A DNA stretch of 64,000 bases. Source: Micromonospora fulviviridis. GTDB taxonomy: Bacteria > Actinomycetota > Actinomycetes > Mycobacteriales > Micromonosporaceae. Of this stretch, positions 1-64,000 are shown in pieces. Each line of letters starts with the position of its first letter. Position 1 is the stretch's first letter. The stretch is from the NCBI RefSeq assembly GCF_014648395.1, contig NZ_BMRA01000005.1, positions 1 to 64,000 on the forward strand, written 5' to 3'. The translations under genes and the position numbers were made by a program. Below the pieces are notes generated by a model. That model did no database searches, was not told the origin of the DNA, and saw nothing but the letters and a program-made list of their open reading frames with translations.

Positions 1-1
1 G

Positions 2-76
2 TCGGCCTACCCGGACGCGTACGCGCAGTGGGAGCAGCAGGCCGCCGACATCGTCGCCCACAACTGGAACAGCTGA
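2..76 (+). CDS. C-terminal end of an unidentified protein (partial)
   Basis: The window opens inside a gene. The second reading frame gives 24 residues ending in HNWNS followed by TGA, and a strong hairpin follows ten bases later, as expected at the end of a transcription unit. The visible tail is acidic and aromatic (YPDAYAQWEQQ) with no diagnostic motif, so no function can be assigned. The frame was chosen because it stays open to the window edge and its stop sits directly before the terminator. Confidence 0.6.
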   Translation, partial: SAYPDAYAQWEQQAADIVAHNWNS

Positions 77-86
77 CACAACGAAC

Positions 87-123
87 GCTGGCCGGCACCC
101 CGAACCAGGGGGTGCCGGCCAGC
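87..123. terminator. Intrinsic terminator-like hairpin
   Basis: A perfect 14-bp stem (87-100 with 110-123, left arm GCTGGCCGGCACCC) with a 9-nt loop lies 10 bp after the stop codon of the truncated first gene. There is no long T-run, which is usual for actinobacterial terminators. Confidence 0.75.
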
Positions 124-133
124 GGCCTCTCCG

Positions 134-180
134 GATCTTGGACAGTTACCGTTTCAGGCGAACGGAAACTGTCCAAGATC
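134..180. repeat. Long intergenic hairpin, GATCTTGG family copy 1
   Basis: Arms 134-147 and 167-180 pair perfectly over 14 bp (GATCTTGGACAGTT), then after one A/A mismatch 149-153 pairs with 161-165, leaving a 7-nt loop. The element sits between the end of the first gene and the convergent reductase gene, so it can act as a bidirectional terminator. A second hairpin with the same outer arm (GATCTTGG/CCAAGATC) occurs at 17403-17450, which points to a dispersed family. Confidence 0.7.
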
Positions 181-206
181 TCGGGTGGAGCGGGCAGGAC
201 GTGGTG

Positions 207-860
207 TCAGCGGACGACCTTGATGTTGAACAGGGCGGTGCCGAGCCCGCCGTACAGGCGCAGCCAGAGCGGTAGCAGCATCTCGGTGCCCCGGGCGGTG
301 GTGATGTCGCCCAGGTCGATCACGTCGGTGTGGCCGAAGCTGGCGAGCAGTTCGGTGACCACCTTCTTCGCCTCCGCGTCGTCGCCGGAGACGAAGACGC
401 TGTGGTCGCCGTCGGCGAGCTGCCGGGGGTGGGTCATCAGGTCGGCGGTGAGGGTGTTGAGCGCCTTCACCACCCGGGTACGCGGGAACGCCCGCTGGAT
501 CCGCTCGCCCAGCGAGTCGTCGTTCAGCACGGACAGGGTGGGCGGGAAACCCTTGCTGAAGTCGAGTGGGTTGGCGATGTCGAGCAGAACCTTGCCGGCC
601 AGGTTCTCCTCGCCCGCGGCGGTCAGCGCGGGGAGGGCGCCGTCGCCGCTGGTCGCGTTCACCACCAGCTCGGCGTCGACCGTGGCGTCGGCGTAACCGG
701 CCAGGTCGATGCCCGGGTGGGCGGTGGCCCAGTCGGCCCAGTCGCCGGCCCGGGTGGCCGCCACGTCGCGGGTGCCCACGGTGACGTCGTGGCCCAGCTC
801 GGCCGCGCGCGCGGCGATCGCCCGACCGACCATGCCGGTGCCCAGTACTGCGATGCGCAT
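207..860 (-). CDS. NADPH-dependent F420 reductase-like / NAD(P)-binding oxidoreductase
   Basis: A 217-residue cytosolic protein of the F420H2:NADP+ oxidoreductase (NpdG-like) family. The N-terminus is a Rossmann fold with GTGMVG at residues 7-12, and the TRD after the second strand fits NADP(H) recognition. The segments LVVNATSGDGALPAL and VLLDIANPLDFSKGFPP are typical of this family. The natural substrate cannot be told from sequence; in actinomycetes these proteins act on F420 or are uncharacterised quinone/NADPH reductases. It is divergent from a TetR gene with two palindromes in the 164-bp gap, so TetR control is likely. Confidence 0.8.
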   Translation of the reverse strand: MRIAVLGTGMVGRAIAARAAELGHDVTVGTRDVAATRAGDWADWATAHPGIDLAGYADATVDAELVVNATSGDGALPALTAAGEENLAGKVLLDIANPLDFSKGFPPTLSVLNDDSLGERIQRAFPRTRVVKALNTLTADLMTHPRQLADGDHSVFVSGDDAEAKKVVTELLASFGHTDVIDLGDITTARGTEMLLPLWLRLYGGLGTALFNIKVVR

Positions 861-925
861 GTCGAGTCCGTCCTCCGGTGATCGCGCGACGCCGATGCGA
901 CGCGCTCGGTGCGACCGAGACTAAC

Positions 926-939
926 AGACAGGTCTGTCT
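926..939. promoter_or_regulatory. Palindromic operator 1, probable TetR site
   Basis: A 6-bp inverted repeat AGACAG-GT-CTGTCT in the gap between the reductase and the TetR gene. It shares the AGAC/GTCTGT half-site with the second palindrome 50 bp further on, as expected for sites of a regulator controlling both divergent genes. Assignment to the neighbouring TetR protein is inferred. Confidence 0.6.
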
Positions 940-978
940 ACCGCGATACCCGAAGTCAGGAGTGCATGGCGAGCTAGG

Positions 979-994
979 CAGACGTACCGGTCTG
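979..994. promoter_or_regulatory. Palindromic operator 2, probable TetR site
   Basis: Inverted repeat CAGAC-N6-GTCTG about 30 bp upstream of the TetR start, with the same half-site as 926-939. The position near the tetR promoter suggests autorepression. Confidence 0.5.
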
Positions 995-1024
995 TAGACT
1001 TCAGCGGAGATCAAGGGAGGACTG

Positions 1025-1597
1025 ATGACGCGTACCCCCGCCGGCTCCGCCCGGGAGCGCATCCTGGACACCGCGTTCCGGCTCTTCTACGCCCACGGGC
1101 CGCGTGGCGTCGGGGTGGACACGGTGATCGCCGAGTCGGGCGTCGCCAAGGCCACCCTCTACAAGCACTTCCCGAGCAAGGACGAACTGGTGCTGGCGTA
1201 CCTGGACAAGGTCGACCAGGCGTGGTTCGGGGCGCTGCGGGCCGCCGCCCGGGAGGCCGGGGACGACCCCCGGGAGCAGCTCGTCGGCATGTTCGACGCG
1301 CTGGGTGGGGCCTGCCGCCGGGAGGGCTACCACGGCTGTGCGTTCATCAACACCGCCGCCGAGTCACCGAGCGGCAGCCCGGTGCACGCCCGTACCGTCG
1401 AGCACAAGAACGTGGTCCGGGCCTGGGTGACCGACCTGGCCCGACGGGCCGGGGCGGCCGATCCCGAGCTGCTGGCCCGCCAGCTCACCCTGCTGATCGA
1501 CGGCGGCCTGGCCAGCGGCGTACTGGACGCCGACCCGGCGGCCGCCGAGGCGGCCAAGCACACCGCCCGCGCCCTGGTCGCCGCCGCCACCGGCTGA
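1025..1597 (+). CDS. TetR/AcrR family transcriptional regulator
   Basis: A 190-residue repressor with an N-terminal TetR helix-turn-helix (about residues 33-52, reading TVIAESGVAKATLYKHF) and a C-terminal ligand domain with a CAFIN motif around residue 105, seen in the YxaF/LmrA-like branch that senses small toxic or aromatic compounds. The ATG follows an AAGGGAGGA ribosome-binding site at about 1012-1020. The divergent NAD(P)-binding reductase and the two palindromes between the genes suggest that it represses both. The ligand is unknown. Confidence 0.88.
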   Translation: MTRTPAGSARERILDTAFRLFYAHGPRGVGVDTVIAESGVAKATLYKHFPSKDELVLAYLDKVDQAWFGALRAAAREAGDDPREQLVGMFDALGGACRREGYHGCAFINTAAESPSGSPVHARTVEHKNVVRAWVTDLARRAGAADPELLARQLTLLIDGGLASGVLDADPAAAEAAKHTARALVAAATG

Positions 1598-1642
1598 GCC
1601 GGCGCCGCGCCGCCGGCGCAGGTCGACGTCGACCTGGACCGG

Positions 1643-2317
1643 TCAGGCCAGCCAGGTGTAGCGGCGCTCGGGGCGGCCGGCCGCGCCGTACTTGAGGGTC
1701 ACCTCGGCCCGCCCGCTGACGGCGTAGTGCTCCAGGTAGCGGCGGGCGCTGACCCGGGAGATGCCCACCCGGTCGGCGCACTCGCTGGCCGAGAGCGTCC
1801 CCTCGTGCTCACGCAGGGCGCGCTCCACCAGCTCGGCCGTCTCCGGGCTGAGGCCCCGGGGCAGGATCGCGGTGGCGGCCGGCGAGCCGCTGCGGGACAG
1901 CACCCGGTCCACGTCCGCCTGGTCGGCGACGACGGCCGCGCGCAGCGCGGTGCGGCGGGTGGCGTACTGCTCCAGCCGGGTGCGCAGCTCGTCGAAGCCG
2001 AACGGCTTGAGCAGGTAGTTGACCGCGCCGTAGCGGACGGCCCGGCGGACCGCCTCGGCCTCCCGGGCGGCGCTGATCACCAGTACGTCGCAGTCGTGCC
2101 GGGCCGCCCGGATCCGGGTCACCACGTCGAGGCCGAACATGTCGGGCAGGTAGAGGTCGAGCAGGACCAGGTCGGGGCGGAGCCGGTCGACCGCGGCCAC
2201 CGCCTCCTCGCCGGTGCTGGCGGTGCCGACCACCCGGAAGCCGTCGATCCGCTCGACGAAGCCCCGGTGGATCCGGGCCACCATGAAGTCGTCGTCGACG
2301 ACGAGTACGTCGATCAT
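1643..2317 (-). CDS. CitB/DcuR-type response regulator
   Basis: A 224-residue response regulator. The receiver domain (residues 1-120) has the acidic pocket DDD at 8-10, the phosphoacceptor Asp54 (LVLLDLYLPD) and the conserved Lys in LLKPF near residue 104. The C-terminal part (about 160-224) is the HTH of the CitB/DctR family, which controls uptake of C4-dicarboxylates and citrate. Its start overlaps the stop of the upstream kinase gene by 4 bp (ATGA), so the two are translationally coupled. The tctCBA operon runs divergently next door and is the obvious target. Confidence 0.9.
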   Translation of the reverse strand: MIDVLVVDDDFMVARIHRGFVERIDGFRVVGTASTGEEAVAAVDRLRPDLVLLDLYLPDMFGLDVVTRIRAARHDCDVLVISAAREAEAVRRAVRYGAVNYLLKPFGFDELRTRLEQYATRRTALRAAVVADQADVDRVLSRSGSPAATAILPRGLSPETAELVERALREHEGTLSASECADRVGISRVSARRYLEHYAVSGRAEVTLKYGAAGRPERRYTWLA

Positions 2318-3960
2318 CGCGCCCCCTCCGGCACGCCGCGCGGCACCGACATCCGGGCGGTGAACATCGCGCCCTCGTCGGTGTTGGTCACCGCGACCTC
2401 GCCCCCGCGACGGTGGCAGACCAGCCGGGTGAGCGCCAGGCCGATGCCGCGCTCACCGCCCTCGGCCGCCTTGGTGGTGAAGCCGTGGGTGAACACCTCC
2501 TGTGCCAGCTCCGGCGCCACCCCGGGGCCGGAGTCGCGGACCACGATCTCCACCGAGGCGGCGTCCTGGCGCAGCTCGGCCTCGACCCACGCCGGGCGGT
2601 CGGACGAGTGGGTGGCCACCGCCTCGACCGCGTTGTCCAGCAGGTTGCCGAGCACGGTGGCCACGTCGGCGGCCAGCTCCGGGGGCAGCCGGTCCAGCCC
2701 GGTCCGTTCGGAGACCCGCAGCTCCACCCGGCGCTCGGCGGCCACCGCCGACTTCGCCATGAGCAGCGCCGCCACCGCCGTGTCGTGGATCCGGCTGGTC
2801 ACCGTGAGGTCGAGCGAGGCGCGGTGCCGGCTCAGCGCGTCGACGTACCGGACCACCTCGTCGTGCTCGCCGATCTGGATCAGCCCGGAGATGGTGTGCA
2901 ACTGGTTGGCGAACTCGTGGGTCTGCGCCCGGAGCAGCTCGGTGGTGCTGCGGAACGAGCCGATCTCCTGCTCCAGGCGGGCCAGCTCGGTCCGGTCCCG
3001 CAGCGTGGTGACGGAGCCGAGCCGGCGGCCGTCCTTGCGGACCGTCATCCGGTTCATCACCAGCACCCGGCCGCCCCGGACCACCACCTGGTCCCGGGCC
3101 TCCGGTCCGCTGCCCGCGCCGGCCAGCACGTCCCGCAGGCGGCCGTTGATCCGTAGCTCGGCGAGGCTGCGGCCGAGGCTGTGTTCGGGCAGGTCGAGCA
3201 GGCGCCGGCCGACCGCGTTGACCAGGGTGACCCGGTGCTGCGGGTCCAGCGCGATCACCCCCTCGGCGATGCCGTGCAGCAGCGCCTCCCGGTGCTCGGC
3301 CAGCCCGGCGATCTCCCGGGGCTCCAGGCCGAGGGTCTGCCGCTTGATCCGGCGGGCCAGCAGCCACGACCCGACCACCCCGAGGCCGCAGGCGATGCCC
3401 AGGTAGGTGAGCAGGTACGACGACGCCCCGACGAGCCGCTGCGACCAGGTCCGCGACGCCTCGCCGACGACCACCACGCCGAGGTACCGGCCGAGGTTCT
3501 TCTTCGTCTTCGGGTCGTCGCCGAGCACCGGCACCTGGGCCGTCAACTCCTGGGACCCGTCGACCTCCAGCTCGCCGAACCAGCTCCGGCCCTGCGCCAC
3601 CTCGGGGTCGCCGAGCACGACCCGGCTGCCCACCAGCGTCGGGTTCGTCGAGGCGACCACCCGGCCCCGGGCGTTCGCGACGGTCACCGACGTGACGCCG
3701 TACTGGGTGCGGATGTTCTGCACCAGCGGGGCGATCGCCTCGCCGGGCGCGGGCTGGTCGAGCTGGTCGCGGAGCAGGGGGCTGCCACCGAGCTGTTCGG
3801 CGAGGGTGGCGACGCGGCGCCCCTCGACCCGGTTGAAGGTCGCCGCGGACTGCGCCAGCGAGACGGCGGCCACCGCCACGAGCACCACGACGATGATCGC
3901 GAGCTGGAGGATCAGCAGCTGCCCGGCGAGCGTACGGCGCCGGGACGTGACCGCGACCAC
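2314..3960 (-). CDS. CitA/DcuS-type sensor histidine kinase
   Basis: A membrane kinase of about 548 residues: one TM helix near the N-terminus (LLILQLAIIVVVLVAVAAVS), an extracytoplasmic sensor domain of about 130 residues, a second TM (TYLGIACGLGVVGSWLL), a PAS domain (GIAEGVIALDPQHRVTLVN), a SpoOB-type dimerisation helix with the phospho-His in THEFANQLH, and a HATPase_c domain (NLLDNAVEA, GPGVAP, GIGLAL). This order is that of the citrate/C4-dicarboxylate sensors CitA, DcuS and DctS. The GTG at 3960 is chosen for the purine-rich GGAAGTTGAGG upstream; an in-frame GTG at 3987 is possible. It faces tctC across about 100 bp. Confidence 0.88.
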   Translation of the reverse strand: MVAVTSRRRTLAGQLLILQLAIIVVVLVAVAAVSLAQSAATFNRVEGRRVATLAEQLGGSPLLRDQLDQPAPGEAIAPLVQNIRTQYGVTSVTVANARGRVVASTNPTLVGSRVVLGDPEVAQGRSWFGELEVDGSQELTAQVPVLGDDPKTKKNLGRYLGVVVVGEASRTWSQRLVGASSYLLTYLGIACGLGVVGSWLLARRIKRQTLGLEPREIAGLAEHREALLHGIAEGVIALDPQHRVTLVNAVGRRLLDLPEHSLGRSLAELRINGRLRDVLAGAGSGPEARDQVVVRGGRVLVMNRMTVRKDGRRLGSVTTLRDRTELARLEQEIGSFRSTTELLRAQTHEFANQLHTISGLIQIGEHDEVVRYVDALSRHRASLDLTVTSRIHDTAVAALLMAKSAVAAERRVELRVSERTGLDRLPPELAADVATVLGNLLDNAVEAVATHSSDRPAWVEAELRQDAASVEIVVRDSGPGVAPELAQEVFTHGFTTKAAEGGERGIGLALTRLVCHRRGGEVAVTNTDEGAMFTARMSVPRGVPEGAR

Positions 3961-4059
3961 AAAGACCTCAACTTCCGCTGGTGACACAACGCAGACAAGC
4001 TGCCCGGGTGGAGGCCACCATCTTGCCGCTGGACTCATTCGAAACGGAAGAGAAACAAG

Positions 4060-5067
4060 ATGGCAACTAGGAGAAACGTGCTGGTCATGGGGGTCGCCGC
4101 CGCCACGGCGCTGGCCCTGGCTGCCTGTGGCGCCACCGCCGACAAGAACGAGGGCGGCTCCAGCAACGACGGCAAGCCGGTCAGCGGACTGCGGATCATG
4201 GTCCCGAACACCCCGGGCGGCGGGTACGACACCACCGCCCGGACCGCCGCGAAGGTGATGGAGGACGCCAAGATCGCCTCCGGCGTCCAGGTGTTCAACC
4301 TGCCCGGCGCGGGCGGCACGGTCGGCCTCCAGCGGACCGTGAACGAGAAGGGCAACGGCAAGCTGGCCATGCAGATGGGCCTGGGCGTGGTCGGTGCCTC
4401 GTACACCTCCAAGTCGGCGGCGACGCTGACCCAGACCACCCCGCTCGCCAAGCTCATCGAGGAGGCCGGCGCCATCGTGGTGCCGAAGGACTCCCCGTAC
4501 AAGACCATCAACGACCTGGTCACGGCGTGGAAGGCCAACCCGAAGGGCATCGCGGTCGGCGGCGGCTCCTCGCCCGGCGGCCCGGACCACCTGCTGCCCA
4601 TGCAGCTCGCCAAGACCGTCGGCATCGACCCCCGCCAGGTCAACTTCGTCTCGTACGACGGCGGCGGCGAGCTGCTGCCCGCCGTCCTCGGCGGCAAGGT
4701 GGCCTTCGGCGCCAGCGGCTTCGGCGAGTTCCTCGACCAGGTCGAGGCCGGCCAGATCCGGGTCCTCGCGGTGACCAGCGAGGCGCCGATCGAGGCGCTC
4801 AAGGACGTGCCGACCCTGAAGTCCGCCGGCATCGACCTGGTCTTCACGAACTGGCGGGGCATCGTCGCGCCGCCCGGCATCAGCGACGCCGACAAGAAGG
4901 TCTGGATCGACGTGCTGACGAAGATGCACGAGTCGGAGGAGTGGAAGGCCGAGCTGAAGAAGCGCGGCTGGACCGACGCGTTCGTCACCGGCGACGAGTT
5001 CGGCACCTTCCTGACCGAGCAGGACAAGGCAGTGGCCGACGTGCTCAAGCAGCTCGGATTGGCATGA
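4060..5067 (+). CDS. tctC: Tripartite tricarboxylate transporter, substrate-binding lipoprotein TctC
   Basis: A 335-residue extracytoplasmic binding protein of the Bug/TctC family. It has a lipoprotein signal peptide with the lipobox LAAC (Cys23), then the family hallmarks IMVPNTPGGGYDTTAR and LPGAGGT. It captures tricarboxylates such as citrate, or related carboxylates, and hands them to TctA/TctB. The ATG has a GGAAGAG ribosome-binding site. It is the first gene of a tight operon, and its stop overlaps the tctB start by 4 bp. A divergent CitA-like kinase supports carboxylate-induced expression. The exact substrate cannot be read from the sequence. Confidence 0.9.
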   Translation: MATRRNVLVMGVAAATALALAACGATADKNEGGSSNDGKPVSGLRIMVPNTPGGGYDTTARTAAKVMEDAKIASGVQVFNLPGAGGTVGLQRTVNEKGNGKLAMQMGLGVVGASYTSKSAATLTQTTPLAKLIEEAGAIVVPKDSPYKTINDLVTAWKANPKGIAVGGGSSPGGPDHLLPMQLAKTVGIDPRQVNFVSYDGGGELLPAVLGGKVAFGASGFGEFLDQVEAGQIRVLAVTSEAPIEALKDVPTLKSAGIDLVFTNWRGIVAPPGISDADKKVWIDVLTKMHESEEWKAELKKRGWTDAFVTGDEFGTFLTEQDKAVADVLKQLGLA

Positions 5068-5771
5068 GCGGCATGACGACGCGACCGGACCGGGGCGGCG
5101 ACCTGCCGCCCCGGCCCCCGGCCGTACCGGACATCCCGGCGCAGCCGGGCCCGGAGGCCGCCGCGGCCGGACCGCCGCCCGCTGCGGCGACAGCGCCGGG
5201 AGCGGACGACCCGGCCGCGGGGCGTACGCCGGAGGAGTCGCCGGCCGCCGACCCGGCGGCGGACGCCGTGGCGGAGCCGGCCCCGCGACCCGACCGGGCG
5301 CAGTACGGCGTGGTGGCGTTCCTCGCCCTGGTCGGCGGGCTGGTCATCTTCGACGCGACGACCCGGATCGGGCGCGCGATCAACACGGCCGACCCGATCG
5401 GCCCCAAGCCGGTGCCGATCCTGCTCGGCGTGCTGCTGCTCGTCATCGCGGTGATCTACGCGGTGGACGTGGCCCGCGGCGGCGCCGGCGAGCCGGAGGC
5501 CGGCGAGGACGTCGACCTGACCGTTCCCGTCGACTGGCGCACCGTGCTGCTGCTGATCGGCGCGTTCCTGGTCAACGCCGTGCTCATCGACCGGCTCGGC
5601 TGGGTGATCAGCGGGACGATCCTCTTCTGGGGATCGGCCTACGCCCTGGGCAACCGCCACTACGTGCGCAACCTGCTGATCGCCGTCGCGCTGTCGTTGA
5701 TCACGTTCTACACCTTCGCCATCGGACTCGGTGTCGACCTGCCCGCCGGCGTGCTGCAAGGGATCCTGTAG
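5064..5771 (+). CDS. tctB: Tripartite tricarboxylate transporter, small membrane subunit TctB
   Basis: A 235-residue protein whose C-terminal two thirds carry about four membrane helices (VVAFLALVGGLVIFDATT, ILLGVLLLVIAVIYAVD, VLLLIGAFLVNAVLIDRL, LLIAVALSLITFYTFAIGL), the TctB pattern. The first 80 residues are an unusual Pro/Ala/Asp-rich extension, probably a disordered cytoplasmic tail absent from proteobacterial TctB. The ATG at 5064 overlaps the tctC stop (ATGA); an alternative ATG lies at 5073. The stop abuts the tctA ATG directly. Confidence 0.88.
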   Translation: MSGMTTRPDRGGDLPPRPPAVPDIPAQPGPEAAAAGPPPAAATAPGADDPAAGRTPEESPAADPAADAVAEPAPRPDRAQYGVVAFLALVGGLVIFDATTRIGRAINTADPIGPKPVPILLGVLLLVIAVIYAVDVARGGAGEPEAGEDVDLTVPVDWRTVLLLIGAFLVNAVLIDRLGWVISGTILFWGSAYALGNRHYVRNLLIAVALSLITFYTFAIGLGVDLPAGVLQGIL

Positions 5772-7274
5772 ATGGACAACTTCGCCAACCTGCTCGACGG
5801 GTTCGCCAACGTGCTGACCCCGATGAACCTGCTGTTCGCCCTGATCGGGGTGACCATCGGCACCGCCGTCGGCGTGCTGCCCGGCATCGGCCCGGCCATG
5901 ACCGTGGCGCTGCTCCTGCCGGTCACCTACGGGATGGAGCCGGCCCAGGCGTTCATCATGTTCGCCGGCATCTTCTACGGCGGCATGTACGGCGGATCGA
6001 CCACCTCGATCCTGCTGAACACCCCCGGCGAGTCCTCGTCGGTGGTGACCGCCATCGAGGGCAACAAGATGGCGAAGGCGGGCCGGGCCGCCCAGGCGCT
6101 GGCCACCGCCGCGATCGGCTCGTTCGTCGCCGGCACCATCGCCACCGTGCTGCTGGTGGTGGTCACCCCGCCGGTGGTGCAGTTCGCGATCAGCCTGGGC
6201 GCACCCGACTACTTCGCGCTGATGCTGCTGGCGTTCGTGTCCGTCACCGCGGTGCTCGGCGCGTCCCGGGTACGCGGCTTCGCCTCGCTGCTGCTCGGCC
6301 TGGTGATCGGTGTGATCGGCATCGACCAGTCCGGCCAGCAGCGGCTCACCTTCGGGCTGCCGCAGCTCGCCGACGGCATCGACGTGGTCGTGGTGGCGGT
6401 CGGCATCTTCGCCGTGGGCGAGGCGCTCTGGATCGCCGCGCACCTGCGCCGCAGGTCCGGCGAGGTGATCCCGGTGGGCCAGCCGTGGCTGGGGAAGCAG
6501 GACTGGAAGCGGTCCTGGAAGCCGTGGCTGCGAGGAACGGCGTTCGGGTTCCCGTTCGGCGCGGTGCCGGCGGGCGGGGCGGAGATCCCCACCTTCCTGT
6601 CGTACGTCACCGAGAAGAAGCTCTCGAAGCACCCGGAGGAGTTCGGCCGGGGGGCGATCGAGGGCGTCGCCGGGCCGGAGGCCGCGAACAACGCCTCGGC
6701 CGCCGGCACGCTGGTGCCGATGCTGGCGATCGGCCTGCCGACCAACGCCACCGCCGCGGTGATGCTGGCCGCCTTCGAGGGGTACGGCATCCAGCCCGGC
6801 CCGCTGCTGTTCACGCGGGAGTCCAGCCTGGTCTGGACGCTGATCGCCAGCCTGTTCGTGGGCAACCTGCTGCTGCTGGTGCTCAACCTGCCGCTCGCCC
6901 CGGCGTGGGCGCGGCTGCTCAGGATCCCGCGCCCCTACCTCTACGCCGGGATCCTCTTCTTCGCGTCGATGGGCGCGTACGCGGTCAACGCGCAGCCGTT
7001 CGACCTGTACCTGCTGCTCGCCCTCGGCCTGCTCGGCTTCGGCATGCGCCGCTTCGGGCTGCCGATCCTGCCGCTGATCGTCGGCGTCATCCTCGGCCCG
7101 CGTGCCGAGCTGCAGGGCCGGCGCGCGTTGCAGCTCTCCGGCGGTGAGCTGCACGGGCTGGTCGGCGGCTGGGTGTCCTGGCTGATCTACGCCACGATCG
7201 CCGTGGTGCTCCTCTGGCCGCTGATCGGCCGGTTCGTGGTCCGTCCGCTGCGCGGAAGGTTGGTGACGGCATGA
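5772..7274 (+). CDS. tctA: Tripartite tricarboxylate transporter, large membrane subunit TctA
   Basis: A 500-residue polytopic permease, the transport channel of the TTT system, driven by the ion gradient. It contains the signature segments [37 protein letters not shown] and NTPGE near the N-terminus, and the inverted-repeat half marked by [11 protein letters not shown] and [13 protein letters not shown]. Length and helix count match the family. It starts immediately after tctB, and its stop overlaps the start of the stress-protein gene, so all belong to one transcript. Confidence 0.93.
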
Positions 7275-7663
7275 CGGTGCTGGTGGGGTACGTCCCCTCG
7301 CCGCTGGGCGAGGCGGCCCTGCGGGCCGCGATCGAGCAGGCCCGGTTCCGCGACGAGCCGGTGCTGGTGGTGAACACCTCGCGCGGCGAGGCGTACGCCG
7401 ACCCGCGGCTGGCCCAGGAGCCGGACCTGGACCGGGTGGTCCGCGAACTGGTCGCCGCCGGGGTGCCGCACGACGTCCGGCAGCTCATGCGGGGGCGGGA
7501 CGCGGCGGAGGAGATCGCCGAGATCGTCGAGACGGAGGACGTGTCGCTGGTCGTGATCGGCATCCGGCACCGCACCCCGGTCGGCAAGCTGATCATGGGC
7601 TCGACCGCGCAGGAGATCCTGCTCCGGGTGCCCTGCCCGGTGCTCGCCGTGAAGGCCGACTGA
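7271..7663 (+). CDS. Universal stress protein (UspA family)
   Basis: A 130-residue single-domain UspA protein. The ATP-binding C-terminal block reads [20 protein letters not shown] and ends with CPVLAVK, close to the G-X2-G-X9-G(S/T) consensus. It overlaps tctA by 4 bp. UspA-fold proteins are often encoded with secondary and TRAP/TTT carriers, where they may tune transport in response to ATP; such a link to TctABC is inferred from position only. Confidence 0.88.
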
Positions 7664-7664
7664 G

Positions 7665-8867
7665 TTGGCGCCCGGGGACCCCGCGGTCCCCGGGCGCGCC
7701 CAGACGGGCCTGCTCCTCACGCACACCGTCGCGGTGCAGGCGGTCACCTTCATGCTCCGGCCGGCGTCCGCGTACCGGGCGCTGGAGCTGGACGTGCCGG
7801 GGGCCTGGCTGGGCGTGCTCGGGGCCAGCTTCGCCGTCGTACCCCTGGTGCTGGCCGTGCCCTCCGGGCACGCCGTGGACCGGCTCGGCGAGCGCCGCGT
7901 CGCGCTCGCCGGGTCCGCGCTGCTGGTCGCCGCGGGCCTCGGCTTCGTGCTGCTCGCCGGCTCGGTGGCCGGCCTGGTCCTGGCCAGCATGGCGCTCGGC
8001 ACCGCGCACCTCTGCGCGGTGGTCGCCCAGCAGGCGCTGGTCGCCAACCGCACCCCGGCCGACCGGTACGACGCCGCGTTCGGCTACTACACGTTCGCCG
8101 CCTCGCTGGGGCAGGCGCTCGGCCCCGGCCTGATCGTGCTCTTCGGCGGGGACCACCCGATCCCCGACACCCGGGCCATCTTCCTCGGCGCCACGGTGGT
8201 GGCGCTGCCGCTGCTGGTCGTGACGCTGTTCCTGCGCCCGTCCGGGCACCACCGGCAGGCCGCCGACGGTTCCAGCGCCGGTGGGCTGCGTGACCTGCTC
8301 CGCCAGCCCGGCCTGGTCCGCGCCCTCACGGTGAGCTGCGTCGTCCTGGCGGCGGTCGACATCACCCTGGTCTACCTGCCCGCGCTCGGCGCGGAACGCG
8401 GCATCGCCGCCGGTTCGATCGGCATCCTGCTCGGGGTCCGGGCGGTCGCCTCGATGGCGTCCCGGCTGCTGCTCGGGCGACTCGTGGCGGCCCTCGGCCG
8501 GCGGGTCGTGCTGGTCGGCACCGTGGCGCTCTCCGCCGTCGGGCTGGCCCTGCTGCTGCCACCGCTGCCCTTCGCGGTGCTGCTGGTGGTGGTCGCGGTG
8601 GCCGGGCTCGGGCTGGGCGCGGGCCAGCCGCTGACCATGTCGTTCCTGGCCGAGGTGGCTCCGCCCGGGCTGCGCGGCCGGGCGATGTCGCTGCGGCTCA
8701 CCGGCAACCGGCTCGGCCAGGTGCTCATCCCCAGCGCCGCCGGCGCGCTCGCGGCCGGCACCGGCGCGGCCGGCGTCCTCGCCTGCACTGCGGCCGGCCT
8801 GGCCGGCGCGGCCGCCGCCGCCACCCGCCTGCACCGGGCACCGCCCGCGGCTCCCCACCCTGAGTGA
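7665..8867 (+). CDS. MFS transporter
   Basis: A 400-residue major facilitator with about 12 TM helices. The loop between helices 2 and 3 reads [12 protein letters not shown], the MFS motif A (GxxxDRxGRR), and there is a repeat in the second half ([14 protein letters not shown]). It starts at TTG 7665, one base after the usp stop; no better start exists upstream. The substrate is unknown; the position inside the tct operon suggests an organic acid or its breakdown product. An antisense frame across this gene is a codon-bias artefact. Confidence 0.82.
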
Positions 8868-8880
8868 GAGAAGGACGACC

Positions 8881-9363
8881 ATGGAGACGACCACGACCGC
8901 CGACCTCTACGACCGGCACGGCGACGCCCTCGGCTCGTGCGACACCCAGTTGCGTCAGTTCGGCGGCGTCCGGGCGTTCGCCGGCCCGGCCGTCACGGTG
9001 CGCTGCTTCCAGGACAACGCCCTGATCAAGTCGATCGTGGCCGAGCCGGGGGAGGGTCGGGTGCTGGTGGTGGACGGCGGCGGCTCGCTGCACACCGCCC
9101 TGATGGGTGACCTCATCGCCGGCACGGCGGCGGAGAACGGCTGGGCCGGCGTGGTGATCAACGGCGCGGTCCGCGACGTCGTGGCCCTCGGCGCGCTGCC
9201 GATCGGCATCAAGGCGCTCGGCACGAACCCGCGCAAGAGCGCGAAGACCGGCGCCGGCGAGCGGGACGTGCCGGTGTCGTTCGGCGGCTGCGTCTTCGCG
9301 CCCGGCGCCGAGGTGCACAGCGACGACGACGGCGTCGTCGTGCTGCCGCTGGCCGGGGACTAG
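8881..9363 (+). CDS. rraA: RraA family protein (HMG/CHA aldolase or oxaloacetate decarboxylase-like)
   Basis: A 160-residue protein that forms the typical RraA trimer/hexamer fold. It carries [21 protein letters not shown] followed by VRD, the conserved active-site loop of class II HMG/CHA aldolases, which RraA proteins share. Family members bind RNase E in enterobacteria, but many are metal-dependent pyruvate aldolases or oxaloacetate decarboxylases. Its place 13 bp behind the MFS gene, at the end of a tricarboxylate-uptake operon, favours a metabolic role; that is inference. Start ATG with AGAAGGA upstream. Confidence 0.85.
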
Positions 9364-10169
9364 CCCTCGGTGGCGGGGTGCGGGGCGACCTGGCCCTGGC
9401 GGAGCCGGGCCGCGCAGAGCTCGGCCAGCTTCGCGTACGCGGGGGCGCCGATCAGCGCGGTCAGCTCCGGGCCGTAGGAGATGTACATGGGCTCGGCGCC
9501 GACGTGCGCGTCGGTGGAGGAGGTGCACCACCAGTCCAGGTCGTGACCGCCCGCGCCCCAGCCGCGCCGGTCGAACTCGGTGAGCGTCGAGATCAGCACC
9601 TTCGTGTTGTCCGGCCGCTTGTGCCAGTCCTGGTCACGGCGGATCGGCAGCTGCCAGCAGACGTCCGGCTTGTATTCCAGCGGGTGCACCCCGTCGCGCA
9701 GCGCCTGCGCGTGCAGGGCGCAGCCGCCCCCGCCCGGGAAGTCGGCGTCGTTGAGGAAGACGCAGGGCGCGTCGACGGCGCGGGTGGCCGTCCGCCGGGC
9801 GGGGTTCTTCCCGTCGATGGTGTCGTTCTCGGTCCAGTTCTTGAAGCCCCGCCGGAAGTGCTGCCAGGTCTCCGGGGTGAGCCGCTTGACCGCCGCCCGG
9901 ACCCGCTTCTCGTCGTCGCCGTCGGTGAAGAACGCGCCGTGCGAGCAGCAGCCGTCCGCGGCGCGGCCCGCGATGATGCCGTGGCAGCCCCTGCCGAAGA
10001 TGCACGTCCAGCGGGAGAGCAGCCAGGTCAGGTCGGCCCGCACCAGGTGCTTCGCATCGGCGGGGTCGACGAACTCGATCCACTCGCGCGGGAAGTCCAG
10101 CCCGACCTCCCGGCTGCGCGGGTCGTCGGGGTCGTCCACCAGCACGTGAAGCTCGATCTGCCCTGTCAC
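9360..10169 (-). CDS. Conserved Cys-rich protein of unknown function (Rv0495c-like position)
   Basis: A 269-residue soluble protein without signal or TM helix. It has a cluster of cysteines and histidines: [10 protein letters not shown] near residue 56, DGCCSHG near 72, and later CALHA and CWQLP, which resembles a metal-chelating site. It is divergent from the ppx gene, the same arrangement as Rv0495c/Rv0496 in M. tuberculosis, and its size agrees. The GTG start is seven bases after a TACGCT -10 box (minus strand), so the mRNA is probably leaderless. The stop overlaps the rraA stop convergently. Function unknown. Confidence 0.75.
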
Positions 10170-10176
10170 CCGGACC

Positions 10177-10236
10177 AGCGTACGCGGGGTGACCCCGCCC
10201 GGCCGGCGAGCCGACGAAACGTGTTGGCCCTAGTGT
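10177..10236. promoter_or_regulatory. Divergent leaderless promoters
   Basis: Minus strand: TACGCT at 10177-10182, seven bases before the GTG at 10169. Plus strand: TAGTGT at 10231-10236, seven bases before the ppx ATG at 10244. Both fit the actinobacterial TANNNT-N6/7-RTG leaderless arrangement, and neither gene has a convincing ribosome-binding site. Confidence 0.65.
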
Positions 10237-10243
10237 CGTCAAC

Positions 10244-11188
10244 ATGCGACTGGGTGTCCTCGACGTCGGTTCCAACACGGTGCACCTGCTGGTGGTCGAC
10301 GCCCATCACGGCGCCCACCCGTGGCCGGCGCACTCCGAGAAGGTGGTGCTCCGGCTGGCCGAGCAGATCGGCCCGGACGGCGCGCTGACCGACGGGGGCG
10401 CGGACGGGCTGGTCAAGGCCGTCGGCATGGCCCGGGCGGCGGCGGACGGGCTGGAGGCCGACGACCTGCTGGCCTTCGCCACCAGCGCGGTCCGCGACGC
10501 CACCAACGCCGGCGAGGTGCTGGCCCGGGTCCGGGACGAGACCGGCGTACGCCTGGAGGTGCTCTCCGGCGCGGACGAGGCGCGGATGACCTTCCTGGCC
10601 GTGCGGCGCTGGTTCGGCTGGTCCGCCGGCCGGCTGCTCGCGATGGACATCGGCGGCGGCTCGCTGGAGCTGGCCGCCGGCATCGACGAGGGTCCGGACG
10701 TGGCGGTCTCGCTGCCGCTGGGCGCGGGGCGGCTGAGCCGGGAGCGGCTGCGGGTCGACCCGTCCGGCGCCGTGCCGCCGTCGCCGGAGGCCGTCGAGGA
10801 GCTGCGGGAGTACGTCGACGCGCAGCTCGATCCGGTGGTGGAGCAGCTCACCGCGGTCGGCTGGGAACGTCCGGTGGCCACCTCGAAGACGTTCCGGACG
10901 CTGGCCCGCCTGGCCGGCGCGGCGCCCTCCGGGGCCGGGCTCTGGGCCCGGCGCAGCCTGACCCGCACCGGGCTGCGCCAGGTGCTCGGCTTCATCCGGC
11001 ACATTCCGCCGGCCCAGCTGCCCGAGCTGGAGGGGGTCAGCGCGCAGCGGGCCCACCAGCTCCTCGCCGGGGCCGTGGTGGCCGAGGCGGTGCTGCGCCG
11101 GCTCGACGTGGACTGCCTGGACATCTGCCCCTGGGCGCTGCGCGAGGGGGTCATCCTGCGCCGGCTCGATCAGCTCGCGCCGATGTGA
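10244..11188 (+). CDS. ppx: Ppx/GppA family phosphatase (exopolyphosphatase)
   Basis: A 314-residue member of the ASKHA-fold Ppx/GppA family, which removes terminal phosphate from polyphosphate or converts pppGpp to ppGpp. The N-terminal phosphate loop [13 protein letters not shown] and the second loop [12 protein letters not shown] (near residue 143) are intact, and TSAVRDATN precedes the catalytic Glu region. The short form, lacking the C-terminal domain of E. coli Ppx, is usual in actinobacteria, where two copies exist. It is followed by a TIM-barrel gene, as for M. tuberculosis Ppx1. Confidence 0.92.
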
Positions 11189-11272
11189 TCCCGGTCCACC
11201 GTTCTGCGCGCCAAGCTGGAGTTGTCGTCCGCTTTGCGGATGCTCGTCCCGATGCTCGGTGGCGCGTGCGGC

Positions 11273-11278
11273 TACCCT
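11273..11278 (+). promoter_or_regulatory. -10 box for leaderless TIM-barrel gene
   Basis: TACCCT lies seven bases before the GTG at 11286. This placement decides that start over an in-frame codon at 11259 upstream of the -10 box. Confidence 0.65.
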
Positions 11279-11285
11279 GAGGGGT

Positions 11286-12092
11286 GTGACTTCCCGCGTT
11301 CCGGTGCTCCTGTCCACGTCCTCGGTCTTCCCTGAGCGGACGGCGGCGGCGTTCCAGCTGGCCTCGGCGCTCGGGTACGACGGCATCGAGGTGATGGTCT
11401 GGACCGACCCGGTCAGCCAGGACCCCGGCGCGCTGCGCGGCCTGTCCGAGCACTACGGCGTCCCGGTCCTCTCGGTGCACGCTCCCTGCCTGCTGGTCAC
11501 CCAGCGGGTGTGGAGCCCCGACCCGTGGGAGCGGCTGCGCAAGGCCGCGGAGCTCGCCGAGGTCCTGGAGGCGCCCACCGTCGTCGTGCACCCGCCGTTC
11601 ACCTGGCAGCGCGACTACGCCCGCAACTTCGCCGACGGGCTCGACCGGATCGCCGGCCGGTTCGGTGGGCTGCGCTTCGCCGTGGAGAACATGTACCCGG
11701 TGCGGATGGCCGGCCGGCAGTTCGTCCCGTACGTCCCGGGCTGGGATCCGACCGACACCGGCTACGCCGCGTACACGCTGGACCTGTCGCACTGCGCGGC
11801 GTCGCACACCGACGCACTGGCCATGGCCGACCGGATGGGGTCCGGCCTGGCCCACGTCCACCTGGGCGACGGCACCGGCGAGGGGCGCGACGAGCACCTG
11901 GTGCCCGGGCGGGGCGGCCAGCCCTGCGCCGAGCTGCTCCGCTCGCTGGCCGGCCGGGGCTTCACCGGCTCGGTGGCGGTCGAGGTGACCACCCGGGGCG
12001 CGAAGAGCCGCGCGGTCCGCGAGGCGGACCTGCGCGAGTCCCTCGAATTCGCCCGGGCCAACCTGACCGCCCCCTCCCCGGTCGACGCCTGA
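11286..12092 (+). CDS. Sugar phosphate isomerase/epimerase-like TIM-barrel protein
   Basis: A 268-residue AP-endonuclease-2/xylose-isomerase-type TIM barrel. Metal-binding and barrel motifs include [38 protein letters not shown] and LAHVHLGD, giving the usual set of Glu, His and Asp ligands for one divalent metal. The reaction is unknown; relatives isomerise or epimerise sugars. The GTG at 11286 is preferred because a TACCCT -10 hexamer lies seven bases upstream. It follows ppx by 97 bp, the order seen at Rv0496-Rv0498 in mycobacteria. Confidence 0.85.
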
Positions 12093-12094
12093 GG

Positions 12095-12110
12095 CCGGGG
12101 CTCGCCCCGG
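12095..12110. terminator. Short hairpin between convergent genes
   Basis: CCGGGG-CTCG-CCCCGG, a 6-bp GC stem with a tetraloop filling the 18-bp gap between two convergent stop codons; a probable bidirectional terminator. Confidence 0.5.
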
Positions 12111-12686
12111 TCAGCTGACGGGGGCGAGCGGTTCCGGCTGCGCCGGGACGGTGACCTGCTCGCCGACGGCGGCCCGCTTGCGGGCCCGGTGCGCGGCCAC
12201 GTGCGACCGGGTGGCGCAGCGCTCCGAGCAGAACCGCCGGCAGCAGTTCGACGAGGTGTCCAGGTAGACGTTGCCGCAGCGCTCGTCGGCGCAGACGCCG
12301 AACCGGGCGCTGCCGTACTCGCAGAGCCAGACCGACAGCCCCCAGACCGCGCCGGCCAGGTATTCGGAGCTGACCGAGGCGCCCCGGCTGGTCACGTGCA
12401 TGTGCCAGTCGGAGGAGTCGTGGCCGGAGATGCGCGGCTGCACCGGGAACGCCTCCAGCAGCGCGTTCAGCTCCGTCACCGCCTCGGCGTCCCGGCCCGA
12501 GGTGCCGTAGTCGAAGATGTCGCGCAGGCGCTTCTGCGCCCGCCGGAAGATCGCCAGGTCCCGTTCGGCGACCTCGTCGCGCATCCACGCGTTGTCGTCG
12601 GGGAAGAGGGCCCGCAGGTCGTCGAGGTCGTCCAGGCGGGCGTTGACGAGATCAACACCGGTCCGGGCGTACGCGTCGAAGTTCAC
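12111..12686 (-). CDS. CGNR zinc-finger, ABATE-domain regulator
   Basis: A 191-residue protein with an N-terminal ABATE (stress-responsive ligand-binding) region and a C-terminal CGNR zinc finger: CADERCGNVYLD, then CCRRFCSERCATR followed by a basic tail (HRARKRAA). Such proteins are predicted transcription regulators in actinobacteria; few have been studied. The GTG at 12686 is chosen because the minus strand has TACCGT at 12699-12694 exactly seven bases upstream, a leaderless start, and residues before it do not match the family. Confidence 0.85.
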   Translation of the reverse strand: MNFDAYARTGVDLVNARLDDLDDLRALFPDDNAWMRDEVAERDLAIFRRAQKRLRDIFDYGTSGRDAEAVTELNALLEAFPVQPRISGHDSSDWHMHVTSRGASVSSEYLAGAVWGLSVWLCEYGSARFGVCADERCGNVYLDTSSNCCRRFCSERCATRSHVAAHRARKRAAVGEQVTVPAQPEPLAPVS

Positions 12687-12693
12687 GACACCA

Positions 12694-12699
12694 ACGGTA
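12694..12699 (-). promoter_or_regulatory. -10 box for leaderless CGNR gene
   Basis: TACCGT on the minus strand, seven bases before the GTG at 12686. Confidence 0.6.
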
Positions 12700-12705
12700 G
12701 ACGAC

Positions 12706-13872
12706 TCACGGGGCACGCGGCGCGTCGATGTAGTGGGGCAGGAACCGCGCGTAACCGTCCGTGATGAGGCTTTCGCTCTCCCGGACGCCCGCGCCGGCCG
12801 ACTCGCCGTCCACGATCCAGCTGCCCAGCACCATCCGGCTGCCCGCGAACTCGGGCAACGCGCGGAACTCCTGGTAGCAGAAACCCTCGTCACCGTAGAT
12901 CCCCGGGTTGGTGATCTCGGTGCCGCCGGTGACGATGCGTACCGAGCCGCCCTCCCGGCCGAGCAGCGGCTTGGCCACGTACTCGGCCATCCCGCGCGGC
13001 GAGTCCAGGTACGCGGGCAGCAGGTAGTCGTGACCGGGGTAGAGCTCCCAGAGCACCGCCAGCAGCGCCTTGTTCGACAGCAGCAGCTTCCAGGCCGGCT
13101 CGATCCAGGTGGTCGGGGTGCCCGGCTCCAGGGCCGGCGGCCCGTACGGCTCGGCCAGCATCCACTCCCAGGGGTAGAGCTTGAAGCAGGTGGTGATCGG
13201 CCGGTCGGCGGCGTCGACGAAGCGCCGCCCGTCCCAGCCGACCTGCTGGATCGGCATGAGCGTGACGTCCAGGCCGGCCTGGCGGGCGGTCTCGGCCAGG
13301 TAGCCGGCGGTGATCTGGTCCTCGCCCGACTCCTCCTCGGCGGACCAGACCACGTGCACCCGCGGGTCGTGCAGGCCGGCGCCGATCTTGGCCCAGGCGC
13401 CGACCAGCCGCTCGTGCAGGCTGTTCCACTGGTCCGCGTCCGGCCGGGTGTGCTCCAGCCAGTACCACTGCACGATGCTCGCCTCGACCAGCGCGGTCGG
13501 GGTGTCGGCGTTGTACTCCAGCAGCTTCGGCGGCCAGCTGCCGTCGTACCAGAGGTCGAAGCGGCCGTAGAGGGTCGGCGGGGCCTCCCGCAGGGACCGG
13601 GCGACCGCCTCGGCGGCCCAGTCCGGGATGCCGAACTCGGCGTACCGGTTGCGGGCCACGACGTGCTCGGCGGCGGCCACCGACATCCGGTGCAGCTCCT
13701 CGGTCGCCTCCTCCAGCCGGAGCACCTCGTCCAGCTCGAAGGCGTACGCCGCGGTCTCGTCCCAGTACGACATGACCCCGCCGTCGGGCAGCTCGGTGTC
13801 GACGTACACCAGGCCCTGGGCCCGGACCGTCGCGTCCCAGTCGGGGCGCGGGGTGCTGGCCTCGCGCCGCAC
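12706..13872 (-). CDS. Glutathionylspermidine synthase family ATP-grasp protein (YgiC-like)
   Basis: A protein of about 388 residues matching the synthetase half of glutathionylspermidine synthase and E. coli YgiC/YjfC. It lacks the amidase half. Visible blocks are FDLWYDGSWPPKLLEYNADTP (substrate/ATP region, near 110-130), HVVWSAEEESGED, WEWMLAEPYGPP, VAKPLLGREGG (ATP-grasp Lys) and GIYGDEGFCYQEF. The reaction is probably ATP-dependent amide formation, but actinomycetes lack glutathione and the true substrates are unknown. The GTG start is one base after the stop of the lipoprotein gene, so translation is coupled. A 47-nt piece of this gene recurs at 17468-17514. Confidence 0.85.
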   Translation of the reverse strand: MRREASTPRPDWDATVRAQGLVYVDTELPDGGVMSYWDETAAYAFELDEVLRLEEATEELHRMSVAAAEHVVARNRYAEFGIPDWAAEAVARSLREAPPTLYGRFDLWYDGSWPPKLLEYNADTPTALVEASIVQWYWLEHTRPDADQWNSLHERLVGAWAKIGAGLHDPRVHVVWSAEEESGEDQITAGYLAETARQAGLDVTLMPIQQVGWDGRRFVDAADRPITTCFKLYPWEWMLAEPYGPPALEPGTPTTWIEPAWKLLLSNKALLAVLWELYPGHDYLLPAYLDSPRGMAEYVAKPLLGREGGSVRIVTGGTEITNPGIYGDEGFCYQEFRALPEFAGSRMVLGSWIVDGESAGAGVRESESLITDGYARFLPHYIDAPRAP

Positions 13873-13873
13873 C

Positions 13874-14149
13874 TCAGCCGCCGCAGGAGGCGAGGTGGGT
13901 GCCGAACCCGCCGCGCTCGGGCAGCGCCGCGGCGACCGGCGCCGGGGTGTCCCGGGCGGCGGCGGCCGGCGCGGGGACCCGCAGGGCCACGGCGACGGTG
14001 TCGCCGCCCCCGCCGGCCGGGCCGAGCGCGCAGTCGTCATCGTCGTCGTCGTAGCCGTTGTTGCAGCCGGAGAGCGCGAGGGCCAGGGCGGTCAGGGCGC
14101 CGAGCTGGACGGTGGCCGACCGGAGCCGGCGTCGGGGGCGTCGTTCCAC
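13874..14149 (-). CDS. Small lipoprotein with poly-Asp tract, partner of the ATP-grasp gene
   Basis: A lipoprotein of about 91 residues. After a basic N-terminus (ERRPRRRLRS), a hydrophobic helix (LGALTALALALS) ends at a lipobox LSGC, followed by NNGYDDDDDDC and a Gly/Ala-rich, probably unstructured tail. The GTG at 14149 has TACAAC six bases upstream, close to a leaderless -10. It is transcribed with, and one base ahead of, a YgiC-like gene. In E. coli YgiC is also paired with a lipoprotein-like protein (YgiB), so the pairing may be functional. No enzymatic motif is visible. Confidence 0.65.
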   Translation of the reverse strand: MERRPRRRLRSATVQLGALTALALALSGCNNGYDDDDDDCALGPAGGGGDTVAVALRVPAPAAAARDTPAPVAAALPERGGFGTHLASCGG

Positions 14150-14255
14150 GTGATCGTTGTAGCGGATCCCCGCCAGCCGGGCTGCCCCGCGGTCCCCGCC
14201 GGAACGCTGCGTGACGTTGCCCGCCGCCCCCCGGCGCGGGGCCACCGCCGGGCGT

Positions 14256-14261
14256 TACGCT
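14256..14261 (+). promoter_or_regulatory. -10 box for leaderless proline dehydrogenase gene
   Basis: TACGCT ends six bases before the ATG at 14268, and no ribosome-binding site is seen. It fixes the start inside a longer open frame. Confidence 0.65.
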
Positions 14262-14267
14262 CGGCTC

Positions 14268-15188
<921 letters not shown>

Positions 15189-15189
15189 C

Positions 15190-15594
15190 TCAGTCGTTCG
15201 ACCAGGTCCGGGTGCAGAGCACCAACCGGTAGCCGTCCGGATCGGCGAACGTCACCCCCCAGCGGTCCCAGTACGGGCCGGCGGAGACCCTGGTCCCGCC
15301 GGCCCGTTCCAGTCGGTCGGCCAGGTCGTCGTCGACCGGCCCGTCGAGATAGAGCACGAACAGGTCCTCCGCGGTGGGGCGCGGCGCGACGCTCAGGTGC
15401 GCGCCGCCGACCAGTTCGAGGTGCCAGCTCGCGCCCGGCCAGCCGAGCATCACGAGGTCGTGCTCGCCGGGCCCGTCGGCGGCGCCCCGGTAGAGCACGT
15501 CCAGGCCCAGGCCGTCGGCCCAGAACCGTTCGGCGGCGGCCAGGTCGCGGCTGGGACGGGCGAGGCGTACGTGGGTGTCTGCGGAGAGCGGCAT
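15190..15594 (-). CDS. VOC family (glyoxalase/dioxygenase-like) protein
   Basis: A 134-residue protein made of two βαβββ modules: THVRLARPSRDLAAAERFW at the N-terminus and GPYWDRWGVTFADPDGYRLVLCTR at the C-terminus. That is the vicinal-oxygen-chelate fold of glyoxalase I and bleomycin-resistance proteins. The metal-ligand set is incomplete by eye, so it may be a non-catalytic binding or resistance protein. The ATG has GGAGG eight bases upstream. It is convergent with the proline dehydrogenase gene (1 bp gap) and divergent from the hydrolase operon. Confidence 0.8.
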   Translation of the reverse strand: MPLSADTHVRLARPSRDLAAAERFWADGLGLDVLYRGAADGPGEHDLVMLGWPGASWHLELVGGAHLSVAPRPTAEDLFVLYLDGPVDDDLADRLERAGGTRVSAGPYWDRWGVTFADPDGYRLVLCTRTWSND

Positions 15595-15635
15595 GTGCGA
15601 GATCCTCCGACCTCCACTCGACTTGAGGTCAACTC

Positions 15636-15665
15636 TTGACGGCGAAAGCTAAGGGGGTTAGCTTT
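15636..15665 (+). promoter_or_regulatory. Promoter with embedded palindromic operator, TetR-type
   Basis: A -35 TTGACG (15636-15641), a 17-nt spacer and a -10 TAGCTT (15659-15664). A perfect inverted repeat AAAGCTAA-GGGGG-TTAGCTTT (15645-15652/15658-15665) covers the spacer and the -10 box. The ATG at 15672 is seven bases after the -10, so the transcript is leaderless. A repressor bound here would block the polymerase; the TetR encoded in the same operon is the likely ligand. Confidence 0.75.
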
Positions 15666-15671
15666 ATGGCT

Positions 15672-16466
15672 ATGACGATTAGCCAGGTGGCGCGGGACGG
15701 CGGAACCATCGCGTACGAGGTGCACGGGGAGGGACCGCTCGTGGTCCTCTCGCACGGCATGGGAGAGAACCGGGCGGCCTTCCGCCACCTGGTGCCCCGG
15801 CTGGTGACGGCCGGCTACCGGGTCGCCTCGGTGGATGTGCGCGGGCACGGGGACTCCAGCCCGCGCTGGTCCACCTACGCCCCGGCCGAGGTCGGCGGCG
15901 ACCTGCTCGCCGTGGTCCGGGCGCTCGGCGGCGGCCCGGCCACCCTGGTCGGCAGCTCGTCCAGCGCCGCCGCCGTGGTCTTCGCCGCCGCCGACGCCCC
16001 CGCCCTGGTCAACGGCATCGTGCAGGTCAGCCCGTTCGTCGCCCCGCCGAACCCCAACCCGGTGCTGCGGGCGGCCCAGGCGGTCGTGCTGCGCAGCCCG
16101 CGGCTGTTCGGCATGTTCCACCGCACGCTGTTCCCCTGCGGGCGGCCCGCCGACGACGCCGCGTACCGGAAGGAGATGGTCGCCAAGCTGCGTGGCCGGA
16201 TGGCCGCGGTGCGCGGCGTGGTCGCGCCGGTCGACCCGCACTGGAGGGAGCGGGCCCGGGAGGTGCGGCAGCCGGTGCTGGTGCTCATGGGCACGAAGGA
16301 CCCGGACTTCCCGGACCCGGGCGCCGAGGCGCGCGCCGCCCGCCGGCTCTTCGCCACCGCCGAGGCCCGCATGATCGCCGACTCCGGCCACTACCCGCAC
16401 GCCGACCAGCCCGACGCCACCGCCGCCGACCTGGTCGAGTTCCTGGCGGTGACCTCCGGTGCCTAG
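15672..16466 (+). CDS. Alpha/beta hydrolase
   Basis: A 264-residue α/β-hydrolase. The oxyanion region LSHGMGENRAAFRHLVP, the nucleophile elbow LVGSSSSAA (Ser in place of the usual final Gly), an acidic residue in KDPDFPDPGAEA and the catalytic His in GHYPHADQP are visible. Substrate unknown; candidates are esters, epoxides or peroxides. The start at 15672 is set by the leaderless promoter; an ATG two codons earlier (15666) is also possible. The gene overlaps the downstream tetR by 8 bp, the layout of an autoregulated detoxification operon. Confidence 0.85.
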   Translation: MTISQVARDGGTIAYEVHGEGPLVVLSHGMGENRAAFRHLVPRLVTAGYRVASVDVRGHGDSSPRWSTYAPAEVGGDLLAVVRALGGGPATLVGSSSSAAAVVFAAADAPALVNGIVQVSPFVAPPNPNPVLRAAQAVVLRSPRLFGMFHRTLFPCGRPADDAAYRKEMVAKLRGRMAAVRGVVAPVDPHWRERAREVRQPVLVLMGTKDPDFPDPGAEARAARRLFATAEARMIADSGHYPHADQPDATAADLVEFLAVTSGA

Positions 16467-17028
16467 GGCCGGCCTGACCCCGCAGACCGTGGTCCGCGAG
16501 GCGGCCGTGCTCGCCGACGAGGTCGGCCACGACCGGCTCACCCTGGCCGCGCTCGCCGCCCGGCTCGGAGTCGCGCTGCCCAGCCTCTACAAGCACGTCC
16601 GGGGCGTGGACGCGCTGCACCAGAAGCTGGCCGTGCTCGCCACCGCCGAGATCGCCACCGAGCTGACCACCGCCGCCGCGGGCCGGGCCGGCGGCGACGC
16701 GCTGCGCGCCACCGCCACCGCCTTCCGGGAGTACGCCCGCCGGCACCCCGGCCGCTACCCGGCCACCCAGCGGGCGCCCGACCCCGACGACCCCGAGCAC
16801 CTGGCCGCCGCCGAGCGGGCCGTCGGCGCGATCTACGCGATCCTGCGCGGTTACGACCTCGCCGGCGACGCGGCCGTCGACGCCACCAGGATGTTCCGGG
16901 CGGCGGTGCACGGGTTCATCACCCTCGAGGCGGCCGGCGGGTTCGGGCTGCCCCGGGACATCGACCGTTCCTTCGACGAGATGGTGGCCGCGCTGGACAC
17001 CGCATACCGCAACTGGAGGTCCCGGTGA
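16459..17028 (+). CDS. TetR/AcrR family regulator (WHG-type C-terminal domain)
   Basis: A 189-residue TetR repressor. The HTH is at about residues 28-47 (TLAALAARLGVALPSLYKHV), and the C-terminal domain contains FRAAVHGFITLEAAGGFGLP, typical of the TetR_C_33/WHG group. It starts at GTG 16459 inside the end of the hydrolase gene and overlaps the next gene by 4 bp. It probably binds the palindrome at 15645-15665 and represses its own operon until an unknown ligand appears. Confidence 0.88.
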   Translation: MPRAGLTPQTVVREAAVLADEVGHDRLTLAALAARLGVALPSLYKHVRGVDALHQKLAVLATAEIATELTTAAAGRAGGDALRATATAFREYARRHPGRYPATQRAPDPDDPEHLAAAERAVGAIYAILRGYDLAGDAAVDATRMFRAAVHGFITLEAAGGFGLPRDIDRSFDEMVAALDTAYRNWRSR

Positions 17029-17360
17029 AGGCCGCCCTGCTCACGCTCATCTTCCTGCTGGAGTTGGCCATGCTCGCGGCCGCCGGATGGTGGGGATTCA
17101 CCCTCGACGCCGGCTGGCCCGTACGGCTGCTCGCCGGTCTCGGCGCCCCGCTGGCGATCGCCGTGGTCTGGGGGCTCTTCTGCTCGCCCCGCGCCACCGT
17201 GACGCTGCCCGCGCCGGGCAAGCTGGGCGTGCAGGCCGCCTGCTTCCTCACCGGCGGCCTGCTGCTCGCCCTGGCCGGCCGGCCGGTGCCCGGCGCGGTG
17301 CTGGTGGCTCTCTGGGCGCTCGACAAGACCCTGCTCACCCTCTCCGGCGAAAAGATCTAA
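17025..17360 (+). CDS. YrdB family membrane protein (DUF2568)
   Basis: A 111-residue integral membrane protein with four hydrophobic helices: LLTLIFLLELAMLAAAGWWG, VRLLAGLGAPLAIAVVWGLF, ACFLTGGLLLALAG and AVLVALWALDKTLLTL. The FCSPRATVTLP segment between helices 2 and 3 is the DUF2568/YrdB signature. Role unknown; the family recurs at the ends of TetR-controlled operons. The GTG overlaps the tetR stop by 4 bp. Confidence 0.85.
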   Translation: MKAALLTLIFLLELAMLAAAGWWGFTLDAGWPVRLLAGLGAPLAIAVVWGLFCSPRATVTLPAPGKLGVQAACFLTGGLLLALAGRPVPGAVLVALWALDKTLLTLSGEKI

Positions 17361-17402
17361 CCCCGAGGCGGACTCCAGCCGCGGGCACCTTGCCTCGCCC
17401 TG

Positions 17403-17450
17403 GATCTTGGACGATTTCGGCCCCGGTAGGGGCCGTTTCCTACCAAGATC
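17403..17450. repeat. Intergenic hairpin, GATCTTGG family copy 2
   Basis: Outer arms GATCTTGG (17403-17410) and CCAAGATC (17443-17450) enclose a second stem CGGCCCC/GGGGCCG (17418-17424/17429-17435). It lies after the YrdB stop and may terminate that operon. It shares its outer arm and the following TCG with the hairpin at 134-180. Confidence 0.65.
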
Positions 17451-17467
17451 TCGCCGGGGTGGCGGTG

Positions 17468-17514
17468 TGCACGTGGTCTGGTCCGCCGAGGTGGAGTCGG
17501 GCGAGGACCAGATC
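17468..17514 (+). pseudogene. Displaced 47-nt copy of an internal fragment of the ATP-grasp gene
   Basis: These 47 bases match the coding strand of the glutathionylspermidine-synthase-like gene (reverse complement of 13312-13358) with a single substitution. Translated in the matching frame they read VHVVWSAEVESGED, against VHVVWSAEEESGED in the gene. Homology stops abruptly on both sides. The fragment lies 18 bp after hairpin copy 2 and upstream of the metalloprotease start, with no role in either. It is best described as a non-functional gene fragment left by a short duplication. Confidence 0.75.
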
Positions 17515-17559
17515 CCGCGACGCGACGAGGGGACTCTTCCCGGATCGCCCGATTGGTCG

Positions 17560-17565
17560 TACCCT
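17560..17565 (+). promoter_or_regulatory. -10 box for leaderless metalloprotease-like gene
   Basis: TACCCT, six bases before the GTG at 17572, upstream of which the open frame only reads through the duplicated fragment and hairpin. Confidence 0.6.
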
Positions 17566-17571
17566 TCGCCG

Positions 17572-19266
17572 GTGACCGACGGTGACGAGCGGCCCGCCGG
17601 CCTGGCGGCGAGCGGCGACGAGCAGCCGGCCACCGTTCCGCAGGGCGGTGACGGTCCGGCCGGCCAACCGGCCGCTGCCAGCACCGGCGCCCCCGGCCCG
17701 GCAGCCGCGCCGACCGGTGCCCCGGCACCCACGGACGACTACGCCAACGGCCTCGGCCCAGCCGACGACGATCGCGCCAGGAGCGAGGGTCCCGCCGGGG
17801 ACTACGACGCGCCCAACGACTCCGCTCCGGCCGACGACGGTCCCGCCAGGGGCGACGACGAAGTCAGGGGCGACGGGACAGCAGTCCAGCGCGCGCTCGC
17901 CGGTGCCGAGGACGCCGCTCCGAAGCCCGGGCCGCAGTCCGGCCCGGCGGGTCACCTGCCCACCGCTCCCGGCGTACCCCCGATCGTTGCCGCTGGGGGC
18001 CCGCCGCCGCAGCCCCCGACGCGGCGGCGGTGGCGGTTGTGGACCGTGCTGGGGCTGGTGCTCGTGCTGGTGGCGTGCGGGGTTCCCGGCGTACTCCTGC
18101 TGGGGCTGGTGCGCGACGCGGCCGGACGGCCGGCGGCGGGCCGGGACGACCGGGGCACGGCGGCCGAGCGGCGCCTCGGCGAGCGGATGGCGGCCCGGCT
18201 CGACCGGCAGGCCGCCGCGCTGCTCAACGGTGACCGGGCCGGCTTCCTCGCCGTCGCCGAACCCGCCGCCCGACCCGCGCTCACCCGGCGGTACGCGGCG
18301 CTGCGCGCGCTCCGGGTCACCGCTTGGCGGCCGGTGGCGGACGGGGTGCCGGAGGCGGTCGACCGGCGGCCGGGGGAGTGGCGGCTGACGGTGACCGTCG
18401 GCTACTGCTTCGTGGTGCCGGGCTGCACGCCGAGCAGCGTCGAGCTGGGCACCCGGTGGCGGGTGGCGGGGGAGGCCGAACCTCTGCTGACCGCCGTCGA
18501 GGAGTCCCGGGCGACGCCGGCCGGTGCGCGGCCCTGGGAGGTGAGCGACCTGGCCGTGGCGGTCGGGAAGCGGGCCGTGGTCGCGACCACGCCGGCGCTG
18601 CGGGGCCGGCTGCCCGGCCTGCTCGCCCAGGCCGAGGCCGCCGCCAGGGTCGCCGACCTGTACGCGGTGGCCGCGCCGCCGCCGGACCGCTACCTGGTCT
18701 ACTACGCGGGGCGGGCCGAGTGGCAGCGCTGGTACGGCGGCGGCCGGCCGAAGTGGACCGCCGGGTACGCGGTCGGCGTCGGCGGCGGGCACCACGACGT
18801 CGTGCTGAACGCGCAGAGCCTGACCCCGACCGGCGTCGACGACCTGCTCCGGCACGAGCTGACCCACGCCGCGTCGCTGCCCGACCGGGGCTACGCGGAC
18901 CGGTCGAGCTGGTGGCTGGTGGAGGGGCTGGCCGAGTACGCGGGCGCCGACGGCCAGCCGGTGGACCGCTACGAGGGCCTCGCCGAGGCGCGCAAGCTGG
19001 TCCGGGGCGGGTGGGGCGGCCGGCTCGACGCGCTGGCCCCGGCCGACGACGCGGCCGACGACCGGGTGGGCGGCGCCTACGGCATCGGTTACCTGGCCGT
19101 GCGCCACCTGGTCGACCGGTTCGGGGAGCAGCGGGTGCTGGACTTCTTCCGGGCCGTGGTGCACGAGCGCCGGTCGATGGACGAGGCCGCCGACGAGGTG
19201 TTCGGCGAGCCCTGGCCGGGGCTGCACGACGACTGCGTCGCCTACCTGCGCGCGGTCGCCGGCTGA
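17572..19266 (+). CDS. Membrane-anchored gluzincin metalloprotease-like protein
   Basis: A 564-residue protein with three parts: residues 1-150 are Pro/Ala/Gly/Asp-rich and disordered, residues about 156-178 form one TM helix (LWTVLGLVLVLVACGVPGVLLLGLV), and the rest is outside. The C-terminal region holds HELTH at 428-432 and Glu451 in WWLVEGLAEY, the HExxH-19-E spacing of gluzincins (peptidase MA-like). The middle region (about 200-330) resembles a small-domain stalk. Substrate unknown; it probably acts at the cell surface. Start GTG chosen from the leaderless -10 box. It may be co-expressed with the downstream ABC system, 38 bp away. Confidence 0.75.
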   Translation: MTDGDERPAGLAASGDEQPATVPQGGDGPAGQPAAASTGAPGPAAAPTGAPAPTDDYANGLGPADDDRARSEGPAGDYDAPNDSAPADDGPARGDDEVRGDGTAVQRALAGAEDAAPKPGPQSGPAGHLPTAPGVPPIVAAGGPPPQPPTRRRWRLWTVLGLVLVLVACGVPGVLLLGLVRDAAGRPAAGRDDRGTAAERRLGERMAARLDRQAAALLNGDRAGFLAVAEPAARPALTRRYAALRALRVTAWRPVADGVPEAVDRRPGEWRLTVTVGYCFVVPGCTPSSVELGTRWRVAGEAEPLLTAVEESRATPAGARPWEVSDLAVAVGKRAVVATTPALRGRLPGLLAQAEAAARVADLYAVAAPPPDRYLVYYAGRAEWQRWYGGGRPKWTAGYAVGVGGGHHDVVLNAQSLTPTGVDDLLRHELTHAASLPDRGYADRSSWWLVEGLAEYAGADGQPVDRYEGLAEARKLVRGGWGGRLDALAPADDAADDRVGGAYGIGYLAVRHLVDRFGEQRVLDFFRAVVHERRSMDEAADEVFGEPWPGLHDDCVAYLRAVAG

Positions 19267-19291
19267 GGCGTCGACGCTCGTCGACGGGTCG

Positions 19292-19297
19292 TAGCAT
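19292..19297 (+). promoter_or_regulatory. -10 box for leaderless MacA-like gene
   Basis: TAGCAT, seven bases before GTG 19305. An in-frame ATG at 19296 overlaps the box and is therefore the less likely start. Confidence 0.5.
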
Positions 19298-19304
19298 GGG
19301 CCGG

Positions 19305-20690
19305 GTGGCCCGCACCCCCTCGCCGCGGCTGCCCGCGGCCCGCCGCCCCCGCCTCGTCACCGCCGTCCTCGCCGTGGTCGCGCTGACCGGCACCACCGCC
19401 GCCTCGTGCGGCGACGACGCGCCCGCGGTCACCGTGGCCGAGGTGGGCCGATCCCCGGTGGCCGAGGTGATCGACGCGCCGGCCACGGTGACCGCCCGGG
19501 CTGCCGCGACCCTCACCGCCCCCGCCGACGGCACCCTGGCCAGCCTGCGCGTCCAGCCCGGACAGCGGGTAACCCGGGGGCAGGTGCTCGCGGTGATCGA
19601 CTCGCCGTCCGCCCAGGACCGGCTGAAGCAGGCCCGCGAGGCGCTCCGGGCCGCGAAGCGGGCGGGCCGGGGCGTCGGCACCGGCGACCTGGGTGGCCGC
19701 CGGCGGGACACCGACCGGGCCGCCGACGAGGCGTTCGCCGCCGCTCGCAAGGCCGCCGGGAAGATCGGCGACCCGCAGCTGCGGGCCGCGCTGCTGCTCC
19801 AGGTCGAGTCGGCGCAGCGGCAGTACGCGTCGGCCGCCCGCGCCGCCGACCGGGCGGTCAGCGCCGTGCAGCGCGGGGTGGCCGGCCTGAACAGCGCCGT
19901 CGGCGCGCTGTCGACCGCGCAGCGCCTCCAAGCCCAGCAGGCGTACGACCTGGCGAAGGCGACGGTCGACGCGCTGACCCTGCGCGCCCCGATTCCCGGC
20001 GTGGTGCAGCCGGGCGGGACCCGGGCGGCCACCCCGACCGACCTCAGCGGGCTGCTCGGTGCGGCCGGCGGTGCCGCGCCCGGCCTCGACCCGTCGGCCC
20101 TCGGCGCGGCCGGGCAGGGCGGCCCGCCGGCGGGGGTGGACGACGCGGTGCCGGCCGGTGGCCGGGTGACCGCGGGCACGCCGGTGCTGACCGTGGTGGA
20201 CACCGGGCAGCTCGGCCTGCTCGCCGAGGTGGACGAGACGGATGTGCTGCTGGTCCGGGCCGGGGTGACCGCCACGGTCGAGCTGGACGCGGTGACCGGT
20301 GCGACGTACGACGCCACGGTCCGCTCGGTGGACGTGCTGCCGACCAGCTCGGCGCGGGGCGGGGTCACCTACCGGGTCCGGCTCAGCCTCGGCGCCGGGC
20401 GGCTCGGCGAGGGGGAGGCCGCCCCGGCGCCCCGCCCCGGCATGAACGCCGTGGTCCGTCTCCGGGTCCGCGAGGCGGCGGACGCGGTGGCCGTACCCGC
20501 CTCGGCGGTCTTCTCCGCCGACGGGCGGGACGCCGTCTGGGTGCTGCGGGACGGGAAGGCCGACCGGGTGCCGGTGACCGTGGGCGTGCAGGGGCAGGAC
20601 CTGGTGCAGATCGTCAGCGGGGTGCGCGCCGGCGACCGCGTCGTGGTACGCGGTGCCGACCAGGTCCACGACGGCCAGGAACTCCGGTGA
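19305..20690 (+). CDS. MacA/HlyD-type periplasmic adaptor lipoprotein
   Basis: A 461-residue membrane-fusion protein. The signal peptide ends with a lipobox-like TAASC (Cys35). A lipoyl-like half-motif (APADGTLASLRVQPGQRVTRGQVLAVID) is followed by a helical hairpin of about 130 residues rich in Ala and Arg, the second lipoyl half (LTLRAPIPGVVQ), then β-barrel and membrane-proximal domains (VDTGQLGLLAEVDETD, VPASAVFSADGRDAVWVL). Together with the next two genes it forms a MacAB-like three-gene unit for export of an unknown compound. The stop overlaps the ATPase start by 4 bp. Confidence 0.87.
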   Translation: MARTPSPRLPAARRPRLVTAVLAVVALTGTTAASCGDDAPAVTVAEVGRSPVAEVIDAPATVTARAAATLTAPADGTLASLRVQPGQRVTRGQVLAVIDSPSAQDRLKQAREALRAAKRAGRGVGTGDLGGRRRDTDRAADEAFAAARKAAGKIGDPQLRAALLLQVESAQRQYASAARAADRAVSAVQRGVAGLNSAVGALSTAQRLQAQQAYDLAKATVDALTLRAPIPGVVQPGGTRAATPTDLSGLLGAAGGAAPGLDPSALGAAGQGGPPAGVDDAVPAGGRVTAGTPVLTVVDTGQLGLLAEVDETDVLLVRAGVTATVELDAVTGATYDATVRSVDVLPTSSARGGVTYRVRLSLGAGRLGEGEAAPAPRPGMNAVVRLRVREAADAVAVPASAVFSADGRDAVWVLRDGKADRVPVTVGVQGQDLVQIVSGVRAGDRVVVRGADQVHDGQELR

Positions 20691-21565
20691 CCGTCGCCGC
20701 GATCGAGGCGGTCGACGTGTCCCGCACGTACGAGCTGGACGGGGTGTCGGTGCCCGCGCTGCGCGGGGTGTCGCTCACCATCGCGCAGGGCGAGTACGTG
20801 GCGGTGATCGGGCCCTCCGGCTCGGGCAAGTCCACCCTCATGCACCTGCTCGGCGGGCTGGACCGGCCGACCGGCGGCCGGCTGGTGATCGGCGGCCGGG
20901 ACGTGGCCACCCTGACCGCGCCGGAGCTGGCGACGCTGCGCAACGAGACCATCGGCTTCGTCTTCCAGGCGTTCCACCTGCTGCCGCGCACGTCCGCCGT
21001 GGACAACGTGGCCCTGCCCCTGGTCTACCGGGGCGTCGGTGCGCGGCAGCGGCGGGAACGCGCGGCGGCGATGCTCGGCCGGGTCGGGCTGGGACACCGG
21101 CTGACCCACCGCCCCAACCAGCTCTCCGGCGGCGAGCAGCAGCGCGTGGCGATCGCGCGGGCCCTGGTCACCGACCCGGCGGTGCTGCTCGCCGACGAGC
21201 CCACCGGCAACCTGGACAGCGCCACCGGCGAGGCGGTGCTGGAGCTGCTGGAACGGCTGAACGCCGAGTCCGGGGTGGCGCTGGTCATGGTGACCCACGA
21301 CCCGGAGGTGGCGGTCCGGGCCCGCCGGCGGATCGCCGTCCGGGACGGGCTGATCCGCTCCGACACCGTTCATGATCGACCGCTGTCGGGTGGCGACGGC
21401 CGACCTGAGACACTGGACACCGCTCCCAGCGCGGAGCCCCGGTCCGCGTCCGGAAGCGGCCCGGGGCACCCGTCCGGTGGCTCCGGTGGCGCCACCGGAG
21501 CCACCGGACGCCTTCCGCGCACCGGCGGGACCGGCGCGCAGGCCGCGCCCGGAGGTGCCGGATGA
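20687..21565 (+). CDS. MacB/LolD-type ABC transporter ATP-binding protein
   Basis: A 292-residue ATPase: Walker [10 protein letters not shown] at 42-50, Q-loop [22 protein letters not shown], signature [15 protein letters not shown], Walker [13 protein letters not shown] and H-loop VMVTHDPE. This is the LolD/MacB mechanotransmission class. Beyond about residue 225 it has a 70-residue Gly/Pro/Ser-rich tail not needed for ATPase function. GTG 20687 overlaps the adaptor stop (GTGA) and the stop overlaps the permease ATG, so the three are translated in series. Confidence 0.9.
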
Positions 21566-22746
21566 GGGTGGCCGAAGCCTGGCGGGTGGCGCTGGACGCG
21601 CTGCGGGCCAACCGGATGCGCAGCGCGCTGACCATGCTCGGGGTGATCATCGGGGTTGCCTCGGTGGTGCTCCTGGTCGCCATCGGCACCGGCACCAAGC
21701 AGAAGGTCGAACAGCAGGTGGAGGGGCTCGGCTCGAACCTGCTCCTGGTGGTGCCGGGCAAGCTCGACGTGGGCACCGCCCCGGTGGTGTCGCCGCTGGA
21801 CCTCAAGGACGTGGACGCTGTCTCCCGGGTGGTCGGCGACCCCGGCCGGGTGGCCGTCACCATCGCCTCCGGGGCGACCGCGCGGGCCGGCGCCCGGTCC
21901 GACTTCACCACGGTGCAGGGGGTCCTGGAGACCACCCCGACGGTCTTCACCCGCTCGCTGGCCCGCGGCCGCTACCTGACCGGGGCCGACGTGGACACCA
22001 GCCGCCGGGTGGCGGTGCTCGGCGCGTCCGTGGCCCGGGCGCTCTTCCCCGACCGGGACCCGCTCGGCCAGCAGGTCACCCTGGCCGGGGTCCGGTTCCG
22101 GGTGATCGGCGTCTTCAACCCGCTCGGGCAGAGCCTCGGCGTCGACCGGGACGACGAGGTGCACATCCCGGTGACCGCCGCGCAGCGGCTCTGGGGGACC
22201 CAGCGGATCGACGGCATCGCGGTCAAGGCGCCCGACCGGGAGCGGATCGACCAGCTCGGTGAGCGGATCGTCGCCGAGCTGTCCCGCCGGCACCCGGACA
22301 CCGAGTTCAGCGCGGTCACCCAGCAGCAGATCCTCGGCGTGCTCGGCGACATCCTCGGTGTGCTCACCGGGGTGCTGGCCGCCATCGCCGGCATCTCGCT
22401 GCTGGTCGGCGGCGTGGGCGTCTCCAACATCATGCTGGTCTCGGTACGCGAACGGACCCGCGAGATCGGCCTGCGCAAGGCGGTCGGCGCGCGGCCCCGG
22501 GACATCGGCGTGCAGTTCCTGCTGGAGGCGGTGCTGCTCACCTCGATCGGCGGGCTGACCGGGATGGCGCTCGGGGTGGGCACCGCGCTGCTGGTCGACG
22601 CGGTCTCGCCGATCCCGGCGGCGATCACCTGGTGGTCGCTGGCGCTCGCCTTCGGCGTCTCGGCCGCGGTCGGCATCGTCTTCGGGGTGGTGCCCGCCCA
22701 GCGCGCCGGCCGGCTCGACCCCGTGGTGGCGTTGCGCGCCGAGTGA
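21562..22746 (+). CDS. MacB-like ABC transporter permease (FtsX superfamily)
   Basis: A 394-residue permease with the MacB topology: TM1 (SALTMLGVIIGVASVVLLVAIG), a large extracytoplasmic domain of about 230 residues (MacB_PCD), and three C-terminal helices of the FtsX type (VLAAIAGISLLVGGVGVSNIML, LLEAVLLTSIGGLTGMALGVG, WWSLALAFGVSAAVGIVFGVVP). The motif SVRERTREIGLRKAVGARPRDI is the coupling helix. It works by mechanotransmission with the ATPase and the adaptor; exported substrate unknown. Confidence 0.9.
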   Translation: MRVAEAWRVALDALRANRMRSALTMLGVIIGVASVVLLVAIGTGTKQKVEQQVEGLGSNLLLVVPGKLDVGTAPVVSPLDLKDVDAVSRVVGDPGRVAVTIASGATARAGARSDFTTVQGVLETTPTVFTRSLARGRYLTGADVDTSRRVAVLGASVARALFPDRDPLGQQVTLAGVRFRVIGVFNPLGQSLGVDRDDEVHIPVTAAQRLWGTQRIDGIAVKAPDRERIDQLGERIVAELSRRHPDTEFSAVTQQQILGVLGDILGVLTGVLAAIAGISLLVGGVGVSNIMLVSVRERTREIGLRKAVGARPRDIGVQFLLEAVLLTSIGGLTGMALGVGTALLVDAVSPIPAAITWWSLALAFGVSAAVGIVFGVVPAQRAGRLDPVVALRAE

Positions 22747-22975
22747 CGTACCGGCGGCGGGGCGGGCTCCCGTGAACGGGACAGGCCACCCGTCCGGGCG
22801 AAAAACGCCAGCTCAACGCGGGGCGAACGGGCACCCGTCCATGATCAAAAGGAGGAAGGGATCGCGCCGGTCACAGCCGCCCCGCTACCGTACTGGTAAC
22901 ACGCGCGTCGCTCGTCGTGGCGGGAAGCAACCTGCTCGGCGGCACGCGCCGGGCATGGGAATGGGTCGGTGAGCC
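22747..22975. other. Intergenic region upstream of the HTH gene
   Basis: 229 bp without a gene. It holds two related inverted repeats, ACGGG-N8-CCCGT (22776-22793) and ACGGG-CA-CCCGT (22827-22838), and a TACCGT hexamer near 22884 that could be a -10 box for the downstream gene. The very basic reading frame across it is not considered coding. Confidence 0.4.
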
Positions 22976-23185
22976 ATGGCCGGGTCGCAGTCCGACGCTC
23001 GACTGTCGGATGTCAGGTTCCTGACCGTCGCCGAGGTGGCGACGGTCATGCGGGTGTCCAAGATGACGGTCTACCGTCTCGTGCACAGCGGTGAGCTGAC
23101 CGCGGTACGGGTCGGCCGGTCGTTCCGGGTGCCCGAGCACGCCGTGCACGAATACCTCCGGGGCGCGTTCCAGGAAACCGCCTGA
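22976..23185 (+). CDS. BldC/excisionase-like MerR-type DNA-binding protein
   Basis: A 69-residue protein consisting of one winged helix (FLTVAEVATVMRVSKMTVYRLVHSGELTAVRVGRSFRVPEHAVHEYL). It is often labelled an excisionase, but the same gene precedes the bS22 gene in most actinobacteria (Rv0500A position in M. tuberculosis), so it is a chromosomal regulator and no phage gene is nearby. Targets unknown. The start ATG lacks a strong ribosome-binding site. Confidence 0.85.
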   Translation: MAGSQSDARLSDVRFLTVAEVATVMRVSKMTVYRLVHSGELTAVRVGRSFRVPEHAVHEYLRGAFQETA

Positions 23186-23240
23186 CACGTCGCCCGGCCA
23201 GGCCGGCGAGTGCGACGTAACGGGCATCGACGGGGGCGCG

Positions 23241-23270
23241 TTGGTCCTGCTGACGCACTCCGGCTACCCT
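23241..23270 (+). promoter_or_regulatory. Probable promoter of the bS22 gene
   Basis: TTGGTC (23241-23246), an 18-nt spacer, and TACCCT (23265-23270), 137 bp upstream of the bS22 start. Fits a housekeeping sigma promoter; no experimental support. Confidence 0.45.
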
Positions 23271-23406
23271 GGACCCCGACCGTGACCGCACCCGGGTGTG
23301 CCCTGCCCACCACGCTGGTCCGGTCCGTTGTCCGCAAGCGGTCACCGACGCCACTTCCCGTGGTGTCTCCCGGTCCGCCCCGCACGTTGCATCGAAAGGC
23401 TGTCGT

Positions 23407-23508
23407 ATGGGCTCGGTGGTCAAGAAGCGCCGCAAGCGCATGGCTAAGAAGAAGCACCGCAAGCTGCTGCGCAAGACCCGCGTCCAGCGTCGTCGTCTCG
23501 GCAAGTGA
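23407..23508 (+). CDS. 30S ribosomal protein bS22 (AURKAIP1/COX24 domain)
   Basis: A 33-residue, extremely basic protein ([19 protein letters not shown] then [14 protein letters not shown]), identical in layout to the actinobacterial bS22 that binds 16S rRNA near the decoding centre. It carries the AURKAIP1/COX24 motif [17 protein letters not shown]. The ATG has GAAAGG upstream. Short genes like this are often missed; its place between the HTH gene and the epimerase is strongly conserved (Rv0500B position). Confidence 0.95.
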
Positions 23509-23513
23509 CCGGG

Positions 23514-23531
23514 GCCGGGCTGCGGCCCGGC
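23514..23531. terminator. Weak GC hairpin after bS22
   Basis: GCCGGGC-TGCG-GCCCGGC starts 5 bp after the bS22 stop. A 7-bp stem without a T-run could attenuate but need not end transcription. Confidence 0.45.
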
Positions 23532-23572
23532 ACCCGGCACCACTTGCCACCTGCCGACCCTCGGAGGCTCAG

Positions 23573-23632
23573 GTGATCAGGCCGTGGACGTCCCGGCTCG
23601 ATCCCGCCTGCCGGCCGAGGCGCACGACATGA
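23573..23632 (+). CDS. Possible 19-residue leader peptide coupled to the epimerase gene
   Basis: A GTG at 23573 has an excellent ribosome-binding site (GGAGG at 23563-23567, 5-nt spacing) but is out of frame with the epimerase. It encodes 19 residues (VIRPWTSRLDPACRPRRTT) and stops with the TGA that overlaps the epimerase ATG at 23629 (ATGA). The only strong Shine-Dalgarno of the region therefore serves this frame. A reinitiation leader is plausible, but a chance frame cannot be excluded. Confidence 0.35.
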   Translation: MIRPWTSRLDPACRPRRTT

Positions 23633-24702
23633 CCCCCGGCGGCACCTCAGGTGCTCCGGGGGTCGTCGTCGTGACCGGGGTCGGCCGCTACCTCGGCGCG
23701 CACGTCGCCGCCCGGCTCGCCGCCGACCCCCGCATCGAACGCGTCATCGGGGTCGACCCGGCCACCCCCAACCCGGAGCTCGCCGACCTGCTCTCCGGGG
23801 TCGAGCGGGTCCGCCTCGACCTCGACTCGCTCGGCGGCCTCCTGGTCGACCTCGACGTCGACGCCGTGGTGCACCTGGCGCTGGTCACCGCCCCCGATCC
23901 GCAGCAGGGCGGCCGATCGGCGATGAAGGAACAGAACGTCATCGGCACCATGCAGCTCCTCGCCGCCTGCCAGCGGGCGCCCCGGCTGCGCAAGCTCGTG
24001 GTCCGCTCGTCGACCGCCGCGTACGGGGTGTCGTTCCGCGATCCGGCCGTCTTCACCGAGGAGACCGAGCCGCGCGAGGTGCCGCGCGGCGGTTTCGGCC
24101 GCGACATCCTCGACATCGAGGGGTACGTCCGCGGGTTCCGCCGCCGCCGGCCCGACGTCACCGCGACCGTGCTGCGCTTCGCGCCGTTCATCGGCTCGAC
24201 CGCCGACACCACGCTCACCCGGTACTTCTCCCAGCCGGTGGTGCCCACCGTCTTCGGCCGTGACCCGCGCCTGCAGTTCGTCCACTTCGACGACGCCCTG
24301 GAGGTGCTGCACCGGTCGGTCGCCGAGGAGCACGCCGGTACCTACAACGTGGCCGGGCCGGGGGTGCTCTCGCTGTCGCAGGCCATCCGCCGGGCCGGCC
24401 GGGTGGCCTTGCCGGTGCTGGAGCCGGGCCTCGCCGGGGTGGCCGCGATCGCCCGCAGCATGGGCTTCGGCCGCTACGGATTGGACCAGGTCGACCTCAT
24501 CGTGCACGGTCGGGTGGTGGACACCACCAGACTGGAGCGCGAGTACGGCTTCACGCCCCGCTCGACCGCGGCCGCGTTCGACGACTTCATCCGCGCCCAC
24601 CACGGCGGTGTCGTGGTGACCCGGGACCACCTCGCCACGGCCGAGCAGCTGGTGCTGGAGGGCATCCGGCAGGTCCGGGCCGCCGTGCGGGAGCGCTCGT
24701 GA
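23629..24702 (+). CDS. NAD-dependent epimerase/dehydratase (extended SDR)
   Basis: A 357-residue short-chain dehydrogenase of the extended type. The nucleotide site reads VVVTGVGRYLGAHVAARL (GxGxxLG), and VVHLALVTAP, VVRSSTAAYG and GYVRGFRRRRP mark the later motifs; the usual catalytic YxxxK appears as Tyr-Val-Arg-Gly-Phe, so catalysis is uncertain. The ortholog in M. tuberculosis (galE2/Rv0501 position) keeps the same neighbours. ATG 23629 is preferred; an in-frame GTG at 23584 is 16 bp from the ribosome-binding site. The stop overlaps the acyltransferase start. Confidence 0.85.
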   Translation: MTPGGTSGAPGVVVVTGVGRYLGAHVAARLAADPRIERVIGVDPATPNPELADLLSGVERVRLDLDSLGGLLVDLDVDAVVHLALVTAPDPQQGGRSAMKEQNVIGTMQLLAACQRAPRLRKLVVRSSTAAYGVSFRDPAVFTEETEPREVPRGGFGRDILDIEGYVRGFRRRRPDVTATVLRFAPFIGSTADTTLTRYFSQPVVPTVFGRDPRLQFVHFDDALEVLHRSVAEEHAGTYNVAGPGVLSLSQAIRRAGRVALPVLEPGLAGVAAIARSMGFGRYGLDQVDLIVHGRVVDTTRLEREYGFTPRSTAAAFDDFIRAHHGGVVVTRDHLATAEQLVLEGIRQVRAAVRERS

Positions 24703-25916
24703 GCGCCGGCGAGGAGCGGAACGAGGCGCGGTACGACGTACCGCTGACCGTGCCCGGGCCGGACGCCGAGCCGGCGCGGCGCAACGGACACCGACGGGCC
24801 GCGGCGGCCGCCGCCGAGCCGGCGATGAAGGCGGCGCCGGCGGCCCCCGACGAGCCCGACACCTCCGCCGACGAGCCGGCGCCGGCCCCGCGGACGGGCG
24901 CGCCGGGCGACGTCGCCCCGAAGAGGACCGTCGCCAAGAAGACCGTCGCGAAGAAGGCCGTGGCCAGGAAGGCCGTGGCCAGGAAGGCCGTGGCGGAGAA
25001 GCCGACGGACGAGCCCGGCGGAGGCGGGGCGGGCGACGCGACCCCGCCCGGACCCGCGGTGGCGGACCGGCCGGGGGACCACTGGGACCGGAAGGTCGCC
25101 AAGGGGCTGGCCTTCCTGCGGCGGCGGCTGGCCGGCGACTACGAGGTGGACGAGTTCGGCTTCGATCCGGACCTGACCGACGCCGTCTTCCACCCGCTGG
25201 TCCGGCTGCTCTACCGGGACTGGTTCCGCACCGAGGTCAGCGGCGTCGAGCACGTGCCCGCCGAGGGGGCCGGCCTCGTGGTCGGGAACCACTCCGGCAC
25301 CGTGGCGCTGGACGCGCTGGTGCTCTCGACCGCGCTGCACGACCGGCACCCGGCGCGCCGCTACCTGCGACTGCTCGGCGCCGACCTGGTCTTCCGGATG
25401 CCGGTGGTCTCCGAGATCGCCCGCAAGACCGGCGGCACGGTGGCCTGCAACCCCGACGCGGAGCGGCTGCTCGGCAACGGCGAGCTGGTCGGCGTCTTCC
25501 CGGAGGGCTTCAAGGGGGTCGGCAAGCTCTACTCGGACCGCTACAAGCTCCAGCGCTTCGGGCGGGGCGGCTTCGTCTCGGCGGCGCTGCGGACCGGCAC
25601 GCCGATCGTGCCCGTGGCGATCGTCGGCGGCGAGGAGATCTACCCGATGCTCGCCGACATCAAGCCGCTGGCCCGGCTGCTCAAGCTGCCATACTTCCCG
25701 GTCACGCCGACCTTCCCCTGGCTGGGGCCGCTGGGCATGGTGCCGCTGCCGAGCAAGTGGCTGATCGAGTTCTGCCCGCCGATCCCGACCGCGCACCTGC
25801 GCGACTCGGCCGACGATCCGCTGGTCGTGTTCAACCTCGCCGACCAGGTGCGGGAGACCATCCAGCAGACTCTGCACCGGCTGCTCGAACGCCGGCCGGA
25901 CCCGTTCGGCCCCTGA
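24699..25916 (+). CDS. Lysophospholipid acyltransferase (PlsC-like) with basic repeat domain
   Basis: A 405-residue protein. Residues 1-125 are low complexity, including a lysine-rich stretch at 77-101 built from five copies of a (T/A)VA(K/R)K pentad. The catalytic part (about 140-395) carries the acyltransferase block GNHSGTVALD (His198), the FPEGFKG block and a C-terminal VEFCPP-like segment (IEFCPPIPT). It presumably transfers acyl chains to glycerolipids at the inner membrane; the basic tract could bind membrane or nucleic acid. Start overlaps the epimerase stop (GTGA). Ortholog position Rv0502. Confidence 0.85.
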   Translation: MSAGEERNEARYDVPLTVPGPDAEPARRNGHRRAAAAAAEPAMKAAPAAPDEPDTSADEPAPAPRTGAPGDVAPKRTVAKKTVAKKAVARKAVARKAVAEKPTDEPGGGGAGDATPPGPAVADRPGDHWDRKVAKGLAFLRRRLAGDYEVDEFGFDPDLTDAVFHPLVRLLYRDWFRTEVSGVEHVPAEGAGLVVGNHSGTVALDALVLSTALHDRHPARRYLRLLGADLVFRMPVVSEIARKTGGTVACNPDAERLLGNGELVGVFPEGFKGVGKLYSDRYKLQRFGRGGFVSAALRTGTPIVPVAIVGGEEIYPMLADIKPLARLLKLPYFPVTPTFPWLGPLGMVPLPSKWLIEFCPPIPTAHLRDSADDPLVVFNLADQVRETIQQTLHRLLERRPDPFGP

Positions 25917-25931
25917 CGCGCGGGCCGCGCG

Positions 25932-26810
25932 TCAGTCGACGCGCTGGCGGCGGCGGTGCAGGGCCAGCCCGGCGGTGACGGCGCCGGCGACCAGCCCGGC
26001 GGCGGCCGTGGACGGCACGGCGATCTTCGCGGCCCGCCGGCCGGTGCGGAAGTCGCGGACGTCCCAGCCCCGCTCGCGGGCCTGCCGGAGCAGCGCGGGA
26101 TCCGGGTTGATCGCCACGGGGCGCCCCACGGTGGAGAGCATCGGCAGGTCGTTGGCCGAGTCGCTGTACGCCGCGCAGCGGCTCAGCTCCAGCCCCTCCA
26201 CCGCGGCGAGCTGGGTGATCGCCTCGGCCTTGGCCGGGCCGTGCATGAGGTCGCCGACGAGCCGGCCGGTGTACGCCCCGTCGACCACCTCGGCCACCGT
26301 GCCGATCGCCCCGGTCAGGCCGAGCCGGGTCGCGATCACCCGGCCGATCTCCACCGGGGCCGCGCTGACCAGCCAGACCCGCTCGCCCGCGTCGAGGTGG
26401 CGCTGGGCCAGCTTGCGGGTGCCGGCCCAGATGCGCGGGGCCATCAGCTCGTCGAAGATCTCCTCGGTGAGGCGTTCGACGTCGTCCACCCGCCAGCCCT
26501 GCACGAAGGCGAGCGCCGCCTCCTTCGCCTGCGACATGTCCCCGGCGTGCTCGGTGGCGAGCAGCCGGAACTTCGCCTGCTGCCAGGCGAACCGGGCCAG
26601 GTCACCGGTGGTGAAGTACTTGCGGGCGGCCAGCCCGCGGGCGAACCAGTAGATCGACGCGCCCTGCATCATCGTGTTGTCGACGTCGAAGAACGCGGCG
26701 GCCGTCGGGTCGGGGGTGGGGGTGGCCGGGGGTGCCTCCGGGGTCTCCGACCAGCCGGCGGTGTGCCCGTGGACGTCGGTGCTGACCGTCACCTTCCGGC
26801 TCCGGGTCAC
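25932..26810 (-). CDS. HAD-IB family phosphatase (SerB1-like)
   Basis: A 292-residue HAD hydrolase: motif I FFDVDNTMMQG (nucleophile and acid Asp), motif II VSAAP, motif III Lys in HGPAKAEAI, and motif IV YSDSANDLPML. The helical cap follows motif I, as in phosphoserine phosphatase-like HAD-IB enzymes. The C-terminus ends in a hydrophobic helix (STAAAGLVAGAVTAGLALH) with a basic tail, suggesting a membrane anchor. GTG 26810 has GGGGAGG 5 bp upstream, better than an earlier start. Same neighbourhood as serB1 (Rv0505c). Confidence 0.87.
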   Translation of the reverse strand: MTRSRKVTVSTDVHGHTAGWSETPEAPPATPTPDPTAAAFFDVDNTMMQGASIYWFARGLAARKYFTTGDLARFAWQQAKFRLLATEHAGDMSQAKEAALAFVQGWRVDDVERLTEEIFDELMAPRIWAGTRKLAQRHLDAGERVWLVSAAPVEIGRVIATRLGLTGAIGTVAEVVDGAYTGRLVGDLMHGPAKAEAITQLAAVEGLELSRCAAYSDSANDLPMLSTVGRPVAINPDPALLRQARERGWDVRDFRTGRRAAKIAVPSTAAAGLVAGAVTAGLALHRRRQRVD

Positions 26811-26924
26811 GACGACCTCCCCTCGACGACCGCGTACGCCCTCCGTACCGAGCCTATCCGGCATCGTGTGACGGGCGGATGTCCGGCGGGAGAAGTGTGG
26901 CGTGAACGGCTGTTCCGGGCGGGT

Positions 26925-27779
26925 TCAGCGGTCGCCGGGGCAGGTGGTCGGGGCGGGCCCGAGCGCGTCGCTGGCCGCCGGGGCCGGCAGCCCGCAGGCG
27001 ATCGCCTCGCGGAGCGCGTCGGCGCGCCGGCCGGCCGCGTCGAGCAGGGCGAGCGAGCGGCGGGTGCGGTCCCGGTCGGCGTGGTCCGACCGGTCGAGCA
27101 GCCCGCTGACCGCCCGGCGCTGGCCGCCGAGGAACGTGTCGACGGCGTCCAGCGCCGCGGGGTCGGAGCGCTGCGCGGCCACCGTGGTCAACAGGCGTAC
27201 GCCCTGCCGGGTGTCGGCGTCCATGTCGTCGAGCACGGCGCTGAAGCCGAGCCGGTCGTCGCGGACCGTGGCGGCCTCGTCGAGCCGGGTCCGGGCGAAG
27301 TCGAGGAAGAGCTGGCCCCGGCTGATGTCGGAGCTGGCCAGGGCGAGCTGGGCGCGCTCGGTCGAGCGCTTCATGCCGTAGAGGGCGTCGCCGGGCACCG
27401 CGTTCTCGCTGGCGGCGGAGATGCCGGAGAGGGCGATCGCGCCGGCGGCCACGCCGACCAGGATCGCGCCCCGGGCCCGGGCCCGTCGCCCGGTCATCGC
27501 CGGCAGCAGGGAACCCCGGACGCCGGTGCCGGTCTTCGCCGGGGCACCCACGCCCTCGCGCTCGGCCGTGGCGACGAGCATCGCCCGCAGTCCGGTGCGG
27601 AATTCGCCGTCCACCTCGACGTCGGGCCGGTCGGCGGTGAGCCGCCGGCTCACCGCGACGAGCGCCGCGAGTTCGTCGTCGGACCGGGAACGGACGTGGT
27701 GCCGCCGGCCGCCGTTGGCCTCGTCGAGGAGTTGCGCGAAGCGCTCGGCACGCCGACGGGAGAAGAGGTCGCTGTCCAC
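26925..27779 (-). CDS. rsbN: DUF5667 membrane protein, probable anti-sigma factor RsbN
   Basis: A 284-residue protein: a cytoplasmic N-terminal part (1-100) with DSDLFSRRRAERFAQLLDE, one TM helix (about 104-122) and an extracytoplasmic DUF5667 domain starting ASENAVPGDALYGMKRSTER. It lies directly downstream of a bldN-like sigma gene, as rsbN does in Streptomyces, where RsbN sequesters σBldN at the membrane. GTG 27779 is preceded by GAGGGGG; longer starts up to 27917 are possible. A promoter resembling the σBldN consensus lies upstream at 27936-27964, so feedback control is likely. Confidence 0.8.
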   Translation of the reverse strand: MDSDLFSRRRAERFAQLLDEANGGRRHHVRSRSDDELAALVAVSRRLTADRPDVEVDGEFRTGLRAMLVATAEREGVGAPAKTGTGVRGSLLPAMTGRRARARGAILVGVAAGAIALSGISAASENAVPGDALYGMKRSTERAQLALASSDISRGQLFLDFARTRLDEAATVRDDRLGFSAVLDDMDADTRQGVRLLTTVAAQRSDPAALDAVDTFLGGQRRAVSGLLDRSDHADRDRTRRSLALLDAAGRRADALREAIACGLPAPAASDALGPAPTTCPGDR

Positions 27780-27935
27780 CGCAGGCACCCCCTCTCGCTG
27801 GTCACGGCCGCTCTGGCCGTCGTCGTCACCAGCGACCGGTGGCAGCGTGTGGCCGATGTCGACCGGGACGGCCGACCTGACCCACCGGACCGGGTGGCCC
27901 GGGGGACGCCGGGACAACCACTGGTCGCACCCGGA

Positions 27936-27964
27936 GAAACGGTTCGCGCCGGTAGCCGGTTACG
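27936..27964 (-). promoter_or_regulatory. Candidate σBldN-type promoter for rsbN
   Basis: Minus strand: CGTAAC at 27964-27959, a 17-nt spacer, then CGTTTC at 27941-27936. The Streptomyces σBldN consensus is, from memory, CGTAAC and CGTTGA; the -35 is exact and the -10 matches at four of six. Transcription would begin near 27929 and leave a leader of about 150 nt before GTG 27779. Confidence 0.55.
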
Positions 27965-28068
27965 GCCCGGTCGGTGGCGAAATCACCAAGAGTGATCGCC
28001 GTCACGGGCTTCGGAGGGTGCGCTGGTCCGCGCCCGGGGGCTCGCCGGGCGGGAGGGAACGGGTCGGA

Positions 28069-29049
28069 TCAGGGCTGGAAACCGTCCGGCAGCAGCCGGG
28101 CCAGGGCCCGGACCGCCCGGTACTGCAACGCCTTGATGGCGCCCTCGTTCTTGCCCATGGCGCGGGCCGTCTCGGCCACCGAGAAGCCCTGGAGGAAGCG
28201 GAGCACGATGCACTCCTGCTGCTCCGGGTTGAGCTGCTTCACGGCGGTGAGCAGGGCGACGTTGGTGATGTGCTCGACCACCGCCGCCTCCGGGCTGCCC
28301 TCGGGCCCCCGGTCCTCCCGGTCGGCGTCGAGCACGTCGCCGGTGGTCACCTCCAGCCGGTAGCGGCCGGACTTGAAGTGGTCGGCGACCAGGTTGCGGG
28401 CGATGGTGACCAGCCAGGCGCCGAGGTCGCGGCCCTGCCAGGTGAAGCTGCCGATCCGCTTGAGCGCCCGGAGGAACGTGTCGGAGGTGAGGTCCTCGGC
28501 GAGCTGGCGGTTGCCGACCCGGAAGTAGACGAACCGGAAGACGGTGTCGACGTACCGGTCGTAGATCAGGCCGAACGCCTCGGCCTCGCCGGCCTGCGCC
28601 CGCTCGACCAGTGCCCAGACCTCGGTGGCCGGGTCGGACGGGTCGGGGCGGCTCGGGAAGCCGGTGGCCGGTGCGGCGGTCGCCGGGACGGCCGGCAGCA
28701 CCGCCGTGTCGGCGGCGGTCACCGCGGGCAGCACGGCGGTCTCGGCGGCTGAGGGCTCGCTGTTCGCCGTCGCCTCACCGCGCCGGCCCTGGGCCGGCAT
28801 GGTGGGCCGGGACGGGGCGCCGAGCCGGCCGGCGGCGGGCTTCGCGTTGCCCCCGGGCGTCGCGGGGCGCGGCGGCGCCTCGTTGTGGTGTGTGCGGTTG
28901 CGGACCCGCCGCCCCTCGCCGCGTACCGCGAGGCCGCGCATTCCGTCGGCGGCCGCCCGTGGAGCGGGCTCCAGGCGTTCGTTGACGGGTGTTCGCTGGG
29001 TCGGGCCGGTCACTCCGGCCGGCCGGTCCGCGTAACCGAAGGTGGTCAC
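28069..29049 (-). CDS. bldN: Developmental ECF sigma factor BldN
   Basis: A 326-residue sigma factor. Region 2 spans about 145-215 (VERAQAGEAEAFGLIYDRY, AEDLTSDTFLRALKRIG) and region 4 about 262-318 (LNPEQQECIVLRFLQGFSVA, MGKNEGAIKALQYRAVRAL). These blocks match Streptomyces BldN, which directs chaplin and rodlin genes and aerial growth. The N-terminal 140 residues are Pro/Ala/Arg-rich with a repeated TAVLPAV; S. coelicolor BldN also has an N-terminal pro-sequence that is removed, but a shorter one. GTG 29049 has GGGGAGG 4 bp upstream. Confidence 0.92.
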   Translation of the reverse strand: MTTFGYADRPAGVTGPTQRTPVNERLEPAPRAAADGMRGLAVRGEGRRVRNRTHHNEAPPRPATPGGNAKPAAGRLGAPSRPTMPAQGRRGEATANSEPSAAETAVLPAVTAADTAVLPAVPATAAPATGFPSRPDPSDPATEVWALVERAQAGEAEAFGLIYDRYVDTVFRFVYFRVGNRQLAEDLTSDTFLRALKRIGSFTWQGRDLGAWLVTIARNLVADHFKSGRYRLEVTTGDVLDADREDRGPEGSPEAAVVEHITNVALLTAVKQLNPEQQECIVLRFLQGFSVAETARAMGKNEGAIKALQYRAVRALARLLPDGFQP

Positions 29050-29262
29050 CGCGCCTCCCCGATCCAGGCGGGGCACGGCCGCACCGGCCGCCGGGGCGTC
29101 ACGGCGGGACCGGGTACGCCCCGGCCGCGTGCGGCCGTTCCGGGACGTGCCGACGGGCGGCACGTCTCCTTGAGGTGCTGGTCCAATGCGCTCACAGGCA
29201 CGGGGGCCTCCTCGGGCTGAGGGGTGTCGACTCACGGCAAATGGGGTGAGCCGACCCGAGTG

Positions 29263-29268
29263 ATGATA
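29263..29268 (-). promoter_or_regulatory. Candidate bldN -10 box
   Basis: TATCAT on the minus strand (5 of 6 to TATAAT), about 215 bp upstream of the bldN GTG. No good -35 lies at the usual spacing, suggesting activated or relaxed recognition. Confidence 0.45.
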
Positions 29269-29298
29269 GGGCCAACGTCACCCGCGCGTGGCAAGTCC

Positions 29299-29313
29299 GT
29301 TACACAGAGCGGA
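29299..29313. promoter_or_regulatory. Candidate BldD operator upstream of bldN
   Basis: The 15-mer GTTACACAGAGCGGA matches seven of the nine fixed positions of the BldD palindrome NTNACNC(A/T)GNGTNAN; the left half is complete. It is about 40-55 bp upstream of the inferred bldN transcription start. In Streptomyces bldN is a direct BldD target, so the site is expected, though not proven. Confidence 0.4.
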
Positions 29314-29668
29314 AGTATTTCCGGTCCCGTCGCACAAATGGCGGACCCCTTGTCCGTCGTGTGCGGTTGACTTTCGCGTCGCTACCTGGTCCGGAGTGGA
29401 AAGTCCTGGTCGGAGCCAATTTTGTTGCGCCCTCGGCGTGTCGCGGTGGCGGCCCGGCCGGGGCGGTTCCGGCTGCCCGGGCGACCCCGGCGGCCGACCG
29501 GTGGAGGGCCCCTTCCCACGTTCGGGAATCCTTCCTGGCGGGGTGGACAGTCCCGCCGGGGGGACCGGGGTCCGGCGTGTCCGATGCGGCCGGCCGTTTG
29601 CCCGCCACGCGGCGGGCCCGGCGTTGGGGCGTGGCCGGGCGGACGCGGCTGTGCCAGACTCAGCCACC

Positions 29669-31300
29669 GTGCAGGACGCAGCCCACAGCTCCGCGCCGAA
29701 CCTCGCCGACCGGCTCCACCGGACGGCCGCCGTCGACGGTGACCGTCCCGCGCTGCACTGGCGCGACCGGACGCTGACCTGGTCCGCTCTGGACGCCTCG
29801 GTGACCGCCACCGCCCGCGCGCTGGCCGCGGCGGTGCCGCCGTCCGCTCCGGACGGCCATCCGCCCCGGGTGGCGATCGCCTTCGGCAACACCCCGGACT
29901 TCGTGGTCACCTACCTGGCCGTGCTCCGCGCCTGCCTCGTGGCGGTGCCGGTCAACCCGGGCTTCACCGCCCGGGAGCTACGGCACGTGCTCGCCGACTC
30001 CGGGGCCGCCGTGCTGGTCGGCGCGGCCCCGGTGGTCGACCGGGCGCCCACCGGCGACCTGCCCGCGCTCACCGCGGTGCACACCACCCCGCCGGTCGCC
30101 GACGGTGACGGGGCGTTTGGCTTTCCGGCCCGGGGCGGGGACGACCTCGCCGTCCTGCTCTACACCTCCGGCACCGAGGGCCGGCCCAAGGGGGCGATGC
30201 TGTCGCACCGGGCCCTGGCCGCCAACCACGCCCAGGTCGACCGGATCGATCCGCCGGTGGTCGGCCCCGACGACACCGTGCTGCTCGCCCTGCCGCTCTT
30301 CCACGCGTACGGGTTGAACTCCGGGCTCGGGGCCGTGGTGCACCACGGCGCGACCGGGGTGCTGGTCGACGAGCCGGGCCCGACCGGGGCGCTCGACGAG
30401 ATCGCCCGGCACCGGGTCAGCGTGCTGGTGGGCGTACCGTCGATGTTCCTGGCCTGGGCCGACGCGGCGGGCGACCACCCCGCGGCGCTGGATTCGGTGC
30501 GGGTCGCGGTGTGCGGTGCCGCGCCGCTGCCGCCGGCCGTCGGGGCGCGCTTCACCGAGGTCACCGGGCACCCGGTGCACGTCGGGTACGGGCTCACCGA
30601 GACCGCCCCGGTGCTCACCTCCACCCTGGTCGGGGGCGAGCCGAAGCCGGGCTCCATCGGCCGCCCGCTGCCCGGCGTCGAGCTGCGCCTGGTCGGGTCG
30701 GACGGCGCGGAGCTGTGGCGCGACGGGGTGCCCACGGCCGAGGAGGACGCCGACGAGCTGCACCTCTCCGACGACCCGACGGGCACCGACCCGGGGCAGA
30801 TCGTGGTGCGCGGCGACAACCTCTTCGACGGCTACTGGCCGGACGGGCGCGGCGGCCCGGACCCGGACGGCTGGTGGCCCACGGGCGACGTGGCGTACGC
30901 CGACTCCGACGGTGATCTCTTCCTGGTCGACCGGCTCGGCGAGCTGATCCTGGTCAACGGCTTCAACGTCTACCCGCACGAGGTGGAGCTGGTGCTCCAG
31001 GCGCACCCCGGGGTGGCCGAGTCGGCCGTCCTGGGTATGCCGCACCCGCGGACCGGCGAGACTGTCCGGGCGTACGTGGTGCGGGCGGCCGGCTCGACGG
31101 TGACGGCGGAGGAGCTGCTCGGCCACTGCGCGCGTAACCTGGCCCGGTTCAAGTGCCCGACCGCCGTCGAGTTCGTCGACGACCTGCCCCACTCGGCGAT
31201 CGGCAAGGTACGCAAGACCGAGCTCCGCCCCGCGGCGCCCCCGGTGCCCGCGCCCGCGCCGCCGATCGAGATCCGCACGGAGGTATCCGATGTCCAGTGA
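29669..31300 (+). CDS. Acyl-CoA synthetase (AMP-dependent synthetase/ligase)
   Basis: A 543-residue ANL-superfamily enzyme that activates a carboxylic acid with ATP and CoA. P-loop LLYTSGTEGRPKGAML (A3), VHVGYGLTETAPVL (A5), WWPTGDVAYADSDGDLFLVDRLGELILVNGFNVYP (A7-A8; two shorter adjacent blocks) and the catalytic Lys in SAIGKVRKTEL (A10) are all present. Chain-length preference is unknown. GTG 29669 is used; CAGACT seven bases upstream resembles a leaderless -10 with one mismatch, and GTG 29651 is an alternative. It overlaps the glutaredoxin gene by 11 bp. Confidence 0.9.
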   Translation: MQDAAHSSAPNLADRLHRTAAVDGDRPALHWRDRTLTWSALDASVTATARALAAAVPPSAPDGHPPRVAIAFGNTPDFVVTYLAVLRACLVAVPVNPGFTARELRHVLADSGAAVLVGAAPVVDRAPTGDLPALTAVHTTPPVADGDGAFGFPARGGDDLAVLLYTSGTEGRPKGAMLSHRALAANHAQVDRIDPPVVGPDDTVLLALPLFHAYGLNSGLGAVVHHGATGVLVDEPGPTGALDEIARHRVSVLVGVPSMFLAWADAAGDHPAALDSVRVAVCGAAPLPPAVGARFTEVTGHPVHVGYGLTETAPVLTSTLVGGEPKPGSIGRPLPGVELRLVGSDGAELWRDGVPTAEEDADELHLSDDPTGTDPGQIVVRGDNLFDGYWPDGRGGPDPDGWWPTGDVAYADSDGDLFLVDRLGELILVNGFNVYPHEVELVLQAHPGVAESAVLGMPHPRTGETVRAYVVRAAGSTVTAEELLGHCARNLARFKCPTAVEFVDDLPHSAIGKVRKTELRPAAPPVPAPAPPIEIRTEVSDVQ

Positions 31301-31544
31301 CGCCCGGCTCACCCTGATCACCCGGCCCGACTGCCACCTCTGCGAGGACGCGAAGGCGGCGCTCGACCGGGTGGTGGCGGTGACCGGCGACCGCTGGATC
31401 GAGAAGGACGTGACGGGCGACCTGGAGCTGGAACGCGAGTACGGCGACCGGCTGCCGGTGGTGCTGCTCGACGGCAAGGAGCACGGCTACTGGCGGGTCG
31501 AGGAGGAGCGGCTGCTGCGGGACCTCACCACCCCGCAGCTCTGA
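31290..31544 (+). CDS. Glutaredoxin-like thiol-disulfide protein
   Basis: An 84-residue thioredoxin-fold protein with the redox motif CHLC (TRPDCHLCEDAKAAL) and the cis-Pro segment DRLPVVLLDG. It belongs to the DUF836/glutaredoxin-2-like group that precedes hemA in many actinobacteria (Rv0508 position). The ATG has GGAGG upstream, inside the end of the ligase gene. Partner and electron donor are unknown; mycothiol is likely the low-molecular-weight thiol in this lineage. Confidence 0.9.
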   Translation: MSSDARLTLITRPDCHLCEDAKAALDRVVAVTGDRWIEKDVTGDLELEREYGDRLPVVLLDGKEHGYWRVEEERLLRDLTTPQL

Positions 31545-31552
31545 GCGCCCCT

Positions 31553-31558
31553 TACAGT
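31553..31558 (+). promoter_or_regulatory. -10 box for leaderless HAD gene
   Basis: TACAGT, six bases before the ATG at 31565. Confidence 0.65.
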
Positions 31559-31564
31559 GCAGCG

Positions 31565-32212
31565 ATGACCGCTGCGCGCCGCCACCTGGTGTGGGACTGG
31601 AACGGAACCCTCCTCGACGACCTCGACCTGGTGGTGCGAGCCACCAACGTCGCCTTCGCCAGCGCCGGCGGTCCGGTGGTCACCGCCGACGAGCACCGGG
31701 TCCGGTTCCGCCGCCCGATCGCCGACTACTACGCGGAGATGCTCGGCCAGGCGATCGACGACGAGGCGTTCGGCCGGCTCGACCGGATCTTCCACGAGGC
31801 GTACCGGGCCGGGTTGACCAGCTGCGCGCTGGCCGCCGACGCCACCGCCGCGATCGCCGCCTGGCCGGGCAGCCAGTCGCTGCTGTCCATGTGGTTCCAC
31901 GACGAGCTGGTGCCCACGGTGCACACGTACGGGCTGACCCCGCACTTCACCCGGGTGGACGGGCTGCGCGCCGCGGTCGGCGGCGGCCCGAAGGCGGAGT
32001 GGCTGGAGAAGCACCTCGCCGAGCTGGGCCTCGACGGCCGTGAGGTGGTGCTGATCGGCGACTCCCTGGACGACGCCGACGCCGCGGCCTCGGTGGGGGC
32101 CGCCTGCGTCCTCTACACCGGTGGCCTCTCCGACCCCGCCCGCCTCCGCACCTCCGCCCACCCGGTCGCCGACACCCTCACCCAGGCCGTCGCCCTCGCC
32201 CGGGAGTGCTGA
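31565..32212 (+). CDS. HAD family hydrolase (phosphoglycolate phosphatase-like)
   Basis: A 215-residue HAD phosphatase. Motif I is WDWNGTLLDD, with Asp and an Asn-Gly-Thr in place of the common Asp-Gly-Thr, so the second acidic residue is replaced. The Lys region is GGGPKAEWLE and motif IV is VLIGDSLDDADAA. The substitution is seen in one group of Gph-like proteins and may alter activity. It probably removes phosphate from a small metabolite; substrate unknown. Leaderless start. Confidence 0.85.
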   Translation: MTAARRHLVWDWNGTLLDDLDLVVRATNVAFASAGGPVVTADEHRVRFRRPIADYYAEMLGQAIDDEAFGRLDRIFHEAYRAGLTSCALAADATAAIAAWPGSQSLLSMWFHDELVPTVHTYGLTPHFTRVDGLRAAVGGGPKAEWLEKHLAELGLDGREVVLIGDSLDDADAAASVGAACVLYTGGLSDPARLRTSAHPVADTLTQAVALAREC

Positions 32213-32227
32213 CCGACGCCCGGTGGC

Positions 32228-32890
32228 TCAGGCCCGGAGGTGGGTGAGGACGGCCAGCACCCGGCGGTGGTGGTTGGTGGCGTCGGGGGGCAGGTCGAGC
32301 TTGGTGAAGATGTTGCGGACGTGCTTCTCGACGGCGCCGTCGCTGACCACCAGGGCACGGGCGATGGCGGTGTTGGAGCGGCCCTCGGCCATGAGAGCGA
32401 GCACCTCGCGTTCGCGGGGGGTCAGCTCGGCCAGCGGGTCGTTCCGGCGGCGCCGGACCAGCAGCTGGCTGATCACCTCCGGGTCGAGCACCGTGCCGCC
32501 GGCCGCGACCCGGGCCAGCGCGTCCAGGAACTCGTCGATCGCGGCCACCCGGTCCTTGAGCAGGTAGCCGATCCCGCCCCCGCCGGCCCCGCCGCCGGTG
32601 GTGGCGAGCAGGTCGTCGGCGTACGACACCTCGACGTACTGGGAGAGCACCAGGACCGGCGTACGCGGCACCCGCCGGCGCGCCTCCACGGCCGCCCGCA
32701 GCCCCTCGTCGGTGTGCGACGGCGGCATCCGCACGTCCACCACCGAGACGTCCGGCCGGTGCGCCACCACCGCCTCGACCAGGGCGTCCCCGTCGCCGAC
32801 GGCGGCTACCACCTCGTGCCCCGACTCGGTGAGCAACCGGACCAGCCCCTCCCGGAGCAGTACGGCGTCGTCCGCGATCACTATCCGCAT
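32228..32890 (-). CDS. NarL/FixJ family response regulator
   Basis: A 220-residue regulator with a receiver domain (IVIADDAVLLREGL at 3-16, phospho-Asp in VSVVDVRMPP near residue 52, Lys in YLLKDRV) and a LuxR-type HTH (LTPREREVLALMAEGRSN, then VEKHVRNIFTKL). The receiver has an unusual Gly-rich loop (TTGGGAGGGG) before the Lys strand. It forms a pair with the kinase gene 98 bp upstream on the same strand. The regulated process is unknown. Confidence 0.9.
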   Translation of the reverse strand: MRIVIADDAVLLREGLVRLLTESGHEVVAAVGDGDALVEAVVAHRPDVSVVDVRMPPSHTDEGLRAAVEARRRVPRTPVLVLSQYVEVSYADDLLATTGGGAGGGGIGYLLKDRVAAIDEFLDALARVAAGGTVLDPEVISQLLVRRRRNDPLAELTPREREVLALMAEGRSNTAIARALVVSDGAVEKHVRNIFTKLDLPPDATNHHRRVLAVLTHLRA

Positions 32891-32988
32891 GGGTCCGGTG
32901 TCTACCACGTCCTGGACCCACAGCGCGGCCTCGTTCCGGTCCGGAGCGCCACCGGGCGCCGCGGCGGCCGGATGACGGCCGTCCGGCG

Positions 32989-34293
32989 TCACCGGGGGAG
33001 TTCCGCGTGGATCCGGGTCGGCCCGCCGTTCGGGCTGGCCACCTCCAGGGTCCCCCCGGCGGCCCGGACCCGGTCGGCGATGCCGCTCAGCCCGTGCCCC
33101 TTGGCCAGGTGTGCGCCGCCGATCCCGTCGTCGGCGACGGTGATCTCCAGCCGGCCGACCTTCCGGGTCACCTCGACCCGGCAGGCGGCTGCCCGGCTGT
33201 GCTTGGAGACGTTGGTCAGCGCCTCGGCCACCACGAAGTACGCGGTGCTCTCCAGCCCCGGGTCGAGCCGCCCGTCGGCGGTGCCCAGCTCGTCGTCGAC
33301 CACCAGTTCGGTGGGGACCAGGGCACGGGCGGCGAGCGCGGCCAGCGCGCTGGGCAGGCCCCGGTCGACCAGGATCGGCGGGGCGATGCCCCGGGAGAGG
33401 GCGCGCAGCTCGTCGAGGGTGTCCCGGGTCTGGCTGACCGCCTCGTCCAGGGTCCGGCGGGCCGCCTCGGGGTCGGCGGCGAGCTGCTGGCGGGCCCGGC
33501 TGAGGTCCATGGCGAGGCGGACCAGGCGCTGCTGCGGGCCGTCGTGGATGTCCCGCTCCAGCCGGCGCAGGGCGGACGCCTCGGCGGACGCGGCGGCCCG
33601 CTTCTGCTCCTCCAGCGTGGTGATCCGCTGCCGCATCTCGGCCACCCCGGTGAGCAGCGAGTACGCCAGGGCGGCCTGGATCCGGGCGCAGGCCCTGGCC
33701 ACCAGGGGCAGGGTGAACAGGGCGAACAGCCCGATCGCGGTGTTCAGGGCGACCCGCGCACCGCTCCCGTCGCCCATCCCGAGCAGCTGGCTCAGGTCCT
33801 GGTCGCCGGGGCCGCGCGGGATCGCCCAGTCGTACGCGGCGTAGAGCGTGCCGGCGGCGGCCAGCGCCCACCAGACGAGCACCACCACGAAGGTGGGCAG
33901 GGTCACCAGCAGCCGGACGAAGGCGTGCAGCAGGTCGAGCCAGGACTGCGGGTCGCGCATCGGGGTCAGGACCCGCCGCCAGAAGCCCGCGCCCCGCTCG
34001 GGGGCCAGGTAGATCGGGCGGACCTGGGGCTGGCGCAGCACGGCGGGCAGCCGCAGCCGTTCCAGGTCGGCGAGCCCCCGGGCCGCGTACAGGGTGCCGG
34101 CGAGGACCGGCAGGCCGAGCGTGGTGACCAGCAGCCCGGCGGTGAGTGAGATCCCGGCCACGGCCAGGACGAAGCCGACCAGCGCCAGCGGGAGGCCGAA
34201 GAGCACGTAGCCGGAGTCGCGCAGGAGCTGGCGGACGAGGCCCCGGACGGGTGTGGTGGGGGTGGGCGCGGCGCCCAGCGGTACGGCGGTCAT
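32989..34293 (-). CDS. Sensor histidine kinase (NarX/DesK-type, putative-sensor domain)
   Basis: A 434-residue kinase: a membrane sensor domain with four helices (VLFGLPLALVGFVLAVAGISL, LLVTTLGLPVLAGTLYAA, LVTLPTFVVVLVWWALAAAG, LNTAIGLFALFTLPLVA), a HisKA_3 dimerisation helix with the phospho-His in ERDIHDGPQQRLV, and a HATPase_c domain (EALTNVSKHSRA, DDGIGGA, GHGLSGIADR). This sensor type occurs in actinobacterial cell-envelope and antibiotic-response systems. The ATG at 34293 has TAGCCT on the minus strand six bases upstream, so it is probably leaderless. Confidence 0.9.
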   Translation of the reverse strand: MTAVPLGAAPTPTTPVRGLVRQLLRDSGYVLFGLPLALVGFVLAVAGISLTAGLLVTTLGLPVLAGTLYAARGLADLERLRLPAVLRQPQVRPIYLAPERGAGFWRRVLTPMRDPQSWLDLLHAFVRLLVTLPTFVVVLVWWALAAAGTLYAAYDWAIPRGPGDQDLSQLLGMGDGSGARVALNTAIGLFALFTLPLVARACARIQAALAYSLLTGVAEMRQRITTLEEQKRAAASAEASALRRLERDIHDGPQQRLVRLAMDLSRARQQLAADPEAARRTLDEAVSQTRDTLDELRALSRGIAPPILVDRGLPSALAALAARALVPTELVVDDELGTADGRLDPGLESTAYFVVAEALTNVSKHSRAAACRVEVTRKVGRLEITVADDGIGGAHLAKGHGLSGIADRVRAAGGTLEVASPNGGPTRIHAELPR

Positions 34294-34299
34294 GCTCCG

Positions 34300-34305
34300 A
34301 GGCTA
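34300..34305 (-). promoter_or_regulatory. -10 box for leaderless kinase gene
   Basis: TAGCCT on the minus strand, six bases before ATG 34293. Confidence 0.6.
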
Positions 34306-34568
34306 TGGGCCGGGGACGGCCCGACCCATCCCGTGCGCGGGCCTCTCCGGGGTGGGGTTCTCCCTACCTGAGCCGGCGGTGGCACCCCTGCCGGACGTGA
34401 GACGCGCCTCTCCCCGACGGTGACACAGCGCTACCGGGCGCGCGCGATTGGTCAGAGAAGTCGGGATTGAGCAATAATCGCCACGCGGCGCCGAGGGAGC
34501 TCCGTCTATCGATCTTGTTGGAATGGAGGGGCAGGTGGAGGCGCGTCGCGAGCTTTCAAGATCGCGAT

Positions 34569-34586
34569 TTGTGCACCTCTTCACAA
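34569..34586. promoter_or_regulatory. Rex operator (ROP)
   Basis: TTGTGCACCTCTTCACAA agrees with the Streptomyces Rex site TTGTGAANNNNTTCACAA except for one base. It overlaps the rex promoter: -35 TTGTGC (34569-34574), 17-nt spacer, -10 TACTCT (34592-34597). Rex would repress its own operon at low NADH and release it when NADH rises. Confidence 0.85.
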
Positions 34587-34705
34587 GCGCCTACTCTGTA
34601 GTTCCGACGCGCCCTGCTAGCACAGCCGGCAACATCGGTCGCCAGCGGGAGTCCCGGAACGACCGGTCACCGTCGCTGGTCGAGGATCGCACCGCACGGA
34701 GTCTC

Positions 34706-35443
34706 ATGAGTCAGCACCGTCACCCTGGCGCGCCCGGCCGAGCCGGTGCCGTGCCGGCGCTCCCGGAACTGCCCGAGGCGACCGTCGCGCGGCTGCCGGA
34801 ATACCTCCGTGCCCTGCACGCCATCGCCGAGACCGGCCACGAGACGGTCTCCAGCGAGGGGCTGGCCAACGCCGCCGGGGTCAACTCGGCGAAGCTCCGC
34901 AAGGACCTCTCCCACCTCGGCTCGTACGGCACCCGGGGCGTCGGCTACGACGTCGCGCTGCTGATCGAGCAGATCGAGTCGGTGCTCGGGCTCACCCAGT
35001 GCCGCTCGGTCGCGCTGGTCGGCGTGGGTAATCTCGGTCACGCCCTGGCCGGCTACGACGGCTTCGCCAGCCGCGGCTTCCGGATCGCCGCGCTTCTCGA
35101 CGCGGACCCGTCCCGGGTCGGCGAGGAGATCAACGGGCTGGTCGTCCGGCACGTCGACGAGCTGCCCCGGGTCGCCGTCGAGGAGTCGATCTCGATCGGC
35201 GTGATCGCCACCCCCGCGCCGGCCGCCCAGGCGGTCGCGGATCAGCTCGTGGCGGTCGGCGTGACGAGCATCCTCAACTTCGCGCCCTGCGTACTCTCGG
35301 TTCCGGAGGGGGTCGACGTGCGCAAGGTCGACCTCGCCATCGAGCTGCAGATCCTGTCCTTCCACGAGCACCGCAAGGCGTCGCTGACCGCGCTCCCCGG
35401 CGGGCTCGCGGCCACCGACACCCAGGAGGCGATCGGCACGTGA
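34706..35443 (+). CDS. rex: Redox-sensing transcriptional repressor Rex
   Basis: A 245-residue NAD+/NADH-sensing repressor. The winged-helix part (residues 23-85, with NSAKLRKDLSHLGSYGTRGVG) and the Rossmann domain with GVGNLG at 106-111 are intact, as are GFRIAALLDADP and SILNFAPCVLSVPEGV. ATG 34706 with GGAG at 5 bp matches the start of S. coelicolor Rex. It heads the rex-hemACDB operon and overlaps hemA by 4 bp, as in Streptomyces, linking respiratory redox state to haem supply. Confidence 0.95.
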   Translation: MSQHRHPGAPGRAGAVPALPELPEATVARLPEYLRALHAIAETGHETVSSEGLANAAGVNSAKLRKDLSHLGSYGTRGVGYDVALLIEQIESVLGLTQCRSVALVGVGNLGHALAGYDGFASRGFRIAALLDADPSRVGEEINGLVVRHVDELPRVAVEESISIGVIATPAPAAQAVADQLVAVGVTSILNFAPCVLSVPEGVDVRKVDLAIELQILSFHEHRKASLTALPGGLAATDTQEAIGT

Positions 35444-36801
35444 AACTGCTCGTCGTCGGCGCGTCCTACCGCACCGCCCCGGTCGCCGCGCTGGAGCAGC
35501 TGGCGGTTCCGCCCGCGGACCTCACCCGCACCCTGGACCGCCTGGTCGCCCAGCCGTACGTCGCCGAGGCCGTGCTCGTCTCCACCTGCAACCGGGTCGA
35601 GGTGTACGCCGCCGTCTCCGGCTTCCACGGCGGCCTCGGAGACATCTGCGCGGTCCTGGCCGAGCAGGCCGGCGTCCCGCCGGCGGCGCTCGCCGCCCAC
35701 CTCTACGTGCACTACGACGTCGCCGCCGTGGACCACGTCTTCCGGGTGGCCACCGGGCTCGACTCGATGGTCGTCGGCGAGGCGCAGATCCTCGGCCAGC
35801 TCCGCGACGCGTACCACTCGGCCAGCGGCGCCGACTCCGCCGGGCGGCTGCTGCACGAGCTGATGCAGCAGGCGCTGCGGGTGGGCAAGCGCGCCCACGC
35901 CGAGACCAACATCGACCGGGCCGGCCAGAGCGTGGTCACCGCCGCCCTCGACCTGGCCGCCGGCCTGCTCGACGGCGGCCTGACCGGCCGGCCCGCCATG
36001 GTGGTCGGCGCCGGGGCGATGGGCTCGTTGAGCGTGGCCACCCTCTCCCGGCTGGGCGCCGGCCCGCTCACCGTCACCAACCGGGGCGCCGCGCGGGCCG
36101 TCCGGCTGGCCGAGTCGTACGGCGCGGCCGCCGTGCCGATGGCCGAGCTGGTCGACGCGCTCACCACGGTGGACGTCGTGGTGGCCGCCACCGCGGCCAC
36201 CGAACCGGTCCTCACCCGCGACGTGGTCACCCGGGCGCTGGCCCGCCGGGACGCCGCCCGGGGCCCGCTGGTCCTGCTCGACCTGGCCGTCCCGCGCGAC
36301 GTCGAGGAGGGCGTCGCCGCCCTGCCCGGCGTCGAGGTGATCGACATCGACCGGATGGCGGCGATCCTCGCCGACGGCCCGGCCGCCGCCGACGCCGCCG
36401 AGGTGGCCCGGATCGTGGCCGGCGAGGTCGAGGCGTTCCTGAGCTGGCTGCGCGGCGCCGACGTGGCCCCCACCGTGGCGGCCCTGCGCGGGCGCGCCGA
36501 CGACGTGGTCACCGCCGAGCTGCGCCGGCTCGCCCAGCGCCGCCCCGAGTTCACCGACGACCAGCGCGCCGAGGTCGCCCGCACGGTGCACCGGGTGGTG
36601 CAGCGGCTGCTGCACCAGCCGACCGTCCGGGTCCGCCAGCTCGCCGCCGAGCCCGGCGGCGACCAGTACGCCGCCCTGCTGCGCGAGCTGTTCGACCTCG
36701 AGGTCCCGCAGACCTCCCCGGTCGACACCGTCCCCGACGTGGTGGAGGCGGAGATCGCCGTGCCGGCCGACACCACCCCGCTCACCGGAGGTGCGCGATG
36801 A
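35440..36801 (+). CDS. hemA: Glutamyl-tRNA reductase
   Basis: A 453-residue enzyme that reduces glutamyl-tRNA(Glu) to glutamate-1-semialdehyde, the first committed step of tetrapyrrole synthesis by the C5 route. The catalytic Cys50 lies in VSTCNRVEVYA; VVGEAQILGQLRDAY and the NADPH-binding VVGAGAMGSLSVATL follow, and the C-terminal helical dimerisation domain is complete. GTG 35440 overlaps the rex stop; the stop overlaps the hemC ATG. Confidence 0.96.
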   Translation: MKLLVVGASYRTAPVAALEQLAVPPADLTRTLDRLVAQPYVAEAVLVSTCNRVEVYAAVSGFHGGLGDICAVLAEQAGVPPAALAAHLYVHYDVAAVDHVFRVATGLDSMVVGEAQILGQLRDAYHSASGADSAGRLLHELMQQALRVGKRAHAETNIDRAGQSVVTAALDLAAGLLDGGLTGRPAMVVGAGAMGSLSVATLSRLGAGPLTVTNRGAARAVRLAESYGAAAVPMAELVDALTTVDVVVAATAATEPVLTRDVVTRALARRDAARGPLVLLDLAVPRDVEEGVAALPGVEVIDIDRMAAILADGPAAADAAEVARIVAGEVEAFLSWLRGADVAPTVAALRGRADDVVTAELRRLAQRRPEFTDDQRAEVARTVHRVVQRLLHQPTVRVRQLAAEPGGDQYAALLRELFDLEVPQTSPVDTVPDVVEAEIAVPADTTPLTGGAR

Positions 36802-37766
36802 CCGCCCCCCTGCGCCTCGGCACCCGGGGCAGCGCCCTGGCGATCGCCCAGTCCGGCCATGTCGCCGAGGCCCTCACCGCGGCCACCGGCCGCCCGGTCG
36901 AGCTGGTCGAGGTGGTGACCGCCGGCGACCGCTCCACGGCCCCGGTGCACCGGCTCGGCATCGGCGTCTTCGTCTCCGCGCTGCGGGACGCGCTGACCGC
37001 CCGGGAGATCGACTTCGCCGTCCACTCGTACAAGGACCTGCCCACCGCGGCGGCGCCCGGCCTGCACATCGCCGCCGTGCCGCAACGGCAGGACCCGCGG
37101 GACGCGCTGATCGCCCGGGACGGCCGTACCCTCGCCGAGCTGCCGCCCGGCGCGCGGGTGGGCACCGGCGCGCTGCGCCGCATCGCCCAGCTGCACGCCC
37201 TCGGCATGCAGCTGGAGGTCACCCCGATCCGGGGCAACGTCGACACCCGCCTCGGCCGGGTGCTCGGCCCCGACGCCGACCTCGACGCCGTGGTGCTGGC
37301 CCGGGCGGGGCTCGCCCGCCTCGGCCGGACCGACGTCATCACCGAGACGCTCGATCCGATGCTGATGCTGCCGGCGCCCGCCCAGGGCGCGCTGGCGGTG
37401 GAGTGCCGGATCGACGATCAGGACCTGGTCGAGCTGCTCGGCGTGCTCGACCACGCACCGTCCCGTGCCGCGGTCGTCGCGGAGCGGGCACTGCTGGCCA
37501 CCCTGGAGGCCGGGTGCAGCGCACCCGTCGCCGCCTACGGCGAACTCGCCGAGGGTGACGCCGGTGAGGAGATCTACCTGCGCGGGGCGGTGATCAGCCC
37601 GGACGGTACCCGTGACCTCCGGCTGTCCCGCACCGGAACGCCCGCCGACGCGGCGGAGATCGGCAAGGCACTCGCCGCCGAACTCCTCGAACTCGGCGCC
37701 GACTCGATCCTCGGCCAAGAAGGACACGCCGGCCCGGGGACCCAGCAATTTGGGAGCACAGAATGA
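36798..37766 (+). CDS. hemC: Porphobilinogen deaminase (hydroxymethylbilane synthase)
   Basis: A 322-residue enzyme that joins four porphobilinogens into hydroxymethylbilane. LGTRGSALAIAQS and DFAVHSYKDLPT near the N-terminus, GTGALRRIAQL, IRGNVDTRLGRV, MLPAPAQGALAVECR and the dipyrromethane-cofactor Cys240 in LEAGCSAPVAAYG are all present. Start and stop overlap the neighbouring hem genes by 4 bp, so the operon is translationally coupled. Confidence 0.96.
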   Translation: MTAPLRLGTRGSALAIAQSGHVAEALTAATGRPVELVEVVTAGDRSTAPVHRLGIGVFVSALRDALTAREIDFAVHSYKDLPTAAAPGLHIAAVPQRQDPRDALIARDGRTLAELPPGARVGTGALRRIAQLHALGMQLEVTPIRGNVDTRLGRVLGPDADLDAVVLARAGLARLGRTDVITETLDPMLMLPAPAQGALAVECRIDDQDLVELLGVLDHAPSRAAVVAERALLATLEAGCSAPVAAYGELAEGDAGEEIYLRGAVISPDGTRDLRLSRTGTPADAAEIGKALAAELLELGADSILGQEGHAGPGTQQFGSTE

Positions 37767-39343
37767 CCCGCACCCGTAAGCCCGTAGGCCGGATCGCGTT
37801 CGTCGGGGCCGGCCCCGGCGACCCGGGCCTGCTGACCCGCCGGGCGCTGGACGCCCTGGTCGAGGCCGACCAGGTGGTGTACGACCGGGGAGTCCCCGAG
37901 TCGCTGCTCGAACACGTCCGCGCCCAGGCCAGGTCCGACGCCGAGTTCAGCCCCGCCGAGGGTGTGCCGGGGGACGTGGCGAAGGTGCTGATCTCCGCGG
38001 CCCGGTCCGGCCAGAACGCCGTGCACCTGGTCGCCGGTGACCCGTTCGGCCACGACTCGGTGGTCAAGGAGGTGCAGGCGGTGGCACGTACCGCCGCGCA
38101 CTTCGAGGTGGTGCCGGGCGTCGGCCAGGCCGAGGGCGTGGCCACCTACGCCGGCGTGCCGCTGCCCGGGGTACGCACCGCCGCCGACGTCGAGGACGTC
38201 ACCACGCTGGACTTCGACGCGCTGGCCGCGGCCGTGGCCCGCGGTTCGCTGGCCGTCGCGGTGGACGCGGGTGACCTGGCCGCCATCCGGGACGGCCTGC
38301 TGGCCGCCGGCGTGGACGGCGCCACCGCCGTCGGGGTGACCGGCGACGGCACCGGCGAGACGCAGTACACCACCACGTCGACCGTGGACTCGTTCGTCGC
38401 GGCGGCGCTCGGCTTCACCGGCCGGGTGGTGCTCACCGTCGGCGCGGGCGTCTCCGACCGCGACAAGCTGAGCTGGTGGGAGAACCGGCCGCTGTACGGC
38501 TGGAAGGTGCTGGTCCCCCGCACCAAGGAGCAGGCCGGCGCGATGAGCGCGCGACTGCGCGCGTACGGGGCGATCCCGTGCGAGGTGCCGACCATCGCGG
38601 TCGAGCCGCCGCGCACCCCCGCCCAGATGGAGCGGGCGGTCAAGGGCCTGGTCGACGGCCGGTACGCCTGGGTGATCTTCACCTCGGTCAACGCGGTCCG
38701 GGCGGTCTGGGAGAAGTTCGCCGAGCACGGCCTGGACGCCCGCCACTTCGGCGGCGTCAAGATCGCCTGCATCGGCGAGGCCACCGCCGAGGCGGTCCGC
38801 GCCTTCGGCATCCAGCCGGAGCTGATCCCGTCCGGGGAGCAGTCCTCCGAGGGCCTGCTGGCCGAGTTCTCGCCGCACGACGAGATCCTCGACCCGGTCG
38901 GCCGGGTGCTGCTGCCGCGCGCCGACATCGCCACCGAGACCCTGGCCGCCGGGCTCACCGAGCGCGGCTGGGAGGTCGACGACGTGACCGCGTACCGGAC
39001 CGTCCGGGCCGCGCCGCCGCCGGCCGAGATCCGCGACGCCATCAAGTCGGGCGGGTTCGACGCGGTGCTCTTCACCTCGTCCTCCACCGTCCGGAACCTG
39101 GTCGGCATCGCCGGGAAGCCGCACGCGCGTACCGTTGTTGCCGTCATCGGGCCCAAGACGGCGGAGACCGCCACGGAGTTCGGCCTGCGGGTCGACGTGC
39201 AGCCGCCGCACGCCTCGGTGCCCGACCTGGTGGAGGCGCTCGCCGCCTACGCCGTCGAGCTGCGCGAGAAGCTCGCCGCCATGCCGGCCAAGCAGCGCCG
39301 GGGCTCGAAGGTGCAGGGCCCGACCGCCCTGAGGTTCCGCTGA
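37763..39343 (+). CDS. hemD: Uroporphyrinogen-III synthase with N-terminal CobA-like domain
   Basis: A 526-residue fusion. The N-terminal half (1-245) resembles SUMT/CobA ([38 protein letters not shown]), but the usual GGDPFVFGRGGEE loop is replaced by [13 protein letters not shown], so methyltransferase activity is doubtful. The C-terminal half (about 255-500) is HemD ([55 protein letters not shown]), which cyclises and inverts ring D. This architecture is normal in actinobacteria (Rv0511). It overlaps hemC and is followed by hemB after 13 bp. Confidence 0.92.
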
Positions 39344-39356
39344 CAGGAGGCCCGTC

Positions 39357-40340
39357 ATGTCGTACCCCGAGATCCGGCCCCGCCGGCTGCGCCGCAACGC
39401 GGCCGTGCGGCGGCTGGTCTCCGAGACCCGCGTCGACCCGGCCGAACTGGTCGTGCCGATGTTCGTCAAGGAGGGGCTGACCGAGCCGCGGGCCGTGGCG
39501 TCGCTCCCGGGGGTGCTCCAGCACTCCCGGGACTCGCTGCGCAAGGCCGCCGTCGAGGCGGTCCAGGCCGGGGTCGGCGGGATCATGCTCTTCGGGGTGC
39601 CGGCGTCGCGGGACGAGACCGGGTCGGGCGGCATCGACCCGGACGGCATCCTCAACGTGGCCATCCGGGACGTGATCGCCGAGGTCGGCGACGCCACCGT
39701 GGTGATGAGTGACCTCTGCCTGGACGAGTTCACCTCGCACGGGCACTGTGGCGTGCTCACCCCCGACGGCGCCGTGGACAACGACGCCACCCTGTCGGCG
39801 TACGCCCGGATGGCGGTCGCCCAGGCCGACGCCGGGGTCCACGTGGTCGGGCCGTCCGGGATGATGGACGGCCAGGTCGGCGCGGTCCGCCGGGCCCTGG
39901 ACGCCGCCGGGCACCAGGACGTCTCGGTGCTCGCGTACGCCGTGAAGTACGCCTCCGCCTTCTTCGGCCCGTTCCGCGACGCCGTGGAGTCGGCGCTCGA
40001 GGGCGACCGGCGCACCTACCAGCAGGACCCGGCGAACCTGCGGGAGTCGCTGCGCGAGGTCGCGCTGGACGTGGCCGAGGGCGCCGACATGGTGATGGTC
40101 AAGCCCGCCCTGCCCTACCTCGACGTGGTGGCGGCGGTCCGGGCCGCGGTCGACGTCCCGGTCGCCGCCTACCAGGTCTCCGGCGAGTACGCGACGGTCG
40201 AGGCGGCCGCCGCGAACGGCTGGATCGACCGCGAGCGGGTGATCATGGAGACGCTCACCTCGATCCGCCGGGCCGGGGCGCAGATCATCCTCACCTACTG
40301 GGCGGTCGAGGCGGCCCAGTTGCTCCGCCAGCGCTACTGA
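39357..40340 (+). CDS. hemB: Delta-aminolevulinic acid dehydratase (porphobilinogen synthase)
   Basis: A 327-residue TIM barrel condensing two 5-aminolevulinates. The two Schiff-base lysines are in [17 protein letters not shown] and [12 protein letters not shown]. The metal loop reads [14 protein letters not shown], with Cys121, Asp123 and Cys131: two of the three zinc cysteines are kept and the middle one is Asp, a pattern known in actinobacterial enzymes. The ATG has an AGGAGG site. The gene ends the hem operon and its stop overlaps the convergent gene by 7 bp. Confidence 0.96.
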
Positions 40341-41506
40341 ACGCTGACGGTCACCACCCGGGCCAGCTCCGCCACGCGATAGACCTTCCGGGGCGGGTCC
40401 GGTAGCTGCGCCCACACCACGCGGACGGTGGTGTCGTCGACCCAGGCGGCACCCCAGGTCCCGCCGCCCGTCAGGCCGTAGGTCGGGCTGGCCGTCCCGA
40501 GCGGCTGGTCGGCCCGGAGCTGCCCGGTAGCGGTGTCCAGGATCGCCAGCCGGTAATCGAGGTTCCGACCGTTCGGGCGGCGGTAGGGGACCGCGACGAG
40601 GCTGCCGTCCGGGGAGAGCCGGACCGACGGGGCACAGTCCCCGGCCACCGTCAGCCGCGACAGCCGGCTCCCACCGGCCAGCCGGCGTACGTCGAGCTGG
40701 CAGCGGGTCATGTCGGCCGGGCCGGTCACCGACACCACGCGGCCGGCCGTCACGTCGGCCTCACGGAACGGCAGCTCGCCGTCGACCTTCGTCGGCACCC
40801 GGATCAGGGTCTTCTCCCGGCCGGTGGTCAGCTCGTGGGACACCAGGCCCACCCCGTCCCGGACCAGGTAGGCGTACCGTGCGTCGGCGCCGGCCAGTCC
40901 GAGGGCCTGGCCCCTGACCCGGATCTCCCGGCTGACCTCGACGCGTCCGTCCGCGCTGAGCACCGTGAGCTTGATGGAGAGGCCGGCCACGTCCGGGCCG
41001 TCCGTCCGCCGCACGCCGGGCATGAGGTCGGTGAGCTTGAGGCCGACCAGCCGTCCGTCGGGCAGCGCCACGGTCTCCTGCCAGCCGGCGGGGACCCGGT
41101 GCCGGACCACCGAGCCGTCGCTGCGCAGCTCGTCCGCGGCGCCGCCGATCAGGCCGATCTCCGGGCCGGCCCGGTGCGGTCGCACGGTGCCGCCATCGCC
41201 GCTCAGCAGCAGCCGCTGGGCCGGCGCGGGGGTCGGCGGCGGCGAGCCGGGAACGGTCGGCGACGGCGACGGCGACGGCGCGGCCAGCGGCGCGGCCGGC
41301 CGGTGGTCGCCGACGAGCAGCGGCACGGTACCGCCGGTGAGCGCGACCAGGACCACCAGGCCCGCCACGGCCGTCGCGGTCCGCCGACGTCGGCGGGCGC
41401 GGGCGCGGCCGCGGACCGTCGCCAGGTCCGCCGGGTACGGCGCGGTCGCGCGAGCGGCGCGGTGAACCAGCTCGGCCACGTCCTCGGGTACGACGTCCAC
41501 GGTCAC
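40334..41506 (-). CDS. Membrane-anchored β-propeller-like partner of an ECF sigma factor
   Basis: A 390-residue protein with a cytoplasmic part of about 45 residues (Arg-rich [12 protein letters not shown]), one TM helix ([21 protein letters not shown]), a Pro/Ser-rich linker and an external domain with WD40/TolB-like strands ([27 protein letters not shown]). The GTG at 41506 overlaps the sigma-factor stop (GTGA). Such proteins are encoded behind SigE-like ECF genes in actinobacteria; an anti-sigma or signal-sensing role is inferred, not shown. Confidence 0.75.
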
Positions 41507-42036
41507 TCCTCCTCGGCCAGCGCGGCCCGCAGCTCGGCCAGCCCCCGGGAGAGGCGGCTGCGGACGGTGCCCTCGGTCAGGTCCAACACGGCAGCGGTCT
41601 CGGCGGTGGAGAGGTCCAGCAGCACCCGGCAGACGATCACGGTGCGCCGGCTCACGGGCAGCAGTTCCAGGGCCGACCGGGCGGCCAGCCCGGCGGGATC
41701 CGGGGCGGCTGTCGCCGGGTGCCGGTCCTCGGCCGGTGGCCGTTCCCGGCGTACCTTCCGCCACCAGGAGGTGGCCCAGTTCAGCCCGACCCGGAAGACC
41801 CAGCCACCGGGGTTGTCCAGCCGGCGCACCCGGTCCCACCGGGCGTACGCCCGGGCCATCGCCTCGTCGGTCGCCTCCCGGGCGACCGCGGTGTCCCCGA
41901 CGGACAGCGCGAGGGCGCGGTGGATCCGGTCCACATGGTCTCGATAGAACTGCTCGAACGGCAGGTGCGAGGACGTGTCGCGGTCGCGCGGCAACACGTC
42001 CGGCGGACCGGCCGGCGCCGGGGGGTGGCTTCCCAT
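41503..42036 (-). CDS. ECF-subfamily RNA polymerase sigma factor
   Basis: A sigma factor of about 177 residues. Region 2 (FEQFYRDHVDRIHRALALSV, ATDEAMARAYARW, GGWVFRVGLNWA) and region 4 (LLPVSRRTVIVCRVLLDLST, LDLTEGTVRSRLSRGLAEL) are present with a short linker, placing it in the SigE-like ECF group. The ATG at 42036 is chosen because the upstream frame crosses the large palindrome at 42199-42277. It is coupled to the downstream membrane partner gene. Regulon unknown. Confidence 0.85.
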   Translation of the reverse strand: MGSHPPAPAGPPDVLPRDRDTSSHLPFEQFYRDHVDRIHRALALSVGDTAVAREATDEAMARAYARWDRVRRLDNPGGWVFRVGLNWATSWWRKVRRERPPAEDRHPATAAPDPAGLAARSALELLPVSRRTVIVCRVLLDLSTAETAAVLDLTEGTVRSRLSRGLAELRAALAEEE

Positions 42037-42198
42037 GTCCGGTACACGCTCCGAGGGCGGCTTTCGTTCCCGGATCGTGGCGGGGATGGAATGACCGGTA
42101 GTCGCATCGGAGCCCGTCGGCTCGGTGCGGCGCGGGACAGGTGGCCGTGCATGGTCACTGTGCGTTCCGTGGATCCGTGCCCCCGACCCTTGCCCGCG

Positions 42199-42277
42199 CC
42201 CCGCTTTGCTCTGCAGCCATCGGCGCAGCGGCAACCCTCCGTGTCCGTTGCCCATATGGCTGCAGAGCAAAGCGGGG
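42199..42277. repeat. 79-nt palindromic element with nested hairpin
   Basis: Two perfect 21-bp arms (42199-42219 and 42257-42277; the outer part reads CCCCGCTTTGCTCTGCAG) enclose 37 nt that hold a second hairpin GGCAAC/GTTGCC (42230-42235/42247-42252). There is no T-run after it and no gene ends here, so it is not a normal terminator. The structure resembles REP/MITE-like palindromic repeats. A copy search in related genomes would decide. Confidence 0.75.
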
Positions 42278-42376
42278 TGGAGCGGGTAGGGCGACCACGA
42301 CGAACGTGTCGTCTTCGCCCGGATTGCGGCCCTCCATAGGCCGAGTTGCTCGAACAGGGACCGACGGCGACTCACG

Positions 42377-42404
42377 TTGAGTGACCCTCTGCCTTCATTA
42401 CTTT
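42377..42404 (+). promoter_or_regulatory. Candidate promoter of the XRE gene
   Basis: TTGAGT (42377-42382), a 16-nt spacer and TACTTT (42399-42404). The palindrome ACTCA-CGT-TGAGT overlaps the -35 box, and TACT-TTC-AGTA (42399-42409) overlaps the -10, either of which could be an operator. Confidence 0.4.
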
Positions 42405-42462
42405 CAGTAGCGATTTCGGGCTACAGGGCCGGGATGCGGACGGATCATCGGCGTGGCGCGGC

Positions 42463-42490
42463 CTGTCCACAGCCACCTTGGTTGTCCACA
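42463..42490 (+). promoter_or_regulatory. Pair of DnaA-box-like direct repeats
   Basis: CTGTCCACA (42463-42471) and TTGTCCACA (42482-42490), both followed by GCC, 19 bp apart and in the same direction. TTGTCCACA is the preferred DnaA box of GC-rich actinobacteria. They lie 50-80 bp before the XRE start codon, where bound DnaA could affect transcription. Confidence 0.5.
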
Positions 42491-42541
42491 GCCGGACCGG
42501 TCGGGGTTGCCGCGTTCCGGGCACGGGGCGAGTGTGGCCGC

Positions 42542-43114
42542 ATGAGCGCCCCCGCCACCCCCGACGAGCCGGCGGTCACGACCGATGAGCCTGTCGAGCC
42601 GCCCACGATGCTCACCGACCCCTTCGACATCCCCTGGCCCGCCCCGGGCATCGTCCGGGCGGTCCGCCGCCGGGCCGACGCCAGCCAGCGGGAGCTCGCC
42701 CGCGTTGCCCGGGTCCATCCGTCGACCATCGGGCGGATCGAGGCCGGCACGCTGACCCCGAGCATCGCCATGCTGCGTCGGATCATCGGCGTGGCCGGGT
42801 TCCGTCTCGCCGTGGTCGACGAGTTCGGCCGGGTGCTTGCGCCGATGCGGGACCGCGACGACCTGCGAGACGGCGCCGACCGCCGATATCCGTCCCACCT
42901 CGACGTGATCGCCGACCCGGAGCCGGGGGAGTGGTGGGCCGACCTCTACGGGCTGGCCCGCCCGCCGGAGACCTTCTACCGGGACCGGGCATACCGCGAC
43001 GCCCTCCGTCGGCGCAGCCAGTGGGAGGTGCGGGTGGCCAAGTACCGGGGCGTACCGCCGCCGCGGGACCCGCAGCGATGCGGATACCGCAACGGCCCGT
43101 CGTCCGGCTGGTGA
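42542..43114 (+). CDS. XRE family helix-turn-helix regulator
   Basis: A 190-residue protein with a Cro/CI-type HTH (about residues 38-95: IVRAVRRRADASQRELARVA, VHPSTIGRIEAGTLTPSIAMLRRI). The C-terminal half (RYPSHLDVIADPEPGEWWADL) recurs in actinobacterial XRE proteins and has no assigned role. ATG 42542 is taken because the longer frame crosses the DnaA-box repeats. No ribosome-binding site is obvious. Targets unknown; the palindromes upstream are candidates. Confidence 0.75.
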   Translation: MSAPATPDEPAVTTDEPVEPPTMLTDPFDIPWPAPGIVRAVRRRADASQRELARVARVHPSTIGRIEAGTLTPSIAMLRRIIGVAGFRLAVVDEFGRVLAPMRDRDDLRDGADRRYPSHLDVIADPEPGEWWADLYGLARPPETFYRDRAYRDALRRRSQWEVRVAKYRGVPPPRDPQRCGYRNGPSSGW

Positions 43115-43147
43115 GCCGGGCGACGGGCCGCTGCGCGGACCGGATCG

Positions 43148-46100
43148 TCAGTCGTCGTCGCGGATGGTGCCGACGCCGACCGGGTCGGCGAGCCGGAGGC
43201 CCGGCACGCCCGCCACGTACAGCTTGAGCTGCTCGTCCGCCTCGCGCTTCCGGTCACCGCGGACGGTCACCGGGAAGGTCAGCGAGGTCTGGCCGGCGGC
43301 CAGGGTCTTGCAGCCCACGTACGGGTCGTAGTCCGACCCGGCCTGCGCAGTGGTGCCGTAGGTGGTGGCGCAGAGCAGGGCCGGCTCCGAGAGCGGGCGG
43401 GAGACGGTCACCGTGAACGTCATGGTGCTGTCGCCCTTGTCGCCCTCGGCCACCGCCGCGTCGGAGACGCTCAGCGACGCGCGGGAGAGGAACCGGGCCA
43501 CCTGCGGGTCGTGGTCGCTGGCCCCGCGGTCACCCAGGCCCTCGGCGTCGGTGGGGTAGTCGGCGTTGATGTGCGCCGTGCGTACCTGCACCAGGTCCTC
43601 GTGCAGCGGGTCGTTGACGAAGAGGTTGTCCAGCGTCTGCGCCTGGCCGTCGTAGGTGTACGAGTACGCCGCCGCCGGCACATCCGCCACCAGGTCGTCC
43701 CACAGGTTGTGCAGGCCGGCCTGGTACAGCGGGGCGAGCTGGTCCGACGGCGTCGGGTTCGCCGCCGTGGCGATCGGGTCGTCCGGACGCGGGAAGACGT
43801 TCAGGTCACCGCCGTAGATCACCCGCGCGTTCGGGTCGGCCGCCTCGACGGCCTGCACCAGCGCCGCCCCGTACGCGGCCTGCTCCCGCCGCTGCCCGAC
43901 CCGGCTGTCCGGCCCGGACGAGAAGTGGTTGGTGGCCGCCCAGAGCGTGAAGTGCTCGGTCGAGCCGGGCGCCGCCGCCACGGTGAACCTGGCCAGCTGG
44001 ACGGCCCGGGTGTAGACGTTGCTGCCGTCCACCCCGGTCGAGCGGTCCACGTCGGCCGGCAGCACGGCGTTGAACCCCTTCGGGTTCTGCACGTCCGCGT
44101 TCGACGGCAGGGCCGCCGAGCGGTACTGCACGGTCGGCGCCGAGCCCAGCAGCGGGTCGCCGGCGCTCGCCTCGGCCAGCGTCAGCCGGTCGGTGCGGTA
44201 GAGGAACGCCGAGGCGATGCCCCGGGCGTCCGCGCCGGTCCGGTCGTACGCCGCCGCGTAGGCGGGGCCGCCGTTGGCCGCGATGGCCAGCGCCAGCTCC
44301 TGGACCGTGTCCGGCGCGCCGTCGGCGTTGTTCGTGTCGCCGCAGACCAGCTTGCCGTCGGTCACCGCGCAGATGTCCTGGTCCTCGGCCTCCTGCACGA
44401 GCAGCAGGTCCGGGCTGTGCAGGGCACCGATGATCTGCCGGGCCTGTACACCCAGCTTCTCGGTGTACGCCGCCTCGCTGGCCGGCACGTAGTCGAACGG
44501 CGGGCTGACCCCGGGGCAACCCGAGTTGCCGGCGAAGTCGCAGCCGTCGAACGGGTCGTCCCGGTAGTCGTACAGGTTCTCGACGTTGTAGGTGGCGACC
44601 GCGACCTCGCTGCCCCGGTCGGCCGGCTGCGGCGGGTTGTTCTCCGCCGGGTCCGCGCCGCCGGTCAGGGTGAGCTGCTCGGGCTGCACGCTGTACTTGC
44701 TGAACGCGTACGAGATGGCGCCGTAGGCGTCCTCGGTCAGCGTGTCGTAGGTGCGGGCCTCGGGCAGCAGCGCGGTCGAGTCCCCGGCGGTCGCCTTCAC
44801 GCCGCCGGCGCCCAGCAGGATCCGCTGGTTGTTGCCGTTGTCGAAGAGCGTGCCCGGGATGTCGTCCAGCGGGTGCGCGTCCCGGAACACCCGGCGGGCG
44901 TACGGGTCGGACCGCTTCATGATCGGGTCCTCGCGGTCCAGCACGTAGACCTCCGAGTCCAGGGTGGACGCGAAGATGTGCCGCGGGGCGGAGACCCCGC
45001 TGCCGGAGCGGACCCGCATCCGCTCGCCCTCGTGCCGCTCCCAGAACAGGCCGGCGGCGGCCGCGTCGGCCGGGGGCCGGGCGTCGTCCACGCGGACGGA
45101 GGTGTCCACGTCCAGCCCGGAGTCGAGCTTGCGCACCAGGGAGGCGCTGGAGAGCTGGGTCTGGTTGAAGTACTCGGAGACCCGGCCGCGCAGCACCACC
45201 TCGTCGCCGACGGTCGGTGCGTAGCCGCCGATCAGCGTGGTGAACGAGCCCATGAAGACGAAGATGCCGTCCGAGGTGAGCGGGTCGCCGTCCTCGGCGC
45301 CGGTGCGGCTCTGCAGGTAGAAGCCCCACTGGTCGGCCCCCGCGGAGGTGCGGGTCAGCGACTTCTGGGTGATCACACCCCGCACGTCGTAGAGCGTGGA
45401 GCTGGTGCCGTTGCCGCTGGCCGGGGCGAGCGGCGACCGGTCAGTGCGGCCGTTCTCGTCATCACCGGTGCGGCCCTGCACCTCGCCGACCGACAGCACG
45501 GCGGTGGCCTGCACGGTCAGCGTGCAGGTCGCGGTGCCGCCCTCGGCGTCGGTCGAGGTCACGGTGACCGAGTAGGCGCCGGCCGGGAGGCCGGTGGCGG
45601 TCAGCGTGGCGGTCGCCGTGCCGCCGGCCGCGGTGGCCGGGGTGAACGCGGTACGGCTGATCGAGCCGCTCGCCGGCGCCGGGTTGACCGCGGTGACCGC
45701 GAGGTCGGTGACGGTGTCGTCGGCGTCGGTGGCGGTGACCTCGCGGGTCGCGGTGGCGCCGGCCTCCAGCGTCAGCGTGCCGCCGCAGGTCAGCGTCGGC
45801 GCCTGGTCGACCGGGCCGCCGCCGTCGATGCTGTGACTGCCCAGCCCGTCGAAGGTGTCGCTGGCGAAGCCCGCCCACTGGATGGCCGGGTCGAACGGGT
45901 CGGTCGGCTCGGTGTCGCCGGCGCTCACCGAGGGCAGCCGCCGCAGGGTGTTGTCCGCGGTGCTGGTGAGCCCGGTGCCCCACTCGGAGCCGGGATCGAC
46001 GCCGACCTGGCCGATCGAGTCGACCACGGTCGTGCCCTTGCGCAGCACGATCGCGTCGTCGCCGTTGTAGAGCGAGCCGCCGTACGTCTGGTCGGCCTGA

Positions 46101-46420
46101 GCGAGGATCGTGGGCGCGGCCGTCGACGCGGCGAAGACGAAGGCGTCACCGGCGGCGACCGTGCCGGTCAGCGGCACGTTGGTCGAGGTGGTGGCGCCGT
46201 TGAAGTAGAGCTGGAGCTGGTAGCCGGAGGCCGCCAGGTCGATCGGGGCGCCGGTGCCGTTGTAGAGCTCGACGGCCTTGTTGTTGGACGAGCCCTCTAC
46301 GTACTCGGAGATGAACAGGTCGGTGGGCGCGGCGCTGGCCGCGGGGGGTGCGATCCCGATGGCCGTGACGGAGACGGCGGCGGTGGTCGCGAGCGCGGCG
46401 AGGGTGCGGCGCGGGCGCAT
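43148..46420 (-). CDS. Secreted ExeM/NucH-type extracellular endonuclease
   Basis: A 1090-residue exported protein: signal peptide 1-30 (PPAASAA), lamin-tail domain (LFISEYVEGSSNNKAVELYN, to about 200), a cadherin/Ig-like stretch (200-310), an OB-fold region (about 345-470), an endonuclease/exonuclease/phosphatase domain (about 607-975: VATYNVENLYDY, VQEAED, YGGDLNVF, GASDHDPQVARF) and a C-terminal Calx-β domain (978-1090). All key catalytic residues of the DNase I-like fold are visible. It probably degrades extracellular DNA for nutrients or phosphate. GGAGG lies 5 bp before the ATG. No LPXTG or anchor is seen. Confidence 0.92.
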   Translation of the reverse strand: MRPRRTLAALATTAAVSVTAIGIAPPAASAAPTDLFISEYVEGSSNNKAVELYNGTGAPIDLAASGYQLQLYFNGATTSTNVPLTGTVAAGDAFVFAASTAAPTILAQADQTYGGSLYNGDDAIVLRKGTTVVDSIGQVGVDPGSEWGTGLTSTADNTLRRLPSVSAGDTEPTDPFDPAIQWAGFASDTFDGLGSHSIDGGGPVDQAPTLTCGGTLTLEAGATATREVTATDADDTVTDLAVTAVNPAPASGSISRTAFTPATAAGGTATATLTATGLPAGAYSVTVTSTDAEGGTATCTLTVQATAVLSVGEVQGRTGDDENGRTDRSPLAPASGNGTSSTLYDVRGVITQKSLTRTSAGADQWGFYLQSRTGAEDGDPLTSDGIFVFMGSFTTLIGGYAPTVGDEVVLRGRVSEYFNQTQLSSASLVRKLDSGLDVDTSVRVDDARPPADAAAAGLFWERHEGERMRVRSGSGVSAPRHIFASTLDSEVYVLDREDPIMKRSDPYARRVFRDAHPLDDIPGTLFDNGNNQRILLGAGGVKATAGDSTALLPEARTYDTLTEDAYGAISYAFSKYSVQPEQLTLTGGADPAENNPPQPADRGSEVAVATYNVENLYDYRDDPFDGCDFAGNSGCPGVSPPFDYVPASEAAYTEKLGVQARQIIGALHSPDLLLVQEAEDQDICAVTDGKLVCGDTNNADGAPDTVQELALAIAANGGPAYAAAYDRTGADARGIASAFLYRTDRLTLAEASAGDPLLGSAPTVQYRSAALPSNADVQNPKGFNAVLPADVDRSTGVDGSNVYTRAVQLARFTVAAAPGSTEHFTLWAATNHFSSGPDSRVGQRREQAAYGAALVQAVEAADPNARVIYGGDLNVFPRPDDPIATAANPTPSDQLAPLYQAGLHNLWDDLVADVPAAAYSYTYDGQAQTLDNLFVNDPLHEDLVQVRTAHINADYPTDAEGLGDRGASDHDPQVARFLSRASLSVSDAAVAEGDKGDSTMTFTVTVSRPLSEPALLCATTYGTTAQAGSDYDPYVGCKTLAAGQTSLTFPVTVRGDRKREADEQLKLYVAGVPGLRLADPVGVGTIRDDD

Positions 46421-46448
46421 GAAGCCTCCACGATGGGTGGACAGGAAC

Positions 46449-46460
46449 TAACGCACGTTA
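46449..46460. promoter_or_regulatory. Palindrome upstream of the nuclease gene
   Basis: TAACG-CA-CGTTA, a perfect 5-bp inverted repeat 29 bp upstream of the nuclease ATG. It could be an operator or part of the promoter; no regulator is encoded nearby. Confidence 0.35.
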
Positions 46461-46514
46461 AGTGCCGTTACGGTCCGCCGTCCATCCCCCGGGCAGCCGT
46501 TTGGTGAATATCCG

Positions 46515-47534
46515 TCAGCGTGGGCTGTCGAGCCGGTGCACCAGCTCGGCCACGTCCACGCTGTATTCGCACCAGTCCCGGTCGGGGCGGTAGCCCAGCT
46601 CCGCGTTGACCTTCAGCATCGCCTCGTTGGCCTGCGCGTTCCAGGTCTGCACCTCGGCCAGCTCGGGCTCCGCGGACCGCAGCTCCAGCAGCATCCGGGC
46701 CTTGATGGCCCGGTCGATGCCGTAGCCCCGGTGGTCGCGGACCACGATGGTGTCGTACTGGTCGGCCCGGGTCGGGTGCTGCGCCGGCACCACCACCTCG
46801 GTCAGCCCGGCCACCTCGCCGGTCTGTTCGTGCAGGGCCAGCACGATGTAGGGCTTCATGCCCCGCCGGTGCAGCGTGTCGAGGCTCTCCCGCAGCCGCT
46901 GCGGGTCATAGGAGCTGGGCCGCAGCTCGCCGTCGTCCACGTCCCGCACCTCGGCCTTGGCCCGCGCGTACGCCTCGATCAGGTCGTCCGGCGGCCCGCC
47001 CGGGCAGAACTCGACGTGGTAGCCGGCACCCACCTCGGTGGCCATCTCGGCCAGCGCCGGCCACTCCACCGCGCCCAGGTCGAGCACGCTGCGGGTCTCG
47101 ACGTATTCCTTCGTGAAGCCGAGCGCCTCGTAGAACGCCACGGCCGGGGTGTCGCCGACCACCTCCACACCGATCGACTGGAAGCCCTCGTCCCAGACCC
47201 GGCGGGCGGCCACCCGGACCAGCTCACGGCCGAGCCCGCTGCGCCGCAGTGTCGGGTGCACCAGCACCTCCAGCACACCGATGCCGCCGAGGAGCAGCAC
47301 GTTGACGTGACCGAGCATCCGCCCGGGGGTGCCGTCGGCGGCGGGGTCGGCCTCGGCGACCCAGGAGATCCGGCGCTCGCCCGGCATCACCTCGGAGAGG
47401 TATTCCCGCAGGGAGCTCTCCCGCCAGGGCGGATCCTGCGGCAGGTCGGCCGCCAGCACCGCGTTGAGCGTGTCCAGCAGCGACGCGATCTCGGCGGACG
47501 ACGCGGTCCGAGGGTCCCACTCGCGCACCATCAC
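46515..47534 (-). CDS. Tandem GNAT-domain N-acetyltransferase
   Basis: A 339-residue protein with two GNAT folds. The first (about 1-170) contains the acetyl-CoA loop HPTLRRSGLGRELVR, and the second (about 180-335) has DHRGYGIDRAIKARML and WNAQANEAMLKVNAELGYRP. The same layout is found in mycothiol synthase-like and other actinobacterial tandem acetyltransferases, but the substrate is unknown. GTG 47534 is the listed start; an ATG is the next codon. Confidence 0.87.
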   Translation of the reverse strand: MMVREWDPRTASSAEIASLLDTLNAVLAADLPQDPPWRESSLREYLSEVMPGERRISWVAEADPAADGTPGRMLGHVNVLLLGGIGVLEVLVHPTLRRSGLGRELVRVAARRVWDEGFQSIGVEVVGDTPAVAFYEALGFTKEYVETRSVLDLGAVEWPALAEMATEVGAGYHVEFCPGGPPDDLIEAYARAKAEVRDVDDGELRPSSYDPQRLRESLDTLHRRGMKPYIVLALHEQTGEVAGLTEVVVPAQHPTRADQYDTIVVRDHRGYGIDRAIKARMLLELRSAEPELAEVQTWNAQANEAMLKVNAELGYRPDRDWCEYSVDVAELVHRLDSPR

Positions 47535-47603
47535 CCGTCTAGCTTGCCGTCAACGGCTGCCCGGGGGAAGGGTCCAGTCCGTGAATGTACGCGACCGGTC
47601 ACG

Positions 47604-48887
47604 TCACGTACCGCTCAGCCGTCCGTATTCGTCGGCCTTGTCGAAGACGTCCTGGGCGTAGCGGCGTACATCGTTGTAGGACAGGATGGCGCCCCACCAG
47701 TCGCCCGGGATGGTCATGTTCCGGCCGCCCTTGCACAGGTAGCGGCCGGCGGCGAGGGCCGCGTCGTCGATGTCGTGCGGGTTCTTGACGCCGTCGTTGT
47801 CGGCGTCCGCGCCGATCTCCTGCCAGGTGCTCGGGATGAACTGCATGGGGCCGAGCGCCTTGTCGTAGACCCGGTCGTGGTCGAGCTGCCCCTGGTCGGT
47901 GTCGAGGATCCGGGAGCGGCCACCCTGCCCGTCCAGCGGGGCGCCGAGGATCTCCGGCGCGGCCACACCGTCGGGTCGGAGGGTGGCGTCGTCGAACGAA
48001 CCGTGCGCGGACTCGACGTAGCCGATCGCGGCCAGCGTGGTCCAGCTCAGCTGGCAGCTCCGCTGCGTCTGGGCGAGCACCAGCTCGGCGTAGCCGTACG
48101 CCTGCAGTGCGACCGGCGGGATGCGGGTGGTCGCGCTGACCCGCTGCGCCCAGTCGGCCAGCGCGTCGGCCGGCCGGCCGGGGACCGCCGGGCCGACCAC
48201 CGGACCGGTCGGCGTGCCTCCGGGGGTGGCCGTGCCGGTCGGGCCGAGCGTGCCGGGGAATCCGGTCGCGCCGGGCCCCACCGGCACGCCGGTCGCCCCG
48301 GGGACCACGCCGGCCTGGGGTACGCCCTGCACCGGGGCGTTCGTGGTGGCGTCGACGGCCACCGGCTGCGGCTTGCGGACCGCCGCGGGCACCAGCAGCG
48401 CGCCGGCCGTGGCGGTGGCCGCCACCAGGACGAGCAGGAAGAGAGCGGGCAGCGTGGTGCGCCCGCTCGGACGGCGCGACCAGGCGCGGGTGGCCCGGGC
48501 CGCGCCGACGGCGAGCTGCCTCGGCGGCGGCACCCGGCCCGCGTGCGCGAACGGCATCCGCCGACGTCGACCGCCTGCCGGTGCGGCCTCCGCAGCAACC
48601 GGCTCCGCTTCCGGGGCGATTGGCTTGGCCTTCAGCTCGGCCGACTCCGCCTCCGGAGCGAGCGGCTTGGCCTTCGGCTCGGCCGGCTCCGACTTCGGCT
48701 CGACCCGCTTGGCCGCCGGGTCGACGGGCGCCGTCTTCGGGTCCGCCTTGCTGTCGGCGGCCGGGTCGGGTGCCGGGTTGCTGCGAGGGCGGGGGACGGG
48801 GCCGGCGCCGCCGTCGGGCGCGGCCGGTCGCAGGGGCCGAACCGTCGATCGCTGCTCGCCGTCCACCACCCGTCGAGTATCACCCAT
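47604..48887 (-). CDS. Membrane-anchored lytic murein transglycosylase (SLT_2/MltB-like)
   Basis: A 427-residue cell-wall enzyme. Residues 1-140 are charged and Pro/Ala/Lys/Glu-rich (EPKSEPAEPKAKPLAPEAES), a TM helix follows (about 145-168: LPALFLLVLVAATATAGALL), then a Gly/Pro/Thr linker and the catalytic domain from about 255. The catalytic Glu is in LAAIGYVESAHGSF, and KALGPMQFIPSTWQEIGAD, NPHDIDDAALAAGRYLC and ILSYNDVRRYAQDVF complete the fold. It cleaves peptidoglycan outside the membrane. Divergent from the FmdB gene with only 38 bp between starts. Confidence 0.92.
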   Translation of the reverse strand: MGDTRRVVDGEQRSTVRPLRPAAPDGGAGPVPRPRSNPAPDPAADSKADPKTAPVDPAAKRVEPKSEPAEPKAKPLAPEAESAELKAKPIAPEAEPVAAEAAPAGGRRRRMPFAHAGRVPPPRQLAVGAARATRAWSRRPSGRTTLPALFLLVLVAATATAGALLVPAAVRKPQPVAVDATTNAPVQGVPQAGVVPGATGVPVGPGATGFPGTLGPTGTATPGGTPTGPVVGPAVPGRPADALADWAQRVSATTRIPPVALQAYGYAELVLAQTQRSCQLSWTTLAAIGYVESAHGSFDDATLRPDGVAAPEILGAPLDGQGGRSRILDTDQGQLDHDRVYDKALGPMQFIPSTWQEIGADADNDGVKNPHDIDDAALAAGRYLCKGGRNMTIPGDWWGAILSYNDVRRYAQDVFDKADEYGRLSGT

Positions 48888-48913
48888 GGCTGTCGAGTCG
48901 TCAGGTCCGGTCG

Positions 48914-48919
48914 TACGCT
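48914..48919 (+). promoter_or_regulatory. -10 box for leaderless FmdB gene
   Basis: TACGCT, six bases before ATG 48926, inside the 38-bp divergent gap. Confidence 0.65.
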
Positions 48920-48925
48920 GATGGC

Positions 48926-49147
48926 ATGCCCCGCTACGAGTTCCGCTGCCGCGCCTGCGGCGACACCTTCGAGGTCAACCGCCCGATGGCCGAGGCCGCT
49001 CAGCCGGCCTCCTGCCCGCAGGGACACGCCGACACGGTGAAGCTGCTGTCCACCGTGGCGGTCACCGGCCGGGGCGGCTCCGGGCCGGTCGGCGGGGCGT
49101 CGGCCCCGGCCGGCGGCGGCTGCTGCGGTGGCGCCTGCGGCTGCTGA
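48926..49147 (+). CDS. FmdB family zinc-ribbon protein
   Basis: A 73-residue protein starting MPRYEFRCRACGDTFEV, with CRAC and CPQG as the two knuckles of a zinc ribbon (the last ligand may be His in GHAD). The C-terminus is Gly-rich and ends GGGCCGGACGC, a second cysteine cluster. FmdB-like proteins are putative regulators; the role is unknown. Leaderless start. Confidence 0.88.
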   Translation: MPRYEFRCRACGDTFEVNRPMAEAAQPASCPQGHADTVKLLSTVAVTGRGGSGPVGGASAPAGGGCCGGACGC

Positions 49148-49303
49148 CGGCCCGCCCACCCTCGGCCCGCCGGTCGATCCGGCCTGCCGCCCGTGTGATC
49201 CTTTGGCACCTTGAGTCGGAATCTGCCCGGCCGTTCTCACGATGCGTGACCGCGTGACCATAGGGCAGCATGAAGCCGACGTCACGGGGCGGAGGTTCCA
49301 CGC

Positions 49304-52102
49304 ATGTCGCCACGGATCGACCTCCCGAGCGGATGGGTGACCTTCGTCTTCACCGACATCGAGGGCTCCACGCGCCTGGCCCAGCTGCTCGGTCCGGGCT
49401 ACCGCCCGGTGCTGCGGGAACACCGCCGGCTGCTGCGCCACACGCTGGCCGGCACCGATGGGGCGGAACTGCTGACCGAGGGCGACTCGTTCTTCCTCGC
49501 CTTCCCGGACGCGGCCACGGCGGTGCATGCCTGCCTCACCGCGCAACGCGCGCTGGCCGGCCACGACTGGCCCACCCCGGAGGCCGCGCCCCGGGTCCGG
49601 ATGGGCCTGCACACCGGCTACGCCGAACCCCGCGACGGCGAGTACGCCAGCCCCGAGGTCCACCGCGCGGCCCGGGTGGCCGCCGCCGCCCACGGTGGAC
49701 AGGTGCTCTGCTCGGCCGCGACCGCCCGGCACGCCGACCCCCTGCCCGACGGGGCGTCCCTGTTGGACCTCGGGCTGCACCGGCTGCGGGGCTTCGACGA
49801 CCGGGAGCGGTTGTTCCAGCTCGTCGCGCCCGGCCTGGAGCGGAGCTTCCCGCGGCCGCGTACCGCCGACGCGGCTGCGCACAACCTGCCCACCCAGGTC
49901 ACCTCGTTCGTCGGCCGGGAGGCCGAGCGGGCCGAGCTGCGGCGGCTGGTCGAGACGTACCGGCTGGTGACCGTGCTGGGCGCGGGCGGGGCCGGCAAGA
50001 CCCGGCTGGCGGTGGAACTGGCCTCCGGGATCGTCGAGGCGTACCCGGACGGGGTGTGGTTCGTCGACGTCGCCGCGGTGACCGATCCGGGGCTGGTCGC
50101 GTTCGAGATCGCCGCCGTGCTCGGGCTCCGCCCGGAGCCCGGCCGTCCCATGGTGGACACCCTCGTCGAGTACGCGGCGGCCCGGCGGATGCTGGTCGTG
50201 CTGGACACCTGCGACGCCCAGCCGGCCGCCTCGGCCGAGGTGATCTCCCGGCTGCTGGCCGGTGGCCGGGGCGTGCGGGTGCTGGCCACCAGCCGGGAGT
50301 CGTTCGGCGTGCCCGGCGAGGTGGTGTGGCGGATCCCGCCGCTCTCGGTGGACCCGGGCCCGGACGGCCGGGCGAGCGACGCGGTGGCCCTGCTGCTGGA
50401 CCGCACCACGGCGGCCCGTGGCGGCCGGGCGCCGGGCCCCGCCGAGCAGGCCGACCTGCGCCGGGTGGTGCGCCGGCTGGACGGTCTGCCGCTCGCCATC
50501 GAGCTGGCCGCCGCGCGGTTGCGGGTGCTCTCGGCCGGGCAGCTCGCCGAGCGTCTCGACGACATGCTGGGCACCCTGGACGCCGGGCGGGAGGAGCTGG
50601 AGCCGGCCCCGGTGGAGGCCGGCTGGACCGGCAACCAGCAGGACACCGTCGACCTGGTGGCCGCCGCGACCGGGGCCGCCCCGGCCACCCCGGCGAGCCG
50701 GGCGGTGCAGCGCTCGGCGAACGAGCGGCACCTGACCATGCAGGCCACGGTCACCTGGTCGTACCGGACGCTGGGGGCGCGCTCGGCCCGGCTGCTGCGC
50801 TGGCTGGCCGTCTTCGCGGGTCCGGTGGACCTGCCGACCGTGCAGTGGCTGCTCGACGACGACCCGCTCGACCCGCTGTCGGTGCTGGTGGACAAGTCGA
50901 TGGTGCTGGCCGAGCCGCACGCCTCGGGCAGCACCTACCGGATGCTGGACCCGATCCGGGCGTACGCGGCCCGGCGGCTCATCGAGGCCGGCGAGGAGCA
51001 GACCGCCCGGGACCGGCACGTCGCCTGGTCCCGGCACGCCCTGGACCGCGCCCACCTGGGCCCGGACGGCCGGCCGGTCACCCTCTCCCTGTACGCGCTC
51101 GACCCGCTCGCCGTGGAGTTGCGGGCCGCGCTGCGCTGGTGCGCCACCGGCGGGAGCGCCCGATCCGGGCTGCGGCTGGCCGGCGGGCTGGACCAGTGGT
51201 GGCGGGAGCGCGGGCTGGCCCGGGAGGGGCGGCTCTGGCTGTTCCGGCTCTACGGCCGGATCGCCGAAACCGGGGAGCCGATCCCGGAGGCCGAGCTGGC
51301 GGCGGCGTACCACATGCACTCGCTGCACGCCGGTGCGGACGGCGAGTTCGCCGAGGAGCTGCGCTACTCGCAGCGGGCCGAGGCGGCCGCCCGGCAGGCC
51401 GGCGACCTGGGGCTGCTGGCCCGGGTGCTCGCGGGACGGGCCGCGCCGCTTGTCGACATGGGACAGTTCGTCGAGGCGGAACGGGTCTGCCGGGAGGTCA
51501 TCGACTGGGCGTACGCCCAGGACGTGGTCTCCGACGCGCTGCTCGCCGTCTACAACCTCGCCGAGCTGCTCTGGCGGCGGGGCGCGCTGGACGAGGCGGC
51601 CGAGGTGCTCGGCGCGGCCCGCCCGGTGGAGGCGGCCCGCCCGGTCGAGCGGGGTCGCCGCTCGGTGGACATGCTGCTCGGCCTGGTGGCGCTGGCCCGG
51701 GGCGATCTGGTCGCCGCGCACGAGCACCTGCTGGTGGCACTCCGGTCCCGGATGAGCCACGGCTACCTGGGCCGGGCCTGCGACACGTTGAACGCGATCG
51801 CGGTGCGCTGCGCGCTGGGCGGGGAGCCGGTGAGCGCCGCCCGGCTCTTCGGCGCGGCCCAGGCCACCCGGGCCAGCCTGCGCGCCACGCCGGGCATCTA
51901 CGGCCCGTACTGGCTGGCCCGCCAGGCGGAACTGCGGCGCACCCTCGGCGACGCCGCGTTCGACGCCGCCTACGCCACCGGCGCCGCCCTCCGTCTGGAG
52001 GAGGCCGCCGCCCTGGCCCTCGACCTGGAACACCCCGACCTGACGACGCCCGACTCCCCGCGCTTCACGGCCCCCGCCCCGCGCCGCTCCACGGCGAGTT
52101 GA
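49304..52102 (+). CDS. Class III cyclase-domain / NB-ARC ATPase / TPR signalling protein
   Basis: A 932-residue STAND-type protein. N-terminus (10-170): a class III nucleotidyl cyclase domain with FTDIEGST (metal Asp18) and Asp61 in TEGDSFFLAF; the adenine-selecting Lys is absent, and the transition-state Asn is His120 in EVHRAARV, so activity is doubtful. Next comes an NB-ARC ATPase (about 190-500: SFVGREAE, GAGGAGKTR, MLVVLDTC, LATSRE, GLPLAIELAA), then helical/TPR repeats to the end. Related mycobacterial proteins also carry a LuxR HTH, which is missing here. GGAGG lies 8 bp before the ATG. Confidence 0.88.
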   Translation: MSPRIDLPSGWVTFVFTDIEGSTRLAQLLGPGYRPVLREHRRLLRHTLAGTDGAELLTEGDSFFLAFPDAATAVHACLTAQRALAGHDWPTPEAAPRVRMGLHTGYAEPRDGEYASPEVHRAARVAAAAHGGQVLCSAATARHADPLPDGASLLDLGLHRLRGFDDRERLFQLVAPGLERSFPRPRTADAAAHNLPTQVTSFVGREAERAELRRLVETYRLVTVLGAGGAGKTRLAVELASGIVEAYPDGVWFVDVAAVTDPGLVAFEIAAVLGLRPEPGRPMVDTLVEYAAARRMLVVLDTCDAQPAASAEVISRLLAGGRGVRVLATSRESFGVPGEVVWRIPPLSVDPGPDGRASDAVALLLDRTTAARGGRAPGPAEQADLRRVVRRLDGLPLAIELAAARLRVLSAGQLAERLDDMLGTLDAGREELEPAPVEAGWTGNQQDTVDLVAAATGAAPATPASRAVQRSANERHLTMQATVTWSYRTLGARSARLLRWLAVFAGPVDLPTVQWLLDDDPLDPLSVLVDKSMVLAEPHASGSTYRMLDPIRAYAARRLIEAGEEQTARDRHVAWSRHALDRAHLGPDGRPVTLSLYALDPLAVELRAALRWCATGGSARSGLRLAGGLDQWWRERGLAREGRLWLFRLYGRIAETGEPIPEAELAAAYHMHSLHAGADGEFAEELRYSQRAEAAARQAGDLGLLARVLAGRAAPLVDMGQFVEAERVCREVIDWAYAQDVVSDALLAVYNLAELLWRRGALDEAAEVLGAARPVEAARPVERGRRSVDMLLGLVALARGDLVAAHEHLLVALRSRMSHGYLGRACDTLNAIAVRCALGGEPVSAARLFGAAQATRASLRATPGIYGPYWLARQAELRRTLGDAAFDAAYATGAALRLEEAAALALDLEHPDLTTPDSPRFTAPAPRRSTAS

Positions 52103-52154
52103 CCAAGAGGTTCGCGTCGGGATCCGGGCTTCCGGTGACGCGAACCTCTTGGTC
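52101..52154. terminator. Long perfect hairpin between convergent genes
   Basis: Arms 52101-52118 and 52137-52154 form a perfect 18-bp stem (GACCAAGAGGTTCGCGTC) with an 18-nt loop. It begins inside the stop codon of the cyclase/NB-ARC gene and ends 17 bp from the phospholipase stop, so it serves as a terminator for both strands. Confidence 0.8.
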
Positions 52155-52170
52155 GACGACGAGAAGAGGG

Positions 52171-52710
52171 TCAGCGCAGGGCGGCTTGGCGTTCGGCGTT
52201 GGCCTTCATGCGGGCGGCGCGGTCGATGTCGGCCTGTCGCACCGCGGCGACGGAGCCGAAGGCGCTGACCGCCTGGTAGTAGGTCCAGGCCAGGCTGTAG
52301 CAGGCCGGCCGGACGATGGAGCTGTACGTGGCGCAGACCCGCTTCAGGTCCTCGTAGAAGGCGCTGTCCAGCCGGGACTTGTTGGCCGCGAAGATGCCCA
52401 TCGCCTTGTGGTTGCGGTAGCCGAAGTCGTGCCGGTAGCAGGAGAGGCTGAAGTTGAAGCCGAGCGGGTTGTCCGGGCTCGACGAGCAGTAGTCGGTCGA
52501 CCAGTCGAAGGCGTACTCGGTCCAGGCGGACTTGTTCAGCCGGGCGGAGTTCCAGGCGTTGTAACTGGTGGCGCTGGTCTGGGTCCAGCTGGAGAGCACG
52601 GCGAGCTTCTGCTCGGTGCTCACCGCGGCGGCGGCGGGGGTGGCCACGCCGATGGCGGTGAGCAGGGCGATCGTGCCGGCGGCGAGCAGAGTGGCGAGAC
52701 GTCGGGTCAC
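52171..52710 (-). CDS. Secreted prokaryotic phospholipase A2
   Basis: A 179-residue exported enzyme. The signal peptide (TLLAAGTIALLTAIGVATPAAAA) is followed by a mature domain of about 150 residues with the bacterial PLA2 motif: DYCSSSPDNPLGFNFSLSC, which binds Ca2+, and the catalytic dyad His-Asp in YRHDFGYRN. Four cysteines could form two disulfides. It hydrolyses the sn-2 ester of phospholipids outside the cell. GTG 52710 has GGGGAGG 5 bp upstream. Convergent with the cyclase-domain gene. Confidence 0.92.
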   Translation of the reverse strand: MTRRLATLLAAGTIALLTAIGVATPAAAAVSTEQKLAVLSSWTQTSATSYNAWNSARLNKSAWTEYAFDWSTDYCSSSPDNPLGFNFSLSCYRHDFGYRNHKAMGIFAANKSRLDSAFYEDLKRVCATYSSIVRPACYSLAWTYYQAVSAFGSVAAVRQADIDRAARMKANAERQAALR

Positions 52711-52823
52711 GGGTACCTCCCCGGGGGTGTGGGTCAGATGTCGATGATTTTCGATCACCTGCGGAACCGGGGGCGATGGTCCGGGCGACGTGTTGGTGAC
52801 ATACGTCGAAACAGACGAATGCC

Positions 52824-52864
52824 TTGCCAGCGGGGCGCTCGAGCGTAATACTCGTCTACGAGTA
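52824..52864 (+). promoter_or_regulatory. padR promoter with palindromic operator
   Basis: A -35 TTGCCA (52824-52829) and a -10 TAATAC (52846-52851), 16 nt apart. A perfect palindrome TACTCG-TCTA-CGAGTA (52849-52864) overlaps the -10, placed for autorepression by the PadR protein encoded 21 bp downstream. Confidence 0.6.
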
Positions 52865-52885
52865 ATCGGCGACGAGGAGGCGGCG

Positions 52886-53659
52886 GTGGCGAAGCGACGC
52901 CGGGTGGGGAACCTGCTGGCCCTCGCCGTGCTCGCGGCACTGGTCGAGCGGCCCCGCCACCCCTACGAGATCGCCGCCGTGCTGCGGGCCCGCGGCAAGG
53001 ACCAGGACATGCCGATCAAGTGGGGCTCGCTCTACACGGTGGTGGCGAACCTGGAGCGGCACGGCCTCGTGGCGGCGGTGGAGAGCGGCCGGCAGGGGCG
53101 GCGCCCCGAGCGCACCGTCTACCGGATCACCGAGGCCGGCCGCGCGGAACTCGTCGACTGGACGCGGGAACTGGTCGCCGTCCCGGAGCGGGAGCAACCC
53201 CGGTTCGAGGCCGGCCTCTCGGTGCTCGGCGTCCTCAGGCCCGACGAGGCGCTGGAGCTGCTGCGGCAGCGCCTCGACCGGCTGGAGGCCCAGCTCGCCG
53301 CGCAGCGGGCGGCGCTGGCCGGGCACGCCCGTGAGGTGCCCCGGATCTTCCTCATCGAGGCCGAGTACGACCTCGCCGTCCGGGAGGCCGAGGCGACCTG
53401 GGTGCGCGGCCTGCTCGACGAGCTGACGACCGGCGCGCTGCCGGGGCTGGCCGAGTGGCGGGCCTGGCACGAGACCGGCGCGGTGCCGCCCGAGTGGGCG
53501 GACCTGGCGGACCGCGGGACCGAGCCGCACGGAGGCCTGGCGGACCTGGCGGACCGCGGGACCGAGCCGCACGGAGACCTGGCGGACCTGGCGGACCGCG
53601 GGACCGAGCCGCACGGAGACCTGGCGGACCTGGCGGAGAGGGGGACCGAGCCGCACTGA
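52886..53659 (+). CDS. PadR family transcriptional regulator with C-terminal tandem repeats
   Basis: A 257-residue PadR protein. The winged helix (about 1-95: LAVLAALVERPRHPYEIAAV, WGSLYTVVANLERHGLVAAV, YRITEAGRAEL) is followed by the helical Vir_act_alpha_C-like domain (to about 200). The last 53 residues are four copies of a 14-residue unit, LADLADRGTEPHG, not part of the PadR fold. GTG 52886 follows GAGGAGG by 5 bp, and the longer frame starts before the operator. The target beyond its own promoter is unknown; the methyltransferase gene downstream may be co-transcribed. Confidence 0.88.
   Translation: MAKRRRVGNLLALAVLAALVERPRHPYEIAAVLRARGKDQDMPIKWGSLYTVVANLERHGLVAAVESGRQGRRPERTVYRITEAGRAELVDWTRELVAVPEREQPRFEAGLSVLGVLRPDEALELLRQRLDRLEAQLAAQRAALAGHAREVPRIFLIEAEYDLAVREAEATWVRGLLDELTTGALPGLAEWRAWHETGAVPPEWADLADRGTEPHGGLADLADRGTEPHGDLADLADRGTEPHGDLADLAERGTEPH
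53501..53659 (+). repeat. 42-nt tandem repeat inside padR
   Basis: Units begin at 53501, 53543, 53585 and 53627 (the last is partial), almost identical and a multiple of three long, so the frame is kept. Each codes for DLADRGTEPHG plus LA. Such in-frame arrays expand and contract by slippage and may vary between strains. Confidence 0.9.
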
Positions 53660-53822
53660 CAGTGGACCCCGGCGGGGTGCGGGAACACCACCGCCGGGGC
53701 CCTGACCTGCGAACCGAGACCGCGGGAACGGCAACCCGGCCGCAAGGTGGCAACCGCAACGATAACCGGGCTCCCGTCCCCGGGTCGGTTCGTGCCCGCA
53801 CGACCCGAGACCGGAGGAAGAG

Positions 53823-54509
53823 ATGAGCACGAAGGACCTACGTGCGCCCAAGCGCAAGCTGCTGCCCGAGATGGAGGGGCGGACCGCCCGCTGGTACGCC
53901 CGCAACCGCGGCTCCGCCGCGCAACTGGCCGAGTACCGGCGGCAGGCCGCCCGGCTGGCCGAGGGGCTGCCGCCCGGGGCGGCGGTGCTGGAGGTGGCGC
54001 CCGGCCCCGGCTACCTGGCGATCGAGCTGGCCCGGCTGGGGGCGTACCGGATCACCGGGCTGGACGTCAGCCACACGTTCGTGGAGCTGGCGGGGGAGGC
54101 CGCCCGGCGCGCCGGCGTCGAGGTGACCTTCCGCCAGGGCGACGTGCACGAGCTGCCGTTCCCGGCGGACTCGTTCGACCTGGTGGTCTGCCAGGCCGCG
54201 TTCAAGAACTTCGTCCGCCCCGTGCGGGCGCTGGACGAGCTGCACCGGGTGCTCCGGCCGGGCGGCCGGGCGGTGATCCACGACCTGCGGGCGGACGCCA
54301 CTCCGGCGGACATCGAGCGGGAGGTGGCCCGGATGGGGCTGGGTGGGCTGGACGCCTTCTGGACCCGCTCCGCGCTGCGGATGCTGCGGCGGCGGGCGGT
54401 CACCGCCGACGCCTTCGCCCGGCTCGCCGGGGCGAGCGCCTTCGGCGGCGCCGAGGTGGACCGGGACGGGCTGGTCGGGCTGGAGGTGCGGCTGCGCAAG
54501 GCCGCCTGA
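53823..54509 (+). CDS. Class I SAM-dependent methyltransferase
   Basis: A 228-residue methyltransferase of the UbiE/type-11 class: motif I VLEVAPGPGYLAIELARLG, acidic loop GLDVSHTFVELA, post-I FRQGDVHELPFPADSFDLVVC, and VLRPGGRAVIHDL. Substrate unknown. The ATG follows GGAGGAAGAG. It lies 163 bp behind padR on the same strand and may share its control. Confidence 0.87.
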   Translation: MSTKDLRAPKRKLLPEMEGRTARWYARNRGSAAQLAEYRRQAARLAEGLPPGAAVLEVAPGPGYLAIELARLGAYRITGLDVSHTFVELAGEAARRAGVEVTFRQGDVHELPFPADSFDLVVCQAAFKNFVRPVRALDELHRVLRPGGRAVIHDLRADATPADIEREVARMGLGGLDAFWTRSALRMLRRRAVTADAFARLAGASAFGGAEVDRDGLVGLEVRLRKAA

Positions 54510-54515
54510 GACGCC

Positions 54516-54547
54516 GGGACGCCCGGGGCGGGTGCCCCGGGCGTCCC
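54516..54547. terminator. Strong hairpin between convergent genes
   Basis: A perfect 14-bp stem GGGACGCCCGGGGC (54516-54529) with 54534-54547 and a tetraloop, 6 bp after the methyltransferase stop and 17 bp before the convergent glycosidase stop. Confidence 0.85.
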
Positions 54548-54564
54548 CTGTCGTGCGGGTCAGG

Positions 54565-56223
54565 TCAGCGCACGAAGTGCGGCGGGCTGACCGGGCCTTC
54601 GTTCCAGACCCGGTCCAGCGCGGTCACGTAGTAGGTGTGCGCGCCGTCCGTCGCGGTGGTGTCCACCCAGGACTGCACGCCGCCGTCCGTGCCGCGGACG
54701 GTGGCGACCAGGTGGGACGCGTCGGCGAAGTCGCAGCGGTCGGCCAGGCCGACGCCGTCGAACCGGTAGATCGCGTACGCGGTGGCCTCGCCGAACGGGC
54801 CCTGGCCGTCGGCCGGCTGCCGCCAGCTCAGGCGCACCCCGTCGTCCTGCCGCTCGGCGCGGGTGACCACCGGGGGAAGCAGCGGCTTGGCGGGCAGCTG
54901 CGACATGGTCGGCACCAGCGCCGGGCGCGAGTAGTGCTCGGCCGCGTAGATGTCGGTGGCGCCGAGCCGGTTCGCCCGCACCTGCACCGCGGAGAAGTGC
55001 ACGTTGCCGAGCACCTCCGGGTACGACCGGTTGAGCGTCAGGTGGTTCGACAGCTCCCGCGGGTTCATCCAGAACGAGCCGTACGCCGGGTCGCCGCTCT
55101 TGTAGTCGGCCTGCCCGATGTAGAGCTGCACGTTCGTGCCGCGCACGGTCTCCGCCCACCACGGCACGAGCCGGGCGTAGTCGGCGGCCGGGTACTGGCC
55201 GATGTACCAGTAGAGCTGCGGCACCACGTAGTCGATCCACTCCTCCTTGACCCACTTGCGGGTGTCGGCGGAGATGATGTCGTACGACTGCGAGCCGGTG
55301 GTGTCCGAGCCGTTCGGGTCCGCCGACTTGTTGCGCCAGATGCCGAACGGGCTGACCCCGAACTTCACCCACGGCTTCGCCGCCTTGATCTTGCCGTTCA
55401 TCTCCTGGATCAGCAGGTTGATGTTGTCCCGCCGCCAGTCGGCCTTGTCGGTGAAGCCCCGGTTGTACGCCGCGAAGGTGGCGTCGTCCGGCACCTGCCA
55501 GGTGCCGCTCGGGTACGGGTAGAAGTAGTCGTCGAAGTGCACGCCGTCGATGTCGTACCGGTTGACCGCGTCCATCATCGCGGTCTGCACGAACTCGCGG
55601 ACCTCGGGGATGCCGGGGTTGTAGTAGAGCCGACTGCCGGCGACGCCGGCCGGCGGGTAGGCGAACACCCAGTCCGGGTGCTGCCGGGCCGGGCTGTTCG
55701 GCGCCAGCTTCGACAGGTCGGCGCCGGCGCCGCCCGGGGCGGGCATGGAGACCCGGTACGGGTTGAACCAGGCGTGGAACTCCAGGTTCCGCTTGTGGGA
55801 CTCCGCGACGAGGAAGGCCAGCGGGTCCCAGCCGGGGTCCTTGCCGCGGACGCCGGTGAGGTACTCCGACCACGGCTCGTAGGGCGACGGCCAGAACGCG
55901 TCGGCGGTCGGCCGGACCTGGACCACGACGGCGTTGTGGTTGAGCTTCTGGGCCAGGTCGAGCCAGGCCAGGTACTCGGCCTTCTGCTTGGCGACCTGGT
56001 CCGGGGCGGTCCAGGAGTCCTTGGTGGGCCAGTCGATGTTCGTCACCGAGGCGATCCACATGGCCCGGAACTGCCGCTTGGGAACGGCCGGGTCGGTGAC
56101 GCAGGTGGTCGCGGTGGAATCGGTCGCCGTGTCGCTCTCCGCGGCGCTCGCGGGGGTGCCGGCGACGAGCGCGCCGAGCAGCGCCACGGCCAGCCCGGCG
56201 GCTCTGAGCCGAGTTGCCTTCAT
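54565..56223 (-). CDS. Secreted family-10-like glycoside hydrolase (GHL10/YngK type)
   Basis: A 552-residue exported protein. The signal peptide ends at TPASAA. The central TIM barrel (about 55-420) begins with RAMWIASVTNIDWP and contains AVVVQVRPTADAFWPS, EFHAWFNPYRVS, YDIDGVHFDDYFYPYP, KFGVSPFGIW and YVVPQLYWYIGQYP, the GHL10 (YngK) signature. A C-terminal fibronectin-III-like domain (about 455-552) follows. Substrate unknown; relatives act on cell-wall or complex polysaccharides. ATG 56223 begins the signal peptide; the longer frame runs into the intergenic region. Confidence 0.9.
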   Translation of the reverse strand: MKATRLRAAGLAVALLGALVAGTPASAAESDTATDSTATTCVTDPAVPKRQFRAMWIASVTNIDWPTKDSWTAPDQVAKQKAEYLAWLDLAQKLNHNAVVVQVRPTADAFWPSPYEPWSEYLTGVRGKDPGWDPLAFLVAESHKRNLEFHAWFNPYRVSMPAPGGAGADLSKLAPNSPARQHPDWVFAYPPAGVAGSRLYYNPGIPEVREFVQTAMMDAVNRYDIDGVHFDDYFYPYPSGTWQVPDDATFAAYNRGFTDKADWRRDNINLLIQEMNGKIKAAKPWVKFGVSPFGIWRNKSADPNGSDTTGSQSYDIISADTRKWVKEEWIDYVVPQLYWYIGQYPAADYARLVPWWAETVRGTNVQLYIGQADYKSGDPAYGSFWMNPRELSNHLTLNRSYPEVLGNVHFSAVQVRANRLGATDIYAAEHYSRPALVPTMSQLPAKPLLPPVVTRAERQDDGVRLSWRQPADGQGPFGEATAYAIYRFDGVGLADRCDFADASHLVATVRGTDGGVQSWVDTTATDGAHTYYVTALDRVWNEGPVSPPHFVR

Positions 56224-56527
56224 GCGGTGCGGTCCCTTCGTTGGGGCTCCCGGGGGCGGTGTCGGGTGGCGGAGGACGCTCGGTGCATCCGGCAAGATTC
56301 GCCGCAGAGTATCCATCGCCGGTAGAAAACTTTCATCAATCCGCAGGCGGCGCAAGACCTCCGGGCGGATCGATGCGCAGGTCGGGCCGAACGTCCGAGG
56401 GTGACTCGGCACACACCCCGATCCGTGACGTTCCCGACACGGGCCGTACCGGATTACCGGGCCCGGGCCCTGGGTAGCTTGGCCGGTCACGGACCGCCAC
56501 GGTGGTGGTCGCACGGTGGAGGTGATC
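56224..56527. other. Divergent regulatory region, GHL10 gene / amino-acid permease
   Basis: 304 bp without a gene. On the minus strand a TACTCT -10 box (56311-56306) has GAAAGT 17 bp upstream; this -35 is part of GAAAACTTTC (56335-56344), an imperfect palindrome that may be an operator. On the plus side, TAGCTT (56475-56480) follows a GGGCCCGGGCCC palindrome (56459-56470), about 50 bp before the permease start. Confidence 0.45.
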
Positions 56528-58021
56528 ATGTCCGTCCTGCGGACCAAACCGATCGGGGACGTGCTCGCCCAGGGTGAGGCCGACGGTGAGGACGGCCGGC
56601 CCGGGCTGCGCCGCCGGCTCGGCTCGATCGACCTGATGGGCTTCGGGATCGGCATCGTGATCGGCACCGGCATCTTCACGCTGACCGGCATCGAGGCGAA
56701 GAACCACGCCGGGCCCGGCGTGGTGATCTCGTTCGCCATCGCCGGCGTGGTCGCGCTGCTCGCCGCGCTCTGCTACGCCGAACTGGCGTCCAGCGTGCCG
56801 ACCGCCGGCAGCGCCTACACCTACGCGTACGCGACGATGGGCGAGATCGTCGCCTGGATCATCGGCTGGGACCTGCTGCTGGAGTTCGCGCTCGGCTCGG
56901 CCGTGGTCGCCCGGGGCTGGTCCGGCTACCTGGCCTCGTTGCTCAACCTGCCCAGCGCCTGGTTCGCCGAGGAGGGCAGCGTGGTCAACCTCGGCGCCAT
57001 CGCGATCGTGCTGATCCTGGGCGCCGTCGGCATCGTCGGCATCCGCGAGTCCGCCCGGGTGACCAACCTGCTGGTCCTGGTCAAGGTCGCCATCTGTGTC
57101 TTCATCGTGGTCGCCGGGTTGTTCTTCGTGAAGGCCACCAACCTCAGCCCGTTCATCCCGTCGAGCGAGATGGCCGGCGCGGGCGAGGACGGCATCCGGC
57201 AGCCGGTCACCCAGGCCGTCTTCGGGCTGGAGCCGTCCGTCTTCGGCTTCGCCGGGGTGCTCACCGCCGCCGCGGTGGTGTTCTTCGCGTACACCGGCTT
57301 CGAGGCCGTGGCGAACCTCGGTGAGGAGACCCGCAAGCCCCGCCGCGACCTGCCCCTGGGCCTGCTCGGCACGCTGGGCGTCTCCACCGTGCTGTACATC
57401 GGCGTCTCGCTGGTGGTGGTCGGCATGGTGCGCTACACCGACATCGACGAGGGCGCCCCGATCGCCTCGGCCTTCGAGGCGGTCGGCGCCGGCTGGGCGG
57501 CCGTCCTGGTCTCCATCGCCGCCGTCGCCGGCCTGACCAGCGTCATCCTGGTCGACCTGGTGGCCATGGGCCGGATCGGCTTCGCCATCGCCCGGGACGG
57601 GCTGATCCCGCCGTCGATCGCCAAGATCCACCCGCGCTGGGGCACCCCGTACCGGATCTCCGCGATCATGACCGTCGGTGTGGCCCTGCTCGCGGGCTTC
57701 CTGCCGCTCTCCGCACTGGCCGACCTGGTCAGCATCGGCGCGCTCTGCGCGTTCGTGCTGGTCTCGGTCGCGGTGCCGATCCTGCGCCGGCGGCGCCCCG
57801 AGCTGGAGCGGCCGTTCAAGGTGCCGTTCTCGCCGGTGCTGCCGATCGTGTCCGCGCTGGCCTGCCTCTACCTGATGCTCAACCTGTCGGTGGAGACCTG
57901 GCTCCGGTTCCTCGCCTGGATGCTTCTCGGCGCGATCATCTACTTCGGCTACGGCCACCGGAAGAACCGCCTGGCCCGCCGCGAGCAGCGGCGGAACCCG
58001 GAGCCGGCCGTGACGAGCTGA
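56528..58021 (+). CDS. APC-family amino-acid permease (cationic amino-acid transporter type)
   Basis: A 497-residue transporter with about 12 TM helices. The first helix holds GFGIGIVIGTGIFTLTG, the substrate-binding kink of APC carriers, and GPGVVISFAIAGVVALLAALCYAEL and VPTAGSAYTYAYATMGEIVAW follow, matching the CAT/YfnA branch. It imports amino acids with protons or exchanges them; the exact substrate is not visible. ATG 56528 has GGAGG 6 bp upstream; an ATG-like start at 56516 is weaker. Confidence 0.9.
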   Translation: MSVLRTKPIGDVLAQGEADGEDGRPGLRRRLGSIDLMGFGIGIVIGTGIFTLTGIEAKNHAGPGVVISFAIAGVVALLAALCYAELASSVPTAGSAYTYAYATMGEIVAWIIGWDLLLEFALGSAVVARGWSGYLASLLNLPSAWFAEEGSVVNLGAIAIVLILGAVGIVGIRESARVTNLLVLVKVAICVFIVVAGLFFVKATNLSPFIPSSEMAGAGEDGIRQPVTQAVFGLEPSVFGFAGVLTAAAVVFFAYTGFEAVANLGEETRKPRRDLPLGLLGTLGVSTVLYIGVSLVVVGMVRYTDIDEGAPIASAFEAVGAGWAAVLVSIAAVAGLTSVILVDLVAMGRIGFAIARDGLIPPSIAKIHPRWGTPYRISAIMTVGVALLAGFLPLSALADLVSIGALCAFVLVSVAVPILRRRRPELERPFKVPFSPVLPIVSALACLYLMLNLSVETWLRFLAWMLLGAIIYFGYGHRKNRLARREQRRNPEPAVTS

Positions 58022-58035
58022 CCGAGAACCGGAGA

Positions 58036-58076
58036 CGACATCGCGGTATCCCGGCACCGGGGATACCGCGATGTCG
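58036..58076. terminator. Strong hairpin between convergent genes
   Basis: A 17-bp perfect stem (58036-58052 with 58060-58076; core GACATCGCGGTATCCC) and a 7-nt loop, between the permease stop and the GH43 stop. Bidirectional terminator. Confidence 0.85.
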
Positions 58077-58087
58077 CGTCTTCCGGC

Positions 58088-59101
58088 TCAGGGGCGCGGC
58101 TGGGCCTCCGCCGTCGGACCCTTCACCACGGGCCGGCCGTCGGTCCAGACCACCTCGTCGAGCCAGACCTGGCGGCCCGGGTCGGTGCTGCCCTCCTGCC
58201 CCGGCGGCCAGGCGTGGTACAGCAGCCAGGTGCGGCCGTCCTTCTCGACCATCGAGGCGTGCCCCGGGCCGGAGGCGACCGCGTTCGACTTCAGGATCGG
58301 GTTCTCCGCGGCCTTCACGCACGGCCCGGTGGGGCTCTCGCAGACCGCGTAGCCCTCGGCGTAGGTGTCCCGGTCGTAGGCGTTGGCGGCGAAGAAGAGC
58401 AGCAGCTTCCCGTCGTGCCGGTGGAAGAACGGCCCCTCGACGAGCGTGCCCTCCCAGGGCTCGGTCTGCTTGAGCAGCTTCGCCGGCGTGCCGGCCAGCC
58501 GCAGCCCGTCCGGCGAGAGGCGCTGCGACCAGAGCCAGGTGTCCACCCCGATGGCGTTGCCGTCGTTCTTCCAGAGCAGCCAGAGGCTGCCGTCGGTGTC
58601 CCGGTACGGGCTGGCGTCGATCGAGCCGCCCAGCTCCGCCTGGCAGACCAGCGGCCCCTCCGCGTCGTCCCGGTACGGCCCGAGCGGGGTGGTCGCCACC
58701 GCCCGGCCGAGGCACTGCCGGCCGGAGGCCCGGTCGGCCACCGTGTAGTAGAGGACGAACCGGTCCGGGGCGAGTTGGATGACCTCCGGCGCCCAGGTCT
58801 TCCCGGCGTCGGCCCAGGCCGGCAGTTCCGGCAGGGCGTCGCCGGCCTCGGTCCACCCGACCAGGTCGGGCGAGGTGAGCACCGGGACGTTCCGGCCGCC
58901 CGAGTTGGTGTGGAACAGGTACCAGGTCTCGCCGACGCGGATCGCCTGCGGGTCGGGGGCGTCGCTGCGGACGACCGGGTTGGTGAACACGCGCGCGTCC
59001 TCCGGCGTACTCGATGGGGTTTCTCCGCTGCCGCAACCGGCGACGAGCAGCGCGGCGGTCAGGGCCGCCGCGCCGCGTCGCCGGATCCGCCGGTCGATCA
59101 T
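58088..59101 (-). CDS. GH43 family lipoprotein glycosidase (arabinosidase/xylosidase-like)
   Basis: A 337-residue lipoprotein (lipobox LVAGC, Cys23) with a five-bladed β-propeller GH43 domain. The catalytic triad is visible: base Asp in DAPDPQAIRVG, pKa-modulating Asp in GGSIDASPYRD, and acid Glu in LVEGPFFHR. The family removes α-L-arabinofuranosyl or xylosyl residues from plant polysaccharides or arabinans. The ATG overlaps the upstream permease stop by 4 bp, so it is the last gene of the arabinoside operon and works outside the membrane. Confidence 0.9.
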   Translation of the reverse strand: MIDRRIRRRGAAALTAALLVAGCGSGETPSSTPEDARVFTNPVVRSDAPDPQAIRVGETWYLFHTNSGGRNVPVLTSPDLVGWTEAGDALPELPAWADAGKTWAPEVIQLAPDRFVLYYTVADRASGRQCLGRAVATTPLGPYRDDAEGPLVCQAELGGSIDASPYRDTDGSLWLLWKNDGNAIGVDTWLWSQRLSPDGLRLAGTPAKLLKQTEPWEGTLVEGPFFHRHDGKLLLFFAANAYDRDTYAEGYAVCESPTGPCVKAAENPILKSNAVASGPGHASMVEKDGRTWLLYHAWPPGQEGSTDPGRQVWLDEVVWTDGRPVVKGPTAEAQPRP

Positions 59102-59922
59102 CCCTTCAGGCCGCTGCGGGACACGCCCTGGATGATGTGCCGCTGGGCGAGCACGAACAGGATCAGCACCGGCAGGCTCGCCAGCACCGCCCCCGCCATG
59201 ATCACCGGATAGTCGGTGACGTAGGCGCCCTGGAGCAGGCCCAGGCCGGCCGGCAGGGTCAGCCGCTCCGGGCTGAACAGCACGTAGACCGGCCACAGGA
59301 AGTCGTTCCAGTTGGCCAGGAACGACAGCACCGCCAGGGTGGCCAGCGCCGGCTTCGACAGCGGCAGCAGCACGCGGGTGAAGACCTGCCAATGGTTCGC
59401 GCCGTCCAGCACGGCCGCCTCCTCCAGCTCGGCCGGGATGGAGAGGAAGAACTGGCGCAGGAAGAAGACCCCGAACGCGCTCGCCGCGCCGGGCACGACC
59501 ACCACCGTCAGGGTGTCGAGCCAGCCCAGCCGGTCGGCGATGATGAAGTTCGGGATGATCAGCGAGGTGGGCGGCAGGAACAGCGTCCCGACGATCAGCG
59601 CGAAGCTCAGCTTCCGGCCGCGGAACCGCAGCCGGGCCAGGGCGTACCCGGCCATCGACGCGGTGACCAGCACCAGCAGCGTGTGCAGGCTGGCGGCGAG
59701 CATGCTGTTGACGAACCAGCGCAGCACCGGGTTGGCGGTGTTGTTGACGATCTGGTCATAGCCGTAGGTGGAGAACGGGTCCGGCAGCCAGCTCGGCGGA
59801 TCCTGCTGCGCGTCGTCGTACGTCTTCAGCGAGGTCAGGGTCATCCAGACCAGCGGGGTCACGAACACCGCGGTGATCAGGACCAGCGCGGTGTAGCGCA
59901 CGGCCCGACGCACGTTCGTCAT
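59098..59922 (-). CDS. Carbohydrate ABC transporter permease (MalG/AraQ-type)
   Basis: A 274-residue inner-membrane permease with six TM helices. The ATPase-docking EAA loop reads EEAAVLDGANHWQVFTRVLLPLSKPAL, and the C-terminus KG after GVSRSGL is typical. It pairs with the permease gene 10 bp upstream to import an oligosaccharide. No ATPase gene is in the operon; as in other actinobacteria, a shared MsiK-like ATPase elsewhere probably energises it. Confidence 0.92.
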   Translation of the reverse strand: MTNVRRAVRYTALVLITAVFVTPLVWMTLTSLKTYDDAQQDPPSWLPDPFSTYGYDQIVNNTANPVLRWFVNSMLAASLHTLLVLVTASMAGYALARLRFRGRKLSFALIVGTLFLPPTSLIIPNFIIADRLGWLDTLTVVVVPGAASAFGVFFLRQFFLSIPAELEEAAVLDGANHWQVFTRVLLPLSKPALATLAVLSFLANWNDFLWPVYVLFSPERLTLPAGLGLLQGAYVTDYPVIMAGAVLASLPVLILFVLAQRHIIQGVSRSGLKG

Positions 59923-59932
59923 GGTCGTCCCC

Positions 59933-60895
59933 TCAGTCTTCCCGGTAACGGAACAGCCGGAAGTTGACGATGCTGACCACCGCCAGCAGCAGCGCGAAGA
60001 GCACGCTCATCGCGGACGCCTGACCGACGTCGTAGTTGCGCAGTCCCTCGTCGACGATCCGCCAGACCACCGTCCGGGTCTGCTCGCCCGGCGCGCCCTG
60101 CGTGATCAGGAAGGACTGCCCGAAGACGTTCGCCGACGCGAGGATCGTCGTGGTGAGCACGAAGATCAGCACCGGGCGCAGCCCGGGGAGGGTGACGTGG
60201 CGGAACCGGTCCCACGCGCTCGCGCCGTCGACCCGCGCGGCCTCGTACAGCTCGGCCGGGATGTCCTGGAGGCCGGCCAGGTAGATCACCGCGTTGAAGC
60301 CGCAGGTCCACCAGACCGTGACGCCGACCAGGGAGACCCAGGCCCACGGCACGTCGGTCACCCAGGGGGTGTCCGCGGGCAGCCCGACCGCCCCGAGCAG
60401 CCGGTTCACCATGCCGAGGTTCGCGTCCAGCAGGAAGCGCCAGAGCAGGCCGATCACCGCGACGCCGAGCACGTACGGGGCGAAGAAGGCGGCCCGGAAG
60501 AACGTCCGACCGGGGAACTTCTCGTTCAGCAGCAGGGCCAGGCCCAGCGGGACCACCACGAGCAGCGGCACCGACAGCACCGTGAAGATCGCCGTCGCCC
60601 GGACGCTGGACCACCAGTCCGCGTAGTCGGCCGAGTCACTGGAGAACAGATCCCGGTAGTTCTCCAGCCCGATGAACGGCCGGTTCGGCAGCTGGAGGTC
60701 CCACTGGTGCAGGCTGATCCAGACCCCGAACAGGATCGGCGCCAGCCCGAAGACCAGGAAGAGAACCAGGTACGGCGCGAGGAAGAGGTAGGGCGTCGCC
60801 CGGTGCCCGCGTTCCGTCACGCCCCGGCGGCGGGGCCGGCCCGCCGGGGGCGGCGCGTCACCACGCGCCGCCCCGACCTCGATCACGTCCGCCAC
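59933..60895 (-). CDS. Carbohydrate ABC transporter permease (MalF/AraP-type)
   Basis: A 320-residue permease with six TM helices (first: YLFLAPYLVLFLVFGLAPILF). Its EAA loop is YEAARVDGASAWDRFRHVTLPGLRPVL. The N-terminal 30 residues are cytoplasmic, Pro/Arg-rich. It forms the heterodimeric channel with the downstream permease. ATG follows the binding-protein gene by 6 bp. Confidence 0.92.
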   Translation of the reverse strand: MADVIEVGAARGDAPPPAGRPRRRGVTERGHRATPYLFLAPYLVLFLVFGLAPILFGVWISLHQWDLQLPNRPFIGLENYRDLFSSDSADYADWWSSVRATAIFTVLSVPLLVVVPLGLALLLNEKFPGRTFFRAAFFAPYVLGVAVIGLLWRFLLDANLGMVNRLLGAVGLPADTPWVTDVPWAWVSLVGVTVWWTCGFNAVIYLAGLQDIPAELYEAARVDGASAWDRFRHVTLPGLRPVLIFVLTTTILASANVFGQSFLITQGAPGEQTRTVVWRIVDEGLRNYDVGQASAMSVLFALLLAVVSIVNFRLFRYRED

Positions 60896-60901
60896 CGCGG
60901 A

Positions 60902-62233
60902 TCAGCTCCCGTACTTCTTGCGGTTGTCCTCGAGCTGCTTGTTCGCCTTGGCCACCCCGTCGTCCAGGGCCTGCTTCGGCGACTTCTTGCCCAGCGCCGC
61001 CTCGTTGAAGGAGTTGTAGAAGGTGGTCATCACCTCGCCGAGGCCGGGCGCGGCCGGCGGGAACGCGGCGTACTCCAGCTCGGGGGCGAGCGAGCTGATC
61101 TCCGGCAGGGCCTTGAACTCGGCGCCCTCCCGGACCGCCTTGCGGGCCGGGATCTGGCCGCCCTTGGCCCAGTCCAGCGAGTGCTGGCTGAGCCAGTTGA
61201 TGAAGACCTTGGCGCCGGAGACCTTGTTGTTGTCGGCGCTGCGCTGCTTGACGATGGTGAAGTTGTGCGAGTTCGCCCAGGCGGCCTTCTGGCTGCCGAT
61301 CTGCGGCAGCGGCGCGACGCCCCACTGCACCGAGGGGCTCTTCTTCAGGTCGTTGATCTGCCAGATGCCGTTCCAGTTGAAGGCGTTCTTGCCGCTCTTC
61401 AGCGCCAGGTAGTCGGCGTCCTGGCCGACGTTGGCGGGGGAGAAGCCCTGCTTGATCATGTCGACCAGCCAGGTGCACGCCTCGACGGCCGGGTCCGAGT
61501 TGAAGGTCGCCTTCGCCACCTCGGCGTCGAAGAGCGTCCCGCCCCACTGGTGCAGCAGGCTGTAGAAGGTCATGCCGCCGGTGAACTGGAACGGGCTGAC
61601 CCAGAAGCCCTGGACGCCGGACTTCTTCAGCTCGGTCAGCGCCGCGGTGTACTCGTCCTTCGTCGTCGGCGGCTTGTTCGGGTCCAGCCCGGCCTTCTGC
61701 ATGACCCCCTTGTTGTAGTAGAGGCCCAGGGGGTGCATGTCCAGCGGGATGCCGTACCGCTTGTCGTGGTAGATGCCGCCCTTCCACACCGTCGGCGCGA
61801 AGTCGCCCTCGCTCAGCTCCAGGGTCTTGGCCACGTCGTCCAGCTCGTTGATCACGCCGCGGGCGGCGAAGGTGGCGAGCTGGTCCATGTGCATGACCGC
61901 GATGTCCGGCCCGTTGCCGCTGGTGACCGCGCCGGGCAGCTTGCTGTAGTAGTCCTGCCACTCGTAGGTGATCACGCTGACGGCGATGTTCTGGTGCTCG
62001 GTGTTGAACTGCTCGACCAGCTTCTTGAAGATGTCGCCGTCGCCGCCGGTGAAGCCGTTCCACAGCTTCAGGTCGACCTTCGGGCCGGTGTAGTCCTTGC
62101 CGCCGTTGCCGGCCGCGGTGGACTTGTCGGAGCTGCTGCCGCCGCCGCAGCCGGACAGCGTCAGCGTGGCCGCCGCGCCGAGCCCGAGGCCGAGGCCCAG
62201 CAGCCGCCGCCGGCTCATCTCGTTCTGGATCAT
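60902..62233 (-). CDS. Carbohydrate ABC transporter substrate-binding lipoprotein
   Basis: A 443-residue solute-binding protein (family 1, MalE-like). The signal peptide has SRRRLLGLG, which suggests Tat export, and a lipobox LSGC. The mature part starts KVDLKLWNGFTGGDGDIFKKLVEQFN, typical of sugar-binding proteins. From the operon it probably binds arabino-oligosaccharides. ATG 62233 has AAGGAG 6 bp upstream; an in-frame ATG at 62218 is possible. Confidence 0.92.
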   Translation of the reverse strand: MIQNEMSRRRLLGLGLGLGAAATLTLSGCGGGSSSDKSTAAGNGGKDYTGPKVDLKLWNGFTGGDGDIFKKLVEQFNTEHQNIAVSVITYEWQDYYSKLPGAVTSGNGPDIAVMHMDQLATFAARGVINELDDVAKTLELSEGDFAPTVWKGGIYHDKRYGIPLDMHPLGLYYNKGVMQKAGLDPNKPPTTKDEYTAALTELKKSGVQGFWVSPFQFTGGMTFYSLLHQWGGTLFDAEVAKATFNSDPAVEACTWLVDMIKQGFSPANVGQDADYLALKSGKNAFNWNGIWQINDLKKSPSVQWGVAPLPQIGSQKAAWANSHNFTIVKQRSADNNKVSGAKVFINWLSQHSLDWAKGGQIPARKAVREGAEFKALPEISSLAPELEYAAFPPAAPGLGEVMTTFYNSFNEAALGKKSPKQALDDGVAKANKQLEDNRKKYGS

Positions 62234-62270
62234 GCGTACTCCTTGGGGGACGGGATGCAGTATTGCCTGG

Positions 62271-63782
62271 TCACGGCTGAGGCGTGAAGCGCAGCAGGTT
62301 CCAGGAGCAGGCGGGCAGCGCCACGGAGCACCGGCCGCCGTCGAGGGTGGGGGTGGTGAGCTGCCGGGGCGTCACCCGGGTGGGCTCCGCCTCGGTGTTC
62401 GTGGCGGCCGGGTCGTCGCCCGCCGCGAGGGTGGTGTGTTCGACCGCGCGCAGGCCGGGCAGCCCGCGCAGGTCCAGGTCGAGGGGGAGGTCGTCCGGAC
62501 CCCGGTTGACCGCGAAGACGGCCAGGCCGCCGGTCTCCTCGTCGTGCACGGCGACGGTGTCGAGCACCGGCACCTCGCCGTACCGCTTCGTCTCGTACAT
62601 CGGGCCGACCGGCTCGGTGCGCAGCACGGTGCCCCGCGCGTGCCGGGCGGTCAGGGCGAACGGGTGGAAGATGCTCTGCCGCCAGGCCGGCCCGCCGTTC
62701 CGGGTCCGGATCGGGGCGATCACGTTGGCGAGCTGCGCCTGGCAGGCCACCCCGACCCGGTCGGCGTGCCGGAGCAGGGTGATCAGCAGGTCGCCGACCA
62801 CCACCGCGTCGACGGCGTTGTAGTCGTCCTCGATCAGGGCCGGCGCCTCGACCCAGCCGCGCCGGTCCAGGTCGGCCTGGAGGCGGGACTGGTACCAGAC
62901 GTTCCACTCGTCGAAGGAGATCTTCAGCCGGCGCTTCTGCCGCTGCTTGGCGGCCACGTGGTCGGCGGTGGCGACCACCTCGCGGATGAAGTTGTCCATG
63001 TCGACCGCCGAGGCCAGGATGCTGGCCCGGTCGCCGTCGGACGGGTCGTAGTAGGTGTGGGCCGAGATGTAGTCGACGTGCTCGTAGGTGTGCTCCAGCA
63101 CGGTCGCCTCCCAGGAGGCGAAGGTCGGCATCCCCCGGTTGGAGCTGCCGCAGGCGACGAGGCTGATCGAGGGGTCGATCATCTTCATGGCGCGGGCCGT
63201 CTCGGCGGCGAGCCGGCCGTACTCGTCGGCGGTCTTGTGGCCGACCTGCCAGGGCCCGTCCAGCTCGTTGCCGAGGCACCAGAGCCGCACCCCGTACGGG
63301 TCCTCGGCGCCGTGCTTGCGGCGCAGGTCGGACAGCTGCGTGCCGCCCGGGTGGTTGGCGTATTCGAGCAGGTCGCACGCCTCCTGCACGCCGCGGGTGC
63401 CGAGGTTGACGGCCATCATCGGCTCGACGCCGGCCTCGGCCGCCCAGGTCATGAACTCGTCCAGCCCGAACGCGTTGGTCTCGACCGTCTTCCAGGCCAG
63501 GTCGAGCCGGCGCGGGCGGTCGCCGACCGGGCCGACGCCGTCCTCCCAGCGGTAGCCGGAGACGAAGTTGCCGCCCGGGTAGCGGACCACCGAGACACCC
63601 AGCTCCCGGGTCAGTTCCAGCACGTCGCGCCGGAAGCCGCGCGGGTCGGCGTCCGGGTGGCCCGGCTCGTAGACCCCGCCGTAGACGCAGCGACCCATGT
63701 GCTCGACGAACGAACCGAAGAGGCGACGGTCGGCCGCTCCGATGGTGAAGGTCGGGTCGATCGTCAGCTGCGCGTTCGGCAC
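62271..63782 (-). CDS. abfA: Alpha-L-arabinofuranosidase (GH51)
   Basis: A 503-residue intracellular GH51 enzyme (no signal peptide). N-terminal GSFVEHMGRCVYGGVYEPG and VVRYPGGNFVSGYRWEDG are diagnostic; the acid/base Glu is in CLGNELDGPW and the nucleophile Glu in ISFDEWNVWYQS. A C-terminal β-sandwich completes the fold. It releases arabinose from imported arabino-oligosaccharides. It is the first gene of the operon, with a GTG start at 63782; its promoter is covered by two operator-like repeats. Confidence 0.95.
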   Translation of the reverse strand: MPNAQLTIDPTFTIGAADRRLFGSFVEHMGRCVYGGVYEPGHPDADPRGFRRDVLELTRELGVSVVRYPGGNFVSGYRWEDGVGPVGDRPRRLDLAWKTVETNAFGLDEFMTWAAEAGVEPMMAVNLGTRGVQEACDLLEYANHPGGTQLSDLRRKHGAEDPYGVRLWCLGNELDGPWQVGHKTADEYGRLAAETARAMKMIDPSISLVACGSSNRGMPTFASWEATVLEHTYEHVDYISAHTYYDPSDGDRASILASAVDMDNFIREVVATADHVAAKQRQKRRLKISFDEWNVWYQSRLQADLDRRGWVEAPALIEDDYNAVDAVVVGDLLITLLRHADRVGVACQAQLANVIAPIRTRNGGPAWRQSIFHPFALTARHARGTVLRTEPVGPMYETKRYGEVPVLDTVAVHDEETGGLAVFAVNRGPDDLPLDLDLRGLPGLRAVEHTTLAAGDDPAATNTEAEPTRVTPRQLTTPTLDGGRCSVALPACSWNLLRFTPQP

Positions 63783-63837
63783 GGTGCCACCCTTTCCTCG
63801 GTGCTGTCCCGGTGACCTCGGTCACCGGTGTCCTTGG

Positions 63838-63867
63838 TTTGTACAACGTTGTAAGCAACGATGTAAA
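63838..63867 (-). promoter_or_regulatory. abf operon promoter with two adjacent LacI-type operators
   Basis: Minus strand: -35 TTTACA (63867-63862), 18-nt spacer, -10 TACAAA (63843-63838). A perfect palindrome TACAACGTTGTA (63842-63853) covers the spacer and -10, and a 9/12 match AGCAACGATGTA (63854-63865) follows directly. The divergent LacI gene starts 64 bp beyond, so both its own and the abf promoter are within reach. Confidence 0.8.
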
Positions 63868-63930
63868 GGGGTCGTTACGTCGTCGTGACGCGGTAGAGTG
63901 CGCCCCAGCAGTCACCCGGGAGGAAGCTCA

Positions 63931-64000
63931 GTGCGGCACAGGCTCAAGGACGTCGCGGAACGGGCCGGCGTGTCGGTGAAGACCGTCTCCAACGTGGTCA
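63931..64000 (+). CDS. LacI family transcriptional regulator (N-terminal fragment)
   Basis: The first 23 residues of a LacI/PurR-type repressor (VRHRLKDVAERAGVSVKTVSNVV), cut by the window end. The HTH LKDVAERAGVSVKTVSNVV is complete enough for family assignment. GTG 63931 follows GGGAGGAA. It is divergent from the arabinofuranosidase operon and is the expected binder of the operators at 63842-63865, with arabinose or an arabino-oligosaccharide as probable inducer. Confidence 0.88.
   Translation, partial: MRHRLKDVAERAGVSVKTVSNVV

Follow-up and report, generated by a model that had tools for sequence, protein, structure and literature searches.

The palindrome located between an ECF sigma factor gene and an XRE gene of Micromonospora fulviviridis is one of 12 copies, in this 6.98-Mb genome, of a dispersed element made of two inverted half-sites. 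We consider it fairly probable that these paired half-sites are read, on double-stranded DNA, by the XRE protein encoded just downstream, and that the palindrome is both the operator of the XRE gene and one member of a dispersed set of sites.

Anatomy and spread of the paired half-sites

The palindrome is real. The initial annotation of the window (the whole 64,000-nt stretch of DNA that was analysed) described perfect arms of 21 bp enclosing 37 nt; the arms are indeed perfect, but by sequence they measure 22 bp and enclose 35 nt (Table 1). The second hairpin described inside the arms, GGCAAC/GTTGCC, is present (42230–42235 and 42247–42252). The palindrome has no T-run, is not at a gene end and divides divergent genes, ECF sigma (−) and XRE (+), all as first described. 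Repeat search in this region returns a single arm pair of 33 nt with 88% complementarity. The predicted RNA fold of the 121-nt surround has an energy of −85 kcal/mol, compared to a mean of −50 for shuffled sequences (z of −9; none of 200 shuffles equals it).

The palindrome lies about 160 nt from the start of the ECF sigma gene (42036) and about 265 nt from that of the XRE gene (42542), both starts being those of a home-made caller. The ECF sigma frame is open through the palindrome up to a GTG at 42375, and four of four aligned species conserve the start at 42036. An intrinsic terminator was rejected, based on the lack of a 3' T-run and the position away from a gene end. A terminator-like G+C hairpin, also lacking a T-run, follows the XRE gene (43094–43129) and is separate from the palindrome; several genomes that lack the box have other terminator-like hairpins 3' of hemB, and these differ in sequence.

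Table 1. Features of the palindrome and of its surroundings (window coordinates).
Feature	Position	Strand	Remarks
Whole palindrome, short size class	42199–42277	none	Conserved core 42205–42271 (67 nt)
Left arm CCCCGCTTTGCTCTGCAGCCAT	42199–42220		Exact reverse complement of the right arm, 42256–42277
Left outer box TTTGCTCTGC	42205–42214	+	Near-invariant in 103 unique 67-nt copies
Left subtype bases AGCC	42215–42218	+	Vary between genomes, similar inside one genome
Left inner box CGCAGC	42224–42229	+	Family consensus CGCAnC
Central AC-N5-GT motif	42234–42242 (AC 42234–42235, GT 42241–42242)		Common, not universal, in short copies
Right inner box GTTGCC	42247–42252	−	Family consensus GnTGCG
Right subtype bases GGCT	42258–42261	−	Complement of AGCC
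Right outer box GCAGAGCAAA	42262–42271	−	
XRE-type HTH protein, 190 aa	42542–43114	+	Putative reader of the sites
ECF sigma factor	41503–42036	−	Divergent neighbour; context, outside the family
hemB (ALAD)	39357–40340	+	Usual neighbour of the XRE slot in relatives

Each copy of the element is composed of two inverted half-sites, and each half-site of a TTTGCTCTGC box, four subtype bases and an inner CGCAnC box. The AT-richer core that had been noticed in the arms is the half-site box. The distances between boxes cluster at 56–58 (mostly 57), 69 and 111–112 nt; helical phasing of the 57, 69 and 111 size classes was considered and dropped, because other genera use spacings of 51–66 and 86. Positions 1–10 are nearly invariant on both sides in the 103 unique 67-nt copies, an invariance that is partly by construction, since a maximum of one mismatch in the two boxes together was allowed when these copies were chosen. 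The inner box occupies positions 20–25 and the centre is variable.

Within the M. fulviviridis genome, 21 arms match the box with zero or one mismatch and 21 with two, compared to 36 matches with up to two mismatches for the reversed control, so that no pool of slightly decayed arms is visible. In three species, the orthologues of the window copy have retained the boxes, apart from a single change in one of the arms in G009. For one long copy, whose orthologues were found by the similarity of their flanks and not by the box, both boxes are exact in five of five filled sites.

Some copies have additional features. The AC-N5-GT centre of many short copies is often close to TnAC-N5-GTnA (42234–42242 in the window), which resembles the BldD operator; BldD or another XRE dimer might presumably bind there. 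Extra right half-sites at a spacing of about 66 nt are found next to a normal copy in genome G022 (locus L048, 1500–1715). An oriented motif close to GCAGSTCARC was seen by eye in the extra stretch of long copies (L005, L013, L018 and L202) and in the centre of some Asanoa-type copies (e.g., L212).

The 12 copies of the M. fulviviridis genome comprise seven of about 71 nt and five of about 125 nt. The proposal of a multi-copy, dispersed palindromic family is thus borne out, and the finding that would have spoken for a chance structure (a single copy with unconserved stems) was not made, since the copies are numerous and their boxes conserved. The box pair (TTTGCTCTGC and GCAGAGCAAA separated by 40–60 nt) occurs in 113 of 151 Micromonospora genomes, with 1–34 short-class copies per positive genome, and across the family in 108 of 300 genomes and 15 of 44 genera, Asanoa and Actinoplanes among them. 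The reversed control pattern was found in neither scan. These counts are underestimates: G011 is scored negative and yet has a long copy, and G151 has a copy with a spacing of 86.

In a sample of the phylum, the pattern was found in two of 396 genomes, both of them Micromonospora, and in none of the 394 others. The matches listed from a wider collection include Actinoallomurus soli, two Actinomycetota MAGs and one Methylobacter contig, and six viral contigs match the element pattern. In the two MAGs (L306, L308 and L374), the same box pair surrounds shorter, differently built tandem hairpins, which are intergenic and may be distantly related to the family.

Linkage between the sites and the XRE gene

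The XRE protein (threshold E ≤ 1e-20) is encoded in 95 of 151 Micromonospora genomes. Short-class sites and the XRE gene are both present in 94 genomes and both missing in 37; 19 genomes have sites only and one has XRE only (Fisher p of 5e-20). The XRE gene is thus absent from 37 of the 38 genomes that have no short-class site, and the exception, G011, carries a long-class copy. Among site-positive genomes, the median number of sites is 5.5 in the presence of XRE and 3 in its absence (p of 0.004).

The sites are also close to the gene. Of the 95 XRE loci, 92 were analysed (G044, G058 and G134 were left out), and the gene is preceded by a site in 88 of them, at a median distance of 225 nt (85 by a strict and three by a relaxed search); the four loci with none are in G008, G088, G091 and G123. 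Since hemB lies within the analysed stretch in 72 of these 92 loci, most of them represent one conserved slot and the counts are not independent. The strict pair is present in 19 of the 20 XRE loci that have no hemB in the stretch, although the window lineage at least, which is counted among them, is the hemB slot with genes inserted.

In other genera, the pair was found 5' of the gene in 12 of 14 XRE loci, in a sample of genomes with a strong XRE match, all but one of which had been picked for having sites. The pair of G323 is a compound of several half-sites and that of G151 is about 550 nt from XRE, while G166 has only a half-site beside the gene and G171 has none. Four of these loci (G158, G166, G171 and G219) are off the hemB slot, meaning that their neighbours are not hemB and the adjoining endonuclease or GNAT gene, as named by eye: two have the pair, one a half-site and one nothing. 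In Actinoplanes, A. subtropicus (G323) has both XRE and sites, and G178 and G276 have neither.

In a 95-genome tree of hemB, XRE and sites change together in all six independent pairs that have support, and the best tree has 12 changes; the design favours this outcome, since the tree contains none of the 19 discordant genomes and G011 was scored as positive. Fragment-like matches to XRE occur in the site-bearing genomes G087, G096 (L569) and G138 (L575), which in G096 and G138 suggests a recent loss of the protein. In the phage collection nothing matches the XRE protein, and among plasmids there is a single, HTH-only match; a phage or plasmid origin was rejected on this basis.

The site upstream of the gene in 88 of 92 loci in Micromonospora and 12 of 14 in other genera, together with the absence of the gene from nearly all siteless genomes, makes the XRE protein the likely reader of the sites. 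The sites could instead be those of a different factor, with XRE simply accompanying the slot that is conserved best. Indeed, in addition to the 19 discordant Micromonospora genomes, a single site without an XRE gene is found in each of G199 and G218, and one slot accounts for most XRE genes. Moreover, a constant box needs a constant reader, yet the recognition helix of XRE varies, and the helix type that goes with AGCC is also found with ACCC. We nevertheless judge this explanation improbable: XRE is missing along with the sites in 37 of the 38 siteless genomes and both are jointly present across genera, and the pair stands beside XRE in two of the four loci off the hemB slot.

The HTH of the XRE protein spans residues 34–83 approximately, with a recognition helix at 60–68, and is confident in the structure model. 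The C-terminal region is conserved, has a pLDDT of about 50–70 in the model and gives no Pfam hit; searches of Pfam, NCBIfam and solved structures with XRE return HTH relatives only. The alignment shows a correspondence between the start of the recognition helix and the subtype bases: HPS or HPT with AGCC, HHA with ACCC, HHG with TGCC, and APS with TTCA or TGCA. The exceptions are G071 and G150 (ACCC with HPS), G038 (TGCC with APS) and G086 (AGCC with NHS).

Among 43 close XRE proteins, residue 61, in the recognition helix, is the column most tied to the subtype (0.59), with a narrow lead since columns outside the HTH reach 0.57 and 0.52. When all 79 XRE proteins are considered, other columns outrank the helix and phylogeny swamps the signal. 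That the start of the helix tracks the subtype, and may read the four subtype bases, is suggestive and not proof.

The XRE protein would read inverted half-sites on double-stranded DNA, a dimer or dimers of dimers gripping both half-sites and bending or bridging the DNA. The palindrome upstream of the XRE gene would be its own operator, through which XRE would repress its own gene; the orthologues have the upstream site expected of an autoregulated operator, mostly at one slot. The other sites, many of them at long-kept intergenic positions, may form an architectural or a broad regulatory network, and away from XRE their use is perhaps architectural. A larger proposal, which we hold only tentatively and rather doubt, is that the solitary XRE protein and its kept sites form a family-wide, site-specific chromosome organiser, whose 4-bp specificity was switched genome-wide several times and which was repeatedly lost, protein and sites together.

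Shared positions, mobility and base pairing

Shared positions, defined by a common gene family on both sides among the three nearest called genes, were looked for in 79 genomes with 198 unique copies, and 88 of these copies share theirs with a copy in another genome. Without the loci that had been retrieved through their similarity to the window region, 66 of 171 copies share positions, in 68 pairs, which indicates that these positions are old. The size class is the same in 66 of the 68 pairs, compared to a fraction of 0.60 for random pairs; in nine of them one member at least is longer, and seven of these nine agree. Clear single cases are the kdpA and pyrD slots (named by eye), and some slots are shared even between genera. 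The window slot is common to G022, G033 and G009, and there the element is better conserved than its flanks.

The subtype is tied to the genome more closely than to the position. With one arm per copy, the fraction of identical subtypes is 0.60 within genomes, 0.16 between genomes and 0.28 at shared positions, where 49 of 68 pairs differ. Copies of different subtype at shared positions (99 pairs) were compared to 1500 random pairs: likeness is 0.625 vs 0.585 inside the element and 0.625 vs 0.581 in the flanks, a small effect from pairs that are not independent. Not every copy is old: when two copies of the M. fulviviridis genome were looked for in eight relatives, one, a long copy, was present in five and the other in one.

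The copies are mostly intergenic: eight of 190 overlap a called gene, and two lack a neighbour. Convergent gaps hold 63 of the 180 copies flanked by genes on both sides and make up 18 of 159 copy-free gaps of at least 80 nt in the same loci, according to the home-made caller. In gaps between tandem genes, the elements are closer to the 3' end of the first gene. This location pattern does not look like that of a promoter regulon.

The initial annotation regarded such nested palindromes as typical of REP- or MITE-like mobile elements. A non-autonomous element of this kind (MITE- or REPIN-like), with terminal inverted repeats of about 25 bp, mobilised in trans and by now largely fixed, would account for several of these features, including the multiple copies with conserved inverted ends and variable interior, the extragenic location (the REPIN-type layout), the enrichment in convergent gaps, and a copy number that varies by species, up to a copy present in a single relative. 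The near-identical copies with different flanks in G254 may reflect past copying. At the ends of 179 copies, 2-bp direct matches are in excess (27, compared to 11 expected), which may reflect a 2-bp target duplication.

The target-site duplication that had been proposed as a check is not seen at 3 bp or more: the same 179 copies have no excess of direct repeats at 3–5 nt (four, compared to 8.4 expected, at 3 nt), and end matches at 6 nt concern one or two copies only. The Y1 transposase (PF01797) is present in 44 of 151 genomes, 32 of the 113 with elements and 12 of the 38 without, and a RAYT partner was rejected because this domain is unassociated over the genus. No transposase was recognised by eye among the 40 largest clusters of neighbours, which resemble ordinary core genes; the Pfam scan of neighbours concerned the window's own. 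In the relatives that lack either of the two copies followed in eight genomes, the gap is shorter or different throughout, and no precise empty site is found; the elements may have been mobile in the past. As species also share positions despite different subtypes, the classical MITE or REP reading is not supported, and we regard a mobile element as unlikely. The attC sites of integrons were set aside as unlikely: their R' and R'' boxes differ by one base from the inner box, and nothing in them corresponds to the outer box.

The other suggestion of the initial annotation was a structured RNA, and covariation in the stems was to be looked for. Covariation is found: positions 11, 12 and 14 vary but match between arms in 99, 94 and 90% of cases, compared to 50, 40 and 56% expected, and positions 15–18 and 24 covary weakly between arms. 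At positions 19, 23 and 28–30, pairing is not clearly above expectation. The arms also match inside a genome (84 of 105 copies, compared to 67.5 expected) and flank positions 2–4 pair above expectation, two observations that lean toward pairing and would also fit a DNA hairpin.

The preference for wobble pairs that an RNA stem should show is absent. In 171 unique 67-nt copies, there are 167 G·T pairs and 169 mirror A·C mismatches over positions 1–27, and 1 and 14, respectively, in the outer 14 positions. RNA pairing is disfavoured because G·T is no commoner than its mirror; the test is compatible with a DNA cruciform. Rfam gives nothing at the gathering score, only sub-threshold models, mostly of microRNAs. 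A 3' UTR hairpin, an attenuator or a small RNA kept by base pairing would explain the stable fold, the covarying positions and the closeness of tandem-gap copies to the 3' end of the first gene. A subtype shared genome by genome is not what base pairing alone would give, several positions are not clearly paired, and the structured-RNA reading, not supported by the wobble and Rfam results, seems very improbable to us.

Related systems and significance

The closest system found in behaviour is EspR, with no claim of common descent. The part of the EspR report considered here describes, like the present family, an actinobacterial HTH protein with genome-wide sites beyond promoters, sites at its own promoter, and bridging or looping of DNA (PMC3315491). 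EspR binds 165 loci in M. tuberculosis, 55% of them inside genes, and its consensus, TTTGC[TC][GA], resembles the start of the outer box (TTTGCTC, one position off) (PMC3315491). In contrast to the present family, discrete, positionally conserved inverted pairs are not reported in that part of the text (PMC3315491). EspR is not among the matches of the XRE profile to solved structures at E ≤ 0.01.

MatP is not known to be an XRE protein. The likeness lies in a dedicated protein whose short chromosomal site is present in about two dozen copies, but matS is 13 bp long and restricted to the terminus region (PMC3330122), a restriction that may set it apart from the present sites. REPIN-RAYT systems have inverted conserved ends, a variable spacer, an extragenic location and a lineage-specific sequence (PMC3116915). 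Here, in contrast, there is no Y1 association, positions are shared across species, and an XRE gene takes the place of the transposase. GTAG/CGTC-tagged REPs are likewise palindromes lying mostly between tandem and convergent genes, and they measure 20–40 bp, compared to about 60–125 nt here (PMC3733652). By eye, no GTAG- or CGTC-like tag was noticed at the foot of the palindrome.

If XRE does read these sites, the Micromonosporaceae, a family of antibiotic producers, would own a dedicated network of a protein and its sites, of which no description was found among the literature matches listed. Matched changes of specificity in a single HTH protein and in its genomic targets would then form a natural series, in which the joint change of a regulator and a dozen sites could be studied directly. 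A handle on chromosome organisation in the Micromonosporaceae would be a further gain.
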